64,000 bases of DNA, from the NCBI GenBank assembly GCA_035623075.1, contig DASPUC010000024.1, forward strand, positions 1 to 64,000. Direction: 5' to 3'. The notes under the pieces were generated by a model that ran no database searches, had not been told where the DNA came from, and was given only the letters and a program-made list of their open reading frames with translations. Position numbers and translations under genes: made by a program. Shown in pieces: positions 1 through 64,000 of the stretch (the first letter of the stretch is position 1; every line of letters starts with the position of its first letter). Source of the DNA: Nitrospiraceae bacterium (GTDB lineage: Bacteria > Nitrospirota > Nitrospiria > Nitrospirales > Nitrospiraceae).

Positions 1-137
1 CGCGCCAGCTGGCGGAACTTGTTGATGATGATGGTCCAACTCACGAGCGAGAAGATAAGCAACACCGCGATGGTGATCTTGCCTTCCAATGTCGCGTGGC
101 TCAGCGCAAACGCCACGCCCCCTGAACTCATATCCAT
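1..137 (-). CDS. MotA/TolQ/ExbB-family proton channel protein, N-terminal part only
   Basis: Only the first 45 codons lie in the window; the gene runs off the left edge. The peptide starts MDMSSGGVAFALSHAT, then has a hydrophobic stretch and ends INKFRQLAR. A short periplasmic start, one membrane helix and a basic cytoplasmic turn is the usual opening of TolQ/ExbB proteins, the inner-membrane stator subunits that couple proton flow to outer-membrane work. The ATG at 137 is preceded by AGGAG at a good distance. It follows the TpsA gene on the same strand by about 17 bases and may be co-transcribed with it. Family assignment rests on a short fragment; TolQ, ExbB and MotA cannot be told apart here. 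Confidence 0.6.
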   Translation of the reverse strand, partial: MDMSSGGVAFALSHATLEGKITIAVLLIFSLVSWTIIINKFRQLA

Positions 138-154
138 CTGCGGGACTCCTTTGG

Positions 155-3100
155 TTAGCTACCCTGCTTCACTTCCGGCTTCACATCGACCTGGATGACG
201 ACCCCGCGCTTGACACGAACCGACTTCGCCAACTGGCTCTTGCCATCTTTCTCGTCATTCTTCTTGGACGCCACCTGCTTAGCAGCGGCTTGTTGCGAGG
301 AACTCTCATCGACTGATTCCTTGGCAGAGTCACTGGATTTTGCCGACGTACTGACTGCAGCCGATGTCGCCGAAACCGACGCGACGGCGCTACTGCCTGA
401 GAAAGACGACACAGTCGCAGACTGTGCGGCAGAGGAGCCTGTCACAGTTCCGCTGATACTGACGTTTCCGCTGATAGCCGCTGAAGGGGGAACTTGGACA
501 TTGCCCGATATGGTTCCGCCCTGAAAATCAAGAAACGGCGAATTGAGCGTCACGATCCGTCCCCGGATCCCTGCTGGAGGGATAATGATGCGTCCCTGTT
601 CTGCATTCAACGTGATATCCCCCAGCTTTAATGAATTAATGAAGGGGGTTTTGACCGTCTCATTGAATATCTGTTCTTTCTGAATGGTGAGTTGGTTGAT
701 TTGCGCGAGAAGCGCGGAGGCATCGCGTCCAAAAAATTGAAGCTTTTCCGCCTCGGCCTTCAGAGCATTGATTTGAGGATCGTTGAACACCGGAAAGATC
801 AGTGGATTCGGATCATTCGGCGAGAACGTGAAGATTCCACTCCCGGGTACTGCGATCGGTGTTGTTTTGGTTACCGGATTGCCTGATGAGTCGAAAACAG
901 GATTGCCAGCGCTATCCAGGACCGGAACCTGGAGAAGGACATTCGTCACGTTATTCGCCCCTCCGCTCCCAGCATTGATGTTGCCCTGGGTACTCGTCAT
1001 GACAATATTGCCGCCGTTGAGCGTATCAACCCGCGCCTGATTGACGTCGATGTCACCGGTCGTCCTAATGCTAATCGCCGTGGGATCCCTCGCCACTGAG
1101 ACCGTCACCGTTCCATCAGCATTCACCACAGCCGTCGTGGCCTTGACACCAACCGACCCTCCCTGCTGAACTTCAATTCCCGTGGTATCCTTCCCGATAT
1201 CGGCTGCAGACGTCCCGCCACTGACCCCCACATTCAGCGTCCCGCCAAGCGGCGGCGGTGCATTCACCGGACTTTGCAGCGACGACGGCACGGACGACGG
1301 ATGCAAGGCGCTGTTGTCGTATCCAAGCACGTATGAGGGACCGACGAGCCCGTGAATCGAAACTCCAGCTCCATCGTCGGTGTGAATTTGGGATTGCGCC
1401 ATGAGCAGGTTGTTTCCCACGGCAACATCGAGCAACCCGCCTTTGTCCGCGGTCGCCCGAAGCATGTTGATTCCCTGACTGATGCCCAAATTGAGGTCGT
1501 GCCCCGCGATGATCTGGCCCGTTCCTGAACCGTAGAACTGGATCCCTACCGGCCCTGGTAACGCAGTGTTGTTCGGCGACCCCAAAACGATATCGTTGCC
1601 CGCCTTGATGATGGCCGCGACATTGGGCACGGGAACCTGCACCGTCACAGTCTCCACCGTCACGTCTTGCGCATTGACCGTTGCACCGTTCGCTGGAATG
1701 ACTAAGAGGCCGGTGGTGGGATCACGGACGAACGGGATCTGCTCCACGACCGGTACGGTCTGCGTTCCCAGATTAGGCAACGAGATTGAGGCCTGGAATT
1801 GCGTAATGTCGTGTCCTGCCTCGATGGTTACTTGCTTGAGGAACGAGGGGCTGACTAGGTTAAAGCCCAGGTTCGTGATGTCCCCCGTGACCGCTTGAAA
1901 GCTCACGGGGGCCACCATGCCGGTCGGCGTGGTCGCGAATGAGGGAGACTGACCGAACAAAGAACTGAGGGACGCCAAGTTCGAGTTTCCCTCCAGCTGC
2001 TGGGGGTCCGCTTGGAGGAACTTGATCGTCTGGACATTATTGTTGACCAAAATCTGGGCCCCGGGAAAGCCGGTCATGGGTGCGGTTGGGCCTCCTTGAG
2101 GCGCCTGATTGGCGCTCAGCGGCAATGTACTGCTGAAAGGAACATTGCTAAGGAACGGCCACAGTTGAGGATTTTGCATGATCGTAGTCGTATTGATCGC
2201 TTCCCATTGGCCACCTAGAGGCCCTCCGTAGCCGACAAAGAGCCACTCATAGCTGGGGTTGTTCACCAAGTGCTGTGGTGACACTCCGACGATATTGTTT
2301 TGGGCAAAGAAATTCAGGCTGCCGGTCGGCGAGGGGAAAAATGTCAGATTGGAGTCTATATCGATCGACCCGTTCAGCGCCTTCGCGGTGAACGAAGCGG
2401 GCAGAACGCCCCGAAAAGGGGACAGCTGGGGAATGACAGGCGTTCCAACAGCATCGGACGCAGTGGTGTCTATCACGATATTTCCGTTCTGCGCCGTGAA
2501 GGACACGGAGCTGTGTTCCGCTCCGGCCAAAAATTGGGGGCCCAAAAAAGTTCCAGGGTTGCTCGGGTCTGTGTCGCAGGAGTTCGCGCTCCCGCACACC
2601 AATCCGGCGTCCTGAACACGCCTGAGATAGATGTTGCCGGCGGCGGTCATGGAGATGGACCCATTTGAGAGCGCCATATCCGCAAAACCCGCCGTTGTTC
2701 CCGGAAGGGTTTGTCCGACATCACCACCGACCGTCACGACCGCTTGTCCATTCCGCACCACGAACCCAGGTCCCGTCTGCACGCCGTTGGCCAATGCTCC
2801 GATGAAGTTACGCCCCGCGGTAATCGAGAGGGTCCCCGGTCCATCCAGCAAGATGCCTTGGATATAGGAGTCGAGGAACGTGAAGGTTTTGAAAAGGAAT
2901 TGGTTTGCGACGGTGGCATCCTGCATATATCCGGTACTGGCGATGAGGTCCAGCCCGGCATTAAGCGTGATGTTGCCTCCGGCTTTTGTCCGAATGCTGG
3001 AGAGTGCCCCAGTCACAGGATCGATCAAGCTAAGACTCCCAGCCGTGGCGGTCAAGCTGATGTTCCCCCCAGCTCCCGCAACCAGCGTGGAATTGATCAT

Positions 3101-4441
3101 GTTGATGTTATTGCCCGCAATCCCGACAAAATCCCACGGGCTTCCCTGGCCTGTGCTGAAGGCGTCGTTCGAAATGCTGGCGTTCTGGAACGTCAGATTT
3201 TGTCCGGCCTGAAACGTCAGGGTGCCTCGCTGCCCCGGCTGCAACACCCACCCCAAGGTGTAGAGCAAATCTTGATTCGCGGTGACCGTGAGATTGTTGG
3301 TCGCCTGAGCGATGATGTTGGTCATGCCTGACTGGACTTGGGGACTCAGCTGTGTCACAAAATAATTATCGTCCACGGTCAGGTTGGTCGGATCGATCAG
3401 GAGCGTACCGCCGCGAAAACCCGGCGCCGCGCGGCCTGAGATAGTTCCAAGCATGGAGACCTGCGCTCCGCTCAAGTCTACGTAGCCTGCGTTGCCCCCT
3501 TGAGGACCTCCCGATACGTCAATGGCCGCGCCCTGGTTCAAGGAGGTGGTTCCACTCGTTTTGCCAGCTTGAGCGATGATCGTTCCGCCGTCGGAGATCC
3601 CCTGCTGATCCCCTTTCGCGAGCGTTTTGCTTCCTGCCGCGAAGGTGATCGACTCGCTGGCATAAAGTTCGATCTTGCCGTTTTGCTGGCGCACGCTGTT
3701 CGCCTGAATCAGCCCCTGTTGATTGACGACACGCCCGGCCACGGTAATATCTCCTCCGTCAGCGATCAGATCCTTCAGATTGACTGCTTGCCCTGTCGGC
3801 GCCGTAATCTCAGCCAAAAACCCATGGCCATCGGGACGATTCGACAAATACGCTGTCGCTCCCGCACCTAGAACAATATTGCCTCCGGGGCTCGTGATGA
3901 TGCCACTGTTCTCGACGTTTGGCGCTAGCAGGTAGACACCGGTCGCCCCTTGAATCGATCCTGCATTTTTCACCCAGCCTTCAGCACCCGTACCCTGGAA
4001 CAGATAGTTCCCGCTCAGAAAATTCGCATTGGTCAGATTCAGCGAGGACGCGATCAGCCCTCCCACATTCACCTGGGCATTCGGACCAAACAGGATACCA
4101 TTTGGATTCAACAAAATCACATTCCCGTTTGCTTGCAAGGACCCAAGAATCTGGCTGGGATTCTGATCGAAGATTCGATTCAATGCGACTGCACTGACGT
4201 TCGGCTGTATAAAGCGGGTGACTTCATTGGGCGCAATATTGAACTGTTGCCAATTGATGACGGCCTGCTGCGTCGCCTGATGGATCGTCACGGCAGACGT
4301 GCCGAGTCCGGAAATTTGGGCTTGTCCTGCCGCCACGGTGGGATTCGTTGGATTCGCCAACCCCAGCGACGCGATCGTCAGGGACGTCACAACACATCCG
4401 ATACTCAGAACCATCTTGTGATGACGTATGATGACAGCCAT
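155..4441 (-). CDS. TpsA: filamentous haemagglutinin-like two-partner secretion exoprotein
   Basis: A 1428-residue secreted protein. A signal peptide covers about residues 1-30. It is followed by a TPS secretion domain (about 40-300) with the hallmark NPNGILFG at 112-119 and the pattern NWQQFNIAPNE / ALNRIFDQNPSQILG upstream. This domain is recognised by the partner TpsB during outer-membrane export. The long middle is rich in Gly, Asn, Thr and Ser with repeated GNI, GSI and AGNDI strands typical of a right-handed beta-helix. The C-terminal 130 residues change to a Ser/Ala-rich, then Lys-rich tail ending VKPEVKQGS, with no recognisable toxin or anchor domain. The gene begins 18 bases after the TpsB stop, as expected for an operon. 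MVLSIG (residue 10) is an alternative start. Cargo function (adhesin or other) is not shown by the sequence. Confidence 0.9.
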   Translation of the reverse strand: MAVIIRHHKMVLSIGCVVTSLTIASLGLANPTNPTVAAGQAQISGLGTSAVTIHQATQQAVINWQQFNIAPNEVTRFIQPNVSAVALNRIFDQNPSQILGSLQANGNVILLNPNGILFGPNAQVNVGGLIASSLNLTNANFLSGNYLFQGTGAEGWVKNAGSIQGATGVYLLAPNVENSGIITSPGGNIVLGAGATAYLSNRPDGHGFLAEITAPTGQAVNLKDLIADGGDITVAGRVVNQQGLIQANSVRQQNGKIELYASESITFAAGSKTLAKGDQQGISDGGTIIAQAGKTSGTTSLNQGAAIDVSGGPQGGNAGYVDLSGAQVSMLGTISGRAAPGFRGGTLLIDPTNLTVDDNYFVTQLSPQVQSGMTNIIAQATNNLTVTANQDLLYTLGWVLQPGQRGTLTFQAGQNLTFQNASISNDAFSTGQGSPWDFVGIAGNNINMINSTLVAGAGGNISLTATAGSLSLIDPVTGALSSIRTKAGGNITLNAGLDLIASTGYMQDATVANQFLFKTFTFLDSYIQGILLDGPGTLSITAGRNFIGALANGVQTGPGFVVRNGQAVVTVGGDVGQTLPGTTAGFADMALSNGSISMTAAGNIYLRRVQDAGLVCGSANSCDTDPSNPGTFLGPQFLAGAEHSSVSFTAQNGNIVIDTTASDAVGTPVIPQLSPFRGVLPASFTAKALNGSIDIDSNLTFFPSPTGSLNFFAQNNIVGVSPQHLVNNPSYEWLFVGYGGPLGGQWEAINTTTIMQNPQLWPFLSNVPFSSTLPLSANQAPQGGPTAPMTGFPGAQILVNNNVQTIKFLQADPQQLEGNSNLASLSSLFGQSPSFATTPTGMVAPVSFQAVTGDITNLGFNLVSPSFLKQVTIEAGHDITQFQASISLPNLGTQTVPVVEQIPFVRDPTTGLLVIPANGATVNAQDVTVETVTVQVPVPNVAAIIKAGNDIVLGSPNNTALPGPVGIQFYGSGTGQIIAGHDLNLGISQGINMLRATADKGGLLDVAVGNNLLMAQSQIHTDDGAGVSIHGLVGPSYVLGYDNSALHPSSVPSSLQSPVNAPPPLGGTLNVGVSGGTSAADIGKDTTGIEVQQGGSVGVKATTAVVNADGTVTVSVARDPTAISIRTTGDIDVNQARVDTLNGGNIVMTSTQGNINAGSGGANNVTNVLLQVPVLDSAGNPVFDSSGNPVTKTTPIAVPGSGIFTFSPNDPNPLIFPVFNDPQINALKAEAEKLQFFGRDASALLAQINQLTIQKEQIFNETVKTPFINSLKLGDITLNAEQGRIIIPPAGIRGRIVTLNSPFLDFQGGTISGNVQVPPSAAISGNVSISGTVTGSSAAQSATVSSFSGSSAVASVSATSAAVSTSAKSSDSAKESVDESSSQQAAAKQVASKKNDEKDGKSQLAKSVRVKRGVVIQVDVKPEVKQGS

Positions 4442-4459
4442 GGCTTGCGACCCACCTGT

Positions 4460-6331
4460 TCAGTACGCGACTCCCACGGAGAAGTGAACAAACGTATCGC
4501 CTCGTTTTGTGGTGGGCGTATCGTGCAACGCCCATCCCTGGTCAACCTTGAGTATCCCTACGTCCTTCGGCAATGACACTCTTATGCCAAAGCCGGTCCC
4601 CTGTAAGTTGAAGTGATCGATCTGGCCTGGTTGAGGTTGTTCCACCCACAACTTGGCAATATCGTAAAACGCGAGCAGGCGCAATTTGAATGAATAGTCC
4701 GAACTGCGTTTGCGCTGCCAGATCCGATCGAGGGGAATCGTCAGCAATTCCGGCGTCAGCAGCTCGGCCCGCCCGCGCACCGCATTATCCCCCGCCGTTT
4801 CATAATTGATATATCCACGAACCGTATCCATGCCGCCCGCAAAATACTGCTCGGCCGGGACCAACGGCTGGGTGGCCCATTGGCCGTCGACATGCAGCGT
4901 CAGTAAAAATTCTTGGGGCAAGGATTGATACCGCTCCGCCCCGCCTTGAAGCACCGCAAACGTGCCGGTGGAACCGACGCGCACTGGAGGATTATTGGGG
5001 TCGTTTGGTGTTCCTTCAAAGTCTTGCTTGGTTCCGCCAGGAATCATACCGGCGATATAGCCTTTAACGGTCGCCGTGAGTCGGTTGACTCCAAACGTAT
5101 CCGGAATCGACCCTGTATACGCCAACGACATGGGTGTGTACTGAATAGGCTTCACTACCGTGATCGTCCCAAGGCCGCCAGGAAAAGTTGCTTCTGTTCT
5201 ATCCAAGTGCTTAAAATCCATCCCGATCGCCAATTGATGGGTATTCTGCCCTCCGGAAAATATTGGAAAATAATACCGGGTGCCTGCGATCGTGGCATTA
5301 CCGGCGACACCCACATTCCCACCTCCGGTGGATATCGACCCGCCAGCCAGCGTCGAATTACTCTGAGAATGGGAGGCATACAGGGCGAAAAGATGATCGG
5401 GCCAGATGATCGGAGCAACAAAGCTCATGCTATAGCTCTGAACCGTTCCCCAATCCGTCGGAGTTTGCACGGTACTCGCGGTGAGTATTTCGTCCCCTCC
5501 CAAGAGATTCGTGTACTGAACCTCTGCGATCATGCGGTCTCTTGGTGTGGTGATGGGTCCTCGATTATCGGCTTCGAGCTTGGCATGGACCGGTAAACGG
5601 TCTTTGACCTTCAACTCCAGACTCACGGTTCCCGGTTCGCTTCCCGGCTTCAACACCGGAGCCACTTTCAGGTCTGGATTGGCATTCAGTGCGGCAAGCT
5701 CCTTCGCAAACGTCGGTTCATAGAGGACGGCTCCATATTGCACAGACGGTAATTTTTCGAGGATCTGATAGCGCTTGTAATATTGATTGCCTGTCACGGA
5801 AATTTCCACTAATGGTGCTTCAATGACCTGCAGCTTCACGACACCGCTTTCGACGGTTTGTTCTGGAAGATTGACGAGAACCGTTGGATAACCGGCATTA
5901 TGATATGCGTTCTCGAGTTCCGCCCGTGCTTTCTCAAGGTTACTGAGCTGCATGTCGCTTCCCTTGTATTTGTCCAGGATTGCGTCGATCACGTTCTGCT
6001 TTAAAATCGTATTTCCGTCGACCACATAAGCCTTGACAGCGAAGCGAGTCGTCTGGGTTTCACCAGCTGGTGCGCTCTCTGCCTTTTCTGCTGAGTCGGT
6101 ATCACGGGTCGGAGGGTCGCCGTTCGAATGGGACTTACCCGCCATAGGGTCCCGCTGTGCGCTCCCCGGTGAGTCTTGGAGTTGTGCCATCATCAGATCA
6201 CCCTTCACAGCCCCGCGTGCTTCGCCCGCTCTACTTTCTTGACCAAGCGGAAAAACCAGACACCCCAATAATAGAATCCACGCTGCAGCCCGAGGAAATC
6301 TGCTCATGCGCCATCGCTTTCCTCGAGACAT
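4460..6331 (-). CDS. TpsB: ShlB/FhaC/HecB-family outer-membrane transporter
   Basis: A 623-residue outer-membrane transporter of the Omp85/TpsB superfamily that should export the adjacent TpsA. It has a signal peptide (LLLGCLVFPLGQESRAG) and a low-complexity linker. A POTRA-type region follows at about 95-260 (YVVDGNTILKQNVIDAIL, then NAYHNAGYPTVLVNLPEQTV). The rest is a C-terminal beta-barrel with the family motif VRGY in FAGGMDTVRGYINYE and a terminal aromatic strand ending HFSVGVAY. Start choice is uncertain: AAGGAG sits almost on top of the ATG at 6331, so the ATG at 6307 (MSRFPRAAA) is a good alternative. It is first in the tpsB-tpsA pair; the 240 bases upstream, shared with the divergent gspC-like gene, hold no further gene. 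Confidence 0.9.
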   Translation of the reverse strand: MSRGKRWRMSRFPRAAAWILLLGCLVFPLGQESRAGEARGAVKGDLMMAQLQDSPGSAQRDPMAGKSHSNGDPPTRDTDSAEKAESAPAGETQTTRFAVKAYVVDGNTILKQNVIDAILDKYKGSDMQLSNLEKARAELENAYHNAGYPTVLVNLPEQTVESGVVKLQVIEAPLVEISVTGNQYYKRYQILEKLPSVQYGAVLYEPTFAKELAALNANPDLKVAPVLKPGSEPGTVSLELKVKDRLPVHAKLEADNRGPITTPRDRMIAEVQYTNLLGGDEILTASTVQTPTDWGTVQSYSMSFVAPIIWPDHLFALYASHSQSNSTLAGGSISTGGGNVGVAGNATIAGTRYYFPIFSGGQNTHQLAIGMDFKHLDRTEATFPGGLGTITVVKPIQYTPMSLAYTGSIPDTFGVNRLTATVKGYIAGMIPGGTKQDFEGTPNDPNNPPVRVGSTGTFAVLQGGAERYQSLPQEFLLTLHVDGQWATQPLVPAEQYFAGGMDTVRGYINYETAGDNAVRGRAELLTPELLTIPLDRIWQRKRSSDYSFKLRLLAFYDIAKLWVEQPQPGQIDHFNLQGTGFGIRVSLPKDVGILKVDQGWALHDTPTTKRGDTFVHFSVGVAY

Positions 6332-6573
6332 CTCCTTCCGGCTCTCGCGATAATCTCTTCATTCACATGCTTCACTTGGCTGTAAACGAACAAGACTAAC
6401 CCCTCACCTCCACTGAGTCTCATAGCACCACAGGTACCGACAAGGTGTTACGGAATTGTTATCGAGGAATTGGTGCGCTGTTAATTTCGCGTGAGCCCCC
6501 TTCGCTCCTCTTGCGGACCGATTCGCGTGTCACTAGGATGCACGATATCGTTAGACGGGAGGAATGATCTCGC

Positions 6574-7452
6574 ATGCTGAAGCGGTTTCTAACGCCCAAG
6601 CGCGTGATGATCGCTATATATCTGACATTGGGTGCGTTCCTGTTGGCCCACACGGTGAATGCTTTTGTCGCGGATGCCTTACGCCCTCCGCCTATGCCGG
6701 GTTCCGCCTTTGCTTCAATTATTCCATCGGAACCTCAAACCGAGACACCCATCGGGCTCGCAGACGCAATTAGGGCGAGAGGATTGTTTCCCCTTCCTCC
6801 AGATGCAGGTGATGCTCTTGACTCAGGTCAACAAAGCGGGCCGCCTGCTCCTCCGCTCAACGTCGGCAAGAAGATCGCGCTGCTCGGAACGGTGTTCGGA
6901 CCCCAAGGAGGCATTATGGCCGTCTTCGAAGATCTGTCGACGAAAAAGCAGAGCATGTACCGCATGGGCGAGCAGGTCCCTTCGGTCGGTTTCTTGTCGG
7001 CAATTGAAAAAGACCGGGTCTTGTTCCGCGAGGGAAAACAGGAAGAATGGCTCGATCTCGCGCTCAGCCAATATCTGCGATCAAACGCACCTGGTGCAGC
7101 ACTCCCCATACCGGTCTCACGACCCTCAGCTCCTCAGCGTCGCATCATGGACCGCCGTGAGATTGATGCCGCACTCGCAGATCCGACGCGCCTCCTTATG
7201 CAGGCTCAAGCTCTTCCTCATCTAGACAAAGGCAAACTGGATGGGTTTGTCCTCACGAGCGTGATGCCGTCTGGATTCTTCGAGAAGATTGGCCTCAAGA
7301 CCAACGATGTGCTCCAGCGAATCAACGGCGTGGAGCTTCGCGATCCCGGCATGCTCTTTTCGGTCTTTCAACAACTCCGCAACGAACGGACTCTGCAAGT
7401 GGATCTTGTTCGGAGCGCTCAACCCCAGACTTTGGTTTACGAGATCCGTTAA
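6574..7452 (+). CDS. gspC: GspC-like type II secretion protein with PDZ domain
   Basis: A 292-residue bitopic inner-membrane protein. One membrane helix covers residues 11-30 (MIAIYLTLGAFLLAHTV) and a Pro-rich linker follows. A GspC homology region spans about 95-170 (KIALLGTVFGPQGGIMAVFED through YRMGEQVPSVGFLSAIEKDRVLF). A C-terminal PDZ domain spans about 220-290, including SGFFEKIGLKTNDVLQRINGVEL. In type II secretion systems GspC links the inner-membrane platform to the GspD secretin. No other gsp gene is next to it here, so it either serves a system encoded elsewhere or has been co-opted. GGGAGG lies upstream of the ATG. The promoter region is shared with the divergent tpsB. Confidence 0.8.
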   Translation: MLKRFLTPKRVMIAIYLTLGAFLLAHTVNAFVADALRPPPMPGSAFASIIPSEPQTETPIGLADAIRARGLFPLPPDAGDALDSGQQSGPPAPPLNVGKKIALLGTVFGPQGGIMAVFEDLSTKKQSMYRMGEQVPSVGFLSAIEKDRVLFREGKQEEWLDLALSQYLRSNAPGAALPIPVSRPSAPQRRIMDRREIDAALADPTRLLMQAQALPHLDKGKLDGFVLTSVMPSGFFEKIGLKTNDVLQRINGVELRDPGMLFSVFQQLRNERTLQVDLVRSAQPQTLVYEIR

Positions 7453-7636
7453 GTCTCACCAGCGGCATGGATCACGCCGGGGAACACCCTCTCTACTCCA
7501 CTCCTGAATCCCCAGGTATTCGCACATCTCCAGGCGCATGGCGTCCCGGTCAATTTAACGGGAACTTAATCTGAGCGTAATGGCGTCGTCATGACTTCAA
7601 GACTATTGTGCGCCGGCCTGTCTCACGGAGTAATTG

Positions 7637-8494
7637 ATGCGCTCCTTTTCCAGCCAACACCGGTTCTGTGCGACGGCGACCAACACCGCTCTCGCGCTGT
7701 TGACGCTGTGCCTCGTCGTCTGCCCTGGCCCGGGGCTGGCCGAATGGTACCTCGCGGGTTATGGCGGGTATACGACACCTAGTTCGCTCTCAAACGTGAC
7801 AATGGACAACTTCGGTGAACAATTAGGGCTACAACAGTTCCCGGGCGCAGCGTTTACATTTACACCTCCCCAAGGCACTCTCGCTCAAACATTCCATTCG
7901 TCAGACGTGAGCCTCAAGAACTCTCCTTTGTTTGGAGGCAAAGCCGGGTATTTTTTCAAGGATGAAGGATTCAGCTGGCTTGGGGTTGAGGTCGAGGCAT
8001 TTACGTCGCAACCGACGATCAAGAGCCAAACCGTCACGACTACCCAAACTCTTACCTACGTACCATTTCACCCAAATAGCGTGAACAATCCTGCGGCCTG
8101 TGCGACGGCCCTGGCTGGCCCTCCACCGTTTCCTATTGATTGTCCCGCTCAGATCACGAAAAACGGCACGCTTCAGTTATCTGAGTCTTCGATGCGCCTC
8201 ATCACGGTCGCCTTCAATGTCGTGGCGCGTTACCCGGGAAAAGTTCTCCAACCCTACGTCGGCGTCGGAGTGGGAGCGTTCTATTTCAACAGCTCAGACC
8301 AGATCAGCGGGCGACAGGTTGTGCCCGGACTCAACAGCCAGGTGGGACTCAAAGTATTGGCGACTGAGGAATGGGGATTCTTCATCGAAGGAAAATACAA
8401 CTACGCCCAGATTACAACCCTTGACAATTTCTACGGATTGAGCGGCAATTACAGCGCGTTCAGCGCACTCGGCGGCATCGCCTACCACTTTTAA
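7637..8494 (+). CDS. Outer-membrane beta-barrel protein, function unknown
   Basis: About 285 residues with a signal peptide (TALALLTLCLVVCPGPGLA) followed at once by EWYLAGYGGYTTPS, the usual first strand of an OmpA/OmpW-like eight-stranded barrel. Later segments such as GGKAGYFF, WLGVEVEAFTS, KVLQPYVGVGVGAFYFN, WGFFIEGKYNYAQIT and FSALGGIAYHF alternate polar and aromatic residues and end in a terminal Phe, as outer-membrane barrels do. A loop near residues 140-175 carries two Cys that may form a disulfide. A TTG lies one codon before the ATG used here, and CGGAG lies a few bases upstream. It is convergent with the cytochrome gene. The ligand or role cannot be read from the sequence. Confidence 0.75.
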   Translation: MRSFSSQHRFCATATNTALALLTLCLVVCPGPGLAEWYLAGYGGYTTPSSLSNVTMDNFGEQLGLQQFPGAAFTFTPPQGTLAQTFHSSDVSLKNSPLFGGKAGYFFKDEGFSWLGVEVEAFTSQPTIKSQTVTTTQTLTYVPFHPNSVNNPAACATALAGPPPFPIDCPAQITKNGTLQLSESSMRLITVAFNVVARYPGKVLQPYVGVGVGAFYFNSSDQISGRQVVPGLNSQVGLKVLATEEWGFFIEGKYNYAQITTLDNFYGLSGNYSAFSALGGIAYHF

Positions 8495-8520
8495 CTCATC
8501 TTCTCTGAATCGCTCCCATC

Positions 8521-8976
8521 CTACTCCCTGGCAAACGATCGAACGTACAGTAACACGTGCCAGGCTTCCTCTTCGGTCAGGATGAGGGGAATGAAGGAGG
8601 CCATAGCCGTTCCGGGGCTGCCGTTTTTGAGGATCCAAAAGAGTTCCCCATCGGTCCGTGCCACCTGCCAACTCCCGTCGGTAAAGTTGCGGGGCAACTT
8701 TCCTCGAAGACCTTCGATACCGGTCAACCCTTTGCCGTCTCTTCCGTGGCAGGTCACACAGAAGGCTTTCCCGTGAAAGAGAGTCTTTCCTTTCTCAATA
8801 TTGTCCGGAGTCGCTTCGAAGGGATTCTTCCAGGTCTTAGCCTCTTCGATCTGGTCTGGTGGCACGCGTTGTTTCAATACCTCGGCATCGGCCCCGAAAG
8901 TTGAGGCAACTCCCATCCACTGCAACGCGATCCACAGCACCGCTATGGCTCTCTGACAAGCCAAGGCTCCCTCCAT
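8521..8976 (-). CDS. Small periplasmic c-type cytochrome
   Basis: A mono-heme cytochrome c of about 151 residues. It has a signal peptide (CQRAIAVLWIALQWMGVAST), one heme-binding motif CVTCH in GKAFCVTCHGRDGKGL, and a distal Met ligand likely in GTAMASFIP. The C-terminal helix EEEAWHVLLYVRSFA is typical of class I cytochromes c. The start was placed at ATG 8976 because it opens the signal peptide; reading can extend upstream but that part crosses a perfect palindrome and lacks signal character. It is third in the order peroxidase, DUF1264 protein, cytochrome on the minus strand and could be an electron donor to the peroxidase. That role is inferred from position only. Confidence 0.85.
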   Translation of the reverse strand: MEGALACQRAIAVLWIALQWMGVASTFGADAEVLKQRVPPDQIEEAKTWKNPFEATPDNIEKGKTLFHGKAFCVTCHGRDGKGLTGIEGLRGKLPRNFTDGSWQVARTDGELFWILKNGSPGTAMASFIPLILTEEEAWHVLLYVRSFARE

Positions 8977-8993
8977 CCTGTTAGCCTGTGAAG

Positions 8994-9029
8994 GGATCGG
9001 GACAAACCCCATGGGGTTTGTCCCGATCC
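8994..9029. repeat. Perfect 36-bp palindrome between two genes
   Basis: A perfect inverted repeat with arms GGATCGGGACAAACCCCA and no loop. It sits between the stop of the DUF1264 gene and the start of the cytochrome gene. As RNA it would form a very stable hairpin, but no T-run follows on either strand, so it is not a classic intrinsic terminator. A smaller hairpin, GGCAC/GTGCC, lies at the DUF1264 stop codon. It may act as an mRNA processing or stability element, or a partial attenuator. Confidence 0.85.
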
Positions 9030-9055
9030 AAATCATCCCTTGGCACGTAGGTGCC

Positions 9056-9592
9056 TTAATGTGTGACGTGTGCTGATGGCTGGGAATGTCCGGGGAATTC
9101 ATGCCCCAGTGACTGAGGGAAACTGATCGAACCGTCGGGAAATTCCTGGCCCTTCTGCCAGAGATGATAAATCACTCCGTCCGTCTTCGATGCGGCTTCG
9201 GCAATCTCCTTCGCCTTATCGGCGGGCTCCAAGACCTGAACCCGGCCCGTGGCGATTTCGACTTTGTGGTCATGGAAGAAGCGATGCCAATGGATGGATG
9301 GAAGTTTGCTCGTCAGATCTTTCGCGACGAAATACTCAATTGCCACCAATGGTGCCTTCGGGTCCGTCGACTCAAACAGCAAGCACTGGAGAATCTTGTC
9401 TGAAATCCCCTTGCAGTAATGATGGAACGGCCCTCCCACCTCTCCATTCGGCATGAGGTGTGGTGCCTGCACATGGATGTCGTATCCCACGGCGGGCGAT
9501 TTCGGTTCGCCGCTTAGCGCCTGTTGAGGGGCGAGTCCGGCACATCCAAAGACGGTTATCGCGACAACGGCGAATAGCTTTTTTCTTATCAC
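9056..9592 (-). CDS. DUF1264 (OBAP-like) family protein, exported
   Basis: A protein of about 178 residues starting at a GTG that is preceded by AGGAGG at ideal spacing. An upstream ATG reading exists but lacks a ribosome site. The N-terminus KKLFAVVAITVFGCAGLAPQQALSGE is a signal peptide, possibly lipoprotein-like (FGCAG). The mature part shows the DUF1264/oil-body-associated-protein pattern: HLMPNGEVGGPFHHYCKGI, ILQCLLFESTDPKAPLVAIEY, then IHWHRFFHDHKVEIATGRVQVL. The His-rich segments (HHYC, HWHRFFHDH) could bind metal. The biochemical role is unknown. It lies between a di-heme peroxidase and a cytochrome c in a probable OxyR-controlled operon, which hints at oxidative-stress protection. 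Confidence 0.75.
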   Translation of the reverse strand: MIRKKLFAVVAITVFGCAGLAPQQALSGEPKSPAVGYDIHVQAPHLMPNGEVGGPFHHYCKGISDKILQCLLFESTDPKAPLVAIEYFVAKDLTSKLPSIHWHRFFHDHKVEIATGRVQVLEPADKAKEIAEAASKTDGVIYHLWQKGQEFPDGSISFPQSLGHEFPGHSQPSAHVTH

Positions 9593-9649
9593 AACAAACC
9601 TCCTGCGGTTAGAGTTTGGATGAATCGGTCCGGAGATCGAACTGGCGTG

Positions 9650-9683
9650 GACCGTGGCTCTTGTGTACATGAGAGCCACGGTC
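9650..9683. repeat. 12-bp inverted repeat after the peroxidase gene
   Basis: Arms GACCGTGGCTCT and AGAGCCACGGTC are separated by a 10-base loop, between the peroxidase stop and the DUF1264 GTG start. It is a strong hairpin without a T-run on the minus strand. It could be a leaky terminator or an mRNA stabiliser setting the ratio of peroxidase to downstream products. Confidence 0.7.
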
Positions 9684-9761
9684 GCATCAAAGGATTCGGA
9701 GATGGATTTTCTGAAAACTTTCCCGTTCCGCCAATGGCCGTGTCACGCAGGCGACAGGCCC

Positions 9762-10856
9762 TTATTTCGGGAAAGAGGTCGGCGCCTTGACGTGCTGCCA
9801 CCCTTCCCCATTGAGCGTGCGGAGGAACTCCACCAGGTCGTGCTTCTCCTGGTCCGTCAGCTCCAGCGGGATGATGAGATTGTCCTGGTGAGGATTCTTG
9901 ACCCCTCCCTTGTTATAGAAATTCACGACTTCTTCGAGGGTCTTGAACCGTCCGTCATGCATATAGGGTGCACTGCGTGCGACCTCCCGGAGGGTCGGAG
10001 TCTTGAATGCACCGATCTCTTCAGCATTCCCGGTCACCATATACCGACCGAGGTCCACCCTGTTGTCGTCCCAGCCGATGCCGAGGTTATGAAATTTCTC
10101 GTCGGTGAAGTTGAACCCGGAATGGCACTTTGTGCAGCGGGCTTTCTCACGGAACAAGATAAGGCCGTTCTGCGCCGCCGGCGAAATCGCCTTCTCATCT
10201 TGTCCTTGATCAAACCGGTCCCCCGGGCTGTTGCCGGAGAGAATCGTACGCTGGAAACTGGCGATGGCTTTTCCGACATTGTTGATGGTGATGTCTGATC
10301 CGAACACCTCCTGGAACAGTTTTCGATAGCCGGGGATCTTCTTCATCTTGGCGATCATTTCGTCATGGTTCTTGAAGCCATGCTCGACAGGATTGATGAA
10401 CGGCCCCACCGACTGGTCTTCCAGCGTCTCGGCCCGGCCGTCCCAGAACTGAGCCTTGCTGAATATGCGATTCAGCGACGCTGGGGCGCTGCGGCCTCCC
10501 TTGAGCCCATTGACACCCGTCGACACGGGATTTCCGTCCGTAAAGGCAAATTGCGGCAGATGGCAACTGGCACAGGCGATCGTGTTGTTTTTCGACAGTC
10601 GCTTGTCAAAGAACAGGAGGCGCCCGAGCTCCACCTTCTCCTTCGTCAGGGGATTGTCGGCAGGAATCACCACCGCGGTTTCTTCGAGGCCGAACGGAAT
10701 CTTGAGTTTGTATTCCCCTTTCGCCGCGTCAGTTGGCTTGCCAGCCGTTGCTTGCTCTCCCCGCACCTCACTGAAAGGGAGTCCCGCGAGCAGCACGAAC
10801 ATCGTCACCGCGCACACAGACATCGACGCTCCCAACTTTCGTGTTTTCATCTTCAT
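9762..10856 (-). CDS. Di-heme cytochrome c peroxidase (CcpA/MauG superfamily)
   Basis: About 364 residues, periplasmic, reducing hydrogen peroxide with electrons from a small cytochrome or quinol. It has a signal peptide (SVCAVTMFVLLAGLPFSEVRG) and an N-terminal heme domain with CASCH in NNTIACASCHLPQFAF. The C-terminal heme domain carries CTKCH in KARCTKCHSGFNFTDEKFH. Family signatures include GGRSAPASLNR, AQFWDGRAETLEDQ, PFINPVEHGF and APYMHDGRFKTLEEVV. The ATG at 10856 (MKMKTRKLG) is preceded by AAGAAGGGGGGAA and opens the signal peptide, so the longer upstream reading was rejected. It is divergent from oxyR, the expected arrangement for a peroxide-induced gene, and is followed by DUF1264 and cytochrome genes. 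Confidence 0.93.
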   Translation of the reverse strand: MKMKTRKLGASMSVCAVTMFVLLAGLPFSEVRGEQATAGKPTDAAKGEYKLKIPFGLEETAVVIPADNPLTKEKVELGRLLFFDKRLSKNNTIACASCHLPQFAFTDGNPVSTGVNGLKGGRSAPASLNRIFSKAQFWDGRAETLEDQSVGPFINPVEHGFKNHDEMIAKMKKIPGYRKLFQEVFGSDITINNVGKAIASFQRTILSGNSPGDRFDQGQDEKAISPAAQNGLILFREKARCTKCHSGFNFTDEKFHNLGIGWDDNRVDLGRYMVTGNAEEIGAFKTPTLREVARSAPYMHDGRFKTLEEVVNFYNKGGVKNPHQDNLIIPLELTDQEKHDLVEFLRTLNGEGWQHVKAPTSFPK

Positions 10857-11010
10857 TTCCCCCCTTCTTTTAGGAATACACACGCCATTGTGCGTTAAAT
10901 CCGTCGCCGACATCAATCTATTCTCGCTCCATTGATTAGTCTAATTGATTGTGTTATGCATGACGATTAAAAGAGCAAATCATTCAGTTCCTCCTCTTAA
11001 CAGGCTGGCC
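10857..11010. promoter_or_regulatory. Divergent promoter region between peroxidase and oxyR
   Basis: The 154-base space between the two start codons is AT-richer than its surroundings. It holds a dyad ATTAG-T-CTAAT at 10935-10945 inside ATTGATTAGTCTAATTGATT. LysR-type regulators bind such short dyads near their own divergent promoters, so this is a candidate OxyR site. It does not match the full E. coli OxyR consensus and no clean -35/-10 pair is evident. Confidence 0.45.
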
Positions 11011-11931
11011 ATGACTCTGACCGAACTCCGCTACATCATAGCCGTGGCGCAGGAACGGCACTTCGGCCGCGCCTCCTCTCGTTGCTTCATTACGCAGCCG
11101 GCACTCAGTCTGGCCATTCAGAAGCTGGAGGACGAACTGGGAACGACGATTTTCGAACGTCGCAAAAACGACGTGGCGCTCACGCCGGCTGGAGCAAAGA
11201 TCGTCGAACAGGCGCAGCGAGTGATAGAGGAAGCAGACCGCATCAAATTGATTGCGGCAGAGGGAAAGGATCAGCTCGTCGGCCCGCTGCGCTTAGGAGT
11301 CATCGCCACCGTCGGGCCCTATCTTCTGCCTGACTTAGTTCCTCTGTTGCATAAGCGGGCACCGGCCATGCCCTTGGAGATCGAAGAAAACCTGACGGCG
11401 AACCTCACCGCCATGCTGAAGAACGGAAAGCTGGATGCAATCATACTGGCTCTTCCATTCGATGAGCCTGGTATCGTCTCCCAACCGCTCTATGAGGAAG
11501 AATTTAAGCTCGTCGTCCCCGTCACCCATCCTTGGGCCCACCGGAAACTCATCGACTCTCGCGCCCTGGCTGGCGAGAAGGTGATTCTGCCACATGCAGG
11601 ACACTGCTTCCGGCTTCAAGTGTTAGAAGCCTGTCCCGAACTCAGCCGATCGGATATGGACGTGATGCAAGGAAACTCGCTCGAAACGATTCGCCACATG
11701 GTGGCCTCGGGGCTCGGCATCACCGTGTTGCCTTCCAGTGCACTGACGCCCAAGTATCATAATAAGAGGCTCGCCGTCCTGCCCTTTGCGAAACCGGTCC
11801 CAGGAAGGCAGATCGGGTTGTCCTGGAGAAAAGGATTCGCTCGTCCTGATGCCTTGAAGGCGATCGCGGACTGCATCCGCACGTTGAAGATCCCCGGGCT
11901 GAAGATGCTACGACCCCTGGCTGAGAGCTGA
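11011..11931 (+). CDS. oxyR: OxyR, hydrogen-peroxide-sensing LysR-type regulator
   Basis: A LysR regulator of 306 residues. The winged helix N-terminus MTLTELRYIIAVAQERHFGRA continues with CFITQPALSLAIQKLE, matching OxyR more closely than other LysR proteins. In the C-terminal sensor domain GHCFRLQVLEAC aligns with the E. coli OxyR segment around the peroxidatic Cys199 and resolving Cys208, so both redox cysteines are present. The ATG at 11011 was chosen because OxyR proteins begin at MTLTEL; a longer reading from 10945 has no family support. It is divergent from the cytochrome c peroxidase operon, its likely target. The last residues (LAES) and stop lie in a GCTGATAGCTGA-type repeat. Confidence 0.92.
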   Translation: MTLTELRYIIAVAQERHFGRASSRCFITQPALSLAIQKLEDELGTTIFERRKNDVALTPAGAKIVEQAQRVIEEADRIKLIAAEGKDQLVGPLRLGVIATVGPYLLPDLVPLLHKRAPAMPLEIEENLTANLTAMLKNGKLDAIILALPFDEPGIVSQPLYEEEFKLVVPVTHPWAHRKLIDSRALAGEKVILPHAGHCFRLQVLEACPELSRSDMDVMQGNSLETIRHMVASGLGITVLPSSALTPKYHNKRLAVLPFAKPVPGRQIGLSWRKGFARPDALKAIADCIRTLKIPGLKMLRPLAES

Positions 11932-11950
11932 CAGCTGATAGCTGGATGCT
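11919..11950. repeat. Family 3 repeat (tandem AGCTGA units)
   Basis: Reads CTGGCTGAGAGCTGACAGC and then TGATAGCTGGATGC: near-tandem copies of a 7-8 base unit. It supplies the oxyR stop codon. The same family occurs at 16077-16103, inside and beside the DUF559 element (23934-23987 and 24431-24455), and at 29233-29256 and 29455-29473. Confidence 0.7.
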
Positions 11951-11999
11951 GCCCGCCTTGATCTTTGCGTTCGCTTGTGTCCTGAATGTGACCAGGCGA

Positions 12000-13469
12000 A
12001 TGACCGCGACGATAGCAACCATGTGGACCAGTCCGTCCGTCCCATATCTCGTCGTCATCGCTGGCAGTGCCGGAGCGCTGGCGGCCGGCAGCGCCATGCA
12101 TGCCTGGTGGCCTGATTGGCGGTGGCACCATGAGGCGCTCCACTCGGCCATTGAGGCAGTGGGAGGCCTCGTCTCCATCGCGATGGCGATGGTGCTACTG
12201 CATACTCCTAGCGAGTCCGCTTCCAGAAAATACCGGGCGCTCGCCGCTGGATTCCTCGGCATGGGACTCCTCGAAGAGTTTCATGCGATCTCGCAACCGG
12301 GCAATGGCTTCGTGCTCTTTCGAAACCTGGCCAGCCTGGCGGGCGGCGTCGGCTTTCTGCTGGTGTGGAGGTCGCGTGTTCCCGATGGTGAATCGAGGCT
12401 GCGTCGAGTCCCCTTAATCGTCGCAACCGGAGCCTTGTCGTTGGGAACGTGGTTTCTGATCTTTCCCGAGCAGATTCCCGAGATGGTCCGAAATGGAGAA
12501 TTTACGCCGACGGCGGTTGCGCCGCAAAGTCTGGCCTGCCTGTTTTTTCTGGCGGCGACGGCGCGCCTTCTGTGGGACTACCGGCGCTCTGGTCGATCCG
12601 AGGATGCGCTCTTCGCGAGCCTGGCTCTCCTGTTCGGTCTCGCTGAGTTCGTGTTCATGTACTCAATCCCCTGGGACAACCGCTGGTGGTTCTGGCATTC
12701 GCTACGTCTGATCGCCTCCCTCCTCGCATTGGGATACATTGGGCGCAATTATTTACAGGTCGCCTCCGACTTACAAACGTCTCTCGCGCGGACCATGGAA
12801 ACCGAGGAGACTTTACGGCGGAGCGAGGGACAGCTCCGTCAGCTCCTCGATGAACGAGAGCGCATGGCCCAGGACCTGCACGACAGTACTATCCAGTCCC
12901 TCTTCGCCATCGGGCTCAATCTCGAACGATGCCAACGTCTCGCCTCAACAGTCCAACAGGGTCTCGGCGCACACTTGGGCGCGGCGGTAGCCGGCCTTAA
13001 GTCCGTCATACGAGACCTACGGGGGTATATTCTCGGCGTCGAGCCGACGATTTCGAACGGAAGGGCGCTCGAAGCGGCCCTGGGCTCACTGGTGCGCGAG
13101 TTCAACGATTCGCACCAACCTCAGTTTCGTATGGTGACGAGTTCCATCGCTGCGGACCGGTTGACCCCCGAACAGGCGACGCATCTGCTCGCCATCGCCC
13201 GAGAAGCCATGAGCAACAGCCGCCGGCACTCAGCGGCTCGCACAGGGACACTCTCACTCCAACTGGACGATGGATCGGTCCGTCTGACCGTGGAGGACGA
13301 CGGAGTCGGGTTCGATGTCGGAACTGTCATGGGGCAGGGTCACGGGTTGATTAATATGGAGAGGCGTACCAGAAAGCTGGGAGGCCGGTTTGAGGTCGCG
13401 TCCGAGCCAGGTCACGGAACAAGGATTGTGTGCGACCTCCCTCAGGAGCGAACTGATGCCGCGACCTGA
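12000..13469 (+). CDS. Membrane sensor histidine kinase, NarX/DegS (HisKA_3) type
   Basis: About 489 residues. The N-terminal 270 residues hold seven or so hydrophobic segments (PYLVVIAGSAGALAAGS, VGGLVSIAMAMVLLH and others) forming an integral-membrane sensor without a recognisable periplasmic domain. A short coiled coil (LARTMETEETLRRSEGQL) leads to a HisKA_3 box MAQDLHDSTIQSLFAIGL with the phospho-acceptor His. A HATPase_c domain follows with HLLAIAREAMSNSRRH, VEDDGVGFD and GHGLINMERRTRKLGG. A reading from 11946 is open, but that ATG lies in a family 3 repeat, so 12000 (or 12021) is more credible. It overlaps the response regulator by 14 bases and they should form one phosphorelay. The stimulus is unknown; downstream thiol-redox genes suggest redox or metal stress. 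Confidence 0.85.
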   Translation: MTATIATMWTSPSVPYLVVIAGSAGALAAGSAMHAWWPDWRWHHEALHSAIEAVGGLVSIAMAMVLLHTPSESASRKYRALAAGFLGMGLLEEFHAISQPGNGFVLFRNLASLAGGVGFLLVWRSRVPDGESRLRRVPLIVATGALSLGTWFLIFPEQIPEMVRNGEFTPTAVAPQSLACLFFLAATARLLWDYRRSGRSEDALFASLALLFGLAEFVFMYSIPWDNRWWFWHSLRLIASLLALGYIGRNYLQVASDLQTSLARTMETEETLRRSEGQLRQLLDERERMAQDLHDSTIQSLFAIGLNLERCQRLASTVQQGLGAHLGAAVAGLKSVIRDLRGYILGVEPTISNGRALEAALGSLVREFNDSHQPQFRMVTSSIAADRLTPEQATHLLAIAREAMSNSRRHSAARTGTLSLQLDDGSVRLTVEDDGVGFDVGTVMGQGHGLINMERRTRKLGGRFEVASEPGHGTRIVCDLPQERTDAAT

Positions 13470-14118
13470 GACGAAACCGATCCGGCTCCTCTTGGTGGAC
13501 GATCACGAGGTCCTCCGCATCGGTCTGCGAACATTGTTTGCCGAGGCCGGAGGATTTCAAGTCGTCGGCGAGGCCGGCACCATGGTCTCCGCCGTGGCAG
13601 ACGCGTTAAGGCTCAAACCGAACGTCATATTGATGGACGTCCGGCTTCCGGATGGGAACGGGATCGAGGCCTGTCGCGCGATCCGTGCGACGCATCCTGA
13701 GACGAGGGTACTGTTCTTGACCTCCTTTGCGGACGATGACGCGGTGCTCGCCACCATCCTGGCCGGGGCCGATGGATTTCTCCTGAAGGAAGTGAGCAGC
13801 GAGCAGTTGATCGATGCGGTCAAGACGGTGGCATCGGGACAGTCGATCCTCGACCCTGCCGTCACGCAGCGCGTGCTCGCCAAAGTGAAATCTCTATCAG
13901 CGCCGGCGCAACAGGACAAACGTGAGCCCTTGTCGCCTCAGGAGGAACGGGTGCTGGCTTTGGTGGCGGAAGGGAAAACGAATAAAGAAATCGCCGTCTC
14001 GTTGAACCTGAGCGACAAAACCGTCGGCCACTACCTCGAAAATATTTTTCAGAAACTGCGCGTCACCCGCCGATCTCAGGCAGCTGTCTACTTCACCCAA
14101 CAACATCCCAAACAGTAG
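13456..14118 (+). CDS. NarL/FixJ-type response regulator
   Basis: About 220 residues. The receiver domain begins IRLLLVDDHEVLRIGLRTLF, has the phosphorylatable Asp in VILMDVRLPDGNG and the conserved Lys in GFLLKEVSSEQL. A LuxR-type HTH follows near the C-terminus: LSPQEERVLALVAEGKTNKEIA, then KTVGHYLENIFQKLRV. The ATG at 13456 has CAGGAG upstream and overlaps the kinase stop, so the two are translationally coupled. It probably activates genes in response to its kinase, perhaps including the following DsrE/TlpA/CcdA genes. Two hairpins separate it from those genes. Confidence 0.9.
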   Translation: MPRPETKPIRLLLVDDHEVLRIGLRTLFAEAGGFQVVGEAGTMVSAVADALRLKPNVILMDVRLPDGNGIEACRAIRATHPETRVLFLTSFADDDAVLATILAGADGFLLKEVSSEQLIDAVKTVASGQSILDPAVTQRVLAKVKSLSAPAQQDKREPLSPQEERVLALVAEGKTNKEIAVSLNLSDKTVGHYLENIFQKLRVTRRSQAAVYFTQQHPKQ

Positions 14119-14195
14119 TCCCCCTCCCATCCCTCCTCCATAATCTATGAGGGAGGACAAGGGTGGGGGCATTCCCCCCTATCGGATAGGGGAAT
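14119..14195 (+). terminator. Two hairpins after the response regulator, probable terminator
   Basis: The first is an imperfect GC-rich palindrome (CCCCCTCCCATCCCTC ... GAGGGAGGACAAGGGTGGGGG) that looks like a degenerate relative of the family 1 repeat. The second is TTCCCC(CC)TATC G GATAGGGGAA at about 14172-14193, followed by TAAATGTTCC. Together they probably end the kinase-regulator transcript. The T-run is poor, so confidence is moderate. Confidence 0.4.
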
Positions 14196-14304
14196 AAATG
14201 TTCCTCTTTCGAAGCGATCTCCCCTACCGGCTCGCCGGCTCGGCACGTACGATGTGCGCATGAATTCCATTTCACTTCACGTTCACTACATCAAGGAGGA
14301 TGCC

Positions 14305-14769
14305 ATGATGAGCTTCGCGAGTCGCATGCAGGTGCTGTCCCTTGTTTTCGTAGTCGCGACCATGCTGGCGTGGCCTGTGAGTCAGGCTCAGGCGGCCGAA
14401 GGACAACAGAAAGTCAAGGTTCTCTATCACGTCGATGGAAAAGACCCGGAGGTGGCGAAATACGCGCTCGCCCTCATTAACAAGCACATCGATGCGGAAG
14501 GCGGGCCGGACAAGATCGATGTCGAGCTGGTCGTGCACGGACCAGCGCTTGAATTGTTCGAGAAGGACAAGATGGACCCGGAGATGACGAAGCGATTCGA
14601 TCAGATCATCGAGAAAGGCGCCAAGGCGGAGATGTGTCAGGTGTCGATGAAGGCCTTCGGCAAGACCATCGACAATTTGGCGAAGGGATTTGTCGCCACG
14701 CTGCACCCGGTAGCTGTAAAGCGGATCGCGGATCTGCAGAAGGAAGGTTACCTCTATATTAAGCCATGA
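14305..14769 (+). CDS. Exported DsrE-family protein
   Basis: About 154 residues with a signal peptide (MQVLSLVFVVATMLAWPVSQAQAA). The mature part KVKVLYHVDGKDPEVAKYALALINKH, IDVELVVHGPALELFEK and CQVSMKAFGK follows the DsrE/DsrF/TusD fold, whose members handle persulfide sulfur. A single Cys in AEMCQVSMK is at the position where DsrE proteins often carry the sulfur-binding cysteine. AAGGAGG precedes paired ATGs at 14305 and 14308. Its export to the periplasm and the adjacent TlpA-like and CcdA-like genes suggest a periplasmic thiol or sulfur relay. The substrate is not indicated. Confidence 0.8.
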   Translation: MMSFASRMQVLSLVFVVATMLAWPVSQAQAAEGQQKVKVLYHVDGKDPEVAKYALALINKHIDAEGGPDKIDVELVVHGPALELFEKDKMDPEMTKRFDQIIEKGAKAEMCQVSMKAFGKTIDNLAKGFVATLHPVAVKRIADLQKEGYLYIKP

Positions 14770-14783
14770 AACGGAGGGTCGTC

Positions 14784-15284
14784 ATGCGTTGGTTCGGTAC
14801 AAGCATTCTCGTATGCTTGATCGTTTTGTCTGGATCGCCGGAGCTGCTGGCGACACCGACCGGCTGGCCGGCGCCGGCGTTCGAGTTGGTCACGTTCACT
14901 GGCGAGTCCTACAGCAATGAATCGCTGAAGGGCCGGCCAACCTTGCTGGTCTTCTGGGCTCCCTGGTGCAAGGTCTGTCAGCGCGACCTGCCGCTCGTGG
15001 GAGAATTTTATCAGCGGGAAAGACCGGCGCAACTCCGGATCGTCTCGATCGGATTCGCAGACACCAGAACGAACGTCACACAATTCGTCAAAGAACGGTC
15101 CGGGACGTTCGTCTTCCCAACCGCCTATGACGAAGATCGCTGGGTCGCCCAGGCGTTCAAGGTCAACGCGACCCCGACGTACGTGTTGTTGGATGCTCAG
15201 GGAAGCATCGTGCTGGTCCATCGTGGAGGAGGCATCCTTCAGAACTTCCAGTTCCGGGAGTTTCTGTCCACACTGAAAGGATGA
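14784..15284 (+). CDS. TlpA/ResA-like periplasmic thioredoxin-fold protein
   Basis: About 166 residues with an N-terminal signal or anchor (SILVCLIVLSGSPELLA). The thioredoxin active site is WCKVC in FWAPWCKVCQRDLPLV, with the cis-Pro loop KVNATPTYVLLDAQG. This AhpC/TSA-Redoxin type reduces disulfides in the periplasm, classically during cytochrome c maturation. An ATG at 14766 overlaps the DsrE stop, but ATG 14784 has CGGAGG at proper spacing and is preferred. The CcdA-like gene overlaps its stop (ATGA) and would supply electrons from cytoplasmic thioredoxin. Confidence 0.88.
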   Translation: MRWFGTSILVCLIVLSGSPELLATPTGWPAPAFELVTFTGESYSNESLKGRPTLLVFWAPWCKVCQRDLPLVGEFYQRERPAQLRIVSIGFADTRTNVTQFVKERSGTFVFPTAYDEDRWVAQAFKVNATPTYVLLDAQGSIVLVHRGGGILQNFQFREFLSTLKG

Positions 15285-16096
15285 TAATCGCAGGTAGGGA
15301 GAGGGTAACCGCCCTCTCCCCACTTTCGATTGCCGTCATAATTATGCTCGAATCTCTTCCACAGACTTCACTGATGGCCGCCTTTGTCGCTGGACTACTC
15401 TCGTTCATCTCTCCCTGTGTGTTGCCGCTGGTTCCTTCATATCTCATATACATCACCGGCCTCTCACTGGACCAACTATCCGATTCCGTCGAGCGGCGCC
15501 GTCAGCGCAAGACGATCCTGGTCAATGCACTCCTGTTCACTGTGGGCTTTTCACTTGTTTTCATCGGATTCGGAGCTTCGGCCAGTTTACTCGGTCAGTT
15601 CCTGACGGACCATCAGCAGCTCATCCGGAAAGTCGGCGGCGTCTGCATCATCCTGTTCGGGCTGTACCTCATGGGCATTTTGAAACTCACATTCCTCATG
15701 GCAGAGAGGCGCATTCATCTGCAAAACCGTCCGGCAGGCTATGCCGGTTCAGCACTGATCGGGGCAACCTTTGCCGCCGGCTGGACTCCCTGCGTGGGTC
15801 CGGTGCTCGGCACCATGCTGCTCTATGCGAGCACGACTGAGACCCTTATGGACGGGGTGATGCTGCTGACGTTCTATTCGGCCGGTTTGGGCTTACCGTT
15901 CTTTGGAGCAGCGCTGGGGATCGACCGATTCCTGGCTTCGTTCAAACGGGTCTGCGGGTACCTCGGCGTCGTTTCAGCGATGAGCGGGGTCTTGCTCGTC
16001 CTCTTCGGCTTCCTCGTCTACCATGATTCTCTGACAATGCTGACATCCGTCTTCGAACGATACGGCATCGGTATCTACCTGATAGCTGACGGCTGA
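15281..16096 (+). CDS. CcdA/DsbD-like membrane thiol transporter
   Basis: About 271 residues with six predicted membrane segments. It carries the two conserved Cys regions of the CcdA/DsbD transmembrane family: LLSFISPCVLPLVPSYLIY in helix 1 and AAGWTPCVGPVLGTMLLY in helix 4. The protein moves reducing equivalents from cytoplasmic thioredoxin to a periplasmic partner, here most likely the adjacent TlpA-like protein, for cytochrome c maturation or related thiol reduction. The ATG at 15281 overlaps the previous stop; MLESLPQ at 15344 is an alternative start nearer to family norms. The C-terminus (YLIADG) and stop are supplied by a GCTGATAGCTGA repeat. Confidence 0.88.
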   Translation: MIIAGRERVTALSPLSIAVIIMLESLPQTSLMAAFVAGLLSFISPCVLPLVPSYLIYITGLSLDQLSDSVERRRQRKTILVNALLFTVGFSLVFIGFGASASLLGQFLTDHQQLIRKVGGVCIILFGLYLMGILKLTFLMAERRIHLQNRPAGYAGSALIGATFAAGWTPCVGPVLGTMLLYASTTETLMDGVMLLTFYSAGLGLPFFGAALGIDRFLASFKRVCGYLGVVSAMSGVLLVLFGFLVYHDSLTMLTSVFERYGIGIYLIADG

Positions 16097-16193
16097 TAGC
16101 TGGAGGCTACTTTGAGACTGTTGCAAAATTACCGGTGCGCAAGACAAGCAAATCTTTCAGCCGGAGTGCGTGGGCGAAAATATCGTTCTCACT

Positions 16194-16317
16194 GAGAATG
16201 CTGAAAAAGCCTGCTCAGCAAGGCCGCAGCGAGCGAAAGGCTGAGGCGTACTCAGTTCTGTACGTCGAGGCCTTGAGCGAGGCGAGAACGCAGCTGGAAG
16301 GCTTTTACAACATTCTC
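16194..16317. repeat. 124-bp imperfect fold-back repeat
   Basis: The ends GAGAATGCTGAAAAAGCC and GGCTTTTACAACATTCTC are inverted copies with a few mismatches. Inside lies a second inverted pair (GGCGTAC ... GTACGTC and AAGGCC ... GGCCTT). The whole stretch can fold into one long branched hairpin with no coding potential. It lies between the convergent CcdA-like and VOC genes and overlaps the VOC stop by two bases, so it could serve as a two-way terminator. Its size and ends resemble a MITE or an extended REP-type unit. No second copy was seen in this window. Confidence 0.75.
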
Positions 16318-16909
16318 ACTTGATCGTGGACTTCATCAAACTATCGGCCTGTGGCGGGGAGAAACCTTGATAGCCGCGGTGCCGTTCGGCGAGTTCGAGC
16401 ACCGAAAACGGCTGACCATCGACCATTTCAGGAGCAGTAAAGATTTGGCGTAATGGGCCGCCGCGCGCGCCCACGATCTGGCCTGCAAAGACGACGCCTT
16501 TCATCTTCAGCCGATCGATCGCCTTCTCGATATCGTCCACACGCGCAGCGACGTGATGGTAGACATGGTCTCCGAATTTTTTGACCCATCCGGGGATGAT
16601 ACTCGTTTTACCCCGTTCGTCAGGATAGGCCTGATCCACGAATAGTGCAGGATACCCGGCTTTTCGATAGACCTTGGCGTACCAATCGTCGTACTGCAAC
16701 GTCTCACTGTAGGCGTAACCGAGCTTCGTGTATTCCTCGGCGCGCCGATCGACGTCCAGCGTCCGCAGGGTCAGATGGTCCGCCACCGGGTAGAAGCCGA
16801 CGCCAGCCTCCTCCAGCAATTCCCGGAGGATTTTGGCCGCGTGGTTGCGCGCCACATACGCATCAATCATTCGGCTGATCAGCGCATCGAGTTGAGCCGC
16901 TTGGTCCAT
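16316..16909 (-). CDS. VOC/glyoxalase-fold protein, DUF1338-like (possible 2-oxoadipate oxygenase relative)
   Basis: A 197-residue cytoplasmic protein. ADHLTLRTLDV, then FGDHVYHHVAARVDDIEKAI, then FSVLELAERHRGYQGF give a His, His, Glu spacing like the metal site of VOC enzymes. The layout also recalls DUF1338 proteins, whose characterised member HglS converts 2-oxoadipate to 2-hydroxyglutarate in lysine catabolism. It is much shorter than HglS, so equivalence is inferred, not shown. Its neighbours on the same strand are an ALDH7-type dehydrogenase and a saccharopine dehydrogenase, which fits lysine degradation. A solo family 1 palindrome lies between it and the dehydrogenase gene. A different VOC activity is possible. 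Confidence 0.6.
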   Translation of the reverse strand: MDQAAQLDALISRMIDAYVARNHAAKILRELLEEAGVGFYPVADHLTLRTLDVDRRAEEYTKLGYAYSETLQYDDWYAKVYRKAGYPALFVDQAYPDERGKTSIIPGWVKKFGDHVYHHVAARVDDIEKAIDRLKMKGVVFAGQIVGARGGPLRQIFTAPEMVDGQPFSVLELAERHRGYQGFSPPQADSLMKSTIK

Positions 16910-16934
16910 GGTGACGACTCCTTACCTCCCCTTG

Positions 16935-16955
16935 CCCCTCCTTAATAAGGAGGGG
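16935..16955. repeat. Family 1 palindrome, solo copy
   Basis: A 21-bp palindrome with arms CCCCTCCTTA / TAAGGAGGGG, embedded in CTCCCCTTG ... GTAGGGCAGGTC. It lies in the 56-base gap between the ALDH gene stop and the VOC gene start, so inside an operon. Further solo copies are at 21792-21812 and 22373-22393. Confidence 0.9.
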
Positions 16956-16965
16956 GTAGGGCAGG

Positions 16966-18492
16966 TCATTCCCCAAACTTGATTCCTTGAGCCAACGGTA
17001 ACTCCGTGCCCCAGTTGATCGTATTCGTCTGGCGCCGCATGTAGGCTTTCCAGGCATCTGAGCCGGCTTCCCGCCCGCCACCGGTTTCCTTCTCTCCACC
17101 GAAGGCCCCGCCGATTTCCGCTCCGGAGGTGCCGATGTTCACGTTGGCAATCCCGCAATCGCTCCCGGCTGCCGACAGGAAGCGCTCGCTTCTGCGAATA
17201 TCGGACGTAAAAATCGCGGAGGAAAGGCCCTGCGGGACATCGTTGTGTAGTGCGATGGCTTCCTCGATCGTATTGAACGTCATGATGTAGAGGATCGGCG
17301 CGAAGGTTTCTCGCTGAACGACGGGCCAGTGGTTCTGGGCCTGTACGAGCGTGGGCTCGACAAAATACCCCGACCGGTCCAAAACATGTCCGCCATACAA
17401 AATGGTACCGCCTTCTTTCGTGACTTCCTCGATGGCGGCACGGAAGGCCTCGACGGCGGCGTGATCGATCAGGGGCCCCATGAGCACGCCTGTCTCCAGC
17501 GGATTGCCAATGCGCACTTGCTTGTAGGCCGAAGCGAGTTTCGTCACCACCTCATCATATCGGGATTCATGGACCAACAGCCGCCTGGTCGTCGTGCAAC
17601 GCTGGCCGGCCGTTCCCACCGCGCCGAAGACGATCGCGCGAATGGCTAGGTTCAAGTCGGCACTTTCGTCCACGATGATGGCATTGTTGGCGCTAAGTTC
17701 CAGCAATGTGCGGCCTAACCGTTGCCCCACGACCGAGGCAACCTTCCGACCGACGGGAACGGACCCGGTAAATGAGATCAGCGGCAGCCGGCGGTCGTGC
17801 ACCATCGTCTCAGCGAGTGTGTTCTCCTCGGTGATCAAGAGCGAAAAGATGCCCCGGTAGCCCTGCTGCTCCATCACCTGGTTGCAGATGTGTTGGACCG
17901 CCACGGCACAGAGCGGCGCTTTCGGCGAGGGTTTCCAGACCACCGTATCGCCGGCAATCGCGGCGACGAAGGCATTCCAGGCCCAGACCGCCACAGGAAA
18001 ATTGAACGCCGTGATCACCCCAATTGGTCCCAACGGATGCCACTGCTCATACATCCGATGCTGCGGCCGTTCCGATTGCATCGTCTGGCCATACAACATG
18101 CGGGCTTGTCCGACCGCGAAGTCCGCCATATCGATCATTTCCTGGACTTCGCCGTCGCCCTCCGCTTTGATCTTGCCGACTTCGAGGGAGACCAGCGACC
18201 CGAGCAGGTCCTTCTTATCGCGCAACGCGACCCCGATCTGCCGGACCAGCTCCCCGCGCTGCGGCGCCGGCACCAGTCGCCAGCGCTCGAACGACTCGAT
18301 TGCTTGGCGAACGATGGACTCATAATCGTCGGACGAGCAGGGCTGCACCTGGGCAATCACGTCACCGGTCGCAGGATTCGCCGAGCCGAACGAGCGGCCG
18401 TCCCCCTTGGCCCACCACCCCACACCGGTGCTTCCGCCGGCGTTCACCGCACTCAAGCCCAATCCTTTCAGGATTTCCGACGTTCTATTCAC
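16966..18492 (-). CDS. amaB: ALDH7-type aldehyde dehydrogenase (aminoadipate-semialdehyde dehydrogenase)
   Basis: About 508 residues, NAD(P)-dependent. The catalytic Cys lies in [18 protein letters not shown] and the general-base region is [20 protein letters not shown], both very close to antiquitin (ALDH7A1). The opening [16 protein letters not shown] is also typical of ALDH7. [12 protein letters not shown] and [19 protein letters not shown] are the expected cofactor-domain segments. The start is the GTG at 18492, which overlaps the saccharopine dehydrogenase stop as GTGA and indicates coupling; a reading from 18660 would run antiparallel-free into that gene and is not supported. In the pathway it oxidises 2-aminoadipate-6-semialdehyde to 2-aminoadipate. 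Betaine-aldehyde-like activity is an alternative known for ALDH7 enzymes. Confidence 0.9.
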
Positions 18493-19577
18493 CGGAAACA
18501 GGCTCCAAACCGGTTGGTCAGCACATCCTGCAGGGACAGCGATTCCTGGGTTACGAAGCCCTTGTAGCGCGACGGGGCGGCGAGCACGAGATCGACCACG
18601 GCACAGAGACTCGACGCGGTCGTCACTTGAATCGCCGACCAGAGCCTGCCCTTCAAACATTGCGGGTAGATCTTTTTGACATAGTTTTCTTCGAACAGGG
18701 CGCCTTCCCGCCTCCCGGCGACCGAGGCATAAATGAGGACCACGTCCTGCAACGTTTGGGGAACGGCATGTTCGAGAATTCGTTTGAGTGTCTCGCGATC
18801 CTCATTGAGCTTGAGGTCCTTCATGAGCAAGTGGATTTTTTCGCAATGACCCGGATACCGCAGAGTTTTATAGTTCATCGTCTGAACCTTCCCGGCATAG
18901 GTATCCGCCAACGTGCCGAGTCCTCCCGACGTATTGAAGGCTTCGTAGAGCAGCCCGTCCACTTCGATCGTCTCATATCCCTCAAGCGGTTGGAGCGGGA
19001 CTTTTTCACCTTCCTCGATGCCGTAACAGACGTTGCCGTATTCGTTAATCAGTCCGTCCGTCGACCAGGTGAGCGAATACTTGAGTGCGTTGCTCGGATG
19101 AACCGGTAAGGCGCCGACGCGCATCTTCACCGTGTCGACGGTTTCGAAATGGGTCATCAGATCGTGCGTGACGATGCTGATGAAACCGGGAGCCAGACCG
19201 CATTGGGGCACGAACGCGTGAGACGAGCCGGCGCTCAGCACCTTGACTTGTTCGGTGACTTCAACATCTTCGGTGAGGTCGAAGTAGTGTAACTCATGTT
19301 TTAGGGCGAGTCCGGCAACCGTGGGATTGCAAAAATACGGGAGGCTTGAGAGAACCGCCTCAAACCGGTGGGCAGTCAGATAAGCGCTGACTGCGTCGGG
19401 ATGCCGAACGTCGAGCAGGACCGGTGTGACGCGAGCGAGGCTCAGCTCTTCGATCAATCGCTTGGGGGCTTCAAGACTGACATCTCCGAGATGCACCTCA
19501 TAGTCGCGGCTCTCATCCAGAAAGCACGCAGCCAGAGAACCGATTTTCCCAGCCCCAAGGACGAGAACCCGACGCAT
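18489..19577 (-). CDS. Saccharopine dehydrogenase family protein
   Basis: 362 residues. An N-terminal Rossmann fold has [17 protein letters not shown], followed by DVSLEAP and LLDVRHPDA. The catalytic-domain pattern [17 protein letters not shown] and [20 protein letters not shown] is characteristic of saccharopine dehydrogenase (glutamate-forming). The enzyme would cleave saccharopine to glutamate and aminoadipate semialdehyde, the substrate of the ALDH7 enzyme encoded next and translationally coupled to it. No lysine-ketoglutarate reductase gene is in the window. GCGAGGTCAGCG precedes the ATG, and a TATAAT promoter lies just upstream. Carboxynorspermidine dehydrogenase-like activity is a possible alternative for this superfamily. 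Confidence 0.85.
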
Positions 19578-19598
19578 CGCTGACCTCGCTCAATCACT

Positions 19599-19625
19599 AT
19601 TATACCCCTGCGTTCGGTTAGGCAA
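19599..19625 (-). promoter_or_regulatory. Candidate sigma-70 promoter of the saccharopine dehydrogenase operon
   Basis: On the minus strand TTGCCT is followed after 15 bases by a perfect TATAAT, about 22 bases before the start codon. The spacer is shorter than the usual 17, so the -10 is more convincing than the -35. The resulting leader would be very short. Confidence 0.45.
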
Positions 19626-19626
19626 A

Positions 19627-19951
19627 GCATTGCGCTCACTTCCGTATAGAAGGGTCACTCCCCGATCCGCTCGGGCACTGTAGAATTCTGTCAGGAACAC
19701 AACAGTCGCCTCTCACCACTCTGAGAGATCCCCCCACCACTTTTTCACGAGAGGGCCCTCAGAACGATGGTTGCAGTCGGATGCAGGAGAGCAAGTTCCA
19801 CTTGTCCACCGCTTTCCAGAAAGGAAATTCTCCTCCTCGGGTCCCCACAGATTCCATGCGAATAAAACACATAAGCTGTTGATTCTTTAAGAGTATTTAG
19901 CTGTGAAGCGGAGCCGGCGTTTGTGTTAGGCTAACATCCAACGGAGTACTG
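19627..19951. other. Intergenic stretch, no gene seen
   Basis: About 325 bases between two divergent genes. No reading frame with protein character, no tRNA and no strong hairpin was found. An AT-rich part near 19860-19900 (CTGTTGATTCTTTAAGAGTA) may hold the promoter of the peptidase gene that starts at 19952. Confidence 0.5.
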
Positions 19952-20203
19952 ATGGCGATGCGAATTCCCTCTCGAGTGGTTTTACCCTTCGGCTACCGGA
20001 TCTCAGTCCGTCAACTGTCGGACACGGAGATGGATCGACGTGATTCAAACGCAGACGGCATCTGGGACGATGAGGCCAAAACGATCTATCTCCGCAAGCG
20101 TCTTCCCGTCACCAGACGCCGTTATCTCCTCGCCCACGAACTGGGCCACGCCTGGTTGGACTGGCAGCACAGCCATCTGTACAACGGGAAAGCCAAGACC
20201 TGA
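19952..20203 (+). CDS. Small zinc-metallopeptidase-like protein (ImmA/IrrE-like HEXXH)
   Basis: Only 83 residues, so a single small domain. The C-terminal half has LLAHELGHAWLDWQHSH, an HEXXH zinc motif with further His residues, as in ImmA/IrrE (DUF955) peptidases or SprT-like folds. The middle segment RDSNADGIWDDEAKTIYLRKRLP resembles the beta-hairpin before the helix in ImmA (active-site helix following I-x-L strands). AACGGAG lies before the ATG. Known relatives cleave repressors of mobile elements or stress regulons, but they usually carry or adjoin an HTH, which is absent here. Function is unassigned. Confidence 0.65.
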   Translation: MAMRIPSRVVLPFGYRISVRQLSDTEMDRRDSNADGIWDDEAKTIYLRKRLPVTRRRYLLAHELGHAWLDWQHSHLYNGKAKT

Positions 20204-20274
20204 GTCAGACCGGGTGCCGACTTCGTGGCTGAGGCTCTCTCCTATAGCTCACATGGACCGGCAGGGTTATTCCT

Positions 20275-20748
20275 TCATTCACCAGCCAACTTGAGGATCA
20301 CGGCCCACTCCGCCCCGGTCACGGGTTGAACTGACAGACGCGACCCCTTCTGCAAGAGCCCCATGCCTTTCAGTTTCGGTTCACGTTTCAATCGATCGAG
20401 CGAAACACCGGTTTTGAACGTTTGGCGATGCATGATGTCGACCATGTCCCAGCGCGGCTTGGCCGGATCGCTGCCCGGGTCAAAGTGACTACTTGATTTG
20501 TCGAATTGGGTATCATCCGGATAGGCCGCTCGTACGACTTCCGCGATTCCAACGACGGCAGGTGGATCAGCATTGCTATGGTAGAAGAGCACCTGGTCTC
20601 CTACGGCCATGGACCGCATAAAGTTTCTGGCCTGATAATTTCTGACTCCATCCCAACAGGTCGTCCGCTTCGGGGATTTCACGAGATCATCGATGGAAAA
20701 CGCGTTTGGTTCGGATTTCATGAGCCAATACTGCCGGCCTTGTGCCAT
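20275..20748 (-). CDS. EVE domain protein (thymocyte nuclear protein 1 family)
   Basis: About 157 residues making a stand-alone EVE (PUA-like) domain. It opens YWLMKSEPNAFSIDDL and continues CWDGVRNYQARNFMR, GDQVLFYHSNADPPAVVGIAEV and WDMVDIMHRQTF, which are the classic EVE signatures. EVE domains bind modified nucleic-acid bases, so roles in RNA or modified-DNA recognition are likely. The start was set at ATG 20748 (MAQGRQYW), because further upstream the frame passes through a palindromic repeat. AAGGAGG lies about a dozen bases upstream. A miniature family 1 element occupies the space between this gene and the divergent ydcF-like gene. Confidence 0.92.
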   Translation of the reverse strand: MAQGRQYWLMKSEPNAFSIDDLVKSPKRTTCWDGVRNYQARNFMRSMAVGDQVLFYHSNADPPAVVGIAEVVRAAYPDDTQFDKSSSHFDPGSDPAKPRWDMVDIMHRQTFKTGVSLDRLKREPKLKGMGLLQKGSRLSVQPVTGAEWAVILKLAGE

Positions 20749-20800
20749 CGTGCGAACATGCCTCCTTGGTGACTCCGTGTATGTGATGTATCCTAGTGTT

Positions 20801-20924
20801 GCGTCCCATCTCCCCCTTTCCCCCCTTATTAAGGAGGGGTGAGGGGAGGTCGACTCTACCCCTCTCTGCCTCCCCTTACAAAGGGGAGGAAAATTTCGAG
20901 AGAGGCGGTGAGGGGGCGGGACGC
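20801..20924. mobile_element. Miniature (ends-only) derivative of the DUF559 element, copy C
   Basis: Contains the two terminal palindromes of the DUF559 element but no gene. The first, about 20821-20839, is CCCCCTTATTAAGGAGGGG; the second, 20869-20889, has arms CCTCCCCTT and AAGGGGAGG. Order and flanking bases match the plus strand of the intact copy at 23.99-24.43 kb (GGTCGA after the first, GGAGGAAAATT at the end of the second). Outer inverted ends GCGTCCC and GGGACGC bracket it. It lies in the divergent promoter space of two genes and looks like a MITE. Confidence 0.65.
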
Positions 20925-20965
20925 CACACTGGCCGCTATTCCGCCACAAGCGATGAGGTACATTG

Positions 20966-21778
20966 ATGGAACTTACGCCATTCTTGTTCGGCCTCTACAA
21001 ATTCGTCAAGTACGGAGTGTACCCGCTCAGCTGGGTGGTCGTACTTCTGGGGGTAACCACGTTGTTGTCCCTCTTCCCTCCTCATCCCTCACGTCTCAAA
21101 TGGATCCGGAGAAGCAGTGTGACTGCGTTCATGCTGCTCGTCACCGTCTCGAGCCCTTTGATTGCCAACCAGCTGATCGGCTCCTTGGAAACCTGGTACT
21201 CGCCGCCGGTGATCGGTTCTTCCGATCGCTATGACGCCGTCGTTGTGCTCGGGGGAGGGATCGATAAAAAAGGGACGCTACGTCCCACCGCTGAACTCAC
21301 CTCTTATTCTCGCAATCGGACGACGTGTGGCGTGGATTTGTACATGAGAGGTTATGCTCCCAGGCTTGTCCTGACAGGAGGCGACGGATCAGTATTCGGA
21401 TCAGGTCCGAAAGAGGCCCCGGAAATGAAACGGTGGGCGCATCGTCTCGGTGTTCCCGACGATGCGATCGTAACCGAAGAAGAGGCGAGAACCACGTATG
21501 AAAATGCCATCGGCACAAGACGGCTGCTGGGGCAAGCGTCGATTCTCCTCGTCAGCTCAGCCAGTCATCTTCCCCGCGCCACCGCCCTCTTTTCGAAGCA
21601 GGGATTCCGCGTCACTCCAGTACCCTGTACCTATGTCGCGCAGAACAAACCTCGAGATGACTGGAAGGATCTGAATCTGTTCGCCTTCCTTCCGAGCGAT
21701 CGCGCGTTACAATACAGCCAGGATGCGATCGCAGAGGTGATCGGACTCGCGGTCTACTGGCTGACGGGAAAGATCTAA
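20966..21778 (+). CDS. YdcF/SanA-like DUF218 membrane protein
   Basis: About 270 residues. Two N-terminal membrane helices (VYPLSWVVVLLGVTTLLSLF and SSVTAFMLLVTVSSPLIA) are followed by a DUF218 domain. That domain starts DRYDAVVVLGGGIDKKGTLRPTA and continues RLVLTGGDGSVFGSG, EARTTYENAIGTRRLL and ILLVSSASHLPRATALF. ElyC, SanA and YdcF of this family affect envelope integrity and undecaprenyl-phosphate carrier use. The ATG at 20966 follows GAGGTACATTG; the TTG one codon upstream is less likely. A solo family 1 palindrome lies just after its stop. Confidence 0.88.
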   Translation: MELTPFLFGLYKFVKYGVYPLSWVVVLLGVTTLLSLFPPHPSRLKWIRRSSVTAFMLLVTVSSPLIANQLIGSLETWYSPPVIGSSDRYDAVVVLGGGIDKKGTLRPTAELTSYSRNRTTCGVDLYMRGYAPRLVLTGGDGSVFGSGPKEAPEMKRWAHRLGVPDDAIVTEEEARTTYENAIGTRRLLGQASILLVSSASHLPRATALFSKQGFRVTPVPCTYVAQNKPRDDWKDLNLFAFLPSDRALQYSQDAIAEVIGLAVYWLTGKI

Positions 21779-21791
21779 TGACCTCCCCTCG

Positions 21792-21812
21792 CCCCTCCTT
21801 ATTAAGGAGGGG
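21792..21812. repeat. Family 1 palindrome, solo copy
   Basis: Arms CCCCTCCTTA and TAAGGAGGGG, preceded by GACCTCCCCTCG, starting 14 bases after the ydcF-like stop codon and facing the end of the minus-strand hypothetical gene. It could terminate transcription in both directions, though no T-run is present. Confidence 0.9.
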
Positions 21813-21834
21813 TCAGGGATGATGACGAGCGGAT

Positions 21835-22205
21835 TCATGACGTTTGGGAACGGGCGTGGATCAGTTCGATCAAAGTCTGATACGTCAATTCTCTCGTGCG
21901 GGCTTTCGAGGCAGGCTGATCACTGCTGTTTGTTTCCAACCAGACCTGCTCTCGTACTGTCGTTTGGACCTCGTTACACAAGGTCCACATCTCGTGGAGG
22001 AATCCTTCCGGCAGGCCGACCTGAACACTTCTGATTCGATGCGGTCATCGAGCAGTGCCAGTAAGTCCGAGAGGGCTTGATCTGCCCGATAGGGAGCGGA
22101 AGAAAACCCAAACGACGCATGGGCGACCGCTTCCTGCTCGGCCTGCGTCACCAGATCGCGCATGTACTCTTTGAGCAACCCAACCACATGGCCGGAGAGC
22201 GCCAT
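21835..22205 (-). pseudogene. Small hypothetical protein, interrupted by a frameshift
   Basis: The ATG at 22205 follows GGGAG at good spacing and reads MALSGHVVGLLKEYMRDLV ... ALSDLLALLDDRIES. After about 60 codons that frame turns basic and Cys-rich with no protein character. A second frame then reads VQVGLPEGFLHEMWTLCNE ... TYQTLIELIHARSQTS and ends at a TGA at 21835. Joined, they make an acidic helical protein of about 122 residues. The switch falls around 22030-22050. It could be a real inactivating mutation or a base-call error. I do not recognise the family; no motif or signal peptide is present. Confidence 0.55.
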
Positions 22206-22372
22206 AGCTGACTCCCTGAGCGCATTATGCGGCTTTACATATGGGGGGAGCAAGAACCGGTCAGCACGATCGGCGCCAGGCCATGTGGTTGACCCGTTGA
22301 TCGATCGTTCTCTATGATGCCGATCGATGGCGGGCACGAAGTGCGAGGCGAGAGGCAAACCACGTCCCCTAG

Positions 22373-22393
22373 CCCCTCCTTAATAAGGAGGGG
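22373..22393. repeat. Family 1 palindrome, solo copy
   Basis: Arms CCCCTCCTTA and TAAGGAGGGG flanked by CGTCCCCTAG and GAAGGGGAGGTCACG. It ends 36 bases before the YkgJ-family start codon. A half arm of family 2 (GTGCGAGGCGAGAGGC) directly precedes it at about 22341-22357, so two repeat families abut here. Confidence 0.9.
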
Positions 22394-22428
22394 GAAGGGG
22401 AGGTCACGCACCCCTCGCCAAACCTTCT

Positions 22429-23247
22429 ATGGCAGAACGGTTCGACATTGTGCTCAACACCCCGGCTGGACAGCTCTCGTCGGCACTCGACGTCCCGACC
22501 GGCTTCGTGCCGATCACGGCGATCGTTCCTGCCATGCGTCGGCTGGGAGAAGAAGCCGAGCGGCTCGAAGAGCACCGCGCCGCCGAGGCAGGCAAGGCCA
22601 TTTCCTGTCGAATGGGATGCGCCGCCTGCTGCCGCATGCTGGTCCCTCTCTCGCCTCCTGAAGCGTTTGCGTTGAAGGAGTACGTCGACAATCTTCCCGT
22701 CGATCGTCGCAATCTCATCACCCGCCGCCTGACTGAGACGAAACAGCAGCTCCAGGAACATGGTCTATTGGATCAACTCTCCGCTGTGGCAGAGGGAACG
22801 GAGGCTCGCTCCGACGAAGATTTCGAGCCGTTGAATCGCGCCTATTACTCACTGCGGATGCCCTGTCCCTTTCTCGAACTGGAAATGTGTTCCATTTATG
22901 AGGCGAGGCCCGCCGCCTGCCGTGAGTTGCTCGTCACGTCGCCGGCAGAATGGTGCCAGGATCTGGTTCGTAATCCCGTTCAGCCGCTTCCGGTTCCCAT
23001 CAGAATGGGATCAGTCTTGGGACTGCTTTGGGCAGAACTGACGGACTCCGTGCCGCGGCTCATTCCGCTCCCCGTCGCGATGGACTGGGCTGACCGGCAT
23101 CAAGCGGAAAATCAACCGCGCTGGCAGGGCACGACGTTGCTCGATCGGGCACTGGATAAAGTCTGGCGGTTTTTGAGCCAGGCGTTTAACGTTGGGCAAG
23201 AGGTGCGAGGCGAGAGGCAAGGGGTGAAGAAAACATCTTCCCTCTAG
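22429..23247 (+). CDS. YkgJ-family cysteine-cluster protein
   Basis: 272 residues, cytoplasmic. Cysteines are grouped as CRMGCAACCRMLVPLSPPEA near residue 63, CPFLELEMCSIYEARPAACRE in the middle and EWC after it. This is the UPF0153/YkgJ zinc- or iron-sulfur-binding pattern. The biochemical role of the family is not established. No clear ribosome site precedes the ATG, which lies 36 bases after a family 1 palindrome. The last 20 or so residues (EVRGERQGVKKTSSL) and the stop codon are encoded by the left arm and loop of a family 2 repeat, so the native C-terminus was probably replaced by an insertion. Confidence 0.8.
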   Translation: MAERFDIVLNTPAGQLSSALDVPTGFVPITAIVPAMRRLGEEAERLEEHRAAEAGKAISCRMGCAACCRMLVPLSPPEAFALKEYVDNLPVDRRNLITRRLTETKQQLQEHGLLDQLSAVAEGTEARSDEDFEPLNRAYYSLRMPCPFLELEMCSIYEARPAACRELLVTSPAEWCQDLVRNPVQPLPVPIRMGSVLGLLWAELTDSVPRLIPLPVAMDWADRHQAENQPRWQGTTLLDRALDKVWRFLSQAFNVGQEVRGERQGVKKTSSL

Positions 23248-23270
23248 CCCCTCGCCCCTAGCCTCGCGCC
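23201..23270. repeat. Family 2 palindromic repeat overlapping the end of the YkgJ gene
   Basis: Left arm GTGCGAGGCGAGAGGCAAGG, loop TGAAGAAAACATCTTC, right arm CCTCTAGCCCCTCGCC followed by CCTAGCCTCGCGCC. Arms pair imperfectly over roughly 25 bases. The stop codon of the upstream gene lies inside the element. Confidence 0.8.
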
Positions 23271-23308
23271 ATTACTAATACTAACAGAAACGGGAGAGGA
23301 GCAACTGA

Positions 23309-23929
23309 ATGCAAAAGCCCGTGATGGTCTGTCTTGACCTGGAAGGCGTCTTAGTCCCCGAGATCTGGATCGGGGTCGCGCGCAAAACCGGCATCGATGA
23401 GCTAAAAATCACGACCAGGGAGATGCCGGACTACGACGCCTTGATGAAACGGCGGCTGGCGATCCTTGATCAACACAAGCTGACCATCGCCGACATCCAA
23501 TCCGTGATCGAAAAGATGGGCCCCTTGGAAGGTGCGATTGATTTCATCGCCTGGCTACGTGAACGGTGTCAGCTGGTGGTCCTCTCGGACACCTTTTATC
23601 AGTTTGCGTTGCCGCTGATGCGCCAACTCGGGTATCCGACGCTCTTCTGCAATCAGCTCGAAATCGACAGCCAGGGCCGCATTCTGGCTCATCACATGCG
23701 GATGCAGAACCAGAAGAAACATTCCGTTGCCGCCTTCAAATCGCTCAACTTCCACACGCTCGCCGCCGGCGACGCCTACAACGACACGGCCATGCTTGCC
23801 GAAGCCCACGCCGGCTTCTTCTTCCGCCCGCCAGCCCACCTGCCGAAAGAGTTTCCGCAATTCCCCGTCACGCAGACGTATGAGGAGCTGCAAGAGCAGT
23901 TTCGTCGCGCGGGGAATCTGAGGGCGTAA
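23309..23929 (+). CDS. thrH: ThrH: phosphoserine phosphatase / homoserine phosphotransferase
   Basis: 206 residues of the HAD superfamily, strongly resembling Pseudomonas ThrH. Motif I CLDLEGVLVPEIWIGVA has Glu in place of the second motif Asp, as in ThrH. MPDYDALMKRRLAILD covers the cap, motif II is LVVLSDTFYQF, a Lys lies in NQKKHSVAAFK, and motif III/IV is LAAGDAYNDTAML. The C-terminal FPQFPVTQTYEEL is also diagnostic. ThrH hydrolyses phosphoserine to serine and can transfer phosphate to homoserine, linking serine and threonine synthesis. GGGAGAGGAG precedes the ATG. It is a monocistronic unit between two repeat elements. Confidence 0.93.
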   Translation: MQKPVMVCLDLEGVLVPEIWIGVARKTGIDELKITTREMPDYDALMKRRLAILDQHKLTIADIQSVIEKMGPLEGAIDFIAWLRERCQLVVLSDTFYQFALPLMRQLGYPTLFCNQLEIDSQGRILAHHMRMQNQKKHSVAAFKSLNFHTLAAGDAYNDTAMLAEAHAGFFFRPPAHLPKEFPQFPVTQTYEELQEQFRRAGNLRA

Positions 23930-23933
23930 ACAA

Positions 23934-24455
23934 GCCATCAGCCATCAGCATTCAGCTGTCAGCCCTCAGCGGTCAGCTTTCAGCTCCACCCCTCCTTAAT
24001 AAGGAGGGGCTGGGGGGGTCGATCCTAACGTCAATCGCTTCTGCAGGTCTTCGAGTACACCGTCGAGATTCTTCATGATGTCATCGTTCCCATAACGAAC
24101 GACACTCAGACCGATGGACTGAAGATACCGGTCACGACGTTGATCTTTCTGGCTCTGTTCGGCATCGGCGTGACTGTCGCCGTCGACTTCAATGACAAGC
24201 GACCGTTCCGGACAATAGAAGTCCACGATGTACGGACCAATGCCATGTTGCCGGCGGAACTTGACCCCCTGCAGTTGCCGCGCCCGCAATCTCGACCACA
24301 GTCGCTTCTCAGGACCAGTCATATCCGAACGAAGTCGGCGCTTGAGATCGAGATGGCCTGCTTGTCCTCGTGCGGCTCTGGGCATCTTGCGCTACCCCTC
24401 CTATCCTCCCCTTACAAACGGGAGGAAAATTGAGAACGCTGATCGCTGACCGCTA
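23934..24455. mobile_element. Palindrome-bounded DUF559 nuclease element, copy A (intact)
   Basis: An about 0.5 kb unit. The outer edges are family 3 units (TCAGCCATCAGCATTCAGC on the left, GCTGATCGCTGACCGC on the right), giving roughly inverted ends. Next inward are a 21-bp family 1 palindrome at 23989-24009 (arms CCCCTCCTTA/TAAGGAGGGG) and a different one at 24405-24425 (CCTCCC ... GGGAGG). Between them is one gene, a DUF559 nuclease on the minus strand. The same order of parts recurs in copies B (29233-29473) and C (20801-20924) with internal deletions. The mobility mechanism is inferred; no target-site duplication was verified. Confidence 0.6.
23996..24385 (-). CDS. DUF559 (Vsr-like, PD-(D/E)XK) endonuclease domain protein
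   Basis: 129 residues. TGPEKRLWSRLRARQLQGVKF, RQHGIGPYIVDFYCPERSL and VIEVDGDSHADAEQ are the DUF559 signatures; the Asp in IVDF and the Glu-x-Asp in VIEVDGD are the probable metal-binding catalytic residues. RYGNDDIMKNLDGVLEDL closes the fold. Such small proteins are related to the very-short-patch-repair nuclease Vsr, but most have no known target. The C-terminus (TPPAPPY) and stop lie inside a family 1 palindrome, and a second palindrome lies 20 bases upstream of the start, so the gene and both repeats appear to move as one unit. Confidence 0.85.
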   Translation of the reverse strand: MPRAARGQAGHLDLKRRLRSDMTGPEKRLWSRLRARQLQGVKFRRQHGIGPYIVDFYCPERSLVIEVDGDSHADAEQSQKDQRRDRYLQSIGLSVVRYGNDDIMKNLDGVLEDLQKRLTLGSTPPAPPY

Positions 24456-24479
24456 CTTCACTCCAAACTTGTCCCCGCC

Positions 24480-24522
24480 TCAAAAATATGAAGCCCCGCG
24501 GGGGATCACCCCGCGGGGCTTC
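24480..24522 (-). terminator. Rho-independent terminator of the porin gene
   Basis: On the minus strand a 14-bp stem GAAGCCCCGCGGGG / CCCCGCGGGGCTTC with a short loop is followed by ATATTTTTG. It lies about 60 bases after the porin stop codon. This is the clearest intrinsic terminator in the window. Confidence 0.9.
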
Positions 24523-24530
24523 GGCTGCTC

Positions 24531-24574
24531 GGCTCAGGCGAGAGTTCCTCTCGCCTCTCGCCCCTTGCGTGCCT
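24531..24574. repeat. Family 2 repeat, short copy next to the porin stop
   Basis: AGGCGAGAG TTC CTCTCGCCT forms a tight hairpin and is continued by CTCGCCCCTTGCGTGCC. It lies between the porin stop codon and its terminator. Confidence 0.5.
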
Positions 24575-24579
24575 AGTTC

Positions 24580-26352
24580 TTAGAAATTCGTCCAGAGTGA
24601 GATGTACGCCCACTGCTGGTTCGAATTGTTCCCCAGGTTGTTCTTGATGTAGTCGCCGATCCACAGATAGCTGTAATCGACCTGAACCGCGACTTTGCCA
24701 TCGGCGAACATATGGGTCAACGTGAAGTCCACTTCGTCGCCGATATGTTTGTTCGAGTTGGTTGCCTTCGAGAAGACATACACAGTCTGAGAACCCCGGT
24801 ACCAGTTGTCTTTTGAATTGGCCAGGTTGAGGTTCGTGTACCAGATCTCGAAGTGGTCGTTCTTGGTCGGCCGGATCTGGAAATTGGCCGACGGGCTCAA
24901 CATGTTCCTCCACGATTGCACGTCCATATAGCCCATATGGATGTGATTTGTGGGATAGAGGTTTTCAAAGGTGTTGGCTGTGGTGCAGACTTTGTTCGTC
25001 GCGGTTCCGGCTACGGGGGCGTTACAGTTTGCATTACCGTCGCCCGAGGCATAGTCGAAGTTGACCGCGATTCTCGGCTTGTATTCACTCTGGTAGAACG
25101 TATAGCCGAGCCAATTTCTGGTCGCCCAGGCATTGATGTGCATATTCATGGCGTTCGAGGCGAACTGACCGGACGCCATCCGGCCGAATTGGTACTCCAA
25201 TTCGTCCTGGAAGTCGAAGTTGCCCTTCCGCATCTCGACCCGGTTGCCGACCGTGTTGCGAATCTGCGAGTTTGATTTCGCGATCCAGTCGCCGGAGGCT
25301 GATGAAGCACCGCAGCCGAGGGACCCGGCGCCAGCGGCAGTACAAGCCGATGCCCCGTTCGTCACATTCTCGCTGTTCATGTAGAGAAAATAGTGGGGCT
25401 CGATGATGAACCCTGGCACAGACTTGATCTGGGTATAGATGATACCCACGGTGGAATTGTTTTTGGATTGGCAGCCGGCGTTTGCGCCAGCAGCGCAGTT
25501 GTTGAAACTTCCGGTCGAGGCAGCCTGGGCGATATTCTGGTCCGACTCGCGGAACAAGCCTGCCCAGATGTCGACCGGCTTGGTGGAGTATTGGAACATC
25601 ACTCCGTCATGGGAGAAGCCGGTGTTGGCCCAGTCGAAGTGACCGAACAGGGATTGGGCGCCGAAGACCAGATATTGGCGGCCCGCCTTCATGCTCAAAC
25701 CCTGGACGTCCGCCAGGTTCCGGACCAACATATAGGCGGCCCTGACACCCAAGGAGCACCCAGCTGAGCCGTTCGCTTGAGCCTGCCCGCAGTTGTTGTT
25801 CAGCGCGGGACCCCCAGACTGACCAGGAACTGCCGGATTGGCGCTCGTACCCCAATCGTTGGAGTAGATCAATTCGGTGTAGAAGTTGACATCTGGCGAG
25901 AGGTCATAGCCGACACCCAGACGGACCCACTGTTGGACGAAGGAGTTGTTCGCTCCAATCCCGTTGCCGGCAGCTGCATTACTGCCCGGCCTGGGCGCTG
26001 TCCCGTTGGCGGTGCTTCCCACGGCGGCGTTACAAGCCCCGTACGCTGTTTGCCCGGATCCGCCGAAGCAGACGCCGTTTCTCCATTCCGGTCTCACGCG
26101 AAGGTCCGCGCGCAGCCAGAATTTGCTGAGATCAAAGTTCTTGCCGATTCGCGGATCGTACAGTTCATAGGCTTCTTTCTGAGGGATGTTCCGAGGGATC
26201 GCCGGCACGTTGGTGATCTTCTCACCTTCCGGCAATTCGAAGGCCGCTTGGGCCGGAGCGCTCACGAATGACATGCCCGCTGCCATCATGGCCGCGCTGA
26301 AGAAGGTGGCCAGGCTGGTGGCCCACCCTGTCCGTCGTAGAATACGTCTCAT
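24580..26352 (-). CDS. Alginate-export-type outer-membrane porin
   Basis: About 590 residues. AGGAGG lies 6 bases before ATG 26352, and the N-terminus MRRILRRTGWATSLATFFS ... SAPAQA is a signal peptide; a longer frame from 26610 crosses a repeat and has no ribosome site. The mature protein is a large beta-barrel with many aromatic strands (FWLRADLRVRPEWR, FNFDYASGDG-type turns) and a C-terminal Phe in WAYISLWTNF. NKHIGDEVDFTLTHMFADGK is typical of the Alginate_exp family. Cys pairs in the extracellular-type loops (NGVCFGGSG ... YGACNAA; NNCAAGANAGC) suggest disulfides. Substrate is unknown. The gene ends with a strong terminator. Confidence 0.82.
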   Translation of the reverse strand: MRRILRRTGWATSLATFFSAAMMAAGMSFVSAPAQAAFELPEGEKITNVPAIPRNIPQKEAYELYDPRIGKNFDLSKFWLRADLRVRPEWRNGVCFGGSGQTAYGACNAAVGSTANGTAPRPGSNAAAGNGIGANNSFVQQWVRLGVGYDLSPDVNFYTELIYSNDWGTSANPAVPGQSGGPALNNNCGQAQANGSAGCSLGVRAAYMLVRNLADVQGLSMKAGRQYLVFGAQSLFGHFDWANTGFSHDGVMFQYSTKPVDIWAGLFRESDQNIAQAASTGSFNNCAAGANAGCQSKNNSTVGIIYTQIKSVPGFIIEPHYFLYMNSENVTNGASACTAAGAGSLGCGASSASGDWIAKSNSQIRNTVGNRVEMRKGNFDFQDELEYQFGRMASGQFASNAMNMHINAWATRNWLGYTFYQSEYKPRIAVNFDYASGDGNANCNAPVAGTATNKVCTTANTFENLYPTNHIHMGYMDVQSWRNMLSPSANFQIRPTKNDHFEIWYTNLNLANSKDNWYRGSQTVYVFSKATNSNKHIGDEVDFTLTHMFADGKVAVQVDYSYLWIGDYIKNNLGNNSNQQWAYISLWTNF

Positions 26353-26401
26353 AGCGTTCCTCCTGTGAATTGGATGATGGCCTTGCGGCGGGCGTGAGGT
26401 T

Positions 26402-26457
26402 CGGGGCGAGAGGCGAGAGGATCGACCCTCTTGCCTCGTGTCTCTGGCCTCTTGCCT
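26402..26457. repeat. Family 2 palindromic repeat
   Basis: Left arm CGGGGCGAGAGGCGAGAGG, loop ATCGA, right side CCCTCTTGCCTCGTG then CTCTGGCCTCTTGCC. It lies about 50 bases upstream of the porin start, inside its likely leader. Confidence 0.75.
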
Positions 26458-26666
26458 GTGCTTAGCCACCGACTTGACATCCAACTGCATTGACGCTGAC
26501 GTTGCCTTGATTCGAATCTGGAAGACCGTTGTGCCCACGTCCCCCATCACTCTCTCAGACGACAGATTCTGACAAATGCTTTTTGCTTCTTCGACTCGGG
26601 CTTCCTTCACCGCCGGACGATCTCATCACCGGATCAGTTGAGAAGCAGTCACCTCCTTCCATCATC

Positions 26667-26690
26667 TCGCTGGTCGCGCGCGACCAGCGA
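26667..26690. repeat. Perfect 24-bp palindrome TCGCTGGTCGCG/CGCGACCAGCGA
   Basis: A gap-free dyad about 315 bases upstream of the porin and 80 bases past the tatA stop. It could be a protein-binding operator or the stem of an RNA hairpin; no T-run follows. A family 2 repeat starts directly next to it. Confidence 0.8.
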
Positions 26691-26768
26691 AAGGCTAGAG
26701 GTTAGGGGCAAGAGGCTAGAGGAAAGATGTTTTCTCTGCCCCTTGCCTCTAGCCACTCGCCTCTGGCC
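26691..26768. repeat. Family 2 palindromic repeat
   Basis: AGGCTAGAGGTTAGGGGCAA and GAGGCTAGAGG, loop AAAGATGTTTTCTCT, then GCCCCTTGCCTCTAGCC and ACTCGCCTCTGGCC. It ends two bases before the tatA stop codon. Confidence 0.8.
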
Positions 26769-26770
26769 TT

Positions 26771-27070
26771 TCATACCTGCTTCGTCTCTCCTGTCGAGCC
26801 GCCGGTCTTCTCCTCCAGCGATGTGGACGCGGCAATCTGTTCTTCCGCTTCCTTCATCGACGCTTGGAAGTCCTGCTCGACCATTTTGACTTCCTGCTCG
26901 AGCATGTTCAGCTCCGGCTCCACCGATTTCCGCAGGTCCTCCGCCGTTTCCTTAAATCCCTTGACCGCTTTGCCGACCTGGCGGCCGACTTCAGGCAACT
27001 GCTTGGGGCCGAACAGTAAAAAGGCGATCACTAAGATGATGAGAATCTCGCCGGCACCCAATCCAAACAT
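26771..27070 (-). CDS. tatA: TatA/TatB-like twin-arginine translocase subunit
   Basis: 99 residues. It has one short N-terminal membrane helix (GAGEILIILVIAFLLFGP), the conserved FGPKQLPEVGRQVGKAVKGFKE hinge and amphipathic helix, and a charged tail. TatA oligomers form the protein-conducting element of the Tat pathway for folded proteins. The tail is longer and more acidic (ELNMLEQEVKMVEQDFQ) than in the neighbouring copy, so a TatB-like role is possible. The ATG at 27070 opens MFGLGAGE and follows AAGGACGG. A second tatA-like gene lies 100 bases upstream on the same strand; tatC is not in the window. Confidence 0.88.
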   Translation of the reverse strand: MFGLGAGEILIILVIAFLLFGPKQLPEVGRQVGKAVKGFKETAEDLRKSVEPELNMLEQEVKMVEQDFQASMKEAEEQIAASTSLEEKTGGSTGETKQV

Positions 27071-27088
27071 GGTTCCGTCCTTGGTTCG

Positions 27089-27165
27089 AGGCACAGAGAA
27101 AGGAGCGAGAGAGCTGCAAGCCGCCGTTCATGCCACTTGCCTCGTGCCTCGTGCCTTATGCCTAT
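27089..27165. repeat. Family 2 repeat, degenerate
   Basis: Left part GAGGCACAGAGAAAGGAGCG and right part CACTTGCCTCGTGCCTCGTG lie on either side of a loop with a GCAAGCCGCC core. It fills the gap between the two tatA-like genes. Confidence 0.5.
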
Positions 27166-27172
27166 CCATCGA

Positions 27173-27433
27173 TTATCCCTGCTTGGTCTGCTGTCCTTGT
27201 TCCACTGGAGCCGCGGGAGGTGGAGCTGTGTGAGTCTGTGCGATCTGCGCCGTCTGTTGTTCCGCAGCGGGAGGCGTGACGTCGATGGCGTCCGGTTCGT
27301 TGACACTCTTTTTGAAGCCCTTGATGGCTTTCCCCAGCCCTTCGCCCAACTGTGGGATTTTCCCCGCCCCGAAAATGATCAAGACGATGATCAAGATCAG
27401 GAGCAGCTCCATCCACCCGAATGAGCCAAACAT
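27173..27433 (-). CDS. tatA: TatA-like twin-arginine translocase subunit, second copy
   Basis: 86 residues. [20 protein letters not shown] is the membrane helix; [20 protein letters not shown] is the TatA hinge and amphipathic helix. The tail is Ala/Pro/Gln-rich ([20 protein letters not shown]). This is the more canonical TatA of the two. AGGTGAG lies upstream of the ATG. Two TatA paralogues side by side imply division of labour, or a TatA/TatB-type pair. Confidence 0.9.
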
Positions 27434-27608
27434 CTGCGAGACTCACCTTCTCCGGTTGCTCAAGTTCCCCAGTCCTCACGCACCTTGATGGGGACACGCA
27501 AACAGCCTCTTCTTCTCAGAAAGGTGGGGGCCTTCCTCAATCGCGGGGAAGGCTATAGAAGAACAAAAGAATAGTCAAGGGAAATTTCCTGGGAGAGGCC
27601 GTTCGGCC

Positions 27609-29087
27609 CTAGTCGGAGGGACGAGACTGAATAAAACAGTGACAGTAATCCACAGGGCCTGGTGGAGCCGTGAGCGCCACTAAAAATGTCTGTGGATCGT
27701 ACCCGATGTCTTCGAGGTCGTGTGACGCGCGCGTGAGTTCCTCTTCCGTCAGGTAGGCAACGGTGTCCGGCACGCCGGTCGGCTTCAACGATCCGACGAG
27801 GGCCCGGAGCGTGTTGCGTTCTTCGCTCGGCATGTCTTCTCGAATCGGGAAATCCAATTTGCGCTCGTAGGGGCTTTCGTACGTTTGGTTCAAGGCTTGA
27901 ATCGTGTTGAGGATCAAGCGGTCCTGTTCCCAGGGCTCCAGCTTGGATCCGGCCGACGGATGGGTCGCCAATAAATCCATCAGGGTAACGACGTTGGTGT
28001 TCAGGCTGCGCCCGATGAACTCGCGCTGACTCTCGACCGTCACTGCTCCTGTGCCCAGCTGCCTCGCCGCGGATTCAATGAGGGCGAAGTTCACCATGAA
28101 ACTATACTGCCCGCCGAACTGGCCGTAACAGGGCTTTTCCGGGTCGTTGAGGACTTTCATGTCCGCTGTGCCGGCGTCGAAACTGCTCAGCCCCACTGCG
28201 TCCGGCGCCAGGATCCGTTTCGCTTCTTTGACTGTGGCACAGGCCCCGATATTCACCGGCACGAGGACTTGCTCGTCGATCTTCTTCAGAAATTCCGTGA
28301 TGGTCTTCCGGAACGGCACGTCCTTCCACTCGACCGTCCGATGTTCCTTTTCCCACACGAGGTCGTCGAAAAACGGCGGGAAGGCCTTGAGTGTCTCCGC
28401 ATCCCTGGCGTCAAAGGCACGCACGAAGGCCGACCAGTCATGAATCTTCGGGAGGAGCTTCTCGCTGATGTTGGGCCGGAGGAATTCCTCCTCGATCTCG
28501 CTGCCGTGGCGTGACATCAATTTTGTCGGCAGATCGTTCCAGAGTTCGTTGCAGATGATCCGGTCGACGGTCCCGTCGGCCACCGTCTCCAACCGATCGA
28601 CATGGGCCTGCAGAGTTTGGATGTGGTCACGATGGGAAGCCAGGTCCGGGCGGGACAGGATTGCTTCCAGCACCGCCGGCTCCCAATCGACCAACACGTA
28701 TTGAAGGCGTGGGTAGATCGTTCCGTCTTTATCCAGCGTTTTGAGGTGACTCAGAAAGCAGGCCGCCAGGTTGCCGTTGCCGGGTCCCCACTCGTGTACC
28801 ACTAGGCTAGAGGCGAGGGGCGAGGGGCGAGGGGTTGATTCTTGTGTGTTGCCTCTAGCCTCTCGCCTCGTGCCTCGTGCCCGATCGCGTTTGCCAACGC
28901 GATCGTAGTAATCCGCCGCGAGAGCGTGGGCGAGTCGATAGTCGGCCGAGGCAAACGTTTGATAAAATTTTCGGACTTGGTCGCCGCGGAATCGATAAAA
29001 GAGCCAATTGATATGGACTTGCCACTGATCGACCGGCTTATAGTCGCCGATGAGCTGGGGTAACGCGTCTGCGTCTTGCAACATCAT
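27609..29087 (-). CDS. MidA-like (COG1565) SAM-dependent methyltransferase with in-frame repeat insertion
   Basis: About 492 residues. The SAM-binding loop is VVHEWGPGNGNLAACFLSHL. It is followed by YVLVDWEPAVLEAIL and IICNELWNDLPTKL, the last equivalent to the NELLDALP-type motif of MidA/NDUFAF7 proteins. FGGQYSFMVNFALIE lies further on. MidA relatives methylate an arginine of a respiratory complex I subunit in mitochondria; the bacterial role is not established. Upstream of the SAM loop, codons at 28803-28883 come from a family 2 repeat and insert about 27 residues (REARGNTQESTPRPSPLAS and flanks). The start 29087 follows CAGGA; the earlier ATG at 29114 lies in another repeat. Confidence 0.72.
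   Translation of the reverse strand: MMLQDADALPQLIGDYKPVDQWQVHINWLFYRFRGDQVRKFYQTFASADYRLAHALAADYYDRVGKRDRARGTRREARGNTQESTPRPSPLASSLVVHEWGPGNGNLAACFLSHLKTLDKDGTIYPRLQYVLVDWEPAVLEAILSRPDLASHRDHIQTLQAHVDRLETVADGTVDRIICNELWNDLPTKLMSRHGSEIEEEFLRPNISEKLLPKIHDWSAFVRAFDARDAETLKAFPPFFDDLVWEKEHRTVEWKDVPFRKTITEFLKKIDEQVLVPVNIGACATVKEAKRILAPDAVGLSSFDAGTADMKVLNDPEKPCYGQFGGQYSFMVNFALIESAARQLGTGAVTVESQREFIGRSLNTNVVTLMDLLATHPSAGSKLEPWEQDRLILNTIQALNQTYESPYERKLDFPIREDMPSEERNTLRALVGSLKPTGVPDTVAYLTEEELTRASHDLEDIGYDPQTFLVALTAPPGPVDYCHCFIQSRPSD
28803..28883. repeat. Family 2 repeat inserted in frame in the methyltransferase gene
   Basis: Plus strand: GGCTAGAGGCGAGGGGCGAG, then GGGGCGAGGGGTTG, a loop ATTCTTGTGTG, then TTGCCTCTAGCCTCTCGCC and TCGTGCCTCGTGCC. 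It is a multiple of three within an intact gene and lies between the helical N-terminus and the SAM-binding loop. Its translation resembles that of the copy at 32707-32770. Confidence 0.85.
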
Positions 29088-29096
29088 CAAATCCTG

Positions 29097-29176
29097 GCGA
29101 AAGGCTAGGGGCAAGGGGCTAGGGGGTGAAGAATCCGTTGCTTTCCCACTTGCCTCTAGCCTCGCGCCTCTTGCCT
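29097..29176. repeat. Family 2 repeat upstream of the methyltransferase start
   Basis: GGCGAAAGGCTAGGGGCAAG then GGGCTAGGGGG, loop TGAAGAATCCGTTG, then CCCACTTGCCTCTAGCC and TCGCGCCTCTTGCC. It begins 10 bases upstream of the chosen start codon, so it forms the mRNA leader. Confidence 0.8.
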
Positions 29177-29232
29177 AATCCTTAAGGTTGCAAATTCTAA
29201 CAGATGGCTCAAAACAGTCGCAATGGGAGAAG

Positions 29233-29473
29233 AGCCGTCAGAGATTGGCCGTCAGCCTTCTTAGTACCTCCCCTTTGTAAGGGGAGGTAAAGGAGGGGTA
29301 GCGCAACATGCCCAGAGGCAATCGAATACAAGTTAGCCGCTCCGATCTCAAACAGCCGCTGAAAAATTCCATCCAGTACTTGAATTTCGGCAGACACGAA
29401 TCTCGGCGAAGACGACCTCCCCTAACCCCTCCTTACCAAGGAGGGGTGAAGAGAATGCTGACCGCTGACGGCT
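29233..29473. mobile_element. Deleted copy B of the DUF559 element
   Basis: Plus strand order: family 3 units (GCCGTCAG ... GGCCGTCAGCC), a palindrome at 29267-29287 (CCTCCCC TTTGTAA GGGGAGG), GGAGGGGTAGCGCAACATGC and a short gene remnant. Then come GACCTCCCCTAA, a 21-bp palindrome at 29426-29446 and GCTGACCGCTGACGGC. Every part aligns with copy A read on its minus strand (GGAGGGGTAGCGCAAGATGC before the nuclease start). About 280 bases of the nuclease gene are missing. Confidence 0.7.
29308..29420 (+). pseudogene. Remnant of a DUF559 nuclease gene
   Basis: Starts MPRGNRIQVSRSDLKQPLK, comparable to MPRAARGQAGHLDLKRRLR of the intact nuclease, with the same 20-base upstream context. The catalytic core is absent; after about 20 codons the sequence jumps to the 3' palindrome region. 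It has no plausible function as a protein. Confidence 0.6.
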
Positions 29474-29519
29474 TCTTCTCTTCCTTGACAGGCCGTCACA
29501 GGCGGTGTACGAGACAGTT

Positions 29520-30110
29520 ATGGTTTTCCCCCACACCATGCTCGGTCTGCGTCCCATTCTGCCCCATGCACTCCTCATCTGTGCGATGGCGGCGACCCAG
29601 GCCCTAGCGGAAGACCTCCCGATTGTTCCCAATGCTTCTATCAACGACTTCCAACTCCGTCAGGAGGACGTCAAGCAGTACGACTTCAACGCCCCACCGC
29701 AAGGGATGTTCCGGTCGATCACGATGTCGGAAGGGTTTGAAGAGGAATTGGGATTTCGCCGCACCCATGAAATTGTGCCGGTCAAACCGACCCAGCGATT
29801 CCGACCTGATGCTCCGGCCGTCTACATCGTGTTTGAGCTTCACCAACACTACCAGGCCTTTAAGGTCTTCGGCCGCTGCTTTTCCGAGGAGGTCGCGGGG
29901 CTCGAGCCCGGAACACCCGTTGGCGAAGATTCGATGTATATCGCGCTCGAAGATGAGACCGGCTATCTCAAACTCTTTCCGCCCCAGGGCGGCTGGAAGC
30001 CCGGCCGGTACAAAGTCGAGATCCACGCGGGCGAGCAGGTCAACGACATGAGCTTGATGGGGACGATGCGCTTCACGATCGCGGCTGGGGAGGCCGCGAT
30101 GGCGAAGTAG
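29520..30110 (+). CDS. Exported protein of unknown function
   Basis: About 196 residues with a signal peptide (LRPILPHALLICAMAATQALA). The mature part begins EDLPIVPNASINDFQL and contains RPDAPAVYIVFELHQHYQAF, FGRCFSEEVAGLEPG and a C-terminal beta-rich stretch GGWKPGRYKVEIHAGEQVND with TMRFTI. The layout suggests one immunoglobulin-like or jelly-roll periplasmic domain, like the C-terminal halves of some stress or adhesin-associated proteins. I do not recognise the family. The start was set at 29520, just before the signal peptide; ATG 29505 is open too. It stands alone between a decayed mobile element and a family 2 repeat. Confidence 0.7.
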   Translation: MVFPHTMLGLRPILPHALLICAMAATQALAEDLPIVPNASINDFQLRQEDVKQYDFNAPPQGMFRSITMSEGFEEELGFRRTHEIVPVKPTQRFRPDAPAVYIVFELHQHYQAFKVFGRCFSEEVAGLEPGTPVGEDSMYIALEDETGYLKLFPPQGGWKPGRYKVEIHAGEQVNDMSLMGTMRFTIAAGEAAMAK

Positions 30111-30124
30111 GCGCACGCAGGCCC

Positions 30125-30220
30125 GTGGCAAGGGGCGAGGGGCTAGTGGGCGGAGCACCGGATGTTTTCTCCCTCGCCTCTTGCCTGTTCACTCTGACCC
30201 CTTGCCTCGTGCCTCTCGCC
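30125..30220. repeat. Family 2 palindromic repeat
   Basis: GTGGCAAGGGGCGAGGGGC then TAGTGGGCGGAGCACCGG, loop ATGTTTTCT, then CCCTCGCCTCTTGCC and CCCCTTGCCTCGTGCC with CTCTCGCC. It lies in the gap before the glycosyltransferase gene. Confidence 0.75.
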
Positions 30221-30325
30221 ACGAGCCCGCGCTGGTGTCGCGTGGTTTGACGGTTTTCCTGACGTTCGGTAGAATGCGTCCGTGACGTTTCGGCTTGCCT
30301 GCTCGTTCAGGAACCTCTGTTCTCC

Positions 30326-31081
30326 ATGACCGTGCCATCCCGTCCATGGGCTTCCGTCGTCATCCCCATCAAGGATGAACGAGACAACCTGGTGCCGCTG
30401 ACCGAACAACTGCTGAAGGTCATGGGTGCTCGTGAAGAATCGCGCGCAGCGGCGTTCGAAATTCTCTATGTGGACGATGGGAGCTCCGATGGCAGCAGCG
30501 ACGTGCTGGACCGGCTCGCCGCTCAAAATCCCGAAGTCAAAGTCCTCCACTTCGATCGGAACTACGGCCAATCCGCTGCCTTCGACGCGGGTTTCCGGCA
30601 CTCCACTGGGGCTGCCGTGATCACGATGGACGGAGATTTGCAGAACGACCCGGCTGACATCGCGACATTGTTGCCTCTGCTCCAAACACATGACCTGGTT
30701 TGTGGTTGGCGCATTAATCGACATGACAACCTGGTCCGGAAAATCTCTTCGCGCGTGGCCAACGCCGTGCGAAGCGCTGTCACGGGTGATCGCGTCCGTG
30801 ACACTGGGTGCTCGTTGAAAATCTTCCGCCGGGCGGTCGTGGATCGACTCCAATTGTTCAACGGGATGCACCGATTTTTCCCCGCGCTCGCGCTCATGCA
30901 CGGATTCACTGTGACGGAAGTTCCGGTACGCCACTATCCACGGGCGCACGGTGTGTCGAAGTACGGTGTGGGCAATCGGTTGTTCAAGGGAATTTACGAT
31001 TTGATTGCAGTCCGGTGGATGCAGGCGAGAGTATTGCGGTATGGTATTAGAAATGGCGAGGGGCGAGGGGCGAGGGGCTAG
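30326..31081 (+). CDS. Family 2 glycosyltransferase, DPM1/ArnC-like
   Basis: 251 residues, GT-A fold. ASVVIPIKDERDNLVPL opens the nucleotide-sugar domain; LYVDDGSSDGSSDVL and VITMDGDLQNDPADI hold the Asp residues that bind the sugar nucleotide and metal. FFPALALMHGFTVTEVPVRH and HGVSKYGVGNRLFKGIYDL are typical of polyprenyl-phosphate glycosyltransferases. The C-terminal membrane helices of ArnC-type enzymes are missing. It should load a sugar on undecaprenyl phosphate for the ArnT-like enzyme encoded nearby. The last eight residues (GEGRGARG) are encoded by the left arm of the family 2 element, which also supplies the stop. Confidence 0.87.
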   Translation: MTVPSRPWASVVIPIKDERDNLVPLTEQLLKVMGAREESRAAAFEILYVDDGSSDGSSDVLDRLAAQNPEVKVLHFDRNYGQSAAFDAGFRHSTGAAVITMDGDLQNDPADIATLLPLLQTHDLVCGWRINRHDNLVRKISSRVANAVRSAVTGDRVRDTGCSLKIFRRAVVDRLQLFNGMHRFFPALALMHGFTVTEVPVRHYPRAHGVSKYGVGNRLFKGIYDLIAVRWMQARVLRYGIRNGEGRGARG

Positions 31082-31473
31082 AGGGTGGGACACAAGGGCT
31101 TCCAGGATCTCACTGTCTGGCGGAAAGCGAAGGATCTTGCTGTGATGATTTACAGAATGTCCAACGGTGATCTGGAAGGGTTGGATTTCGGACTTAAAAA
31201 CCAAATGCGGCGCAGTACGGTCAGCGTTGCGAGCAACTTAGCCGAAGGAGATGAACGAGATACCGACAGGGAATCGATCAGGTATTTCTATATCGCAAAA
31301 GGTTCGGTCGCGGAATTGCGCACACAGCTTCAAATCGCCCATGAATCAGGTTATCTGAATAAGACAATCTATGAGACGTTCGAAAAAGAATACGACACTC
31401 TGGGGAAAAGAATTGGCAAGCTCATTCAGGCGAGGCGTAAATCCACGCGCCACTAGCCCCTCGCCTCGCGCCT
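31058..31473. mobile_element. Family 2 element carrying a four-helix-bundle gene
   Basis: The left end GCGAGGGGCGAGGGGCGAGG followed by GGCTAGAGGG and the right end CACTAGCCCCTCGCCTCGCG followed by CC are inverted copies of the family 2 arm. Between them lies a single complete gene. Other family 2 copies have the same arms but only a 5-20 base loop, so this may be the parent form. The mobility is inferred. Confidence 0.6.
31085..31456 (+). CDS. Four-helix-bundle protein, S23/IVP (bAvd-like) family
   Basis: 123 residues, all-helical and charged. FQDLTVWRKAKDLAVMIYRM, QMRRSTVSVASNLAEGDER, RYFYIAKGSVAELRTQLQIA and YETFEKEYDTLGKRIGKLIQ are the signature helices. This family is named for proteins encoded in 23S rRNA intervening sequences and is related to accessory proteins of diversity-generating retroelements; members bind nucleic acids. 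Its cellular role is unclear. Start and stop each lie within a few bases of inverted repeat arms. It sits between the GT2 gene and the LAB_N gene and interrupts an otherwise logical lipid-glycan operon, which supports insertion. Confidence 0.88.
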   Translation: MGHKGFQDLTVWRKAKDLAVMIYRMSNGDLEGLDFGLKNQMRRSTVSVASNLAEGDERDTDRESIRYFYIAKGSVAELRTQLQIAHESGYLNKTIYETFEKEYDTLGKRIGKLIQARRKSTRH

Positions 31474-31477
31474 ATCT

Positions 31478-31780
31478 ATGACAACAACAGAAATCATCTG
31501 GGTGGGCATCGGTTTTCTGGGGCAAGGCCTCTTCTTTGGCCGGTGGATCATCCAGTGGGTCGCATCGGAGCGGAAGGCTGAAAGCCGCGTGCCGGTGGCG
31601 TTTTGGTACATGAGTCTGATCGGCGGACTCATTACGCTCGCCTATGCGATCTACCGGCGAGACCCTGTGTTCATCGCGGGTCAGAGCATCGGCGCGATCG
31701 TTTACATCCGCAATCTCATCCTTATTGCTCGAACAAGTCAGGCCAAAAACATGGCGAGCCCTTCGTCTCTCCGGGCATGA
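31478..31780 (+). CDS. LAB_N domain membrane protein (lipid-A-disaccharide synthase N-terminal-like)
   Basis: 100 residues with three membrane helices. WVGIGFLGQGLFFGRWIIQWVASE, RVPVAFWYMSLIGGLITLAY and VFIAGQSIGAIVYIRNLILI match the LAB_N family, found fused to LpxB or alone in lipid A and teichoic-acid-like modification loci. Stand-alone LAB_N proteins usually lie between a GT2 and a GT39/ArnT-type gene, as here, and may help flip or present the polyprenyl-linked sugar. It starts only 22 bases past the four-helix-bundle gene, right after the repeat arm. No obvious ribosome site is visible. Confidence 0.85.
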   Translation: MTTTEIIWVGIGFLGQGLFFGRWIIQWVASERKAESRVPVAFWYMSLIGGLITLAYAIYRRDPVFIAGQSIGAIVYIRNLILIARTSQAKNMASPSSLRA

Positions 31781-31836
31781 CGTTCGACAGATGGGCAAAC
31801 AGGTTTGATCCTTCCATTCGCACCTAACCGTCTCGT

Positions 31837-33606
31837 ATGACTCTGGCTCGCACCCCAAACCAGGCTCTGCTCATCCTTGCACTCCTCGCGCTGTCGGGAT
31901 TGTTGTTTTTCGTGGGACTCGGCGACATGGGCTTGACGGATCGGGACGAAGGTCGAAACGCCGAAGCTGGTCGAGAAATGTTTGAGAGTGGAGACCGCCT
32001 GACCCCCACATTCAACTACGAACTACGCGTCGCGAAGCCCGTGTTTCTCTATTGGTTGATGGATGTGTCTTATCGGCTGTTCGGCGTTGATGAATTCGCC
32101 GCCCGATTTCCTTCGGCGTTGTTTGGAGTTGGTCTGATCCTCCTGCAGTATTGCTTTCTGGCGTATGTGCAGGACCGAACGGTCGCTCTCTTCGGCGCGC
32201 TGATGCTCCTGCTCAACATCGAGATTCTCGGGCTCGGACGCATGGCGTTGACCGACAGTGTCCTGATCTTCTTCACCACCGCCTCGCTCTACGGTTTTTG
32301 GCTGGGTCTTCACGGAGAGGGGTCGGCGCGCCGATGGATCTGGGTCTTTTACATCGGGATGGCACTGGCGACGCTGACGAAGGGACCGGTCGGATTTGTC
32401 GTGCCCTTGATCGCTACCTCGCTTTATCTCATCTGGACCCGCCGCTGGCAGGAGTATTGGCGGAACGGCGTCCCTCTCGCAGGCACACTCGTGTTCCTCT
32501 TGCTCGCCCTGCCCTGGTATGTCGCGATGTTCATGGTTCACGGGGATGCCTACGCGTCCGGCGCGAGAGCCAACACGATCGGCCGGTTCTTGAGCCCGAT
32601 GGAAGGGCACCACTTCACGATCTTCTTTTATATCCCGGTCCTGCTCTTTGGTTTCTTCCCCTGGAGTGGATTGCTGCCGGTCGCTATGTTTCACGCGTGG
32701 AAGACCTGGCGCGAGGCGAGAGGTACCAAACAAGATCTTACCCCTCGCCTCTCGCCCCTCGCCTCTCGCCTTCCGGCTTCACGGGAATTGGAATGGTTTG
32801 CCGCCTTGTGGGTTGTCGGGATCTTTATCTTTTTTACAGCGTCTTCGACCAGGCTTCCCCACTATATCGGCCCGTTGTTTCCCGCCGCCGCCATCCTCAC
32901 GGCCTGCTTCTGGTCGCGATGCCTTCGTGATCCGACCACACCAGGAATTCGCGCCTCCATTCACATCACCACCGGGCTTGGGTATCTCCTTGCCATCAGC
33001 TTCGCGAGCCTTCCGACGCTGTATGCGAAGTTCTCCTCAAAACTGGTCAAGGAGTTTCCCCTGGCCGGACAGATCGACGTCGGCAGTGTCCCCTATGTGA
33101 TCGCCGTGGTGTTGCTCATCGGAATGGCGTTCGTGAGTTATTTAGGCGTGAATGAGGAACGTCGAGGCGGAGCCTTCTGGGCTGCGGGCGCGTCGTTTGC
33201 CTGTATGGCCCTGATCGTCATCGTGATAGCGATTCCAGGGCTCAATCAATATTTCATTGCCCCGCCGCAGGTCCTCGCCTACGCGGCCGGCGTGAACCTT
33301 GGTCCATCGGACCGTCTGATCGCCTTCGGCATGACAAGGCCGTCCACCGCGTTTTATGCCCAGCGCAAGGTGGTGTATTTTGAACAGAATGAACAAGCGG
33401 CCCTCGGCACCTCGCTCGCGCAACCGGGGCGCACGATGATTCTTCTTCCCGAATCGTTTTTGTCGAGTCTCCCCCGTGAGGCACAAAGTTATCAACCGAT
33501 TCTGAAGCGATTCGGCTACGTCCTGTTGTCCAATGAAGGGATGGTAAAGATTCCCGAAGGGAGTATGCCGCCCCTACCGCCGCCCATTCCTGGGCATGGG
33601 CGGTGA
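31837..33606 (+). CDS. ArnT/PMT-like membrane glycosyltransferase with in-frame repeat insertion
   Basis: 589 residues with about twelve membrane helices. The first periplasmic loop has DRDEGRNAEAGREMFESGD and RVAKPVFLYWLMDVSYRLFG, the acidic-residue motif and following helix of ArnT/PMT enzymes. ArnT moves 4-amino-arabinose from undecaprenyl phosphate to lipid A; the donor here is unknown. TLTKGPVGFVVP and FPWSGLLPVAMFHAW are further family patterns. Residues about 291-312 (WREARGTKQDL ... SPLASRL) come from a family 2 repeat inserted in frame in a loop between two helices. It forms a functional set with the GT2 and LAB_N genes upstream and PAP2 downstream (opposite strand). Confidence 0.85.
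   Translation: MTLARTPNQALLILALLALSGLLFFVGLGDMGLTDRDEGRNAEAGREMFESGDRLTPTFNYELRVAKPVFLYWLMDVSYRLFGVDEFAARFPSALFGVGLILLQYCFLAYVQDRTVALFGALMLLLNIEILGLGRMALTDSVLIFFTTASLYGFWLGLHGEGSARRWIWVFYIGMALATLTKGPVGFVVPLIATSLYLIWTRRWQEYWRNGVPLAGTLVFLLLALPWYVAMFMVHGDAYASGARANTIGRFLSPMEGHHFTIFFYIPVLLFGFFPWSGLLPVAMFHAWKTWREARGTKQDLTPRLSPLASRLPASRELEWFAALWVVGIFIFFTASSTRLPHYIGPLFPAAAILTACFWSRCLRDPTTPGIRASIHITTGLGYLLAISFASLPTLYAKFSSKLVKEFPLAGQIDVGSVPYVIAVVLLIGMAFVSYLGVNEERRGGAFWAAGASFACMALIVIVIAIPGLNQYFIAPPQVLAYAAGVNLGPSDRLIAFGMTRPSTAFYAQRKVVYFEQNEQAALGTSLAQPGRTMILLPESFLSSLPREAQSYQPILKRFGYVLLSNEGMVKIPEGSMPPLPPPIPGHGR
32707..32770. repeat. Family 2 repeat inserted in frame in the ArnT-like gene
   Basis: GCGCGAGGCGAGAGGTA, loop CCAAACAAGATCT, then TACCCCTCGCCTCTCGCC and CCTCGCCTCTCGCC. 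The frame stays open through it. Translation gives REARGTKQDLTPRLSPLAS, close to REARGNTQESTPRPSPLAS in the methyltransferase. Confidence 0.85.
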
Positions 33607-33624
33607 GTGATTTGGCTCGGTCTT

Positions 33625-34767
33625 TCACTGTAAGTGAATCGGAAAAGCGCCAGGGCCTTGCCACAGAACAAACAGCGCCAGCAATATCCCGACTACCCCC
33701 ACACCTTCGCGCATCAATCGCTGCATACGTGGAATTTCTCGTGCTGACTCGAGAGCATCCTGTGACCGGACCCAGAAGGCCGTGCCGACACAAGCAACCG
33801 CGGCCGTGACTAGCCATGATCGGCTCATTAGGGCGAGACCGAGCGTAAGGACGATGAGTGCCGCGCGGCTGACGTTCGTTTCCGATTCCTCCACTCGGCT
33901 TATCCACCAACTCACGCGAAACCATGTACCGAGGAGAACGAGCAACAATCCAGCACCCACCATCGCAATCGTCTCCCATCCGATCACAAGAGGATGTGAA
34001 ACGATCCACACAAGAGCAAAGACATAGACCATTCCGATCGCGGACGTGAAGCAGCCGTCAGCCAATGATTGACGCCATTCCCGCAATGGCCTGGCGAACA
34101 GCGACCCGCTCAACACCCCGAAGACAATTCCACCAGCGACATCCGTAGGGAAGTGAGCCCCGCGCAGCACCCGGCTCAGTCCGACAAATCCTGCAATCGC
34201 AAAGAACAACACTGCGCCTGCGGGGAATCGCCTGGCTAAGACGGTCGCAACGGCAAATGAAGCGGTTGCATGGCCGGACGGGAAGGAATCGAGCCCTGCT
34301 TCCATGGAAGGCATCGAGAACCAGCCGCCGCTATGGACGAGTCTCGGACGAGGCCGCCCGATGAGATGTTTGAACACATTGGTGAGAAGTCCCGCCAACC
34401 CGTGGGCCAGTAAGGTCTGCCAGCCAGCTGCGATGAGCAGTGGCCGTCCCGCTCCCCATCCGATTGCCAACAACAAGACGCTCAAGAGGACGAGTTGCTC
34501 TCCGTCTCCGATCCAATCGCCGGCCCAGCTGGTCGTCGCCATCCAGGGAATGAGAATTTGATCTCGAGCCCAGACATAATCGACCGTCACGGACCGCATG
34601 TACCGAGCGATCGGTAGGTCGAGCTGAAACAGCCCCCAGAAGACGAACACGAGAGCGATGGAAGAACAGGCTAGGGGTATGCGGCTCGAGGCTAGAGGAA
34701 AGACAACAGATTCTTCACCGTCATGCCTCTTGCCCCATGCCTCTCGCCCCTTGCCCGACTCCGTCAT
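33625..34767 (-). CDS. PAP2-family membrane phosphatase
   Basis: About 380 residues with many membrane helices. The PAP2 catalytic motifs are all present: KHLIGRPRP, then SFPSGHATASFA, then RVLRGAHFPTDVAGG. It would dephosphorylate a lipid phosphate such as undecaprenyl pyrophosphate or phosphatidylglycerol phosphate. A long C-terminal part (residues about 215-380) adds more helices of unknown role. The ATG at 34767 overlaps the TolB-like stop as ATGA, so translation is coupled. The cytoplasmic N-terminus (ESGKGREAWGKRHDGEE ... PLASSRIPLA) is encoded by a family 2 repeat at 34668-34757. Confidence 0.87.
   Translation of the reverse strand: MTESGKGREAWGKRHDGEESVVFPLASSRIPLACSSIALVFVFWGLFQLDLPIARYMRSVTVDYVWARDQILIPWMATTSWAGDWIGDGEQLVLLSVLLLAIGWGAGRPLLIAAGWQTLLAHGLAGLLTNVFKHLIGRPRPRLVHSGGWFSMPSMEAGLDSFPSGHATASFAVATVLARRFPAGAVLFFAIAGFVGLSRVLRGAHFPTDVAGGIVFGVLSGSLFARPLREWRQSLADGCFTSAIGMVYVFALVWIVSHPLVIGWETIAMVGAGLLLVLLGTWFRVSWWISRVEESETNVSRAALIVLTLGLALMSRSWLVTAAVACVGTAFWVRSQDALESAREIPRMQRLMREGVGVVGILLALFVLWQGPGAFPIHLQ
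34668..34757. repeat. Family 2 repeat forming the 5' end of the PAP2 gene
   Basis: CAGGCTAGGGGTATGCGG and CTCGAGGCTAGAGGAAAG, loop ACAACAGATTCTTCACCGTC, then ATGCCTCTTGCC, CCATGCCTCTCGCC and CCTTGCCC. It encodes most of the first 35 residues of the PAP2 protein on the minus strand, before the first membrane helix. Confidence 0.75.
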
Positions 34768-35894
34768 GGCACCCAATTGGCGATGAACACATTGAACTCC
34801 CTCGGCTGCTTGGCCTTTCGATCCGACACCCAGACCAACCGTTTCCCATCGGGTGAAAACATGGGGAAGCTGTTGAACTGTCCTTCGAATGTCAGACGTT
34901 CGAGACCGGTCCCGTCCTCTCCGATCAGATAGAGATGGAAGCTGGGCCTGCCACCATCGCCCCTGGTTTCAACGTTCGAAGAAAAGATGATGCGCCGGCC
35001 GTCGGGATGGAAGTAGGGCGCGAAGTTGGACGCTCCGTTTGCTGTCACTTGATGCTGACCGCTTCCGTCGGCGTTCATCACAAAGATTTCGAGCTGGCCC
35101 GGCTCGACGAGGTGTTGTGCCAGCAATTCCTTGTACCGCGCGACATCGGCAGGATCGGTCGGATGCGAGGCCCGATACACGATCCGCTTGCTGTCGGGGG
35201 AAAAAAACGCGCCACCGTCGTAACCGATATCGGTCGTGAGTCGTCGTATTTTTGTTCCGTCGAGATTCATCGCATAGAGATCGAGATCGCCATCTCTCAT
35301 CGATGTCCAGACGATCGTCTTGCCGTCCGGCGACACCGTCGCCTCGGCATCGTATCCGGGCGTCGTCGTCAATCGCTGCATCTCCTGCCCATCGATCCGC
35401 ACGGCAAAGAGATCATAGTCATCCAACGCCCAGCGATAGGCTCCGTCACGCTTTGGTTCTGGCGGACAGTTCGGTCCCTTCAAATGTGTCGAGGAGTAGA
35501 GCACCCTGCGGTCTCCCGGGAAGAAATACCCACACGTCGTGGCTCCTGTGCCGGTGCTGACGAGACGTATGGTATTGCTCTCCAAATCCATCACGTAGAT
35601 CTGATAACAGTCGAGTCCCGCGTCAGCAGGCTTGAGCGTCGCCGCGAACGAATCCTTCATCCAATTGTTGGTCGATTGAAAGATCAGTTTGTTGCCATCG
35701 AACGAGAAATACGCTTCGGCATTTTTGCGGCCGAAGGTCAGCTGTTGACTATTGGTCAGGTGTCGCTCTATGCCCTCGACCTTTGACCCCTGGCTCTTTC
35801 TGCTCAACTCTTCAGCCTGGATAAGGGGCCAACTCCAGAAGAGTCCTGCCAGCAACAGTATCCACCACACAGGGAACCACTTACGGTACTTCAC
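34764..35894 (-). CDS. TolB-like beta-propeller (PD40 repeat) exported protein
   Basis: 376 residues with a signal peptide (WWILLLAGLFWSWPLIQA). Six or so PD40 repeats follow: AYFSFDGNKLIFQS, YFFPGDRRVLYSS, ATVSPDGKTIVWTSMRDGD, AFFSPDSKRIVYRAS, PYFHPDGRRIIFSSN and PMFSPDGKRLVWVSDRK. This is the TolB-type beta-propeller fold. It lacks an obvious TolB N-terminal domain, so it may be a stand-alone periplasmic propeller that binds peptides or envelope partners. It overlaps the M1-peptidase gene by 14 bases upstream and the PAP2 gene by 4 bases downstream, so these three should be one transcript. Confidence 0.85.
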   Translation of the reverse strand: MKYRKWFPVWWILLLAGLFWSWPLIQAEELSRKSQGSKVEGIERHLTNSQQLTFGRKNAEAYFSFDGNKLIFQSTNNWMKDSFAATLKPADAGLDCYQIYVMDLESNTIRLVSTGTGATTCGYFFPGDRRVLYSSTHLKGPNCPPEPKRDGAYRWALDDYDLFAVRIDGQEMQRLTTTPGYDAEATVSPDGKTIVWTSMRDGDLDLYAMNLDGTKIRRLTTDIGYDGGAFFSPDSKRIVYRASHPTDPADVARYKELLAQHLVEPGQLEIFVMNADGSGQHQVTANGASNFAPYFHPDGRRIIFSSNVETRGDGGRPSFHLYLIGEDGTGLERLTFEGQFNSFPMFSPDGKRLVWVSDRKAKQPREFNVFIANWVP

Positions 35895-38094
35895 GACGGA
35901 CCTCCCTCAACGCTCGTTCGCTTTGCCATTCCAGGCGTGACACAACCGACCCATCTTTAAACACGACGGCGCTGTTCCACCCATAAAAAAACAGCAACCG
36001 CGCCACCCGTGTAATTGCCTGTGGGCTCGTGGAGTAGAACAGCGCCACGACGCTCCCAGGCACATCTCTTCGGTGACAGGTCAGGAGTACCGCCGCACTG
36101 GGACCTTCATAGCTCGTCCCATCGATCGCAAAACCCGAGTCATTCAGACTCACGTGGGTGCCGCAGTGTGGAACGATCGTAGCCTGGATGGTAGCTCGTT
36201 GCCCGGAATCAGCTAATACTAACACTGAACCAGCTTGAGGTAACAGCTGCTGCGAGCCCAGCGACAGAATCGTGGCCCGCTCTCCTTCAGGTTTTTGGCT
36301 GTCTTGCGCTTGGATCCGCGTCAGCACCTCACGGAACGGAGACGGGCTCTGTGGCGGATCCGCAAAAGCCGTCACCACGGTCCGACGAGCGTCGGTCACA
36401 TAGTGGTTGAGCACCGGCGGGAGCATGTCTCGCTCGATCCGACGGAACACGGTGTAATCAGGATCGATCTCGACTTCCGTTGGGCGAGCCGGCAGAGGCA
36501 CGACCACTTTTTCCATTGATGCGCGGACCGGCACAGTGACGGTTTCCTCACGACGATCATCGAGTCGAATTCGAATCGGAGTGGACACTCGCATCAGAGG
36601 CGCCGCTTGAGCAATCGACACTTCGAGCGCAAATGAATCGCGGCCTGCAGCCCCTGTTCGGCTTGTCGCGTCCGCAGTCGACAGAGTCGGCGCGCCAGCC
36701 TGGTCAACCCATTGACGAAAGAACCATCGGAGTTCCTGGCCGCTTTCCTCGGTAAAGACCCGCTCGATGTCGTTCCAACCTGCACGGTGCCCTCGATACT
36801 GCATGATGAATTTCTTCAGGCCTCGCCAAAAGATTTGATCACCCACTTCTCCGCGAAGATGATGGAAGACCATGGCGGATTTTTGGTAGCCGATCGCATT
36901 GTCTCGTTCATCGTGTTTCTGTCTAAACTGCGCGACGGGATAATCTTGCTGAGGGGTTACATACAGGTTGTAGCCCTCCACCATCTGCCGGCGCTGATCG
37001 CGGGCTTGCTGGCGGTCACCCGCAAATTCGTGCCAGTAATAGTTGGCAAGGTATGTTGTTAGTCCTTCGACCCAGTTGCCGCTGTCGGTCCGATTAAAGA
37101 CGGCGTTCCCGATCCAGGAATGGACGACCTCATGGCCCAGTGCGTAGGGTTGCACATAGTGGCGTTTAATGCTGCCGCTCCCGAGCAAGGTGAACGAGGG
37201 CATACCGAGGCCGCTGGCAAAGAAATTCTCGACCACGGCAAATTTCTCGAACGGATAAGGGCCCAAGAGAGGGATATAGGCGTGAAGATACTTCTGTGTC
37301 GCCTCAAGATATTCGTCGGCCAACGGCGCATTGTCCGGCAAAAGATATGTCGAAAGCTGGATCATCGTTCCATCCGGACTTTTCCAGGCTCGGCTCGTTG
37401 CAACGAACCGATTGGCGACCAAGCTGAGCGCTTCGGACGGTTCTCGAATAAGCCACTCCTCCTGGCTTTTCCCCATTTCTATACGTGAGGACTCCTTCTC
37501 TCCCTGAGTTACAAGTACCCAGCCAGCAGGAACGGCCGCATTCAAGCGAAACCTGCTCATGGATCCGTCAATATCCGGATACCACTGGCTTTCGCTGCTC
37601 AGATACACGCCTTCGGGACCAATATGGCCAGAGGTCTCACTTGGCGTGACGAACCGTAGGTGTCGAGGTTCGCGCGGCGGATCGTTGATAGTGCCGCGAT
37701 AAGTCCACAAGAAGCTGAGGCTCTCTGGATGGCCTGGGGGAATCGTGACCGTAATGCTTTGAGTCATCGGTTGAGAAAGGATATCGGACGTAAATGCCAC
37801 CGGGTGGCCGTCCTGCGCGGCTTGCCCGGAAGCTGCCTGAGCCAGCAGCACGATGGAATCAATTCGCAACGTAGGCGCAAGTGTAAAACTCACGGTCTTG
37901 GCCTGGCCATCCGTCTGCAGTTGGACCAGATCCCGAGCGATCAACTCATGCGTATCGGGGATTAGCTCGATGGTCAGATCATGAGCGGTGATGGTGGCGC
38001 TACTCGGGAGATTTGCCCCGTTGCCAGGGGAAGCGTAGTACAGGTGCAGTAAACAGATCAGAAGAACGCGGAGCGCAGCTTTTCCGAACAGCAT
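35881..38094 (-). CDS. M1-family zinc aminopeptidase-like exported protein
   Basis: About 737 residues. A signal peptide (ALRVLLICLLHLYYASPGNGA) is followed by an M1 N-terminal beta-domain. The catalytic domain has the zinc motif HEVVH, then 18 residues, then Glu in GNWVEGLTTY; VVENFFASGLGMPS lies where GAMEN-type substrate loops occur but is not canonical GAMEN. The C-terminal 200 residues (from about AADRDS onward) look like a separate domain. A TTG at 38130 is open but overlaps the upstream gene; ATG 38094 opens the signal peptide. It should cleave periplasmic or extracellular peptides. Lack of GAMEN means exopeptidase specificity is uncertain. Confidence 0.83.
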   Translation of the reverse strand: MLFGKAALRVLLICLLHLYYASPGNGANLPSSATITAHDLTIELIPDTHELIARDLVQLQTDGQAKTVSFTLAPTLRIDSIVLLAQAASGQAAQDGHPVAFTSDILSQPMTQSITVTIPPGHPESLSFLWTYRGTINDPPREPRHLRFVTPSETSGHIGPEGVYLSSESQWYPDIDGSMSRFRLNAAVPAGWVLVTQGEKESSRIEMGKSQEEWLIREPSEALSLVANRFVATSRAWKSPDGTMIQLSTYLLPDNAPLADEYLEATQKYLHAYIPLLGPYPFEKFAVVENFFASGLGMPSFTLLGSGSIKRHYVQPYALGHEVVHSWIGNAVFNRTDSGNWVEGLTTYLANYYWHEFAGDRQQARDQRRQMVEGYNLYVTPQQDYPVAQFRQKHDERDNAIGYQKSAMVFHHLRGEVGDQIFWRGLKKFIMQYRGHRAGWNDIERVFTEESGQELRWFFRQWVDQAGAPTLSTADATSRTGAAGRDSFALEVSIAQAAPLMRVSTPIRIRLDDRREETVTVPVRASMEKVVVPLPARPTEVEIDPDYTVFRRIERDMLPPVLNHYVTDARRTVVTAFADPPQSPSPFREVLTRIQAQDSQKPEGERATILSLGSQQLLPQAGSVLVLADSGQRATIQATIVPHCGTHVSLNDSGFAIDGTSYEGPSAAVLLTCHRRDVPGSVVALFYSTSPQAITRVARLLFFYGWNSAVVFKDGSVVSRLEWQSERALREVRREVP

Positions 38095-38104
38095 CGGAAA
38101 AGTT

Positions 38105-38893
38105 TTAGCATTCGCGGCAGACGAGCACAAGCTGGATCGCCGTCAACAAACGCTCCAGGTCGATGGGTTTTGAGAGAACCTCCTGCGGTTGCAGGGCCCA
38201 GGCTTCCTCGAGGACCTCCTCGTCGTGAGTGCCGGTCAAAATGATCACCGCCCCTGCATAATCTTTCTCCTTCAGCGCCTTGAGCACCTCAACCCCGTTC
38301 ATCCCCGGCATGATGAGATCAAGCAGAATCAGATCCGGCGGCCCCTGCTCCACCATCGAAAGGGCTTCGGGGCCTTCCTTTACTCCAAACGCCCGATAGC
38401 CGCGAAGGCTCAGAAACTGTACCAGCAGATCTCGCACTAAGGGTTCATCATCGACCACTAAGACGGTCTCCCCTGTGTCAGCAGGCGGCCCCGCCAGGGA
38501 AACGGGTGATAGGCCTCCTGACTCTGTCTTGACAGGCTGTTGAGCCACACGATTCACACATTCCACAAGTACGTCGAGCGAGAGACCTTTTCGAATGAAG
38601 TCCGTGACTCGCAGCGCCCTGGCCTGATTTTCCTGCACCTCGGTGGCCCCGCCTCCGAGAATAATAACCGGCGCGTGGGGGTCGACCGCGCGGATTTCCT
38701 TCAGCACCGTGAGGCCATCCATTTCGGGCATGCGAAGGTCCAGAATGGTGATCCTGGGAGTGTGTTTGCGGAAGATGGTCAGGCCTTCTACCCCGCTGGT
38801 CGAAGACATGACGTGATAGCCATGACGAGTCAAGACAGCCTGTAAGAGGTCGCAGTTCATGCGGTCGTCATCGATGACCAGAATTTTAATCAT
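38105..38893 (-). CDS. Dual-receiver response regulator without output domain
   Basis: 262 residues made of two tandem REC domains joined by a Gly/Pro linker near residues 128-145. REC1: ILVIDDDRMNCDLLQAVL with phospho-Asp in ITILDLRMPEMDG; the Thr/Ser position is ILGGGAT, with Lys in FIRKG. REC2: VLVVDDEPLVRDLLVQFL with Asp in LILLDLIMPGMNG, ILTGTHDEEV and LSKPIDLE. There is no DNA-binding or enzymatic domain, so it may act by protein contacts or as a phosphate shuttle. ATG 38893 follows AAGGATTC. It lies just upstream of the M1-peptidase gene on the same strand, 10 bases apart. Confidence 0.88.
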   Translation of the reverse strand: MIKILVIDDDRMNCDLLQAVLTRHGYHVMSSTSGVEGLTIFRKHTPRITILDLRMPEMDGLTVLKEIRAVDPHAPVIILGGGATEVQENQARALRVTDFIRKGLSLDVLVECVNRVAQQPVKTESGGLSPVSLAGPPADTGETVLVVDDEPLVRDLLVQFLSLRGYRAFGVKEGPEALSMVEQGPPDLILLDLIMPGMNGVEVLKALKEKDYAGAVIILTGTHDEEVLEEAWALQPQEVLSKPIDLERLLTAIQLVLVCREC

Positions 38894-39002
38894 AAAGAAT
38901 CCTTGAAGGGCCGCGTGCGTCGTGCCTCTCGACACACGAGGAAAGCATAGCATGGGAGCGCATTGGTGAGAAGGAAATGCCGGGTTCTACGCAGTGTCAG
39001 TA

Positions 39003-39929
39003 TCAGGCTGGTATTCCGAGCAACGCATCGACGAACGCGTCGCCTTGAAAATTCTGGAGGTCTTCGACCGACTCTCCGATCCCGATCAACCGGACGGGAA
39101 TCTTCAGCTCATCGGCAATGGCCAGGACGATCCCCCCGCGAGCGGTCCCATCGAGCTTCGTAAGCACTAGCCCAGTCACGCCCACAGCTTGGTGGAACTG
39201 GCGGGCTTGGGACAGGGCATTCTGACCTACTGTCGCATCGAGTACTAGCAGTACCTCATGCGGAGCACCAGGGAGCGCCTGCTCGAGCACTCGCTTAATT
39301 TTCCGAAGCTCGTCCATAAGGTTCGACTTAGTGTGAAGCCGTCCTGCCGTATCGATGAGCACAACATCAACGTTTCGCGCCTTCGCTGCCGCGATCCCAT
39401 CGAACGCGACGGCCGCTGGGTCAGATCCGTGTCGGTGACGAATCAACCCGACACTGATCCGATCGGCCCATACCTGGAGTTGTTCGCCCGCCGCAGCACG
39501 ATATGTATCGCCCGCCACGAGCAGCGGTACCTTGCCGGATTGAGCCAGCCGTTGGGCTATTTTGGCGAGCGTCGTGGTTTTTCCCACGCCGTTGACACCT
39601 ACAGCCAGGATCACGAAGGGCTTGGGCCCTTTCTCGATCAGATCATCCAGCGGCATGGACGGCAGGGGTGTGAAAACCTCCAGCAGGGTCTGCCGCAGCA
39701 GGCCCTGCAACCGGTCCGGCTCTTTGGCATCTACGCCCTGTACCTGTCTTTTTAATTGCTCCATGACACGTTCAACGACGCGCGCGCCAAGGTCCGCCCC
39801 GATCAGCGCGGCCTCGAATTCTTCCAACATCGCAGGATCTGGGGTCCGTCCAAGAAGCCGATCGAGCGATCCGCGTATGGCACCGCGTGATTTCGTCAAA
39901 CCGTCGTTGAGCCGTTGAAACCATCCCAT
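39003..39929 (-). CDS. ftsY: FtsY, signal recognition particle receptor GTPase
   Basis: About 308 residues. The N-domain four-helix bundle (LTKSRGAIRGSLDRLLGR ... LEEFEAALIGADLG) precedes the SRP GTPase G-domain. Its motifs are GVNGVGKTTTLAKIA (G1), DTYRAAAGEQLQVWA (G2), VLIDTAGRLHTKSNLMDEL (G3), LTKLDGTARGG (G4) and the end GIGESVEDLQNFQGDAFVDALLG. FtsY docks the SRP-ribosome complex at the membrane. The acidic A-domain of E. coli FtsY is absent, as in many bacteria. The start is ATG 39929 (MGWFQRL) with GGAAGG upstream. ybeY and phoH follow upstream on the same strand. Confidence 0.96.
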   Translation of the reverse strand: MGWFQRLNDGLTKSRGAIRGSLDRLLGRTPDPAMLEEFEAALIGADLGARVVERVMEQLKRQVQGVDAKEPDRLQGLLRQTLLEVFTPLPSMPLDDLIEKGPKPFVILAVGVNGVGKTTTLAKIAQRLAQSGKVPLLVAGDTYRAAAGEQLQVWADRISVGLIRHRHGSDPAAVAFDGIAAAKARNVDVVLIDTAGRLHTKSNLMDELRKIKRVLEQALPGAPHEVLLVLDATVGQNALSQARQFHQAVGVTGLVLTKLDGTARGGIVLAIADELKIPVRLIGIGESVEDLQNFQGDAFVDALLGIPA

Positions 39930-39971
39930 GCTTACCTTCCAGTACGCTGCAACCAAATCCGTGAGACCCTA

Positions 39972-40430
39972 TCATCCTTTTCTGTGTATCAAACGCGGGA
40001 TCCGACCCAGCCGGCGCAAGACCCACTGCTCTCTCCGTTGCATGTGTCGCGCATCCCGTTCGCTCCGCTCGTGGTCATAGCCACAGAGATGCAGAATACC
40101 ATGAACCAACAAGAGGATGAGTTCCTCGTCCAATGACCGGCCGAGTCGATTCGCCTGTTTCGACGCGGTAGGGACAGAAATCACGATGTCTCCAAGTAAC
40201 GTTGACGGAAGGCCAGGCCCTTCGCGCATCGAAAAAGCCAGCACGTCGGTCGTGCGGTCCTTTTTTCGGAATTGTCGATTGAGGCGACGCATTGACCGAT
40301 CACCGGTCAGCAGCACACCAAGGTCCGCTGTTCTTTTACCAACCAGCGACAGCGCCGCCTGAGCCAAGCGCGCGAGACGCGACTGGTCGATCCTCACACG
40401 CCGGAGCTGGCTCCGCACAAGGACCGGCAT
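39972..40430 (-). CDS. ybeY: YbeY, rRNA maturation endoribonuclease
   Basis: 152 residues. The zinc-binding motif HGILHLCGYDH fits the H-x3-H-x5-H signature of YbeY (UPF0054). LNRQFRKKDRTTDVLAFSMRE and LGDIVISV are the other conserved parts. YbeY processes rRNA ends and takes part in ribosome quality control. Its ATG overlaps the phoH stop by one base (TAATG), which is the usual phoH-ybeY coupling. The ftsY gene follows downstream on the same strand. Confidence 0.94.
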   Translation of the reverse strand: MPVLVRSQLRRVRIDQSRLARLAQAALSLVGKRTADLGVLLTGDRSMRRLNRQFRKKDRTTDVLAFSMREGPGLPSTLLGDIVISVPTASKQANRLGRSLDEELILLLVHGILHLCGYDHERSERDARHMQRREQWVLRRLGRIPRLIHRKG

Positions 40431-41494
40431 TAATGCGGCTGGCTCCCGGAATCTTTCGATGATGTTGACGACGAGGAGGACTTTCCCGAACGACCGGTGG
40501 CTCCGGGAGATGAGCGCGGCGCGGTTGAGCCATTGGCAACGGGTGGAGCAGAACCCTGGTGCTGTTCGTAGGCCTTGACGATATCCTGCACAAGCTTGTG
40601 CCGAACGACATCGCGCTCATCAAAATAGACGAACTGAATACCGTCAATGTTGCGAAGAATCTCTCGGACTTCGATGAGCCCGGATACACGATCTGGGGGG
40701 AGATCGACCTGTGTGATGTCGCCCGTGACCACGACTTTCGAGTGAAATCCCAGTCGAGTCAGAAACATCTTCATCTGTTCCGCCGTGGCGTTTTGTGCTT
40801 CATCGAGGATGATGAATGAATCGTTCAAGGTCCGGCCTCGCATGAAAGCCAAAGGTGCGATTTCGATATCGCCTCGTTCAATAAGCCGTGTCGCCCGCTC
40901 CATGTCCATCATGTCGAACAACGCATCGTACAGCGGTCGCAGATAGGGATTGACTTTCGCGTACATGTCCCCCGGCAGGAATCCGAGTTTCTCACCTGCC
41001 TCCACTGCGGGCCGGGCGAGGATGATCCGGCTGACTTCTTTCTTCATCAGCGCGCTCACGGCCATTGCCATGGCCAGGTACGTCTTGCCGGTTCCTGCTG
41101 GACCAATGCCGATGACGATGTCATGCTGCTCGATAGCTTCGATATAGGTTTTTTGCGTGGGGGTCTTCGGTGCTACGAAACGCTTCTTCGTGACGATCGT
41201 CGTAGCAGTCGACAGTAGCTCTTTGATCGGCGTGTCGGGGCTATGTCGAAGAGCGGTTAACGCGTGGGCGATGTCGTCGGGCTGCAGGACCATGCCCTCG
41301 TTGGCAAGCGCGGCCAATTCCGTCAGAACACGTTCGGCATGGCGAGTGGCGTCAGGCTGCCCATCTAGCGTGAGTTCTTCACCCCGGGCCGAGAGCCGCA
41401 CACCGAGTTCTTCTTCGATGAGCTTGAGGTGTCGGTCGTGATGACCGAACAGGACCGCAGTATTGGTACCTTCTCGTAGTTTAAGTTTACGCAC
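40430..41494 (-). CDS. ybeZ: PhoH-family ATPase (YbeZ-like)
   Basis: 354 residues. N-terminal KH-like segment (NTAVLFGHHDRHLKLIEEEL), then the PhoH ATPase core: GIGPAGTGKTYLAMAMA (Walker A), RIILARPAVEAGEKLGFLPGD, TLNDSFIILDEAQNATAEQMK (Walker B) and VVTGDITQVDLP. The C-terminus beyond residue 320 is a Pro/Ser-rich tail (RSSPGATGRSGKSSSSSTSS). YbeZ-type PhoH proteins work with YbeY in RNA metabolism. The start codon read here is GTG with GCAGGC upstream. It is co-transcribed with ybeY. Confidence 0.93.
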   Translation of the reverse strand: MRKLKLREGTNTAVLFGHHDRHLKLIEEELGVRLSARGEELTLDGQPDATRHAERVLTELAALANEGMVLQPDDIAHALTALRHSPDTPIKELLSTATTIVTKKRFVAPKTPTQKTYIEAIEQHDIVIGIGPAGTGKTYLAMAMAVSALMKKEVSRIILARPAVEAGEKLGFLPGDMYAKVNPYLRPLYDALFDMMDMERATRLIERGDIEIAPLAFMRGRTLNDSFIILDEAQNATAEQMKMFLTRLGFHSKVVVTGDITQVDLPPDRVSGLIEVREILRNIDGIQFVYFDERDVVRHKLVQDIVKAYEQHQGSAPPVANGSTAPRSSPGATGRSGKSSSSSTSSKDSGSQPH

Positions 41495-41638
41495 GCCTGC
41501 TTTGCGTTAGACCTCCAATCAATCCTACTTGAAATTGTAGCAGAGCCTTGATTGAGGTGACAAGGATCGGTCTGAAACATGACTCGAGACGCTGCGAACC
41601 AGGCGATACTGACGTGGGAGAACAGTGCGGTGCGTGAG

Positions 41639-42592
41639 TTATGAAGATGCTGGCGATTGAGGAAGGGTTAACTCAAATTCCTGTGAAGAAGAGCCTCCCT
41701 GGCCGTCGTCGGCCACGATACGAACCCGGTAGGCACCACTCAATTCAGGCGGTATGTTCCAAGAAATCAGACCAGCATTTTTGTCAATCCTCATTCCGGG
41801 TGGCGCTGTTTGCAATTCAAACGAAATAGGATCTCCCTCGGCATCCACTGCGGTCACATGATATTGATAAACTCCCCTTTGCGTGACCGGAGCAGGTGTC
41901 GATGTGAACCGTGGCGGGCTATCGCCAATTACGATAGGAGGGGGGGATACTTCCTTCCCTTCTCCACTGGCATCGCGTGGAGTGACACTAACTCTTAGCA
42001 CATCTCCTCGAACAAACCCCGTGGTTTCTAGAGTTGGGACCTCCGTCTCGGCGACAACGTCCTGATTTTTCCACCATCGGTAGCGAACATGCAGGTCATC
42101 ATTGTCCGGGTCTTTGATCTCTGTTTCGATTTTTACCGTGTCGCCAGGTCTGATTTGTTCTGGAGATTTGACAGTGGCAACAAATGGAAGAGTGTTCGCT
42201 ACTAGTACCGATTCAGTCTTGTACGGGGCGCCGGTAGACCGCCCGTCTGAGGGAGTGATTTCGACACTCACCCAATCGCCGCGCTGCAGCTTTTCCGGCG
42301 GGAATTGGGAACCTGTTTCTCCCTGAACAAGACTTTCGTTGACATACCAACGATACTGATATGTCACTGGGTCTTGTTCGGGATCTTCGACGCTGAGGGC
42401 TACCGTGACAGGTCCTGAACGGGTAATTGGATCGGGGAGATGAGCTGCCACTATCCTCGGGGGGTGATTGCCGCCCTCCTGGCCGAGACCGCCTGGCCCT
42501 GTTTCTGTTACTTGGCTGTTACAGCCTAACAGGACTGTGCAACTGAAGAGCGCTATAACAATGTTCGTCACGCTGTCCACAACTCGTTCCAT
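41639..42592 (-). CDS. Ig-like-domain lipoprotein downstream of pilY1
   Basis: About 317 residues. The start at ATG 42592 gives a lipoprotein signal with a lipobox (LFSCTVLLGCNSQ), so it should be lipid-anchored. After a short linker there are three repeated immunoglobulin/cadherin-like domains (HPPRIVAAHLPDP, PFVATVKSPEQIRPGDTVKI and PPRFTSTPAPVTQRGVYQYH). They carry paired phrases such as DPEQDPVTYQYRWYVN and DPDNDDLHVRYRWWKN. The last part GMRIDKNAGLISWNIPPEL resembles He_PIG (putative Ig) domains. It overlaps no other gene and closes the pilus operon after pilY1. It may present or anchor the pilus tip adhesin; that is inferred from position. Confidence 0.75.
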   Translation of the reverse strand: MERVVDSVTNIVIALFSCTVLLGCNSQVTETGPGGLGQEGGNHPPRIVAAHLPDPITRSGPVTVALSVEDPEQDPVTYQYRWYVNESLVQGETGSQFPPEKLQRGDWVSVEITPSDGRSTGAPYKTESVLVANTLPFVATVKSPEQIRPGDTVKIETEIKDPDNDDLHVRYRWWKNQDVVAETEVPTLETTGFVRGDVLRVSVTPRDASGEGKEVSPPPIVIGDSPPRFTSTPAPVTQRGVYQYHVTAVDAEGDPISFELQTAPPGMRIDKNAGLISWNIPPELSGAYRVRIVADDGQGGSSSQEFELTLPQSPASS

Positions 42593-42677
42593 GCCGATCA
42601 GCAATGCGAGGATGGTAACGTCCGTTGTCCTCTTCGAAAGGAAGACAACGGACGCAGTCCCTCCCGGAAATCTCCGG

Positions 42678-45600
42678 TTAATATCGCTGGTTGATCCACG
42701 AGACGTACCGGCTCGCAATAGCCCCCGCTGTATTCACCTTACCGCAGTTCAAGGCGCCGGTGCTCGCCTGCGAACATTCTTTTATTAAGGGATTACCTCC
42801 AGGTGTATTATGAATGACCTGAAGGGCCGCTCCTGTTCCCACACCCTGCGTCCCCCCGCTCTTATCAGCGATATTTTGATTCAAGCCGGCCGCGTTCGTC
42901 CCGATAACCGGCTCTGAATAGGGACCGCCGGTCTTGTAGTACAAGGCATAGAAGTACCCGTTTCCGCCAGCGACGCAGATGTCGGTATTGGGTACGAAGG
43001 TCGGGTAGAACGCGAGCCCGCCGAAGACCGAAGGCCCAGCCGAGAGCCGTTCCCCTGTTGGCAAGATCCGAACGAAGCCGTCCTTGCTTTGCACCAGTGC
43101 GATCAGGCTCGGATAGGTGGACACGCCTGTAACTCCGCTGACCTGGTTGGCAGTGGTACAGGTACCAACACCTGCGACGCACACCGTAATACCTGTCAGA
43201 TCGACGAGATTGTTGTCCCAGCAACTCGTCGATGAGGTTTGGGTGCAACTAAACGTCATCACGGAATCTTTAATACCGACCAGATATTGAGAAGATGTGT
43301 CTGTCTTGTCGGCTGTGCTGAAATAGCGACCGGTTCCCGCGAAAACCCAGAGTTTGTAACTGTCATCGACCACCGCCACCGGAGCATACACCACAGGCCC
43401 CAGGTTTCTGGTTGTTGAACTGGCGTCGGTGAACGTGTCAATGATCTCGGTCGGAATCTGGTTGGAGCCAGAGGTAATTCCCCACTGAGCAGGATTGGTG
43501 GGACAGGGTTGTGTTGTGTCGAGGCAATTCGTGGTGAGTCGATAGAGTTTTCCCCGCCAGGTCCCGGATCCGTCGTTGATGGTTCGACCAGCGTAGAGCA
43601 CATCGACACGGAAGTCCAAATTGTAATCCACCGTAATCAGATCACTCATGAACGCGTTCCACGATCCCGTGGGGTAGACTGTCGGCGCAGTGACGGTCGT
43701 CCCCGTCTTGAGATCAACTGCCCAGATCTGTGACGATTGACCCGCAGCGGCAGTATAGTCCGTGGGACCTGAACCAAAGAGGGCGACCCACTTTTCGTTC
43801 GTGGCCAAGGTTGTCGGATCGGTAGAGGGATTGACCCGAGCCACGGTGGGACTGCTGGTCGTAAAGCCAAGATTCGGATCGCTGAACGACCACAGAAGCG
43901 TCGGGTTGGCTTCCGGATTGGTGATGTCCAAGACGAAATAGGCGCTATAGAACGTCCGCGTCGTATTAGGAGTTCCGGCATTATTGTCGAAATCCCCGGC
44001 ATACGACATGGGCGTCCCTTGGGTAGTGCAATTCCCGCAACTACCTCCCATACGGAATCCGCCGATCAGAATCGTTCCCCACCCTCCCGGGTGGACGCAG
44101 CCTACAGTCGTCACCCCGGAGGCGCACGCCGGCTCTTCCGTAAAGATCCGAGCATCGGTTATCTTCGGCTTCAGGTCCACATAATACACATGGGTATACC
44201 CGGGATCAGCCAGGAACCGCAGCTGAGGCAGCAATTCCTGCGGGATGAAGGCCCATTTTTCATCACCGAGCGACACGGTCGTCTGGGTGCTGCAATTATC
44301 GGTCGAATTCATCGTAAAGCAGCCATGATGCGTACCATCAGAGGGTGTGTAGAACCCGACATCAAAGGCATGGAGCATGCCGTCGTTGGCCCCGACGTAA
44401 GCTACTTGCCTGCGCTGACGGTATTTGACATAGAAATTCAGATAGCCTGGGTCTCCGTACAAGATGTCATACCGCTCAGCAGGCGCCCCGACGACGACCG
44501 GCGTCGAATAGATCGGGTCTCCGTATTTCCAGACTTGCAGCGTGCCATTGACCGTCAGGCGACGATCCCGAAGCCCGTTGATATAGTTCCCCTGGACGAA
44601 ACTGATGATGTTCGAGGCTGTATAGGGCGCGACAGCGTCCGCTCGCAAGTACGCGCTCAAGGGTGCGGCATTCGCCGTCGTAAATGGGATGAACTCGCTT
44701 GCATCCACCACACCGTTGCCATTCAAGTCGACCCAGGTCAGGATGTTTCTCGACGCTGGAGCCGTTTGCGCCAGCACATTCCCTGCCTCCCAGATCGGCT
44801 TGATTTCGGTAAGGGTGACCGTGATGTAAGGCTGGGTTGTATCGGCAACACCGTCCCCATTCAGATCCTGGTACTTGTCGACCAGCACCTGGCCACTCGC
44901 CGGGTCATACCTGGTCACAATAATATTGTCTTGGCTATAGATGAGTTTTCCGTCGTTGACCGTATCTTCACGGAGATTTCCAAACGAATCGACAAAGAGA
45001 CCTTGAGTATACCCGGTCCACGTGACCTGGCGAGTTCCTTCAATCTGTGACGGGAAAAAGAAGGCTTGATACAAGGCTCCGTCACCGGTGGTCGATGAAG
45101 CAAGGACCGACGCCGCCGTCCCGGAGGACGACCTATTCAAGATCGCCGCAAAGGCGTTCGCCAGCTGCTGCTCTAGATACAGCGGACTCACCGCATAGAA
45201 GTAGTTGTCAGGTACTCCGTCGCCGTTCACATCCCATTCGTTCTGGAGATCCGGGATGTTATTGCCATTCTTGTCGATGAATCCCCCGTACTTCGCGGCG
45301 TACCAGAGGGGATCTTTCAGAATCTGGGTCGTCGTGCCACTGACGGTAAATGTCCGTTGATTGACTGAATTGCCCATTCCGTCCGCAGCACCAGTAATTG
45401 CAGTATACACGTCGCAATCGGCGAAGGATGCGACACCTCCGCAGACGACATCGAGATATGAACCGGAGTTCGTCACCCCATTGATGAAGTAGCCGGCATA
45501 GTCGGTGTGGCCTGCACCGGCATAGAGCCCTTTCGTTTTGAGGGTGATCGTTCCCGCACCTGCGTTGGTTTGGACATAGATGCGATAGAGCACATCAAGA

Positions 45601-47666
45601 TCATAATCCCAGCCGAACTCCGCATCATCCCACTCGATTTCGTAGCAGGAAGTAAATCCGTTCCCCTGCTCGGTCGTCCAATCTGCATCATTGGGGCAGA
45701 GCTTGAAGTACACAATCTCTCCCTTGGAACTGTCTCCATTGGTACCCACAGCAGTGCAGCCTGCATAACCAGGACTGCCCCAGTTGACCTTAGGACATCC
45801 ATCCATAAAATCAGGCACGACCTGCACCGTGTTCGCCCCAACGGTGAACGTGAGAGTCGGGAACGGACTATTGGTGACCACCGAATAGGTGGTGAGACTT
45901 TGTTTCACGCTGTTACTGGTGTCATTGCCAAGAGCCCCACGGAGATCCGTAACGTTGGCATAGTTCGCCAGGCCGGCAATATAAAATGCGCCTTGTTTGG
46001 TCGGCTCCTCCGTGCAGAGTCCTCGGATCTGGGTAAAGTCACCTGTTTTTGGCGTGCAGGCACGATCGAAGGTTGTACCGGACTGGCCGATGAAGACGTT
46101 GCCGATCCCTTCGAGGGTATTCATGTTGGCGTTCCCAACTAAAGTCGTGACGCTTGGTGTATCACTGTTGCTGATTGGGTCGGTCGGTGCGGCCCAGCTG
46201 GAGTAATAACCCGGGAGATGGTCAGAGTCGTAGGACGGAGACGCATCGCTGAACAACAGCACAAAGGGTTTGGCGCAGTAGGGACAGCTCGCGTAGGGAT
46301 CGGTCCAGGCGGAGACAACTGACAAACCAGAGACACCGGAGTCGGGAGTAGCTACCTGGAACTGCGGCGTCGCTCCGCTCAAACCTTTAAAAAACCTGAT
46401 CGTCTCATACATCATCTCGCCCATGGGGTTGCCCCAGCTCTTGCAGTACCCGGTCGTATCCTGAAGCACGAGGGGCTCGCCTTGGTTACAATTGTTATTC
46501 GCCTGGTTCGATGTTGCCGTGTCGGTGCCGTAATACCATCCTCCGCTGAAGCTGTATTGGACGATCTTAAAATTATTGATGTTGTTGATGATCTGCGAGG
46601 TGGCCTTCACGATGCCGGTCGATGGGTCGATCTCTGAACTCATGTCCACGATGTTGCTTCGCACCACCCCTCCGCCCACGTGGGCTCCATAGCTGCCGCT
46701 GATCAGACCAAATGTCATCTGGATGGTATCGTCAGCCGCGTTGTTATAGGTGCCCTGGCGGTTCACGCCCATTCTCTGCATGAGGCCTGTCGGCTTGTAC
46801 CAGGTATTGGGGGTCGGGGTGACATTGTCCTGGTAGGTATCGCAGTTCGTTTCCAACATCCCAGGGACGCAGACGAGCACATCCGCATTCAACGTCGCTT
46901 TGACCGTGATCGCAGTCGTGGAATTGGTTTGCGTTCTGGTACATTGTCCGATTATTCCTCCCGCTGAACTTTCCGTGCTCGCCGCATAGGGAAAGTTGCC
47001 ATCAACAACCTTGATTCTGCCGCCTGGTTGGGAGGAAATGCCCGCCGTATTGGTATTGCACAAGGTGATGCTGCCCGATGTGATAGTAAAGGCCGGGGAA
47101 GCGGAGTTTGTCGGCACCAGCGACGCGAGGTCGGCTCCGCTATAGACTTTGGCGAATGAATGGGCGTCTTGGGGCAGCCACGTCCTGCGGAGGACCGTCT
47201 GACCAGAGGCGCCGCTCGTATCCGTGCTTCGGGCGCCTCCATACAAGACCTTCCGAACCACATCGATCCGCACCATCGTCGCCCAGTTGAGAAAGTTCCC
47301 GCTCCACTGATTCGAACAATAGTGCAAATTGGCTCCGGTTGCCGCTGCGGACGGCTCGAAGCGGCTATTCGCCGTGCTGTAGGTGTAGCACTTGTTCGAG
47401 TCGAAATAGCCGTAATAGTTGATAATGTCCGTGTAGGTCGTTTCAACCGTTCCGTCTCCGTTCAGGTCCATGATGTCGTTATAGGCAGTGATGAACATCC
47501 GATGGTCCTTCGACATGGCGATCATGACCAGAGGTGGAACCGACTGATTGATGAATGGGGGATAGGCCTGATAGGCACTCATCGGCGGCCCCACGAGGGC
47601 TGCCGCATGCTGACCCGAGACGAGCAGAATCCCTGCCAATAAGAGCCCCCCGAGGATCTGTTTCAT
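42678..47666 (-). CDS. pilY1: PilY1-like type IV pilus tip protein
   Basis: About 1662 residues. GAGGAGGAATACC precedes ATG 47666 and a signal peptide (LGGLLLAGILLVSGQHAAA) follows. The N-terminal third starts PPLVMIAMSKDHRMFITAYN and resembles delta-proteobacterial PilY1, without a clear DXSXS MIDAS. Several calcium-type loops occur (DLNGDGTVETTY, DKNGNNIPDLQNEWD, DVNGDGVPDNYF, DLNGDGVADTTQ, DLNGNGVVDASEF). The C-terminal half is the PilY1 beta-propeller (VVVGAPAERYDILYG, RRQVAYVGANDGMLHAFDVG, KWVALFGSGPTDY). PilY1 is a minor-pilin-associated adhesin that promotes pilus extension and can be a mechanosensor. It is downstream of pilX/W/V/fimT in the usual order. Confidence 0.93.
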   Translation of the reverse strand: MKQILGGLLLAGILLVSGQHAAALVGPPMSAYQAYPPFINQSVPPLVMIAMSKDHRMFITAYNDIMDLNGDGTVETTYTDIINYYGYFDSNKCYTYSTANSRFEPSAAATGANLHYCSNQWSGNFLNWATMVRIDVVRKVLYGGARSTDTSGASGQTVLRRTWLPQDAHSFAKVYSGADLASLVPTNSASPAFTITSGSITLCNTNTAGISSQPGGRIKVVDGNFPYAASTESSAGGIIGQCTRTQTNSTTAITVKATLNADVLVCVPGMLETNCDTYQDNVTPTPNTWYKPTGLMQRMGVNRQGTYNNAADDTIQMTFGLISGSYGAHVGGGVVRSNIVDMSSEIDPSTGIVKATSQIINNINNFKIVQYSFSGGWYYGTDTATSNQANNNCNQGEPLVLQDTTGYCKSWGNPMGEMMYETIRFFKGLSGATPQFQVATPDSGVSGLSVVSAWTDPYASCPYCAKPFVLLFSDASPSYDSDHLPGYYSSWAAPTDPISNSDTPSVTTLVGNANMNTLEGIGNVFIGQSGTTFDRACTPKTGDFTQIRGLCTEEPTKQGAFYIAGLANYANVTDLRGALGNDTSNSVKQSLTTYSVVTNSPFPTLTFTVGANTVQVVPDFMDGCPKVNWGSPGYAGCTAVGTNGDSSKGEIVYFKLCPNDADWTTEQGNGFTSCYEIEWDDAEFGWDYDLDVLYRIYVQTNAGAGTITLKTKGLYAGAGHTDYAGYFINGVTNSGSYLDVVCGGVASFADCDVYTAITGAADGMGNSVNQRTFTVSGTTTQILKDPLWYAAKYGGFIDKNGNNIPDLQNEWDVNGDGVPDNYFYAVSPLYLEQQLANAFAAILNRSSSGTAASVLASSTTGDGALYQAFFFPSQIEGTRQVTWTGYTQGLFVDSFGNLREDTVNDGKLIYSQDNIIVTRYDPASGQVLVDKYQDLNGDGVADTTQPYITVTLTEIKPIWEAGNVLAQTAPASRNILTWVDLNGNGVVDASEFIPFTTANAAPLSAYLRADAVAPYTASNIISFVQGNYINGLRDRRLTVNGTLQVWKYGDPIYSTPVVVGAPAERYDILYGDPGYLNFYVKYRQRRQVAYVGANDGMLHAFDVGFYTPSDGTHHGCFTMNSTDNCSTQTTVSLGDEKWAFIPQELLPQLRFLADPGYTHVYYVDLKPKITDARIFTEEPACASGVTTVGCVHPGGWGTILIGGFRMGGSCGNCTTQGTPMSYAGDFDNNAGTPNTTRTFYSAYFVLDITNPEANPTLLWSFSDPNLGFTTSSPTVARVNPSTDPTTLATNEKWVALFGSGPTDYTAAAGQSSQIWAVDLKTGTTVTAPTVYPTGSWNAFMSDLITVDYNLDFRVDVLYAGRTINDGSGTWRGKLYRLTTNCLDTTQPCPTNPAQWGITSGSNQIPTEIIDTFTDASSTTRNLGPVVYAPVAVVDDSYKLWVFAGTGRYFSTADKTDTSSQYLVGIKDSVMTFSCTQTSSTSCWDNNLVDLTGITVCVAGVGTCTTANQVSGVTGVSTYPSLIALVQSKDGFVRILPTGERLSAGPSVFGGLAFYPTFVPNTDICVAGGNGYFYALYYKTGGPYSEPVIGTNAAGLNQNIADKSGGTQGVGTGAALQVIHNTPGGNPLIKECSQASTGALNCGKVNTAGAIASRYVSWINQRY

Positions 47667-47895
47667 GGTATTCCTCCTCACGTTAGCCCTCATGTGTGAA
47701 ATGTTTCGTTATCGCATTCGATCCTTCGAAGCCGTAGAGCCTGATTTCGATCTCATATCTTTTTTGATCCAATGTCATCTTTACGTCACCCTACTTATTC
47801 GCGCGCCCTCTGTTTGACGAGCAACTCGTGCTCATCAGTTTCTTCTTATAAGCAAATCCATTCTGTTGCCTGTCTGACCTCTCATACAATCATGA

Positions 47896-48552
47896 TCAGA
47901 AGCTCTTCTTCTGACAGCCTCCAGCCATGCGCAGGCAGGCGTAAACAGCTTGAACTTCATTCGTGGTCCCAGTCGCAACATTGGTCGCCACACAGTCGAT
48001 TCGATAGATCGACTGAGTGTCTCCTCCACCGCCCTGTCCAATTCCGTTATATCCTCCAGAAAATTGAAGACCGGCCCCAGACTGTTGCGTGTTGTACATG
48101 TGGTCAATATCACCAGCGACTGTGTAGGGCCCCACAGCAAAGGAGAGGTCCGGTTTCGCTGATGGTCCCGTCGGCACATCTCCGTTATTGTCGGCCTGGG
48201 AAAAGATTTCCTGGGTGAGAGAGGGCGGATTCGTCCCGGCATTCTCTGCGTTGGCTGGGACGACCGGACTCGTCGCTCCTGCTCCTCCCACCACATACTG
48301 AGTTGGTACGGCCCCAAGATTCAGAGTTTGTGCGATGATGTTCACTCCAGTTCCCGTACAGGATTCAGCAGCTGCTGCGGCACCCTCCGTCGAACTGGAA
48401 TATTGGGCCATTCGAATCTCCAAGCTGGTCGTCGTAATCGCCGCCACGCCGAGTACGGTCAGGATCAGCAGCAGAAGCATCACTGTCAGGAGAGCGATCC
48501 CCTGTTCGTTTCCTGAATACTGACTTCCCGATTTCATCTCAGGCTGTTTCAT
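47896..48552 (-). CDS. pilX: PilX-like minor pilin assembly protein
   Basis: About 218 residues. The prepilin-like N-terminus is NEQGIALLTVMLLLLILTVLG, with a G|I cleavage site for PilD and a hydrophobic helix, but it lacks Glu at +5 as PilX proteins do. IRMAQYSSSTEGAAAAAES is the characteristic PilX continuation. The soluble part is Gly/Asn-rich with two Cys near the end (VYACLRMAGGCQ). It primes pilus assembly together with PilV, PilW, FimT and PilY1. GGGAGTG lies upstream of the ATG at 48552. The gap to pilY1 is about 230 bases with no gene. Confidence 0.85.
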   Translation of the reverse strand: MKQPEMKSGSQYSGNEQGIALLTVMLLLLILTVLGVAAITTTSLEIRMAQYSSSTEGAAAAAESCTGTGVNIIAQTLNLGAVPTQYVVGGAGATSPVVPANAENAGTNPPSLTQEIFSQADNNGDVPTGPSAKPDLSFAVGPYTVAGDIDHMYNTQQSGAGLQFSGGYNGIGQGGGGDTQSIYRIDCVATNVATGTTNEVQAVYACLRMAGGCQKKSF

Positions 48553-48566
48553 CACAGTTGCACTCC

Positions 48567-49694
48567 CTAATGAGCCAGATTCCTAGCTTCGATCGTTCTT
48601 GTCAGAACTCGTCGCCGAAATTGGTGGTACGGTGGATACATCGCAGCGTAGTCGCCCGCCGCAAAGACACCCTGCGCATGGTTATGATCACTGACCTGTA
48701 GGGGAGCAGCAGTGAGGGCAGCAGATCCGCTGCCCTCCCCCACTCCAGTATCGGCAAGCGTTTGTCTTGCCACAATGTAGACCTTAACCATTCGAATGCT
48801 ATCCGGTGTCATGGGAGACGCAGTCCATGCATTGTTCGAAACAAAGTCCTCACTGCCGTAGCCATTGCCAATAGTCGGCGGCTGATCATCGATAATTCCG
48901 TCGGCAGTTCCTGGAGGGACCGATGGGTTACAACCATCGCAGGCATACTCAAACTGGATATCTTCAATGCCATCGGCAATGACCGCTCCGTTTCGAAGCA
49001 AACAAGGACTACTTCCATTTCCGCAGGCCACCGACGTTGTCCCAATGGAGTACGTCACACACTGCAGCAGATAGACTTGGGCACCGGCACCGAAGGCGAG
49101 GGGTGCCGGCACATTGACGAGGTTAATCCTCTCTCCGGCCACGGCCGTCACAGTACTCGTCGCTGCTCCGGCGATCGAAAGATATGCGGGCGGTGCGATG
49201 AGGCTGCCTCCTGCTTGGCTCGCCATGCTGGCCGCTGCTCCAGTTTGAGAAAGTGTGATTTGGTTAAATCCAGTCGGACCTCCAACAGGGCCGTTGAGTG
49301 TCCAGGCTGGGACTCCCGTGCTTGCCAACGGCACGACCATCGAAATCTGATCTGGTCCCGTATCAGGTCCGACGGGAGTTTGATCCCACGGTACGAGTGC
49401 TGCAGCGGCTCCCGAAACTGATCGCCCTACCTTGCAATTGTTGTCAGCGAGCGCGCCTATCATCCCAAACCCTGCGTCTTTAATATCGCGGGTGAGTAAG
49501 TCCATCGCGAGTCTGGCGTTTTGCTGTGTCTCGACCACCTGCTCATTCGTTCGTGTGGATTTATCAGTCGACGTAAGAATGGCAAACCCTGCACCCGTGA
49601 TGATCAGGGCCACAAAGACGGCGATCAGGAGTTCGATGAGCGTTGCACCCCGCTGACATCTCCATGGGCCCATTACCTTCACCTTTTCGATCAT
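48567..49694 (-). CDS. pilW: PilW-like minor pilin
   Basis: 375 residues. The prepilin motif QRGATLIELLIAVFVALIITG has a G|A cleavage site and Glu at +5. NARLAMDLLTRDIKDAGFGMIG is the typical PilW helix continuation. Cys-containing loops follow (CVTYSIGTTSVACGNG, ACDGCNPS). It is large for a minor pilin, as PilW usually is. It belongs to the priming complex of the type IV pilus and is directly followed by pilX, preceded by pilV with 12 bases between. Confidence 0.88.
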   Translation of the reverse strand: MIEKVKVMGPWRCQRGATLIELLIAVFVALIITGAGFAILTSTDKSTRTNEQVVETQQNARLAMDLLTRDIKDAGFGMIGALADNNCKVGRSVSGAAAALVPWDQTPVGPDTGPDQISMVVPLASTGVPAWTLNGPVGGPTGFNQITLSQTGAAASMASQAGGSLIAPPAYLSIAGAATSTVTAVAGERINLVNVPAPLAFGAGAQVYLLQCVTYSIGTTSVACGNGSSPCLLRNGAVIADGIEDIQFEYACDGCNPSVPPGTADGIIDDQPPTIGNGYGSEDFVSNNAWTASPMTPDSIRMVKVYIVARQTLADTGVGEGSGSAALTAAPLQVSDHNHAQGVFAAGDYAAMYPPYHQFRRRVLTRTIEARNLAH

Positions 49695-49706
49695 TGCTGT
49701 TGCCTC

Positions 49707-50204
49707 TTACTCAGGATCGATAGTCGTGTTGATCACCACATTCCGTGTTCGCTGAAGCTTGTTCACCCCTGCAAGCGTCGTCCAGGTAACCTGAACTTTA
49801 ACCAAACTTTGGTTCAAAGGAGGGTTTATAGGACCAGTCGGTGAGACACTGACCGTTCCGACCAATGCGCTGAGTCCAGCCCCATACGGACCGTTGAGAA
49901 GCGCTACCCACTGCTTGCAGTCGCCACTGGCCATGGGATCATTTATCGCATTGATGGTCGCGGCACAATTACCTGCCCCGGCAGTATTGATTCCGTTATA
50001 GGAGAGGACCCGTGAGCGATTGAATTGGATTCGTTCGACCATCTCCGCGGCGAGACTCGTGGCTCGGCTTAACTCGCTCGAATCTACGTTTCGACTCAGT
50101 GTTGTTGCTTGCATAAACGACAACGCGAGGAGTCCCACGGCGAGAATGACTGATGCCATCATCGCTTCAATGAGCGTAAAGCCTGTCTCGCTACGAACAC
50201 GCAT
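49707..50204 (-). CDS. pilV: PilV-like minor pilin
   Basis: 165 residues. The prepilin leader MRVRSETG|FTLIEAMMASVILAVGLLALSFMQ has Glu at +5 and the long hydrophobic helix of class III minor pilins. ATSLAAEMVERIQFNRSRV follows as in PilV. Cys residues in GAGNCAATINAI and ASGDCKQW may form a disulfide. It is in the fimT-pilV-pilW-pilX-pilY1 order of the minor pilin operon. Confidence 0.9.
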   Translation of the reverse strand: MRVRSETGFTLIEAMMASVILAVGLLALSFMQATTLSRNVDSSELSRATSLAAEMVERIQFNRSRVLSYNGINTAGAGNCAATINAINDPMASGDCKQWVALLNGPYGAGLSALVGTVSVSPTGPINPPLNQSLVKVQVTWTTLAGVNKLQRTRNVVINTTIDPE

Positions 50205-50225
50205 GTCTTGTCGTTCCTCGCACGG

Positions 50226-50726
50226 TTACGGACAGGTGGCCTGCGAACACCACCTGGCCTTCCCGCCCTGGGTCAATCGCACCGAATAGGTTGTCCCGTT
50301 GACGTTCGTTAATTGAATTAGCTGGTCAACACCGGGTGTGCCGCTCGCTCGAAGACCCGACGAACTGAACTGGATGTTTCCTCCCCCCACCAGAACCACG
50401 CTGGTTAGCCTGGGCATATTCGTAGTCTGGGTGAACACTTGGTTGCCGCTTGAATCACTTGAGGTGGTCGTGAGCTGCCCGCCTACGATCGCGAAGGTTG
50501 TCGTGAGCGGAATATTGCGATTCATCGCCATGAATCGGGAAGTCGCCAGCCCGCTGGTGACTTCCATGGCTGCTTGCTTCAATTGATAACGAGCATGCCA
50601 TTGGACATAGTTCGGTACAGCTATCGCGCTCAGAATGCCGATGATCGCCGTCGTGATCATCACTTCCATCAAGGAGAATCCGCTGATTGACCTCAATGTT
50701 TCTGTCCGATGAGAATATCGTCGCAT
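50226..50726 (-). CDS. fimT: GspH/FimT-family minor pilin
   Basis: About 166 residues, starting at ATG 50726 because MRRYSHRTETLRSISG|FSLMEVMITTAIIGILSAIAV is a proper short prepilin leader with Glu at +5. Reading further upstream is open but lacks pilin features. NYVQWHARYQLKQAAMEVTSGL and the C-terminal KARWCSQATCP (with a likely disulfide) agree with FimT/GspH. It is the first of the first minor-pilin set. Confidence 0.88.
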   Translation of the reverse strand: MRRYSHRTETLRSISGFSLMEVMITTAIIGILSAIAVPNYVQWHARYQLKQAAMEVTSGLATSRFMAMNRNIPLTTTFAIVGGQLTTTSSDSSGNQVFTQTTNMPRLTSVVLVGGGNIQFSSSGLRASGTPGVDQLIQLTNVNGTTYSVRLTQGGKARWCSQATCP

Positions 50727-51095
50727 AGTTACACCAGTGGTCCCGCCCACATGGAGCAAGGGACGTGCCGATAGGCCGGCTATCTGCCCTGAGCCGAACC
50801 CATTGAAAGCATAGCAGCAAGTCTCCGTTCTGCAAGCCAATCCGGGCCCCCTTCTCGCCACAGAAAGGACAAATCTCGTCATTCAGCACACACAATTTCC
50901 GTCCCTCACGGTCCCTCTCTGAACACCTTGGCAGGCCTGCTCACAAGCCGGTTCGTTCCGCTTGCTATTGCTATGAAAGATCGAAAATCTTCGTGGGAGG
51001 AAGACCACTTGGCGATGTCTGATCAATGGTGGGGAAGGCAGTAACTAGAGGAGGAAATTCCGGGGCACCAATTATATATACCGATAGGCAGGTGT
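50727..51095. other. Region between pilB and fimT
   Basis: Roughly 370 bases with no gene supported. A short minus-strand frame starting near 50895 contains CPFCGEKGARIG, a zinc-ribbon-like motif, but then runs into fimT in another frame. An AT-rich patch (ATTATATATACCGATAGG) at about 51070 may be part of a promoter for the fimT operon on the minus strand. No riboswitch motif was recognised. Confidence 0.4.
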
Positions 51096-52919
51096 TTAGA
51101 ACGCTAGGGAAGAATGCCAGGCTGAAAGGGCTTGAATATCACCGGCAAGAGGACTTGGGAATGAACCTACTTCATGGCAACGGCCCGAACTTGACGATAA
51201 GTGGTCAGCCCTTGAAGAGTTTTGGATGCCATCCTGTATCAGCGTTACCATTCCCTCCTTCATCGCTAGCTCCCGTAATCCAGCCAGTCTTGCCTTCGAC
51301 TGGATAAGGGTTTTTACATCTTCCGAGCCTCGCAGCAATTCATGCAAGAGCACACGCCCTTTGAACCCTGTCCCATTGCATGCTTCACAGCCTTTCTCTC
51401 TATGGAGGGTTGAGTTCTTAGCATAAGTCACGTCCAGTCGGTCCCACCCTGAAACTCCATATCCTTGAACCAACTCGTCATATTCTTGCGGTGCTGGCTG
51501 ATACGCCTCTTTGCAATGGATGCAGAGGCGTTTGCAGAGCCGTTGAGCCAGAACACCCAAGATCGCATCGGCGAAATTGAATGAGTCGCACCCCAGGTCA
51601 AAAAGCCGTACGACTGTTTCGACAGCGCTGTTGGTGTGAAGCGTGCTCAGTACCAAATGGCCTGTCAGTGAGGCTTCGATCGCAATATCGGCAGTCTCCT
51701 TGTCTCGCATCTCGCCGATCATAATGACGTCTGGGTCTGCTCGTAAGAAGGCTCTCAGTGCCGCTGCGAACGTGAGCCCGATTTTGGGGTGAACTTGAAC
51801 TTGCCGTAAGCCATCTTGCGTGATTTCGATCGGGTCTTCGGCAGTCCAAATCTTGCGTTCGTCTGAATTGATATGTTTCAGAATGGCATGAAGCGTCGTG
51901 GTCTTCCCAGAGCCGGTTGGTCCGACACACAGGATCATTCCATGTGGTTTCTCCGCCATGCATTTAATGGCATGCAATGTTTCTGGCGCAATCTCCATCG
52001 ACTCCAATACCATCGGTTCTTTAGCCGTCAACAACCGTAGGACAGCATCTTCGTCAGACCCTGTTGTTGGGAGTGTCGCGACGCGCAGCTCGATCTCTTG
52101 CTCTTTCGACAATCTGTATCGAATTTTGCCGTCTTGTGGTTTGCGACGTTCAGCAATGTCTAGGTTGGCCATGATCTTAAGGCGAGATATCACCGCGCGA
52201 CGATAGGCAGCCGGTATTTGCATATAAGCAAAGCACGTCCCATCGACGCGGAAACGAACCGCGGTTTCCTTTCGATCGGCGTACGGCTCAATGTGAATAT
52301 CCGATGCACCGACCCGATCTGCTTCCATGATCACATGATTGACCAGACGAACTATCGCCGAATCGTTCTCGTCAATCGCACTGAAGCCTCCTTCGCTCCG
52401 GTGCTCGACGCGAATCTCGTTGACCAATTCTCCAAGAATTGCACCGATGGAGGAAGAAGCCGTCTGCCCCATCGCCATATGAAGAAACTGTTCGACATCT
52501 CGGCGTAACCCGACGGCATAGCGGATCGTCATTCCGGGAAACGCACGACGAACATCCCACCCCTTGTCGAGATCGTGAGGATCGTTCGTGAGAACATCGA
52601 CAAGACATCCTCGACGGGCGATCGGAATCCAAGCGTTCTTTCGCAAATAATCTACATTGAGCGGCTTCAACAAATCCGCATCAATGATGGTTCGTTCGTC
52701 GAACGGCAAGTACGGACATTGATAGAAATCGCTCAGGGCCGTACCGAGGGCATCCTTGGGCACACAATACCGGTCCAAAAGGACGGCCTCGAGATCGAGC
52801 CCTTCCTCATGTGCTTCCTCGACTGCTGCCGCCATATCGGCCTGTGTGACAATTCCGCGATAGACCAGCGTATCGAGCACATTTTGTTCGATTTTTTGCT
52901 GGATTGCCTTTGCCGGCAA
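51096..52919 (-). CDS. pilB: PilB-like type IV pilus assembly ATPase, 3' end frameshifted
   Basis: As read, 607 residues. The N-terminal MshEN/T2SSE_N part is followed by the GspE/PilB ATPase: GPTGSGKTTTLHAIL (Walker A), WTAEDPIEITQDGLRQVQVHPK, RADPDVIMIGEMRDKETADIA (Walker B), TLHTNSAVETVVRL. The zinc-type Cys tetrad is CKRLCIHC ... CEACNGTGF. It powers pilus extension. The start is TTG 52919 with AAAGG upstream. After LIQDGIQ the reading frame leaves the family: a neighbouring frame reads KTLQGLTTYRQVRAVAMK and stops at 51167, the normal end for this family. The shift is at an AAAA run near 51220-51223. It is either a sequence error or a real C-terminal change. Confidence 0.9.
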   Translation of the reverse strand: MPAKAIQQKIEQNVLDTLVYRGIVTQADMAAAVEEAHEEGLDLEAVLLDRYCVPKDALGTALSDFYQCPYLPFDERTIIDADLLKPLNVDYLRKNAWIPIARRGCLVDVLTNDPHDLDKGWDVRRAFPGMTIRYAVGLRRDVEQFLHMAMGQTASSSIGAILGELVNEIRVEHRSEGGFSAIDENDSAIVRLVNHVIMEADRVGASDIHIEPYADRKETAVRFRVDGTCFAYMQIPAAYRRAVISRLKIMANLDIAERRKPQDGKIRYRLSKEQEIELRVATLPTTGSDEDAVLRLLTAKEPMVLESMEIAPETLHAIKCMAEKPHGMILCVGPTGSGKTTTLHAILKHINSDERKIWTAEDPIEITQDGLRQVQVHPKIGLTFAAALRAFLRADPDVIMIGEMRDKETADIAIEASLTGHLVLSTLHTNSAVETVVRLFDLGCDSFNFADAILGVLAQRLCKRLCIHCKEAYQPAPQEYDELVQGYGVSGWDRLDVTYAKNSTLHREKGCEACNGTGFKGRVLLHELLRGSEDVKTLIQSKARLAGLRELAMKEGMVTLIQDGIQNSSRADHLSSSSGRCHEVGSFPSPLAGDIQALSAWHSSLAF

Positions 52920-52956
52920 GAGTCTGGCCTTTCGCCTCAGTTATTCGAAAACAACC

Positions 52957-53520
52957 TTAGTATTTCATCTGCCAGGTACTTGGTGCGCGATACACGACCG
53001 GTAGTCCTTTATGGAGCCCTTGTGCCAAGTCCGCGTTGTACCAGACCTCAACCTTCAGATTTGTTCCACTTGCCCGCACTGTGTCATTAGTCATCAGTCC
53101 TCCAAAAATCCTCACCGAATGCTCGACGGTGATCACACCTGCAGCGATCAATACACCATTGAGATTGACTTCGGTCAATTGGACTGGGATCCGTGTCCCC
53201 AGCGAGGTACGACCCTCTTCAGGCGGGCTGAGGGCCGGCACCGACTGACCTGCCTCGCGTGGCCTGACTATTACGTGGCCTTGTACAACGAGGAGTCCTT
53301 CAACATACCCAGGTTCGAGCACAAGGGTGCCGAGGTTGTCGGCTCGAGGCAGTTGCCCATCGATGGTATCGATGAATACGAGGCCTCGATGGTCTCCGAC
53401 CGACTCCGACGTCAGAAGGTCCGAAGGAAGAAACCCCACATCCGACGCGTCAGTGCTATCGAGATGAAGTCGACCCTGTCGGTCAAGCCGATAGTAGGTT
53501 CCAATCTGTCGGGCGATGTT
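52957..53520 (-). pseudogene. Continuation of PilX-like gene after an in-frame amber codon
   Basis: This stretch is in the same frame as the upstream PilX-like gene and resumes right after its TAG with NIARQIGTYYRLDRQGRLHL and DSTDASDVGFLPSDLL. It runs 187 codons to a TAA. The content (NLGTLVLEPGYVEGLLVVQG, VNLNGVLIAAGVITVEHSVRIFGGLM) is a continuous beta-helix-like protein, so it is the true C-terminal part rather than a separate gene. No ribosome site precedes a start in it. A single base change (for example CAG to TAG) explains the break. Confidence 0.6.
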
Positions 53521-54432
53521 CTATATCTGTTCATAATCCCACCGATCGAGCCGGACACCAGGTGATGGATGTTGTCGTATATGCACGTTAGGGGAGGGAG
53601 GGGGATTCATACCCTGACCCGGCGGTGGATTCGTTACCACCACATTTCCCCCGATTCGATACTCCGCCCATCGATCCTCCTCCTGTCGGAGCGAGTCGTA
53701 CGGTAGGCCGGTCACTGACGCAGTTGTAGTCTTGAGTACCAAGTCCTCGACCCGACGGACTGTCAGGTCTCCTACAACTCGATGATCTCCCCAATGCACA
53801 AGGATCGGGGATTCACTTCCTGATTGGGTGGTTCCCAATGCATGTCCCACCTGAACAGCTGCTCGTACTGGAGGAATATTGATGGCGCCTAATTGGACCT
53901 GAACTGTTCGTGCAATCGACGGCTGATCTGTTGTTGTTGCCGTTACATCCATAGTACACAGCAGGCCCGGGCGCATCGGTCCATAGACTTTCAGTTTGAG
54001 AATTCGGCCTAGGCCGCGCATTGAAGGAGCAGACCCCGGTCGAGGCTCATTGAGAGCCCGGTCATCCGCCGAATTGGACGAGTCAAGGAGAAGATCAGGG
54101 TGATCGACCGTTCCCTTGAATTGAGACCGCCCAGCCAAATCGAAAAACGACGGTCCGCTGACATCGTCGCCCTGTTGTTTTCTCAGTAGCGCGGCGACGG
54201 CCTGTGGAGCAGCTGCGGGATCGTGGAACCAACTGACAACCACTTCTGCTGCGGCATCTGCAACTCGTTGTGCTTTTTTTTCGGCCCTCACCGCGCCGAC
54301 CCCCATTGCGTCTTGGCTTGCAAGGTAGAGCGACGTCATCCCCAAGAGTGAGAGGATCAATACAAGCGCGAGGGCGGCTAGCAGAATATGACCTCTCTCA
54401 TCAACGTGGCATGGCTTAGTTGCCTTCCTCAT
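53521..54432 (-). CDS. PilX-like pilus assembly protein of the second set, ends at an amber codon
   Basis: 303 residues as read. ATG 54432 follows GGGGGAGAG. The N-terminus DERGHILLAALALVLILSLLG is a pilin-like hydrophobic helix with G|H cleavage and no Glu at +5, then TSLYLASQDAMGVGAVRAEKKAQRVADAAAEV resembles PilX. The soluble part has beta-rich segments and ends LDRWDYEQI followed by TAG at 53521. The next 187 codons stay open in the same frame and look like the rest of the protein (about 491 residues in total). It sits between pilW-like and pilB genes. Whether the amber is real, suppressed or an error cannot be judged here. Confidence 0.7.
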   Translation of the reverse strand: MRKATKPCHVDERGHILLAALALVLILSLLGMTSLYLASQDAMGVGAVRAEKKAQRVADAAAEVVVSWFHDPAAAPQAVAALLRKQQGDDVSGPSFFDLAGRSQFKGTVDHPDLLLDSSNSADDRALNEPRPGSAPSMRGLGRILKLKVYGPMRPGLLCTMDVTATTTDQPSIARTVQVQLGAINIPPVRAAVQVGHALGTTQSGSESPILVHWGDHRVVGDLTVRRVEDLVLKTTTASVTGLPYDSLRQEEDRWAEYRIGGNVVVTNPPPGQGMNPPPSPNVHIRQHPSPGVRLDRWDYEQI

Positions 54433-54461
54433 AGTCTCTCCCCCGACGATTCTCAATGTCG

Positions 54462-55196
54462 TTATGTTCGCACGCTGATGTCTCGAACAAACCGGATCGA
54501 TTCGTGTCGAACCCCCACATCAACTACTACACGTGTGATTTGTTGCAGACTGGCCGTCGTCTGGCCTCGTTCATCCCAGTAAGAAAACTGCACGGTTTGG
54601 ATATCATCAGAGAGAACACTGGTTCCACCATCAACCATCCGCATCAATTGTCTGAAGCCTTGTTCGTTTCGACGCGTGTAGTACCGCACCAGATTGATCA
54701 TTGAGACAGACGATCCGACGGGAACCGCACGTGCCAGGGGATCGGTAATGGTGAGAAGAAATCGCTGCCCATCTCGCGCGAGTATATGAGTTTCGCATGG
54801 ATCGACAACGCAGAGCAGCACGGTTTTGCCGGCTCCCCAGCTGCGTCCGTCTTCAACCGAGAGTGTGGTCTGAGAAACGGTTGCGGTCGCCGTCACGGTT
54901 GTGACAAGACCATGGATGTTCCCCTGGAACTGTAATTCGTCTGGACCAGCGATTGAAATCGATCCTAAACCACCAGTGCGAAGCTCTTGCTCCAAAAGAT
55001 CGAGTGCCAGGCGAAGATCTTGATGCCGTGCAACACTCTCCTGCTGCTCAGAATAGTGTCGTTGGAAATACGTCACGACTTGAAGTGTCGCGCCGAGGAC
55101 AATCAGTCCAGCCCCCATTGCCATCATGAGTTCGGTCATGGTGGTGCCGAGCTCGTTACGCACTTCGGGTTTTGTGAATGATCTTCGACCGCTCAT
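54462..55196 (-). CDS. PilW-like minor pilin, second set
   Basis: 244 residues. RNELG|TTMTELMMAMGAGLIVLGATLQ is the prepilin leader and helix with Glu at +5. RHQDLRLALDLLEQELRTGGLG is the PilW continuation. The end LMRMVDGGTSVLSDDIQTVQFSYWD and VVVDVGVRHESIRFVRDISVRT is beta-rich. It parallels pilW of the first set but is shorter by 130 residues. It lies between the second pilV-like and pilX-like genes. Confidence 0.82.
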   Translation of the reverse strand: MSGRRSFTKPEVRNELGTTMTELMMAMGAGLIVLGATLQVVTYFQRHYSEQQESVARHQDLRLALDLLEQELRTGGLGSISIAGPDELQFQGNIHGLVTTVTATATVSQTTLSVEDGRSWGAGKTVLLCVVDPCETHILARDGQRFLLTITDPLARAVPVGSSVSMINLVRYYTRRNEQGFRQLMRMVDGGTSVLSDDIQTVQFSYWDERGQTTASLQQITRVVVDVGVRHESIRFVRDISVRT

Positions 55197-55227
55197 GCAC
55201 CCGCCTCCGCTCAGATATTGCTGTCTA

Positions 55228-55719
55228 TCAGTTGAATCCGACGAAGGTCGGATTTGCCCGGAGCGTGCTCATTCGAACTTCGCGCGGCCCTCGGTCAGTC
55301 ATGTACGAAGCTATCGCTTCGAGCAGAACCGATCCTGATGTGGACAGCGCACCTGGTCGACTCAACGTCACAGTCCACCTCAAATGAATCCCGTGGTCAT
55401 CCCAACTGCCTGAGTACACACCATCGCCAGCGAGAGCATCGTCTCCTTCGCCCTCATCCCGCATGATCAGATTCGATTGACCATCGTGATTGAGATCATC
55501 GATGAGAAGTCGATCCCATCGAGCCGATTGTTTCGCTTCTATTCTCGATTCCACCAGTGCCAAGGCTCGGCTCGCTACAGTTCCCTCACGAAGGTGCTGT
55601 TCTGCAACGTGAAAGGTCGCTACGGTTCCCACGAGCGTGACCGAGGTGATCGCCATTGCCACCATCACCTCAGCGAAGGTGAATCCCTCTTGAGACCGTC
55701 GCCCGTGGTCGGTTATCAC
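55228..55719 (-). CDS. PilV-like minor pilin, second set
   Basis: 163 residues. The leader MITDHGRRSQEG|FTFAEVMVAMAITSVTLVG has Glu at +5. The soluble part carries NHDGQSNLIMRDEGEGDDALAGDG, an acidic calcium-type loop not seen in the first set. The start is a GTG that overlaps the upstream GspH-like stop as GTGA, so translation is coupled. It is followed by the pilW-like gene. Confidence 0.82.
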   Translation of the reverse strand: MITDHGRRSQEGFTFAEVMVAMAITSVTLVGTVATFHVAEQHLREGTVASRALALVESRIEAKQSARWDRLLIDDLNHDGQSNLIMRDEGEGDDALAGDGVYSGSWDDHGIHLRWTVTLSRPGALSTSGSVLLEAIASYMTDRGPREVRMSTLRANPTFVGFN

Positions 55720-56159
55720 GAGAGCGCCACTCTTCCCGTGAGACTTACCGTTAATTTCATGACGCGCCCCTGCTTATCCCGTATAACAATCGTCGTCGCT
55801 GTCGCCGACCGCCCTGTAGGATGGAAGAGCAGATTAGGGCCGGCACTTGGTTCATCAACTATGATTCCATTATCGCTGTAGCGATACACATCCAGCACGC
55901 CCTCCGCATCGGCACGCTGTAGCGTTATGGTCCGCGACAATCCATCGAAGACGACACGGAGACGCTCACGCCGTGCCATCGCCAGTTGCCTGACCAGTCT
56001 CAATTCAGAAGCGATTTCAGATGCTGCACTCCGCGCCTCAATCCGAGTGATCATCCCAATAAAGCTCGGACCGGCAAGGCCCGCTACAAGGCCGATCACC
56101 GCCAAGACGACGAGCACTTCTGACAAACTCTTTCCTTGCTCATCTTTAAATACTTCCAT
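55716..56159 (-). CDS. GspH/FimT-like minor pilin, second set
   Basis: About 147 residues. MEVFKDEQG|KSLSEVLVVLAVIGLVAG is a short prepilin leader; the residue after the cleavage Gly is Lys rather than Phe, with Glu at +5. SFIGMITRIEARSAASEIASELRLVRQLAMARRERLRV follows as in GspH. MMLGALNVSKM upstream (56186) is an alternative start. It heads the second minor-pilin set; the space up to pilD (about 295 bases) contains no gene. Confidence 0.8.
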   Translation of the reverse strand: MEVFKDEQGKSLSEVLVVLAVIGLVAGLAGPSFIGMITRIEARSAASEIASELRLVRQLAMARRERLRVVFDGLSRTITLQRADAEGVLDVYRYSDNGIIVDEPSAGPNLLFHPTGRSATATTIVIRDKQGRVMKLTVSLTGRVALS

Positions 56160-56454
56160 TTTTGATACGTTCAAGGCTCCAAGCATCACGTCATGGCCGA
56201 TGATCTAGGCAAATCCAAGAGCTGTGCCTCACAGGTTGAATTCCTGGTTTATGCTGATTCGACACGAACGTGAGCAAACATTCGCGAAAGATTATCGACA
56301 CTTTGCTCAGGAGAGACCGGGTTTATGCGAAATGGGTCTATTTTAGGAGTTCACCGGGAGACAGGAGAGCATGCGATTTCTTTTCCCAATAGGATACAGA
56401 AAGCCTTCAAAAGAAATACAGAGACCGCGCGATAGGTGGCACTGTCTAGTAACC

Positions 56455-57237
56455 CTAGTAACCAGTGTTGAAAAGCCCCTGGTACCAGTCCAAGAGGGGT
56501 TGAGCGAAGAACAGGGAAAGTACGGCACCTACTACGAGGAACGGTCCAAATGGAATGTATTCGTCCCGCTTGATAAGGCGGGCAGCCATCAAGCCAATAC
56601 CGATAACGGATCCGACCAGCGAGCCGATCATGATAGTCAGGAGCGCGGGCTTCCATCCCAGAAAGGCTCCGATCATCGCGAGTAACTTAATATCACCCCC
56701 TCCCATCCCCTCCTTTCCGAACAAATACGGGCTCGCCCAGGCCAAGAACCATAGCAGGCCGCCGCCCACTGCAATACCAAGCAACGAATTCACGATCCCT
56801 ACAGGAAGAACCGTAACAGCTCCGATTAATCCAATGATAATCCCAGGGTACGTAATCGTGTTGGGAATGATCTTATGGGAGAGATCGGTCCCCGTCACGA
56901 TGATCAGTCCTGAGTAAAGTCCGGCATAAAGGAGCGATGTTTCATTGAGGCCAAAGCGCCAGAGAATGGCGAGGTATCCCGCCGCATTGGCCGCTTCTAC
57001 AATCGGATAACGAGGGGAAATTGGAACATGACAAGTCCGACAGCGCCCGAGGAGAAGGAGATAGCTGAGGAGAGGAATATTGTCGTACCATGCAATGGGC
57101 CTTCTGCAGGAAGGGCAATGAGAACCGGGCCAGAAAACCCATTCATGGCGGGGGACGCGGTAAATGCAGACGTTGAGAAAGCTGCCCACGATGAGGCCGA
57201 TTAGCCCCGCCAGCACGTAGTCCAAAGGTTCTCTCAT
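56455..57237 (-). CDS. pilD: PilD-like prepilin peptidase / N-methyltransferase
   Basis: About 260 residues with seven to eight membrane helices. The N-terminal cytoplasmic domain has the zinc pair CPSC ... CRTC in GSHCPSCRRPIAWYDNIPLLSY and LGRCRTCHVPISPRYP. The catalytic Asp residues are in VTGTDLSHKIIPN and GMGGGDIKLLAMIG, the A24 peptidase signature. It cleaves and N-methylates the minor pilins encoded downstream and the major pilin, which is not in this window. ATG 57237 was chosen over the upstream codon of a longer reading because it opens the first membrane helix. It is divergent from a LuxR-type regulator. Confidence 0.94.
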   Translation of the reverse strand: MREPLDYVLAGLIGLIVGSFLNVCIYRVPRHEWVFWPGSHCPSCRRPIAWYDNIPLLSYLLLLGRCRTCHVPISPRYPIVEAANAAGYLAILWRFGLNETSLLYAGLYSGLIIVTGTDLSHKIIPNTITYPGIIIGLIGAVTVLPVGIVNSLLGIAVGGGLLWFLAWASPYLFGKEGMGGGDIKLLAMIGAFLGWKPALLTIMIGSLVGSVIGIGLMAARLIKRDEYIPFGPFLVVGAVLSLFFAQPLLDWYQGLFNTGY

Positions 57238-57333
57238 GATTGACACACCGACAGACGACCTCGCGCACAAGGATAAAATACACAATTCAACAAAGACACC
57301 TTACGTAGTGCACCTAGAGCCAAAATGCTTCCA

Positions 57334-57363
57334 TTTACATGCGGTAGAAACATTCCCTATAAT
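57334..57363 (+). promoter_or_regulatory. Candidate sigma-70 promoter of the LuxR-type gene
   Basis: TTTACA, an 18-base spacer and a perfect TATAAT, ending 95 bases before the start codon. The rest of the 220-base divergent space is AT-rich. Confidence 0.55.
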
Positions 57364-57458
57364 CCTTCCCGATTTGGCCAGGCATTCATTCTCTAGTTTC
57401 TCTTATATGCGAGACCACTATATCTCATTTTTCTATCTAATGAAGGAGAAGTTGAATC

Positions 57459-57734
57459 ATGGCACGAAGCGCGAAAGCGATCACCAGGCTTTCTCTCGCC
57501 GATCTCACGCCACCTCCTCGGAAGAAGCGACCAGAGGCGCTGACCAGCCGGGAATTGGAAATTCTTGAACTGATCTGGGCGGGATTCAAGAATAAGGAAA
57601 TCGGTCAGCGGTTGAAGATCAGCGTCAAAACCGTTGAGGCGCATCGGGCTAACATGATGAAAAAAATGCGGGTCTCGAACACTGCCCAGCTGCTAAAAAC
57701 CGCGATCCAAGGTGGAATGATCAGGATTCGCTAG
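57459..57734 (+). CDS. HTH-only LuxR-type regulator
   Basis: 91 residues. After a basic N-terminus (TPPPRKKRPEA) it is a complete GerE/LuxR helix-turn-helix: LTSRELEILELIWAGFKNKEIG, then KISVKTVEAHRANMMKKMRV and NTAQLLKTAIQ. There is no receiver or ligand domain, so its activity may be set by its amount. AAGGAGA precedes the ATG, with a good upstream promoter. Divergent orientation to pilD suggests control of the pilus operon, inferred only from position. Its end overlaps the convergent rlmB end by 14 bases. Confidence 0.88.
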   Translation: MARSAKAITRLSLADLTPPPRKKRPEALTSRELEILELIWAGFKNKEIGQRLKISVKTVEAHRANMMKKMRVSNTAQLLKTAIQGGMIRIR

Positions 57735-58602
57735 GTTGCGTTGTTCGTGACTCAGATTCTCCGCGCTGTCTCACCACTTCGAACAGCGTCACAGCGGCTG
57801 CAGCTGACACATTCAAGGACTCGACCTTCCCCTTCATCGGAATGCTGACTCGATCATCGCAGTGTTGAAGGACACCTGGGCGAACGCCTTGTCCTTCGCC
57901 CCCGAAGACCAGGGCAACCGGCCCGGAGAAATCAAGCTGCGTGACCTGTTTCTGCGCTGACGGCTCGACCGCGTAGACCCACACTCCGACCTTCTTCAGA
58001 TCCTCGATCAATCGGGCGAGATTCCCGACCCGACTCACCAGAATATGATCGAGCGCGCCGGCAGATACCTTTGCGACAACTGAAGTGAGGCCGACAGTTC
58101 GACGCTCCGGTATGAATACACCATGGACCCCAGCCGCTTCAGCAGTACGTAACACTGCGCCAAGGTTATGAGGATCCCCCACCCCATCCAGAAGCACGAG
58201 AAAGGGCGGCTCGCCTCGTTCCTTCGCCCGTTGGAGAATGTCCTCCGTGCTGCTGTAGGCCTTCGCCGCCACGAACGCGATGACGCCTTGATGCTTTCCG
58301 CCCGGCACCAATCGATCGAATGCCGCTTGAGGTTCGATGTGAACCGGAACGTGTCGGACCCTCGCGAGTTGAACAAGATCTGCAAATTGTCGATCGGAGC
58401 GAAGGACGAGCAACCGTTGCAAAGGGCGAGCATTCGCGCGGAGGGCTTCCCGGACGGCATGCAATCCATACAACAGGTCCGGCGAACTATCGCTTCCACC
58501 GGCTGGTGCCGTCGGGCTTGTCCTCGATGATGATGCCGTGGGACTCGAGGAGCCGGCGAATCTCATCGGCTTTCTTGAAATCTTTCCGCTGCCGGGCGTC
58601 AT
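57721..58602 (-). CDS. rlmB: RlmB-like 23S rRNA 2'-O-methyltransferase (TrmH family)
   Basis: 293 residues. After a Ser/Thr/Pro-rich N-terminus, a substrate-binding domain (LLYGLHAVREALRANARPLQRLLV) and a SPOUT methyltransferase domain follow. The SPOUT motifs are FLVLLDGVGDPHNLGAVLRTAEAAG, VALVFGGEGQGVRPGVLQ and VSIPMKGKVESLNVSAAAAV. This is the RlmB (TrmH group 3) pattern that methylates G2251 in 23S rRNA. The start overlaps cysS by 116 bases (ATG 58602, GAGAGCGAA before it) or 80 bases (ATG 58566). The overlapping N-terminal part is low in complexity and absent from most homologues. Confidence 0.92.
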   Translation of the reverse strand: MTPGSGKISRKPMRFAGSSSPTASSSRTSPTAPAGGSDSSPDLLYGLHAVREALRANARPLQRLLVLRSDRQFADLVQLARVRHVPVHIEPQAAFDRLVPGGKHQGVIAFVAAKAYSSTEDILQRAKERGEPPFLVLLDGVGDPHNLGAVLRTAEAAGVHGVFIPERRTVGLTSVVAKVSAGALDHILVSRVGNLARLIEDLKKVGVWVYAVEPSAQKQVTQLDFSGPVALVFGGEGQGVRPGVLQHCDDRVSIPMKGKVESLNVSAAAAVTLFEVVRQRGESESRTTQPSES

Positions 58603-59926
58603 TTCGCTCTCTTATTTTCGACTCGATACCTTCATCAGTGAGACTGCGCACGCCAATGTCGGAGAGGTCCACGTTAAATTGCCACTTCTCCATCTGGAAA
58701 AGCCCCAGGACGGAACCAAGAAAGCGAAACAGTTCACGAGCATTCTGCCTAGCTTTGGTCGAGAGACCGGTTCTTACCAACTTATTCACCTCGCTGCGAA
58801 ATCCCTGTAACTCAGCAATCACCGCTGGGGTACTGAAGTCGTCGTCCATGGCCTTCCTAAAGGCAACGCGGGTATGTTGAACCAGGTTTAAAAGCTTCTC
58901 GTTAGCCGAGCCTGCCGTCTCATCCCTTTCCTTTAGACGATTGAACAAATCATAAAATCCGTCTAATGCATACTTGGCCTCTCTCAACGCCTGATCGGAG
59001 AAATCCAGCGGGCCGCGATAGTGATTCGTCAACAGAAAGTAACGAAGTATCTCGGCGGTAATCTCTTCAGCCCATTCCGACTTCCCAAATATCTCGCGAA
59101 TCGTGAAGAAATTCCCCAACGATTTCGACATCTTCTCTTGATTGATTTGCACAAAACCATTGTGAATCCAGTAACGCGCGAATTCCTTCTCCGTCGCGCC
59201 ACACGATTGTGCGATTTCGTTTTCGTGGTGCGGGAAGATCAAATCCATGCCCCCGCCGTGGATGTCAAACGTCTCACCCAAATAACGCATCGACATCGCC
59301 GAGCACTCGATATGCCAGCCTGGTCGGCCAGGACCCCAGGGGCTGTCCCATGAAGGTTCCCCTGGCTTGCTACTCTTCCAGAGCGCGAAATCCATCGGAT
59401 GACGCTTGCGCTCATCGACTTCAACACGTGCGCCGGCCTGGAGATCTTCGAGTTTACGTTTGGAGAGGCGGCCATAGGCCGAATACTTCTCCACCTGAAA
59501 ATACACATCACCGTCGACTTGATAGGCGATGCCTTTTTTCATCAATTTATCGATCAGCGCAACGATGTCGGCCATGGACTCCGTTGCCTTTGGTTCTCTC
59601 CAAGCTGGGCGAACACTCAATTTGCCCATATCTTCGTAATAGGCTTCAATGTACTTGCTAGTAATCGCCTCGCAGGAGACACCTTCCTCATTGGCCCGCT
59701 TGATGATCTTGTCATCGACGTCGGTAAAGTTCTTCACGAACTCGACTGAATATCCCACATATTCGAGATATCGGCGGATCATGTCGAAAACGAGCGCGCT
59801 GCGGGCATGGCCCAAGTGACAATAGTCGTAGACCGTCACCCCGCACACATACATGCGGACAGTCTTCGGAACCAATGGCTCAAACGGCTCCTTCCTACCG
59901 GTCAACGTGTTGTAGATCGTTAACAT
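58487..59926 (-). CDS. cysS: Cysteinyl-tRNA synthetase
   Basis: 479 residues, class I aminoacyl-tRNA synthetase. The HIGH motif is HLGHARS in [18 protein letters not shown] and the KMSKS motif is exact in [17 protein letters not shown]. Zinc ligands include the Cys in MYVCGVT and [10 protein letters not shown] with [11 protein letters not shown]. The anticodon-binding C-terminal helices follow. It charges tRNA-Cys. Its 3' end overlaps rlmB, a common pairing of these genes. The ATG at 59926 lies 7 bases after the dedA stop. Confidence 0.97.
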
Positions 59927-59933
59927 CTGTCGA

Positions 59934-60572
59934 TTACGACTCTAACTTCGGCTGGCGTCTGGGCCAATGCGACCACAAAAAGTAGCCGAGGGCCAAGGCG
60001 AGCCCCAGGCCGATTACAATGTCGAATTGGTGAAAATATTCCCGTAACTGATCCCACCGCTCGCCCATCTTCAGGCCGATATAGGCCAAGAGGTAACACC
60101 AGGGTAACGCCCCGATAAACGTAAACAGCACGAACCGCGGAAAATTCATCCGTGCCACCCCCGCCGGAAGCGAGATGAAGGTGCGGACCACCGGCAGCAT
60201 CCGGCTAAAGAAGACGGCAGCTTCTCCATACTTCTGAAACCAACGATCGGCCAGGTCGAGATCTTTCCTTGATACGAGAAAATACGGCCCGTACCGCTCG
60301 ACAAACGGCCGCCCACCCCAGATCCCGGCATAGTAGGCCGCCACCGATCCCACCACGTTGCCGAGCGCGCCGGCGAGCGTCACGCCCAGCATCGTAAATT
60401 GTCCGGTCGTCACCAGGTAGCCGGAGAACGGCATGATGATCTCACTGGGCAGCGGAATGCAGGCACTCTCGATTGCCATCGTCAGGACAATCCCAACATA
60501 GCCGAACATCGAAATCGCCGCGATGATGAACCGACTCAGTTCGGTGACGATGGTTTCGATCAGTGCACCCAC
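59934..60572 (-). CDS. DedA-family membrane protein
   Basis: 212 residues, four to five membrane segments. IESACIPLPSEIIMPFSGYL and AAYYAGIWGGRPFVERYG are typical of DedA/SNARE-associated proteins. FSRMLPVVRTFISLPAGVARMNFPRFV carries the conserved R-x3-R-type motif. DedA proteins help translocate undecaprenyl phosphate or phosphatidylethanolamine and support envelope proton homeostasis. The start is a GTG at 60572. It lies 6 bases after surE on the same strand. Confidence 0.92.
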   Translation of the reverse strand: MGALIETIVTELSRFIIAAISMFGYVGIVLTMAIESACIPLPSEIIMPFSGYLVTTGQFTMLGVTLAGALGNVVGSVAAYYAGIWGGRPFVERYGPYFLVSRKDLDLADRWFQKYGEAAVFFSRMLPVVRTFISLPAGVARMNFPRFVLFTFIGALPWCYLLAYIGLKMGERWDQLREYFHQFDIVIGLGLALALGYFLWSHWPRRQPKLES

Positions 60573-60578
60573 GAGCTT

Positions 60579-61382
60579 TCAGCGACCTTTCTTCGACGAT
60601 TGTCGACGGCTTCTACTGAGACCAGTTCTCTTTCGCTGAAGGAGCGGCTCCCACGATCGAAACTGATCCAACGCACCATAGTGTGTGGTATCGAGATGCA
60701 TCGGCGTGAGCGAGACGAGACCCTCTGCAATAGCTTCATGATCCGCATCCTTGCTCCGACTCCACGAGACTCGTGTTCCGGCAATCCAAAAGTAGCTCCG
60801 TCCGTGAGGATCCACCTTCTCGATAATGGGGTTGTCGAAGCGGCGGCGGCTTAAGCAGGTGACACGAACGCCGCAAACGGATGACAACGCACGATCTGGA
60901 ACATTCACATTCACTAGCGTTTCATCCGGCAGACCACGTTCGAGGACCAGGCGGGCGATACGGACGGCATAGTGTGCTCCTACCTCGAAACGAAACCGTT
61001 CCTGTCCCTCTTGCGAGACGGCGATCGAGGGAATCCCCAGGATCGTCCCTTCCAGCGCGGCGGAGACTGTTCCCGAATACATCACATCGTCACCGAGGTT
61101 GACTCCTTTATTGATACCCGACGCGACCAGGGCGGGCGGCTTCGGCATGATCTTCAGCACGGCTAGATTCACACAATCGACGGGTGTCCCGTTCACGGCA
61201 TAGATGCGCGTGCCCATGTGCTGTACTCGAAGCGGTTTATGCAATGTGACCGCGTGTGCCGCTGCCGTCCGTTCTCGATCGGGCGCCACCACCCACACCT
61301 CACCGATTGTCTTCAAGGCCTCGGCCAGTGTGGTCAGACCGGGCGACTGGATTCCGTCATCATTGGTAATCAAAATGCGCAT
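60579..61382 (-). CDS. surE: SurE 5'/3'-nucleotidase
   Basis: About 267 residues. The N-terminal MRILITNDDGIQSPGLTTLAEAL has the metal-binding DD of SurE. VVAPDRERTAAAHAVTLHKPL, VNGTPVDCVNLAVL and LVASGINKGVNLGDDVMYSGTVSAALEG complete the active site. SurE dephosphorylates nucleoside monophosphates and acts in stress survival. ATG 61382 was chosen because the family starts MRILxTNDDG. A terminator hairpin for the upstream tRNA lies directly before it, so surE must have its own promoter or be read through. Confidence 0.95.
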   Translation of the reverse strand: MRILITNDDGIQSPGLTTLAEALKTIGEVWVVAPDRERTAAAHAVTLHKPLRVQHMGTRIYAVNGTPVDCVNLAVLKIMPKPPALVASGINKGVNLGDDVMYSGTVSAALEGTILGIPSIAVSQEGQERFRFEVGAHYAVRIARLVLERGLPDETLVNVNVPDRALSSVCGVRVTCLSRRRFDNPIIEKVDPHGRSYFWIAGTRVSWSRSKDADHEAIAEGLVSLTPMHLDTTHYGALDQFRSWEPLLQRKRTGLSRSRRQSSKKGR

Positions 61383-61393
61383 GGCCGGCTCGA

Positions 61394-61424
61394 ACACAAA
61401 AAAAGCTGCCCGTGGCAGCTTTTC
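61394..61424 (-). terminator. Intrinsic terminator after tRNA-Pro
   Basis: Minus strand: AAAAGCTGCC ACG GGCAGCTTTTTTT, a 10-bp stem with a three-base loop and a T7 run. It lies about 80 bases after the tRNA-Pro 3' end and ends just before surE. Confidence 0.85.
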
Positions 61425-61503
61425 CCTTCAGGACTAATATCTGAGCACCGAGTGGCAGTGCATCCCTTCCTTCCCAACACTCAGCACTCAGCACTTTATT
61501 TAT

Positions 61504-61580
61504 TGGTCGGGGCGAGCCGATTTGAACGGCCGACCACTCGCACCCCAAGCGAGTACGCTACCGGGCTGCGCCACGCCCCG
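61504..61580 (-). tRNA. tRNA-Pro (anticodon GGG)
   Basis: 77 bases including an encoded 3' CCA. The acceptor arms are CGGGGCG and CGCCCCG. The anticodon stem-loop is CTCGC TTGGGGT GCGAG, giving anticodon GGG. The T-loop is GTTCAAATC. It lies downstream of ihfA and a merR gene, a common arrangement, and is followed by an intrinsic terminator. Confidence 0.95.
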
Positions 61581-61672
61581 ACTCTGTTTCCAACGCTTCG
61601 TTGTTGAATGCATTGTCCTCTCGCATGGTAGTGAAATGCAACTTGTGAAATGGGGATACACTGGAGTGCCGC

Positions 61673-62023
61673 TCACTCAGAATGGGACTCCAACACCTTG
61701 AGCATGGCCTGCAAATGACCGCGAAGCCGCTGGGCTACTTCCTTCGGTCTGACTCGTTGTCCAGCAGTCCGGCCGCGTCTTGCCCAATACCGCTTCACCC
61801 CTGCGAGCGTGTGGCCCTCATCGTAGAGCATTCGTTTGATTTCCAAGACCGTCTCGACATCACGCCGGACGTACAATCGCTGATTGCCTCGACTTTTCTT
61901 TGGTTTCAGGAACGGAAACTCGGATTCCCAGAACCGGAGGACATAGGCTGGAAGCTTGGTGATGTGACTCACCTCACCGATCTTGTAAAAGACCTTACTC
62001 CCCAGCCGGGGTTCATTCCCCAT
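61673..62023 (-). CDS. MerR-family transcriptional regulator
   Basis: 116 residues. [21 protein letters not shown] and [20 protein letters not shown] form the winged helix of the MerR HTH, and [25 protein letters not shown] follows as the usual dimerisation helix start. It has no metal- or ligand-binding C-terminal domain. Small MerR proteins next to ihfA occur in many delta-proteobacteria and Nitrospirota, but their targets are unknown. GAGGACCGGTC precedes the ATG. It is probably co-transcribed with ihfA. Confidence 0.9.
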
Positions 62024-62065
62024 GACCGGTCCTCGTGGTGAGAATCACCCCTGCAGACGACGAAG

Positions 62066-62341
62066 CTATGAATTGACGTACTTCTTGAACACCTGGCTTG
62101 GGCGGAAGGTGACCACACGGCGGGGAGTAATGCCGATCTCTTCACCGGTCCGAGGATTTCTGCCTTTTCTTGCACCTTTGCTGCGCACCACAAAATTGCC
62201 GAACCCCGCGATCTTCACCGATTCCCCCTTTTTTAACACTGCCTTGAGCATGTTCAGGACGAGCTCGACTATGTCTGCCGCTTCGTTCTTTGAGATGCCG
62301 ACATGCTTGTAAATTTCGTTTGCGATATCCGCCTTTCTCAT
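62066..62341 (-). CDS. ihfA: IHF alpha/HU-family DNA-bending protein
   Basis: 91 residues. ADIANEIYKHVGISKNEAAD opens the helical body. The DNA-binding arm is GFGNFVVRSKGARKGRNPRTGE, with RNPRTG at the Pro that intercalates DNA in IHF and HU. The end is RRVVTFRPSQVFKKYVN. Its sequence is nearer to IHF alpha than to HU. It bends DNA for recombination and transcription control. GGGGAGGGAGC precedes the ATG, and a good sigma-70 promoter lies about 80 bases upstream. Confidence 0.92.
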   Translation of the reverse strand: MRKADIANEIYKHVGISKNEAADIVELVLNMLKAVLKKGESVKIAGFGNFVVRSKGARKGRNPRTGEEIGITPRRVVTFRPSQVFKKYVNS

Positions 62342-62420
62342 GCTCCCTCCCCTACGTCACCCAACTCGAAGCATTCGGCAACCTGATTTCGCATGGCCCG
62401 AAAGGGGCCGGTTTCGCTAT

Positions 62421-62449
62421 AAGTTACGTAAGGTTATGTGGTCTGTCAA
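62421..62449 (-). promoter_or_regulatory. Sigma-70 promoter of ihfA
   Basis: Minus strand: a perfect TTGACA, a 17-base spacer and TAACTT. It lies about 80 bases before the ihfA start. Its -35 overlaps the space just after the cimA stop. Confidence 0.7.
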
Positions 62450-62476
62450 GGAGAAAGATCAGCTGGGGCGATTCCT

Positions 62477-64000
62477 TTAAGACCGGTCTCTCGACAGAAG
62501 TTTGTATTCAATGCTGTCGGCTAAGGCCTGCCAACTTGCTTCAATGATGTTTCCCGAGACTCCAACAGTCCCCCATTTATCCTTGTGGTCACCCGACTCG
62601 ATCAACACCCGGACTTTGGATTCAGTTCCCCGATTGGCGGAGAGCACGCGGACTTTATAATCCAACAACTTAACTTCTTTGAGCTCAGGATAAAACTTCT
62701 CAAGCGCCTTCCGGAGCGCGTGATCCAAAGCATTGACAGGCCCAGCCCCGACCGCTGCTGCATGCTCCACGACATCGCCGACTTTTACCATCACCGTGGC
62801 CTCGGAGAATGACGCCCCGTGGTCTTGTTTTTTCTCTACAATCACGCGGAACCCCAACAAATGAAACGAGGGGATATGGGTTCCCATCGCCTTCCGCATG
62901 AGCAGCTCGAATGATCCTTCGGCCCCTTCGAACTGATAGCCTTCGCTCTCACGTTCTTTTAGAGTGTTGATCAGTTCCTGGACTTTCGCATCCTCTTTAT
63001 TCAGCTTGATCCCGAAGGCTTCCACCTTTTCGAGCAACCCACTGCGACCGGCATAGTCAGATACCAGCACGCGTTGGCGATTGCCTACCATGGTCGGGAT
63101 CACATGTTCATACGTTGCCGGATTCTTCAACACCGCATGAATATGAACGCCGCCCTTGTGAGCAAACGCAGAGTCTCCCACATAAGGTTGGTGCTTGTTC
63201 GGCATGAGATTCGCGATTTCCGTGACGAAACCGGACACCTCTTTCAAGTGATTCAATCGTTCGCCCAAAGCCCGACGCTTCATCTTCAGTTGAAGATTCG
63301 GAATGATGGAACAGAGATTCGCATTCCCACAGCGTTCACCGATACCGTTGATAGTGCCTTGCACCTGGACAACACCGGTCTCGATCGCCACTAATGAGTT
63401 GGCCACGGCCATTTCGCAGTCATTGTGTGCATGAATCCCGAGCGGCACTGAACATTCTTTCCGAACCTCGTCACAAATCTTTTTCACTTCCCACGGCATC
63501 GTTCCACCGTTGGTGTCGCAAAGGATCACGCGCTCGGCTCCCGCTGAGACTGCCTTCCGAATCGTGTTGAGCGCATACCCCGGGTTGGTCTTGTAGCCGT
63601 CGAAAAAATGTTCGGCATCATAGAACACACGCCGATTCTTGGATCGCACGTAGGCGATCGAATCGCCGATGAGTTCGAGATTCTTCGCTAACGAAATCCC
63701 CAACGCGTCGGTGACGTGCAGTGACCAGGTCTTTCCAAAGAGGGTGATGATCTTGGTTTCGGCATCCAGCAACGCTTGGAGATTGGGATCATGGTGGACA
63801 GAGTGGCTGGCTTTTCTTGTCGAACCAAATGCGATCACGGTCGCCTGATGCAATGGAACTGCCTTGATCATCCTGAAGAATTCGATGTCCTTGGGGTTGG
63901 CTCCCGGCCATCCGCCTTCGATGAACTGGACGCCGAGATCATCCAGCCGCTGCGCGACTCGCACCTTGTCTTCCGCGGAGAAGGACACATCTTCAGCCTG
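62477..64000 (-). CDS. cimA: Citramalate synthase, N-terminus outside the window
   Basis: At least 508 residues are present; the gene continues beyond the right edge, as QAEDVSFSAEDK is read up to the last base. The DRE-TIM aldolase part has VQFIEGGWPGANPKD, DTNGGTMPWEV, GIHAHNDCEMAVANSL and GTINGIGERCGNAN. The C-terminal LeuA-dimer domain follows. GGWPGANPKD and the missing isopropylmalate-type pattern point to CimA, which makes citramalate from pyruvate and acetyl-CoA for isoleucine synthesis. 2-Isopropylmalate synthase is the alternative. The GTG at 63988 is internal, not the start. Confidence 0.9.
   Translation of the reverse strand, partial: QAEDVSFSAEDKVRVAQRLDDLGVQFIEGGWPGANPKDIEFFRMIKAVPLHQATVIAFGSTRKASHSVHHDPNLQALLDAETKIITLFGKTWSLHVTDALGISLAKNLELIGDSIAYVRSKNRRVFYDAEHFFDGYKTNPGYALNTIRKAVSAGAERVILCDTNGGTMPWEVKKICDEVRKECSVPLGIHAHNDCEMAVANSLVAIETGVVQVQGTINGIGERCGNANLCSIIPNLQLKMKRRALGERLNHLKEVSGFVTEIANLMPNKHQPYVGDSAFAHKGGVHIHAVLKNPATYEHVIPTMVGNRQRVLVSDYAGRSGLLEKVEAFGIKLNKEDAKVQELINTLKERESEGYQFEGAEGSFELLMRKAMGTHIPSFHLLGFRVIVEKKQDHGASFSEATVMVKVGDVVEHAAAVGAGPVNALDHALRKALEKFYPELKEVKLLDYKVRVLSANRGTESKVRVLIESGDHKDKWGTVGVSGNIIEASWQALADSIEYKLLSRDRS

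Follow-up and report, generated by a model that had tools for sequence, protein, structure and literature searches.

In-frame heptad palindromes of a Nitrospiraceae genome as probable solo copies of an element encoding an intervening-sequence protein

How a palindromic repeat came to lie in frame within unrelated protein genes is the question raised by a stretch of 64,000 nucleotides (the window) from a Nitrospiraceae bacterium (contig DASPUC010000024.1). Judged from the sequence, the palindromes within genes are most probably (probability roughly 0.8) solo, non-autonomous copies of a mobile element composed of inverted arms of 7-nt units with a gene for an intervening-sequence protein (IVP) in the loop. 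Shared arms, a full element, the same architecture in many phyla, sites in empty, filled and solo states, clustering near cognate IVP genes and in-frame insertions were all observed.

Palindromes in the window and the peptides that they spell

The features of the window are collated in Table 1. The initial annotation had described repeats that keep the frame of a methyltransferase (MTase) gene and of an ArnT-like gene, and had pointed out the likeness of the added peptides; both palindromes were found in frame, and both quoted peptides are exact. The third copy, read as encoding the N-terminus of a PAP2 protein, is likewise a palindrome and is open to upstream TTG/ATG starts; its translation is uncertain, because the conserved PAP2 domain does not start until residue 119 of the protein. 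Inverted repeats exceed chance in most copies (DNA-fold z of -3.9 for MTase and -2.5 for ArnT), the PAP2 copy and the copy with the longer loop being near chance. The 7-nt period, the IVP gene enclosed in the same arms and many more in-gene copies had been overlooked.

Table 1. Heptad palindromes, the complete IVP element and host genes in the window.
Feature	Position	Strand	Evidence or remark
Complete IVP heptad-palindrome element: G-rich 5' arm, IVP gene in loop, C-rich 3' arm	31055..31472	+	
5' arm, GGCGAGG heptads	31055..31085	+	
IVP gene, 123 aa, four-helix-bundle 23S rRNA intervening-sequence protein family	31085..31456	+	PF05635, E=1.5e-31
3' arm, GCCTCNN/GCCCCTN heptads	31442..31472	+	
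Solo palindrome in frame in MTase (Methyltransf_28) gene	28798..28881	-	peptide RARGTRREARGNTQESTPRPSPLASS, also given as RREARGNTQESTPRPSPLASS
Host gene: putative SAM-dependent methyltransferase	27609..29114	-	PF02636
Solo palindrome in frame in ArnT-like gene	about 32707..32777	+	peptide REARGTKQDLTPRLSPLASR, also given as REARGTKQDLTPRLSPLAS
Host gene: ArnT/PMT-like glycosyltransferase	31837..33606	+	PF02366
Solo palindrome, possible N-terminus of PAP2 protein, translation uncertain	34669..34762	-	fold z = -1.0
Solo palindrome, intergenic	23195..23270		fold z = -3.95
Solo palindrome upstream of 24580-26610 gene	26391..26456		
Solo palindrome, intergenic	26686..26768		fold z = -5.0
Solo palindrome overlapping region just upstream of likely MTase start	29096..29175		
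Solo palindrome, intergenic, longer loop	30120..30227		fold z = -1.3 for 30115-30230
Remnant, single heptad arm	24546..24569		heptad pattern
Remnant, single heptad arm	27132..27162		heptad pattern

The palindrome arms consist of tandem 7-nt units (GGCNAGN/GCCTCNN). Since 7 leaves a remainder of 1 on division by 3, an exact array gives the same seven-residue repeat in every frame, and a heptad array would add a (GERREAR)n- or (PLASRLS)n-like peptide to the host protein. The peptides in MTase and ArnT are alike because the array reads alike in all frames, so that adaptation at the peptide level is not needed. Adaptation of the palindrome to coding was rejected, as open frames (mean 2.76 of six) were not above those of shuffled sequences (2.82), with 3.1 for random genomic sequence.

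The IVP element and its probable solo copies

The complete element lies between a GT2 glycosyltransferase gene and a lipid-A-biosynthesis N-like gene. Its sole ORF is the IVP gene, the protein product of which matches PDB 2gsc (Xanthomonas XCC0516, E=7.8e-16), and its inverted repeats (31055-31078 and 31449-31472) are 83-87% complementary. Solo palindromes share its arms; the view of the palindromes as an isolated family had thus to be given up, solo relatives of a PF05635-encoding element being present in the same window. The source genome (G000) contains four PF05635 genes, each between inverted short-unit arrays that differ in sequence.

The same layout was found in other bacteria. Of 78 IVP genes sampled from many phyla, 70 had inverted arms outside the ORF that exceeded a threshold set at the 95th percentile of 358 displaced controls from the same loci; the other eight genes of this cross-phylum sample had no detectable arms. 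That threshold was exceeded by 29 of 30 IVP genes in the family of a Luteimonas genome (L233), in which the arms are GGGATTC, GGGACTC and GGGAATC. Loops with other genes would be missed, because the surveyed loci were found through IVP genes. Upstream of the IVP ORFs, lag-7 identity was 0.417 versus 0.257 at displaced positions; the signal at other lags was slight or absent, apart from a small one at 8. The best arm period was 7 in 87 of 105 arm pairs (8 in 15 and 9 in 3), and the 5' arm was G-rich in 87 of 92. The arm sequence is almost free (65 distinct units in 80 loci), and heptad likeness tracks IVP likeness only where identity exceeds about 60% (Mantel rho 0.10, 3 of 2000 permutations); strict recognition of one arm sequence by the IVP was rejected on both grounds.

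Pattern searches and retrieved stretches gave at least 45 such palindromes in the source genome, most of them intergenic, and solo copies far outnumber IVP genes. When GCCTCTHGCCYCTNGCC was searched with up to two mismatches, 230 matches were obtained genome-wide versus 29 for the reversed control. In-frame insertions were present in at least five protein genes, those for Lhr helicase (four copies), MetG and PDH-E2 in addition to the MTase and ArnT-like genes. Seven solo palindromes of one heptad family (A) lay within 10 kb of the cognate IVP gene versus 0.27 expected (P=1.5e-8, Poisson test assuming uniform insertion), as did three of a second family (B) versus 0.12 expected; none was found within 10 kb of a non-cognate IVP gene in this genome.

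The IVP could be a mere passenger, the palindromes being moved by an unrelated transposase or by host replication or repair. PF05635 has no known catalytic residues, and the IVP has no known catalytic or transposase activity; the much commoner solo palindromes could in principle have another mover, and heptads follow the IVP sequence only among close relatives. Passenger status is nevertheless rather unlikely, as one protein family occupies most heptad loops tested across phyla (at loci found through IVP genes) and solo copies cluster near the cognate IVP.

A retro-element, in which the IVP would take the role of Avd and the palindrome RNA would be copied into targets by a reverse transcriptase, is less probable still. 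Avd, a component of diversity-generating retroelements, is a four-helix bundle like the IVP, and target-primed copying would be consistent with short target duplications and with the addition of G-rich sequence to the two 3' ends at the target. An origin of this type was rejected because no match to the reverse transcriptase family RVT_1 (PF00078) was found in the source genome, which also sets the elements apart from diversity-generating retroelements and retrotransposons. Mismatched arm pairs had no excess of G-U wobbles over A-C (155 vs 178, P=0.23), so that there is no sign of selection on RNA pairing, and selection of the hairpin at the RNA level was rejected as well.

Empty, filled and solo sites

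The proposal of mobile palindromic insertions in unrelated proteins, of the kind known from Rickettsia, was upheld by homologues: more distant relatives have MTase and ArnT-like genes without the segment, and Lhr copies 2 and 4 are missing from a 79%-identical homologue. The insertion is not confined to this genome, as palindromes, whether of the same heptad family or of another, occupy the same linkers in relatives. The MTase segment is absent or different in homologues, and the ArnT linker holds a palindrome of the same family in G011 and one of the GGCGATG family in G004, and is short in distant relatives. In-gene palindromes share the family of the resident IVP's arms in three genomes (G000, G004, G008), as does the ArnT copy of G011; the MTase copy of G011 belongs to a heptad family different from that of the adjacent IVP, and in G005, which lacks an IVP at the syntenic place, a GCGAGG copy lies within a gene.

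Some of the insertions within genes are old (Lhr copy 1 occurs in three genera), as would be expected of conserved regulatory hairpins or useful added peptides kept for their function. Such retention is improbable in view of the wide variation in family and length of the insert at one and the same linker, and of the lack of an open-frame excess or RNA-pairing signal.

The gene junction that holds the complete element is empty in four relatives (G009, G005, G001 and G014) and filled in three (G011, G004 and G002). A cyanobacterial plasmid site of Trichormus and Scytonema contains arms and IVP with a 4-bp TAAT duplication, is empty in Nostoc linckia (98.3% identity) and is occupied in Brasilonema by a solo palindrome whose heptads are of the same family. 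In Nostoc sp. ATCC 53789, differently armed elements lie at separate junctions of one operon on two plasmids, each of which supplies the other's empty site. A target duplication could be read at only two sites, as TAAT at one and as CTA (3 bp; alternatively TTCTA, 5 bp) at the other, and two further sites were not clean.

Local simple-sequence expansion by polymerase slippage, without a mobile element, has been proposed in print for abundant bacterial heptanucleotide repeats (reported in PMC4679880). Slippage may change the unit number; it does not make inverted arms around a gene or clean empty and filled sites with a 4-bp duplication, nor does it place unlike elements at two junctions of a single operon, and as the origin of the palindromes it is very unlikely, being contradicted for IVP-bearing copies by arms, empty sites and duplication. 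REP/REPIN-type palindromes moved by a RAYT (Y1) transposase, although also short, numerous and mostly intergenic, are the least probable source and were rejected, because the arms are 7-nt tandem arrays enclosing an IVP gene and the Y1 transposase family PF01797 had no match in the 99.93%-complete source genome, five control genomes being positive.

Proposed mechanism and known systems

Solo copies of the IVP element would arise either when the internal IVP gene is lost or when the arms move by themselves, and would spread mostly near the source element. A copy within a gene would survive only if it landed in a linker that tolerates it, had a length that is a multiple of three and was free of stop codons in the reading frame used. 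The IVP, probably an oligomeric nucleic-acid-binding protein, might assist movement by working on the G-rich/C-rich hairpin of 7-nt period as DNA, with cutting and joining possibly performed by host or other enzymes. A wider and doubtful proposal is that these elements form a mobile class of their own, widespread among bacteria, which would conserve the 7-nt step and G-rich polarity of the arms but not their sequence. The two 3' ends at a target break would be extended repeatedly, in the manner of telomeres, to produce the arms, the IVP would serve as scaffold, and most bacterial heptanucleotide repeats would be footprints of this class. If the palindromes are indeed copies of an IVP element, one cause would account for the role of orphan 'four helix bundle / S23' genes outside rRNA, for the dominance of 7-nt tandem repeats among the long repeats of many bacterial genomes and for the entry of palindromic peptides into proteins outside Rickettsia, and a new problem of mobility would be posed, with a fixed repeat period and nearly free sequence in the absence of a recognised transposase.

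MITEs are similar in being short non-autonomous palindromes that share terminal inverted repeats with a putative parent (here the IVP element) and in their possible target duplications; they differ in that the IVP parent encodes no recognised transposase. The nearly free arm sequence with a fixed 7-nt period distinguishes the palindromes from both MITEs and REPINs, and the source genome has no RAYT.

Cyanobacterial STRR are also 7-nt repeats. Heptanucleotide repeats have been described from Xanthomonas ((GGGANTN)n) and Nostoc (GGGGA(C/T)T; PMC4692102), Beggiatoaceae (TAACTGA; PMC4679880) and Geobacter (GGGACCG; PMC2700814). These too are tandem 7-nt units at many sites, some in inverted pairs and some within genes, and the Xanthomonas-type unit is matched by the IVP arms of genomes in the family of L233 (Luteimonas). 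They were presented as unexplained or regulatory repeats, in contrast with the arms of an element described here; 'four helix' is unmentioned in all three papers, and S23 in two of them.

The intervening sequences (IVSs) of 23S rRNA in Leptospira and Coxiella, in which an S23/IVP ORF lies between terminal inverted repeats, have been called selfish and suspected to be remnants of transposition (PMC4990558). A PF05635 protein is encoded between inverted repeats here as well; unlike the IVSs, the window element and the examined plasmid elements lie between protein genes and not in a 23S rRNA helix, from which IVSs are excised by RNase III, and the elements have heptad arms and many solo copies, some inside proteins. 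Rickettsia palindromic elements (RPEs; Ogata et al. 2000, 2002), as far as they are outlined in PMC10969869, are in-frame palindromic repeats of several families that add peptides to unrelated genes, and are reported there from Rickettsia only. The palindromes in MTase, ArnT, Lhr (four), MetG and PDH-E2 resemble them in frame, in the number of families and in the added peptides; by comparison with that outline alone, they differ in their 7-nt tandem units, which do not figure in it, in their IVP-coding relative in the same genome and in their occurrence in many phyla. Judged against the open-access literature and general knowledge, RPEs and rRNA IVSs are the nearest precedents, each of which fits the elements in part.

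Arms, IVP gene and occupancy of sites

In the window, tandem heptads (7-nt units) of family A (GGCGAGAGGCGAGAGG... at the 5' side, ...CCTCTCGCCTCTCGCC at the 3' side) form inverted arms that enclose the gene of a 123-residue 23S rRNA intervening-sequence protein (IVP, PF05635; closest solved relative by sequence, PDB 2gsc). The closest IVPs in the contig scan were found in two Nitrospira records (L157, L158), which points to a Nitrospira-like host. The element is flanked by a GT2 glycosyltransferase gene, whose last residues are also encoded by the 5' arm, and by a lipid-A-biosynthesis N-like gene. This junction was without the element in four comparison genomes (G009, G005, G001 and G014) and filled in three. 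The arms in G011 are those of the window element (IVP 75% identical), the arms in G004 are of GGCGATG type (IVP 56% identical), and G002 has different arms (IVP 41% identical). In the host genome (G000; 3.39 Mb, 58 contigs, 99.93% complete), three further strong IVP genes have the arm units CGTTAAN, GCKTATG and the 9-nt CTGGTTYRT; genome-wide arrays were present for two of these units.

Cyanobacterial site T was empty in Nostoc linckia (98.3% identity; AAAAAGTAATTAACAAAT) and read AAAAAGTAAT-arm-IVP-arm-TAATTAACAAAT in Trichormus, with TAAT duplicated (4 bp). At the same site, Brasilonema carries a solo palindrome (inverted arms without the IVP gene) of the Trichormus heptad family, and in Nostoc C052 the element is truncated. 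An operon shared by two plasmids of Nostoc sp. ATCC 53789 has different-armed elements at two junctions, each empty in the other plasmid; CTA is duplicated in the flanks of one junction. The TraM/hypothetical site was filled in two plasmids and without IVP in three, one of them with nested arrays. The whole unit is therefore gained and lost, and arms can occupy a site without the IVP gene. In pNsp_c, the TraM site holds heptad arrays from at least two families, nested and with no IVP gene, which looks like the entry of one element into another. Plasmid pNsp_b carries two adjoining short CDS, each with a four helix bundle annotation; they probably represent an IVP gene that has been broken or duplicated.

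Positions of repeats and elements in the window and in fetched loci (L-numbers)
Feature	Position	Context	Observation
IVP element, family A	31055-31472		
5' arm of IVP element	31055-31081	end of GT2 gene	codes for NGEGRGARG
AGGAG/GAGG (Shine-Dalgarno-like)	31055-31085	directly ahead of IVP start	also in cyanobacterial L273, L276
Solo palindrome, methyltransferase (PF02636)	28798-28881	gene 27609-29114, minus strand	in frame
Solo palindrome, ArnT-like (PF02366)	about 32707-32777	gene 31837-33606	in frame
PAP2 palindrome	34669-34762	PAP2 domain starts only at residue 119	
Second palindromic family (ACCTCCCCTNGCCCCTCCTTAATAAGGAGGGG...)	16924-16968, 20808-20852, 21781-21825, 22362-22406, 23978-24022, 29415-29459	window	six copies, non-heptad
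Third repeat family (core CTCCCCTTACAAAGGGGAGG)	20856-20895, 24392-24431, 29254-29293	window	three copies
Lhr-type helicase	L097 1460-3746 / L270 5010-9485	G000	four in-frame palindromes
Nested arrays, pNsp_c	L286 570-880	TraM site	
Adjoining CDS, pNsp_b	L278 371-1049		

Generality and local spread

An IVP alignment scan of genome contigs yielded 80 loci from many phyla (including Bacteroidota, Planctomycetota, Proteobacteria, Cyanobacteriota, Acidobacteria, Chloroflexi, Verrucomicrobia and CPR), all collected through the IVP protein and not through heptad palindromes. When fixed windows round tblastn or HMM matches were scored, inverted arms exceeded the 95th percentile of controls (358 displaced windows, same loci) at 70 of 78 loci. 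Lag-7 identity 5' of the IVP ORF was 0.417 (displaced, 0.257), with a small lag-8 signal (0.301; displaced, 0.249) and little or none at other lags; the best arm period was 7 in 87, 8 in 15 and 9 in 3 of 105. Periods of 8 nt were seen at L160 (arms of about 145 nt, built of GGTGAGTC units), L161, L162, L183 and L212, and 9-nt units in L004. Arm units are almost free in sequence (65 different ones among the 80 loci), being alike only between IVPs of at least about 60% identity. Of 150 genomes from the family to which the L233 genome (Luteimonas cucumeris) belongs, 64 had IVP genes; arms were present at 29 of 30 loci. Cyanobacteria accounted for 18 of 19 plasmid records with IVP genes, and 33 IMG/VR viral contigs (L237-L269) also carry such genes.

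Between 23 and 35 kb of the window, family A comprises eight solo palindromes (DNA-fold z-scores of window palindromes, -5.0 to -1.0) and at least two single arms. By pattern search, and not by full annotation, the unit gave 230 matches in G000 against 29 for the reversed pattern; among the matches listed, family A occurred with at most one mismatch at 45 places besides the IVP element. Within 10 kb of their cognate IVP lay seven family A solo copies (0.27 expected, P=1.5e-8) and three of family B (0.12 expected, P=2.9e-4), and family C was weakly clustered (two copies within 20 kb, P=0.014), by a Poisson test that assumes uniform insertion; in G000, solo copies of all families were more than 10 kb away from any non-cognate IVP. 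The L215 genome (AGTTCCG arms) gave 98 matches to its own unit pattern and 1 to the reversed one, and this pattern gave at most 4 matches in 15 of 17 other genomes; of the two exceptions, the L178 genome has a closely related unit (AGTTGCG), and G054 gave 28 matches. The second window family has a MITE-like look, and sequences similar to the third occur in relatives' loci L150 and L156.

Taken together, the sequence comparisons show a discrete unit of arms and IVP gene, with empty or filled sites, solo derivatives and local cognate spread. The IVP would act on its own hairpin during movement, and solo copies would be non-autonomous derivatives. Movement driven by a reverse transcriptase or RAYT in G000 is counted against by searches that found neither there, and RNA-level hairpin pairing by the lack of an excess of G-U over A-C type mismatches (155 vs 178). 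The 5' arm holds more G than C at 87 of 92 IVP loci (P=2e-20; displaced windows, 87:59). Extension with G-rich units at both target 3' ends would give such arms on both strands; the G-rich arm could also serve as the ribosome-binding site ahead of the IVP start, in view of its Shine-Dalgarno-like sequence in the window and in two cyanobacterial loci.

Copies within genes

The initial annotation had described a palindromic repeat inserted in frame into unrelated genes. Both the existence and the kept frame of the methyltransferase and ArnT-like copies were borne out, and the quoted peptides matched exactly; the PAP2 palindrome is present, but may lie within the protein N-terminus, as had been claimed, or just upstream of it. 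Further in-frame copies in G000 were found in an Lhr-type helicase (four), in linkers of MetG (L076, ahead of the C-terminal tRNA-binding domain) and PDH-E2 (L078), and in an uncharacterised 552-residue frame (L089). Relative to the 79%-identical G005 protein, Lhr copies 2 and 4 each add about 17-18 residues as clean insertions; copy 1, also present in G005 and G002 (two further genera), is therefore older, and falls inside a gap separating aligned stretches of PDB 7lhl. The MetG insert separates two domains that each align to PDB 9shc. The methyltransferase and ArnT segments are variable linkers, short in distant relatives, but filled in several genera and thus not peculiar to this genome. 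The linkers hold family A in G011 (ArnT), the GGCGATG/GGCAATAG family in G004 (both genes) and G008 (methyltransferase), and another sequence in G002 (both); they were therefore filled repeatedly or rewritten.

Because 7 mod 3 is 1, an exact heptad array spells one 7-residue repeat in every frame, for family A (GERREAR)n and (PLASRLS)n. Like peptides in unrelated proteins follow from this, and peptide selection is not needed. Palindromes were not unusually open to translation (2.76 open frames of 6; shuffled, 2.82; random genomic, 3.1), which fits chance survival within genes rather than adaptation to coding.

Relation to known systems

In the open-access literature searched (without subscription papers and preprints), no passage was found that connects heptad repeats with PF05635. 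The heptad palindromes resemble Rickettsia palindromic elements in their in-frame insertion (PMC10969869), and the presence of Geobacter heptanucleotide elements within genes is already on record (PMC2700814). Arm units of the L233 family, often GGGATTC, GGGACTC or GGGAATC, match (GGGANTN)n repeats that were published as unexplained in Xanthomonas (PMC4692102). The IVP element is neither a RAYT-linked REP nor RT-encoding. It shares its protein family with the 23S rRNA intervening sequences, earlier proposed to be transposon remnants whose ORF has a role in mobility (PMC4990558), but differs from them in location.
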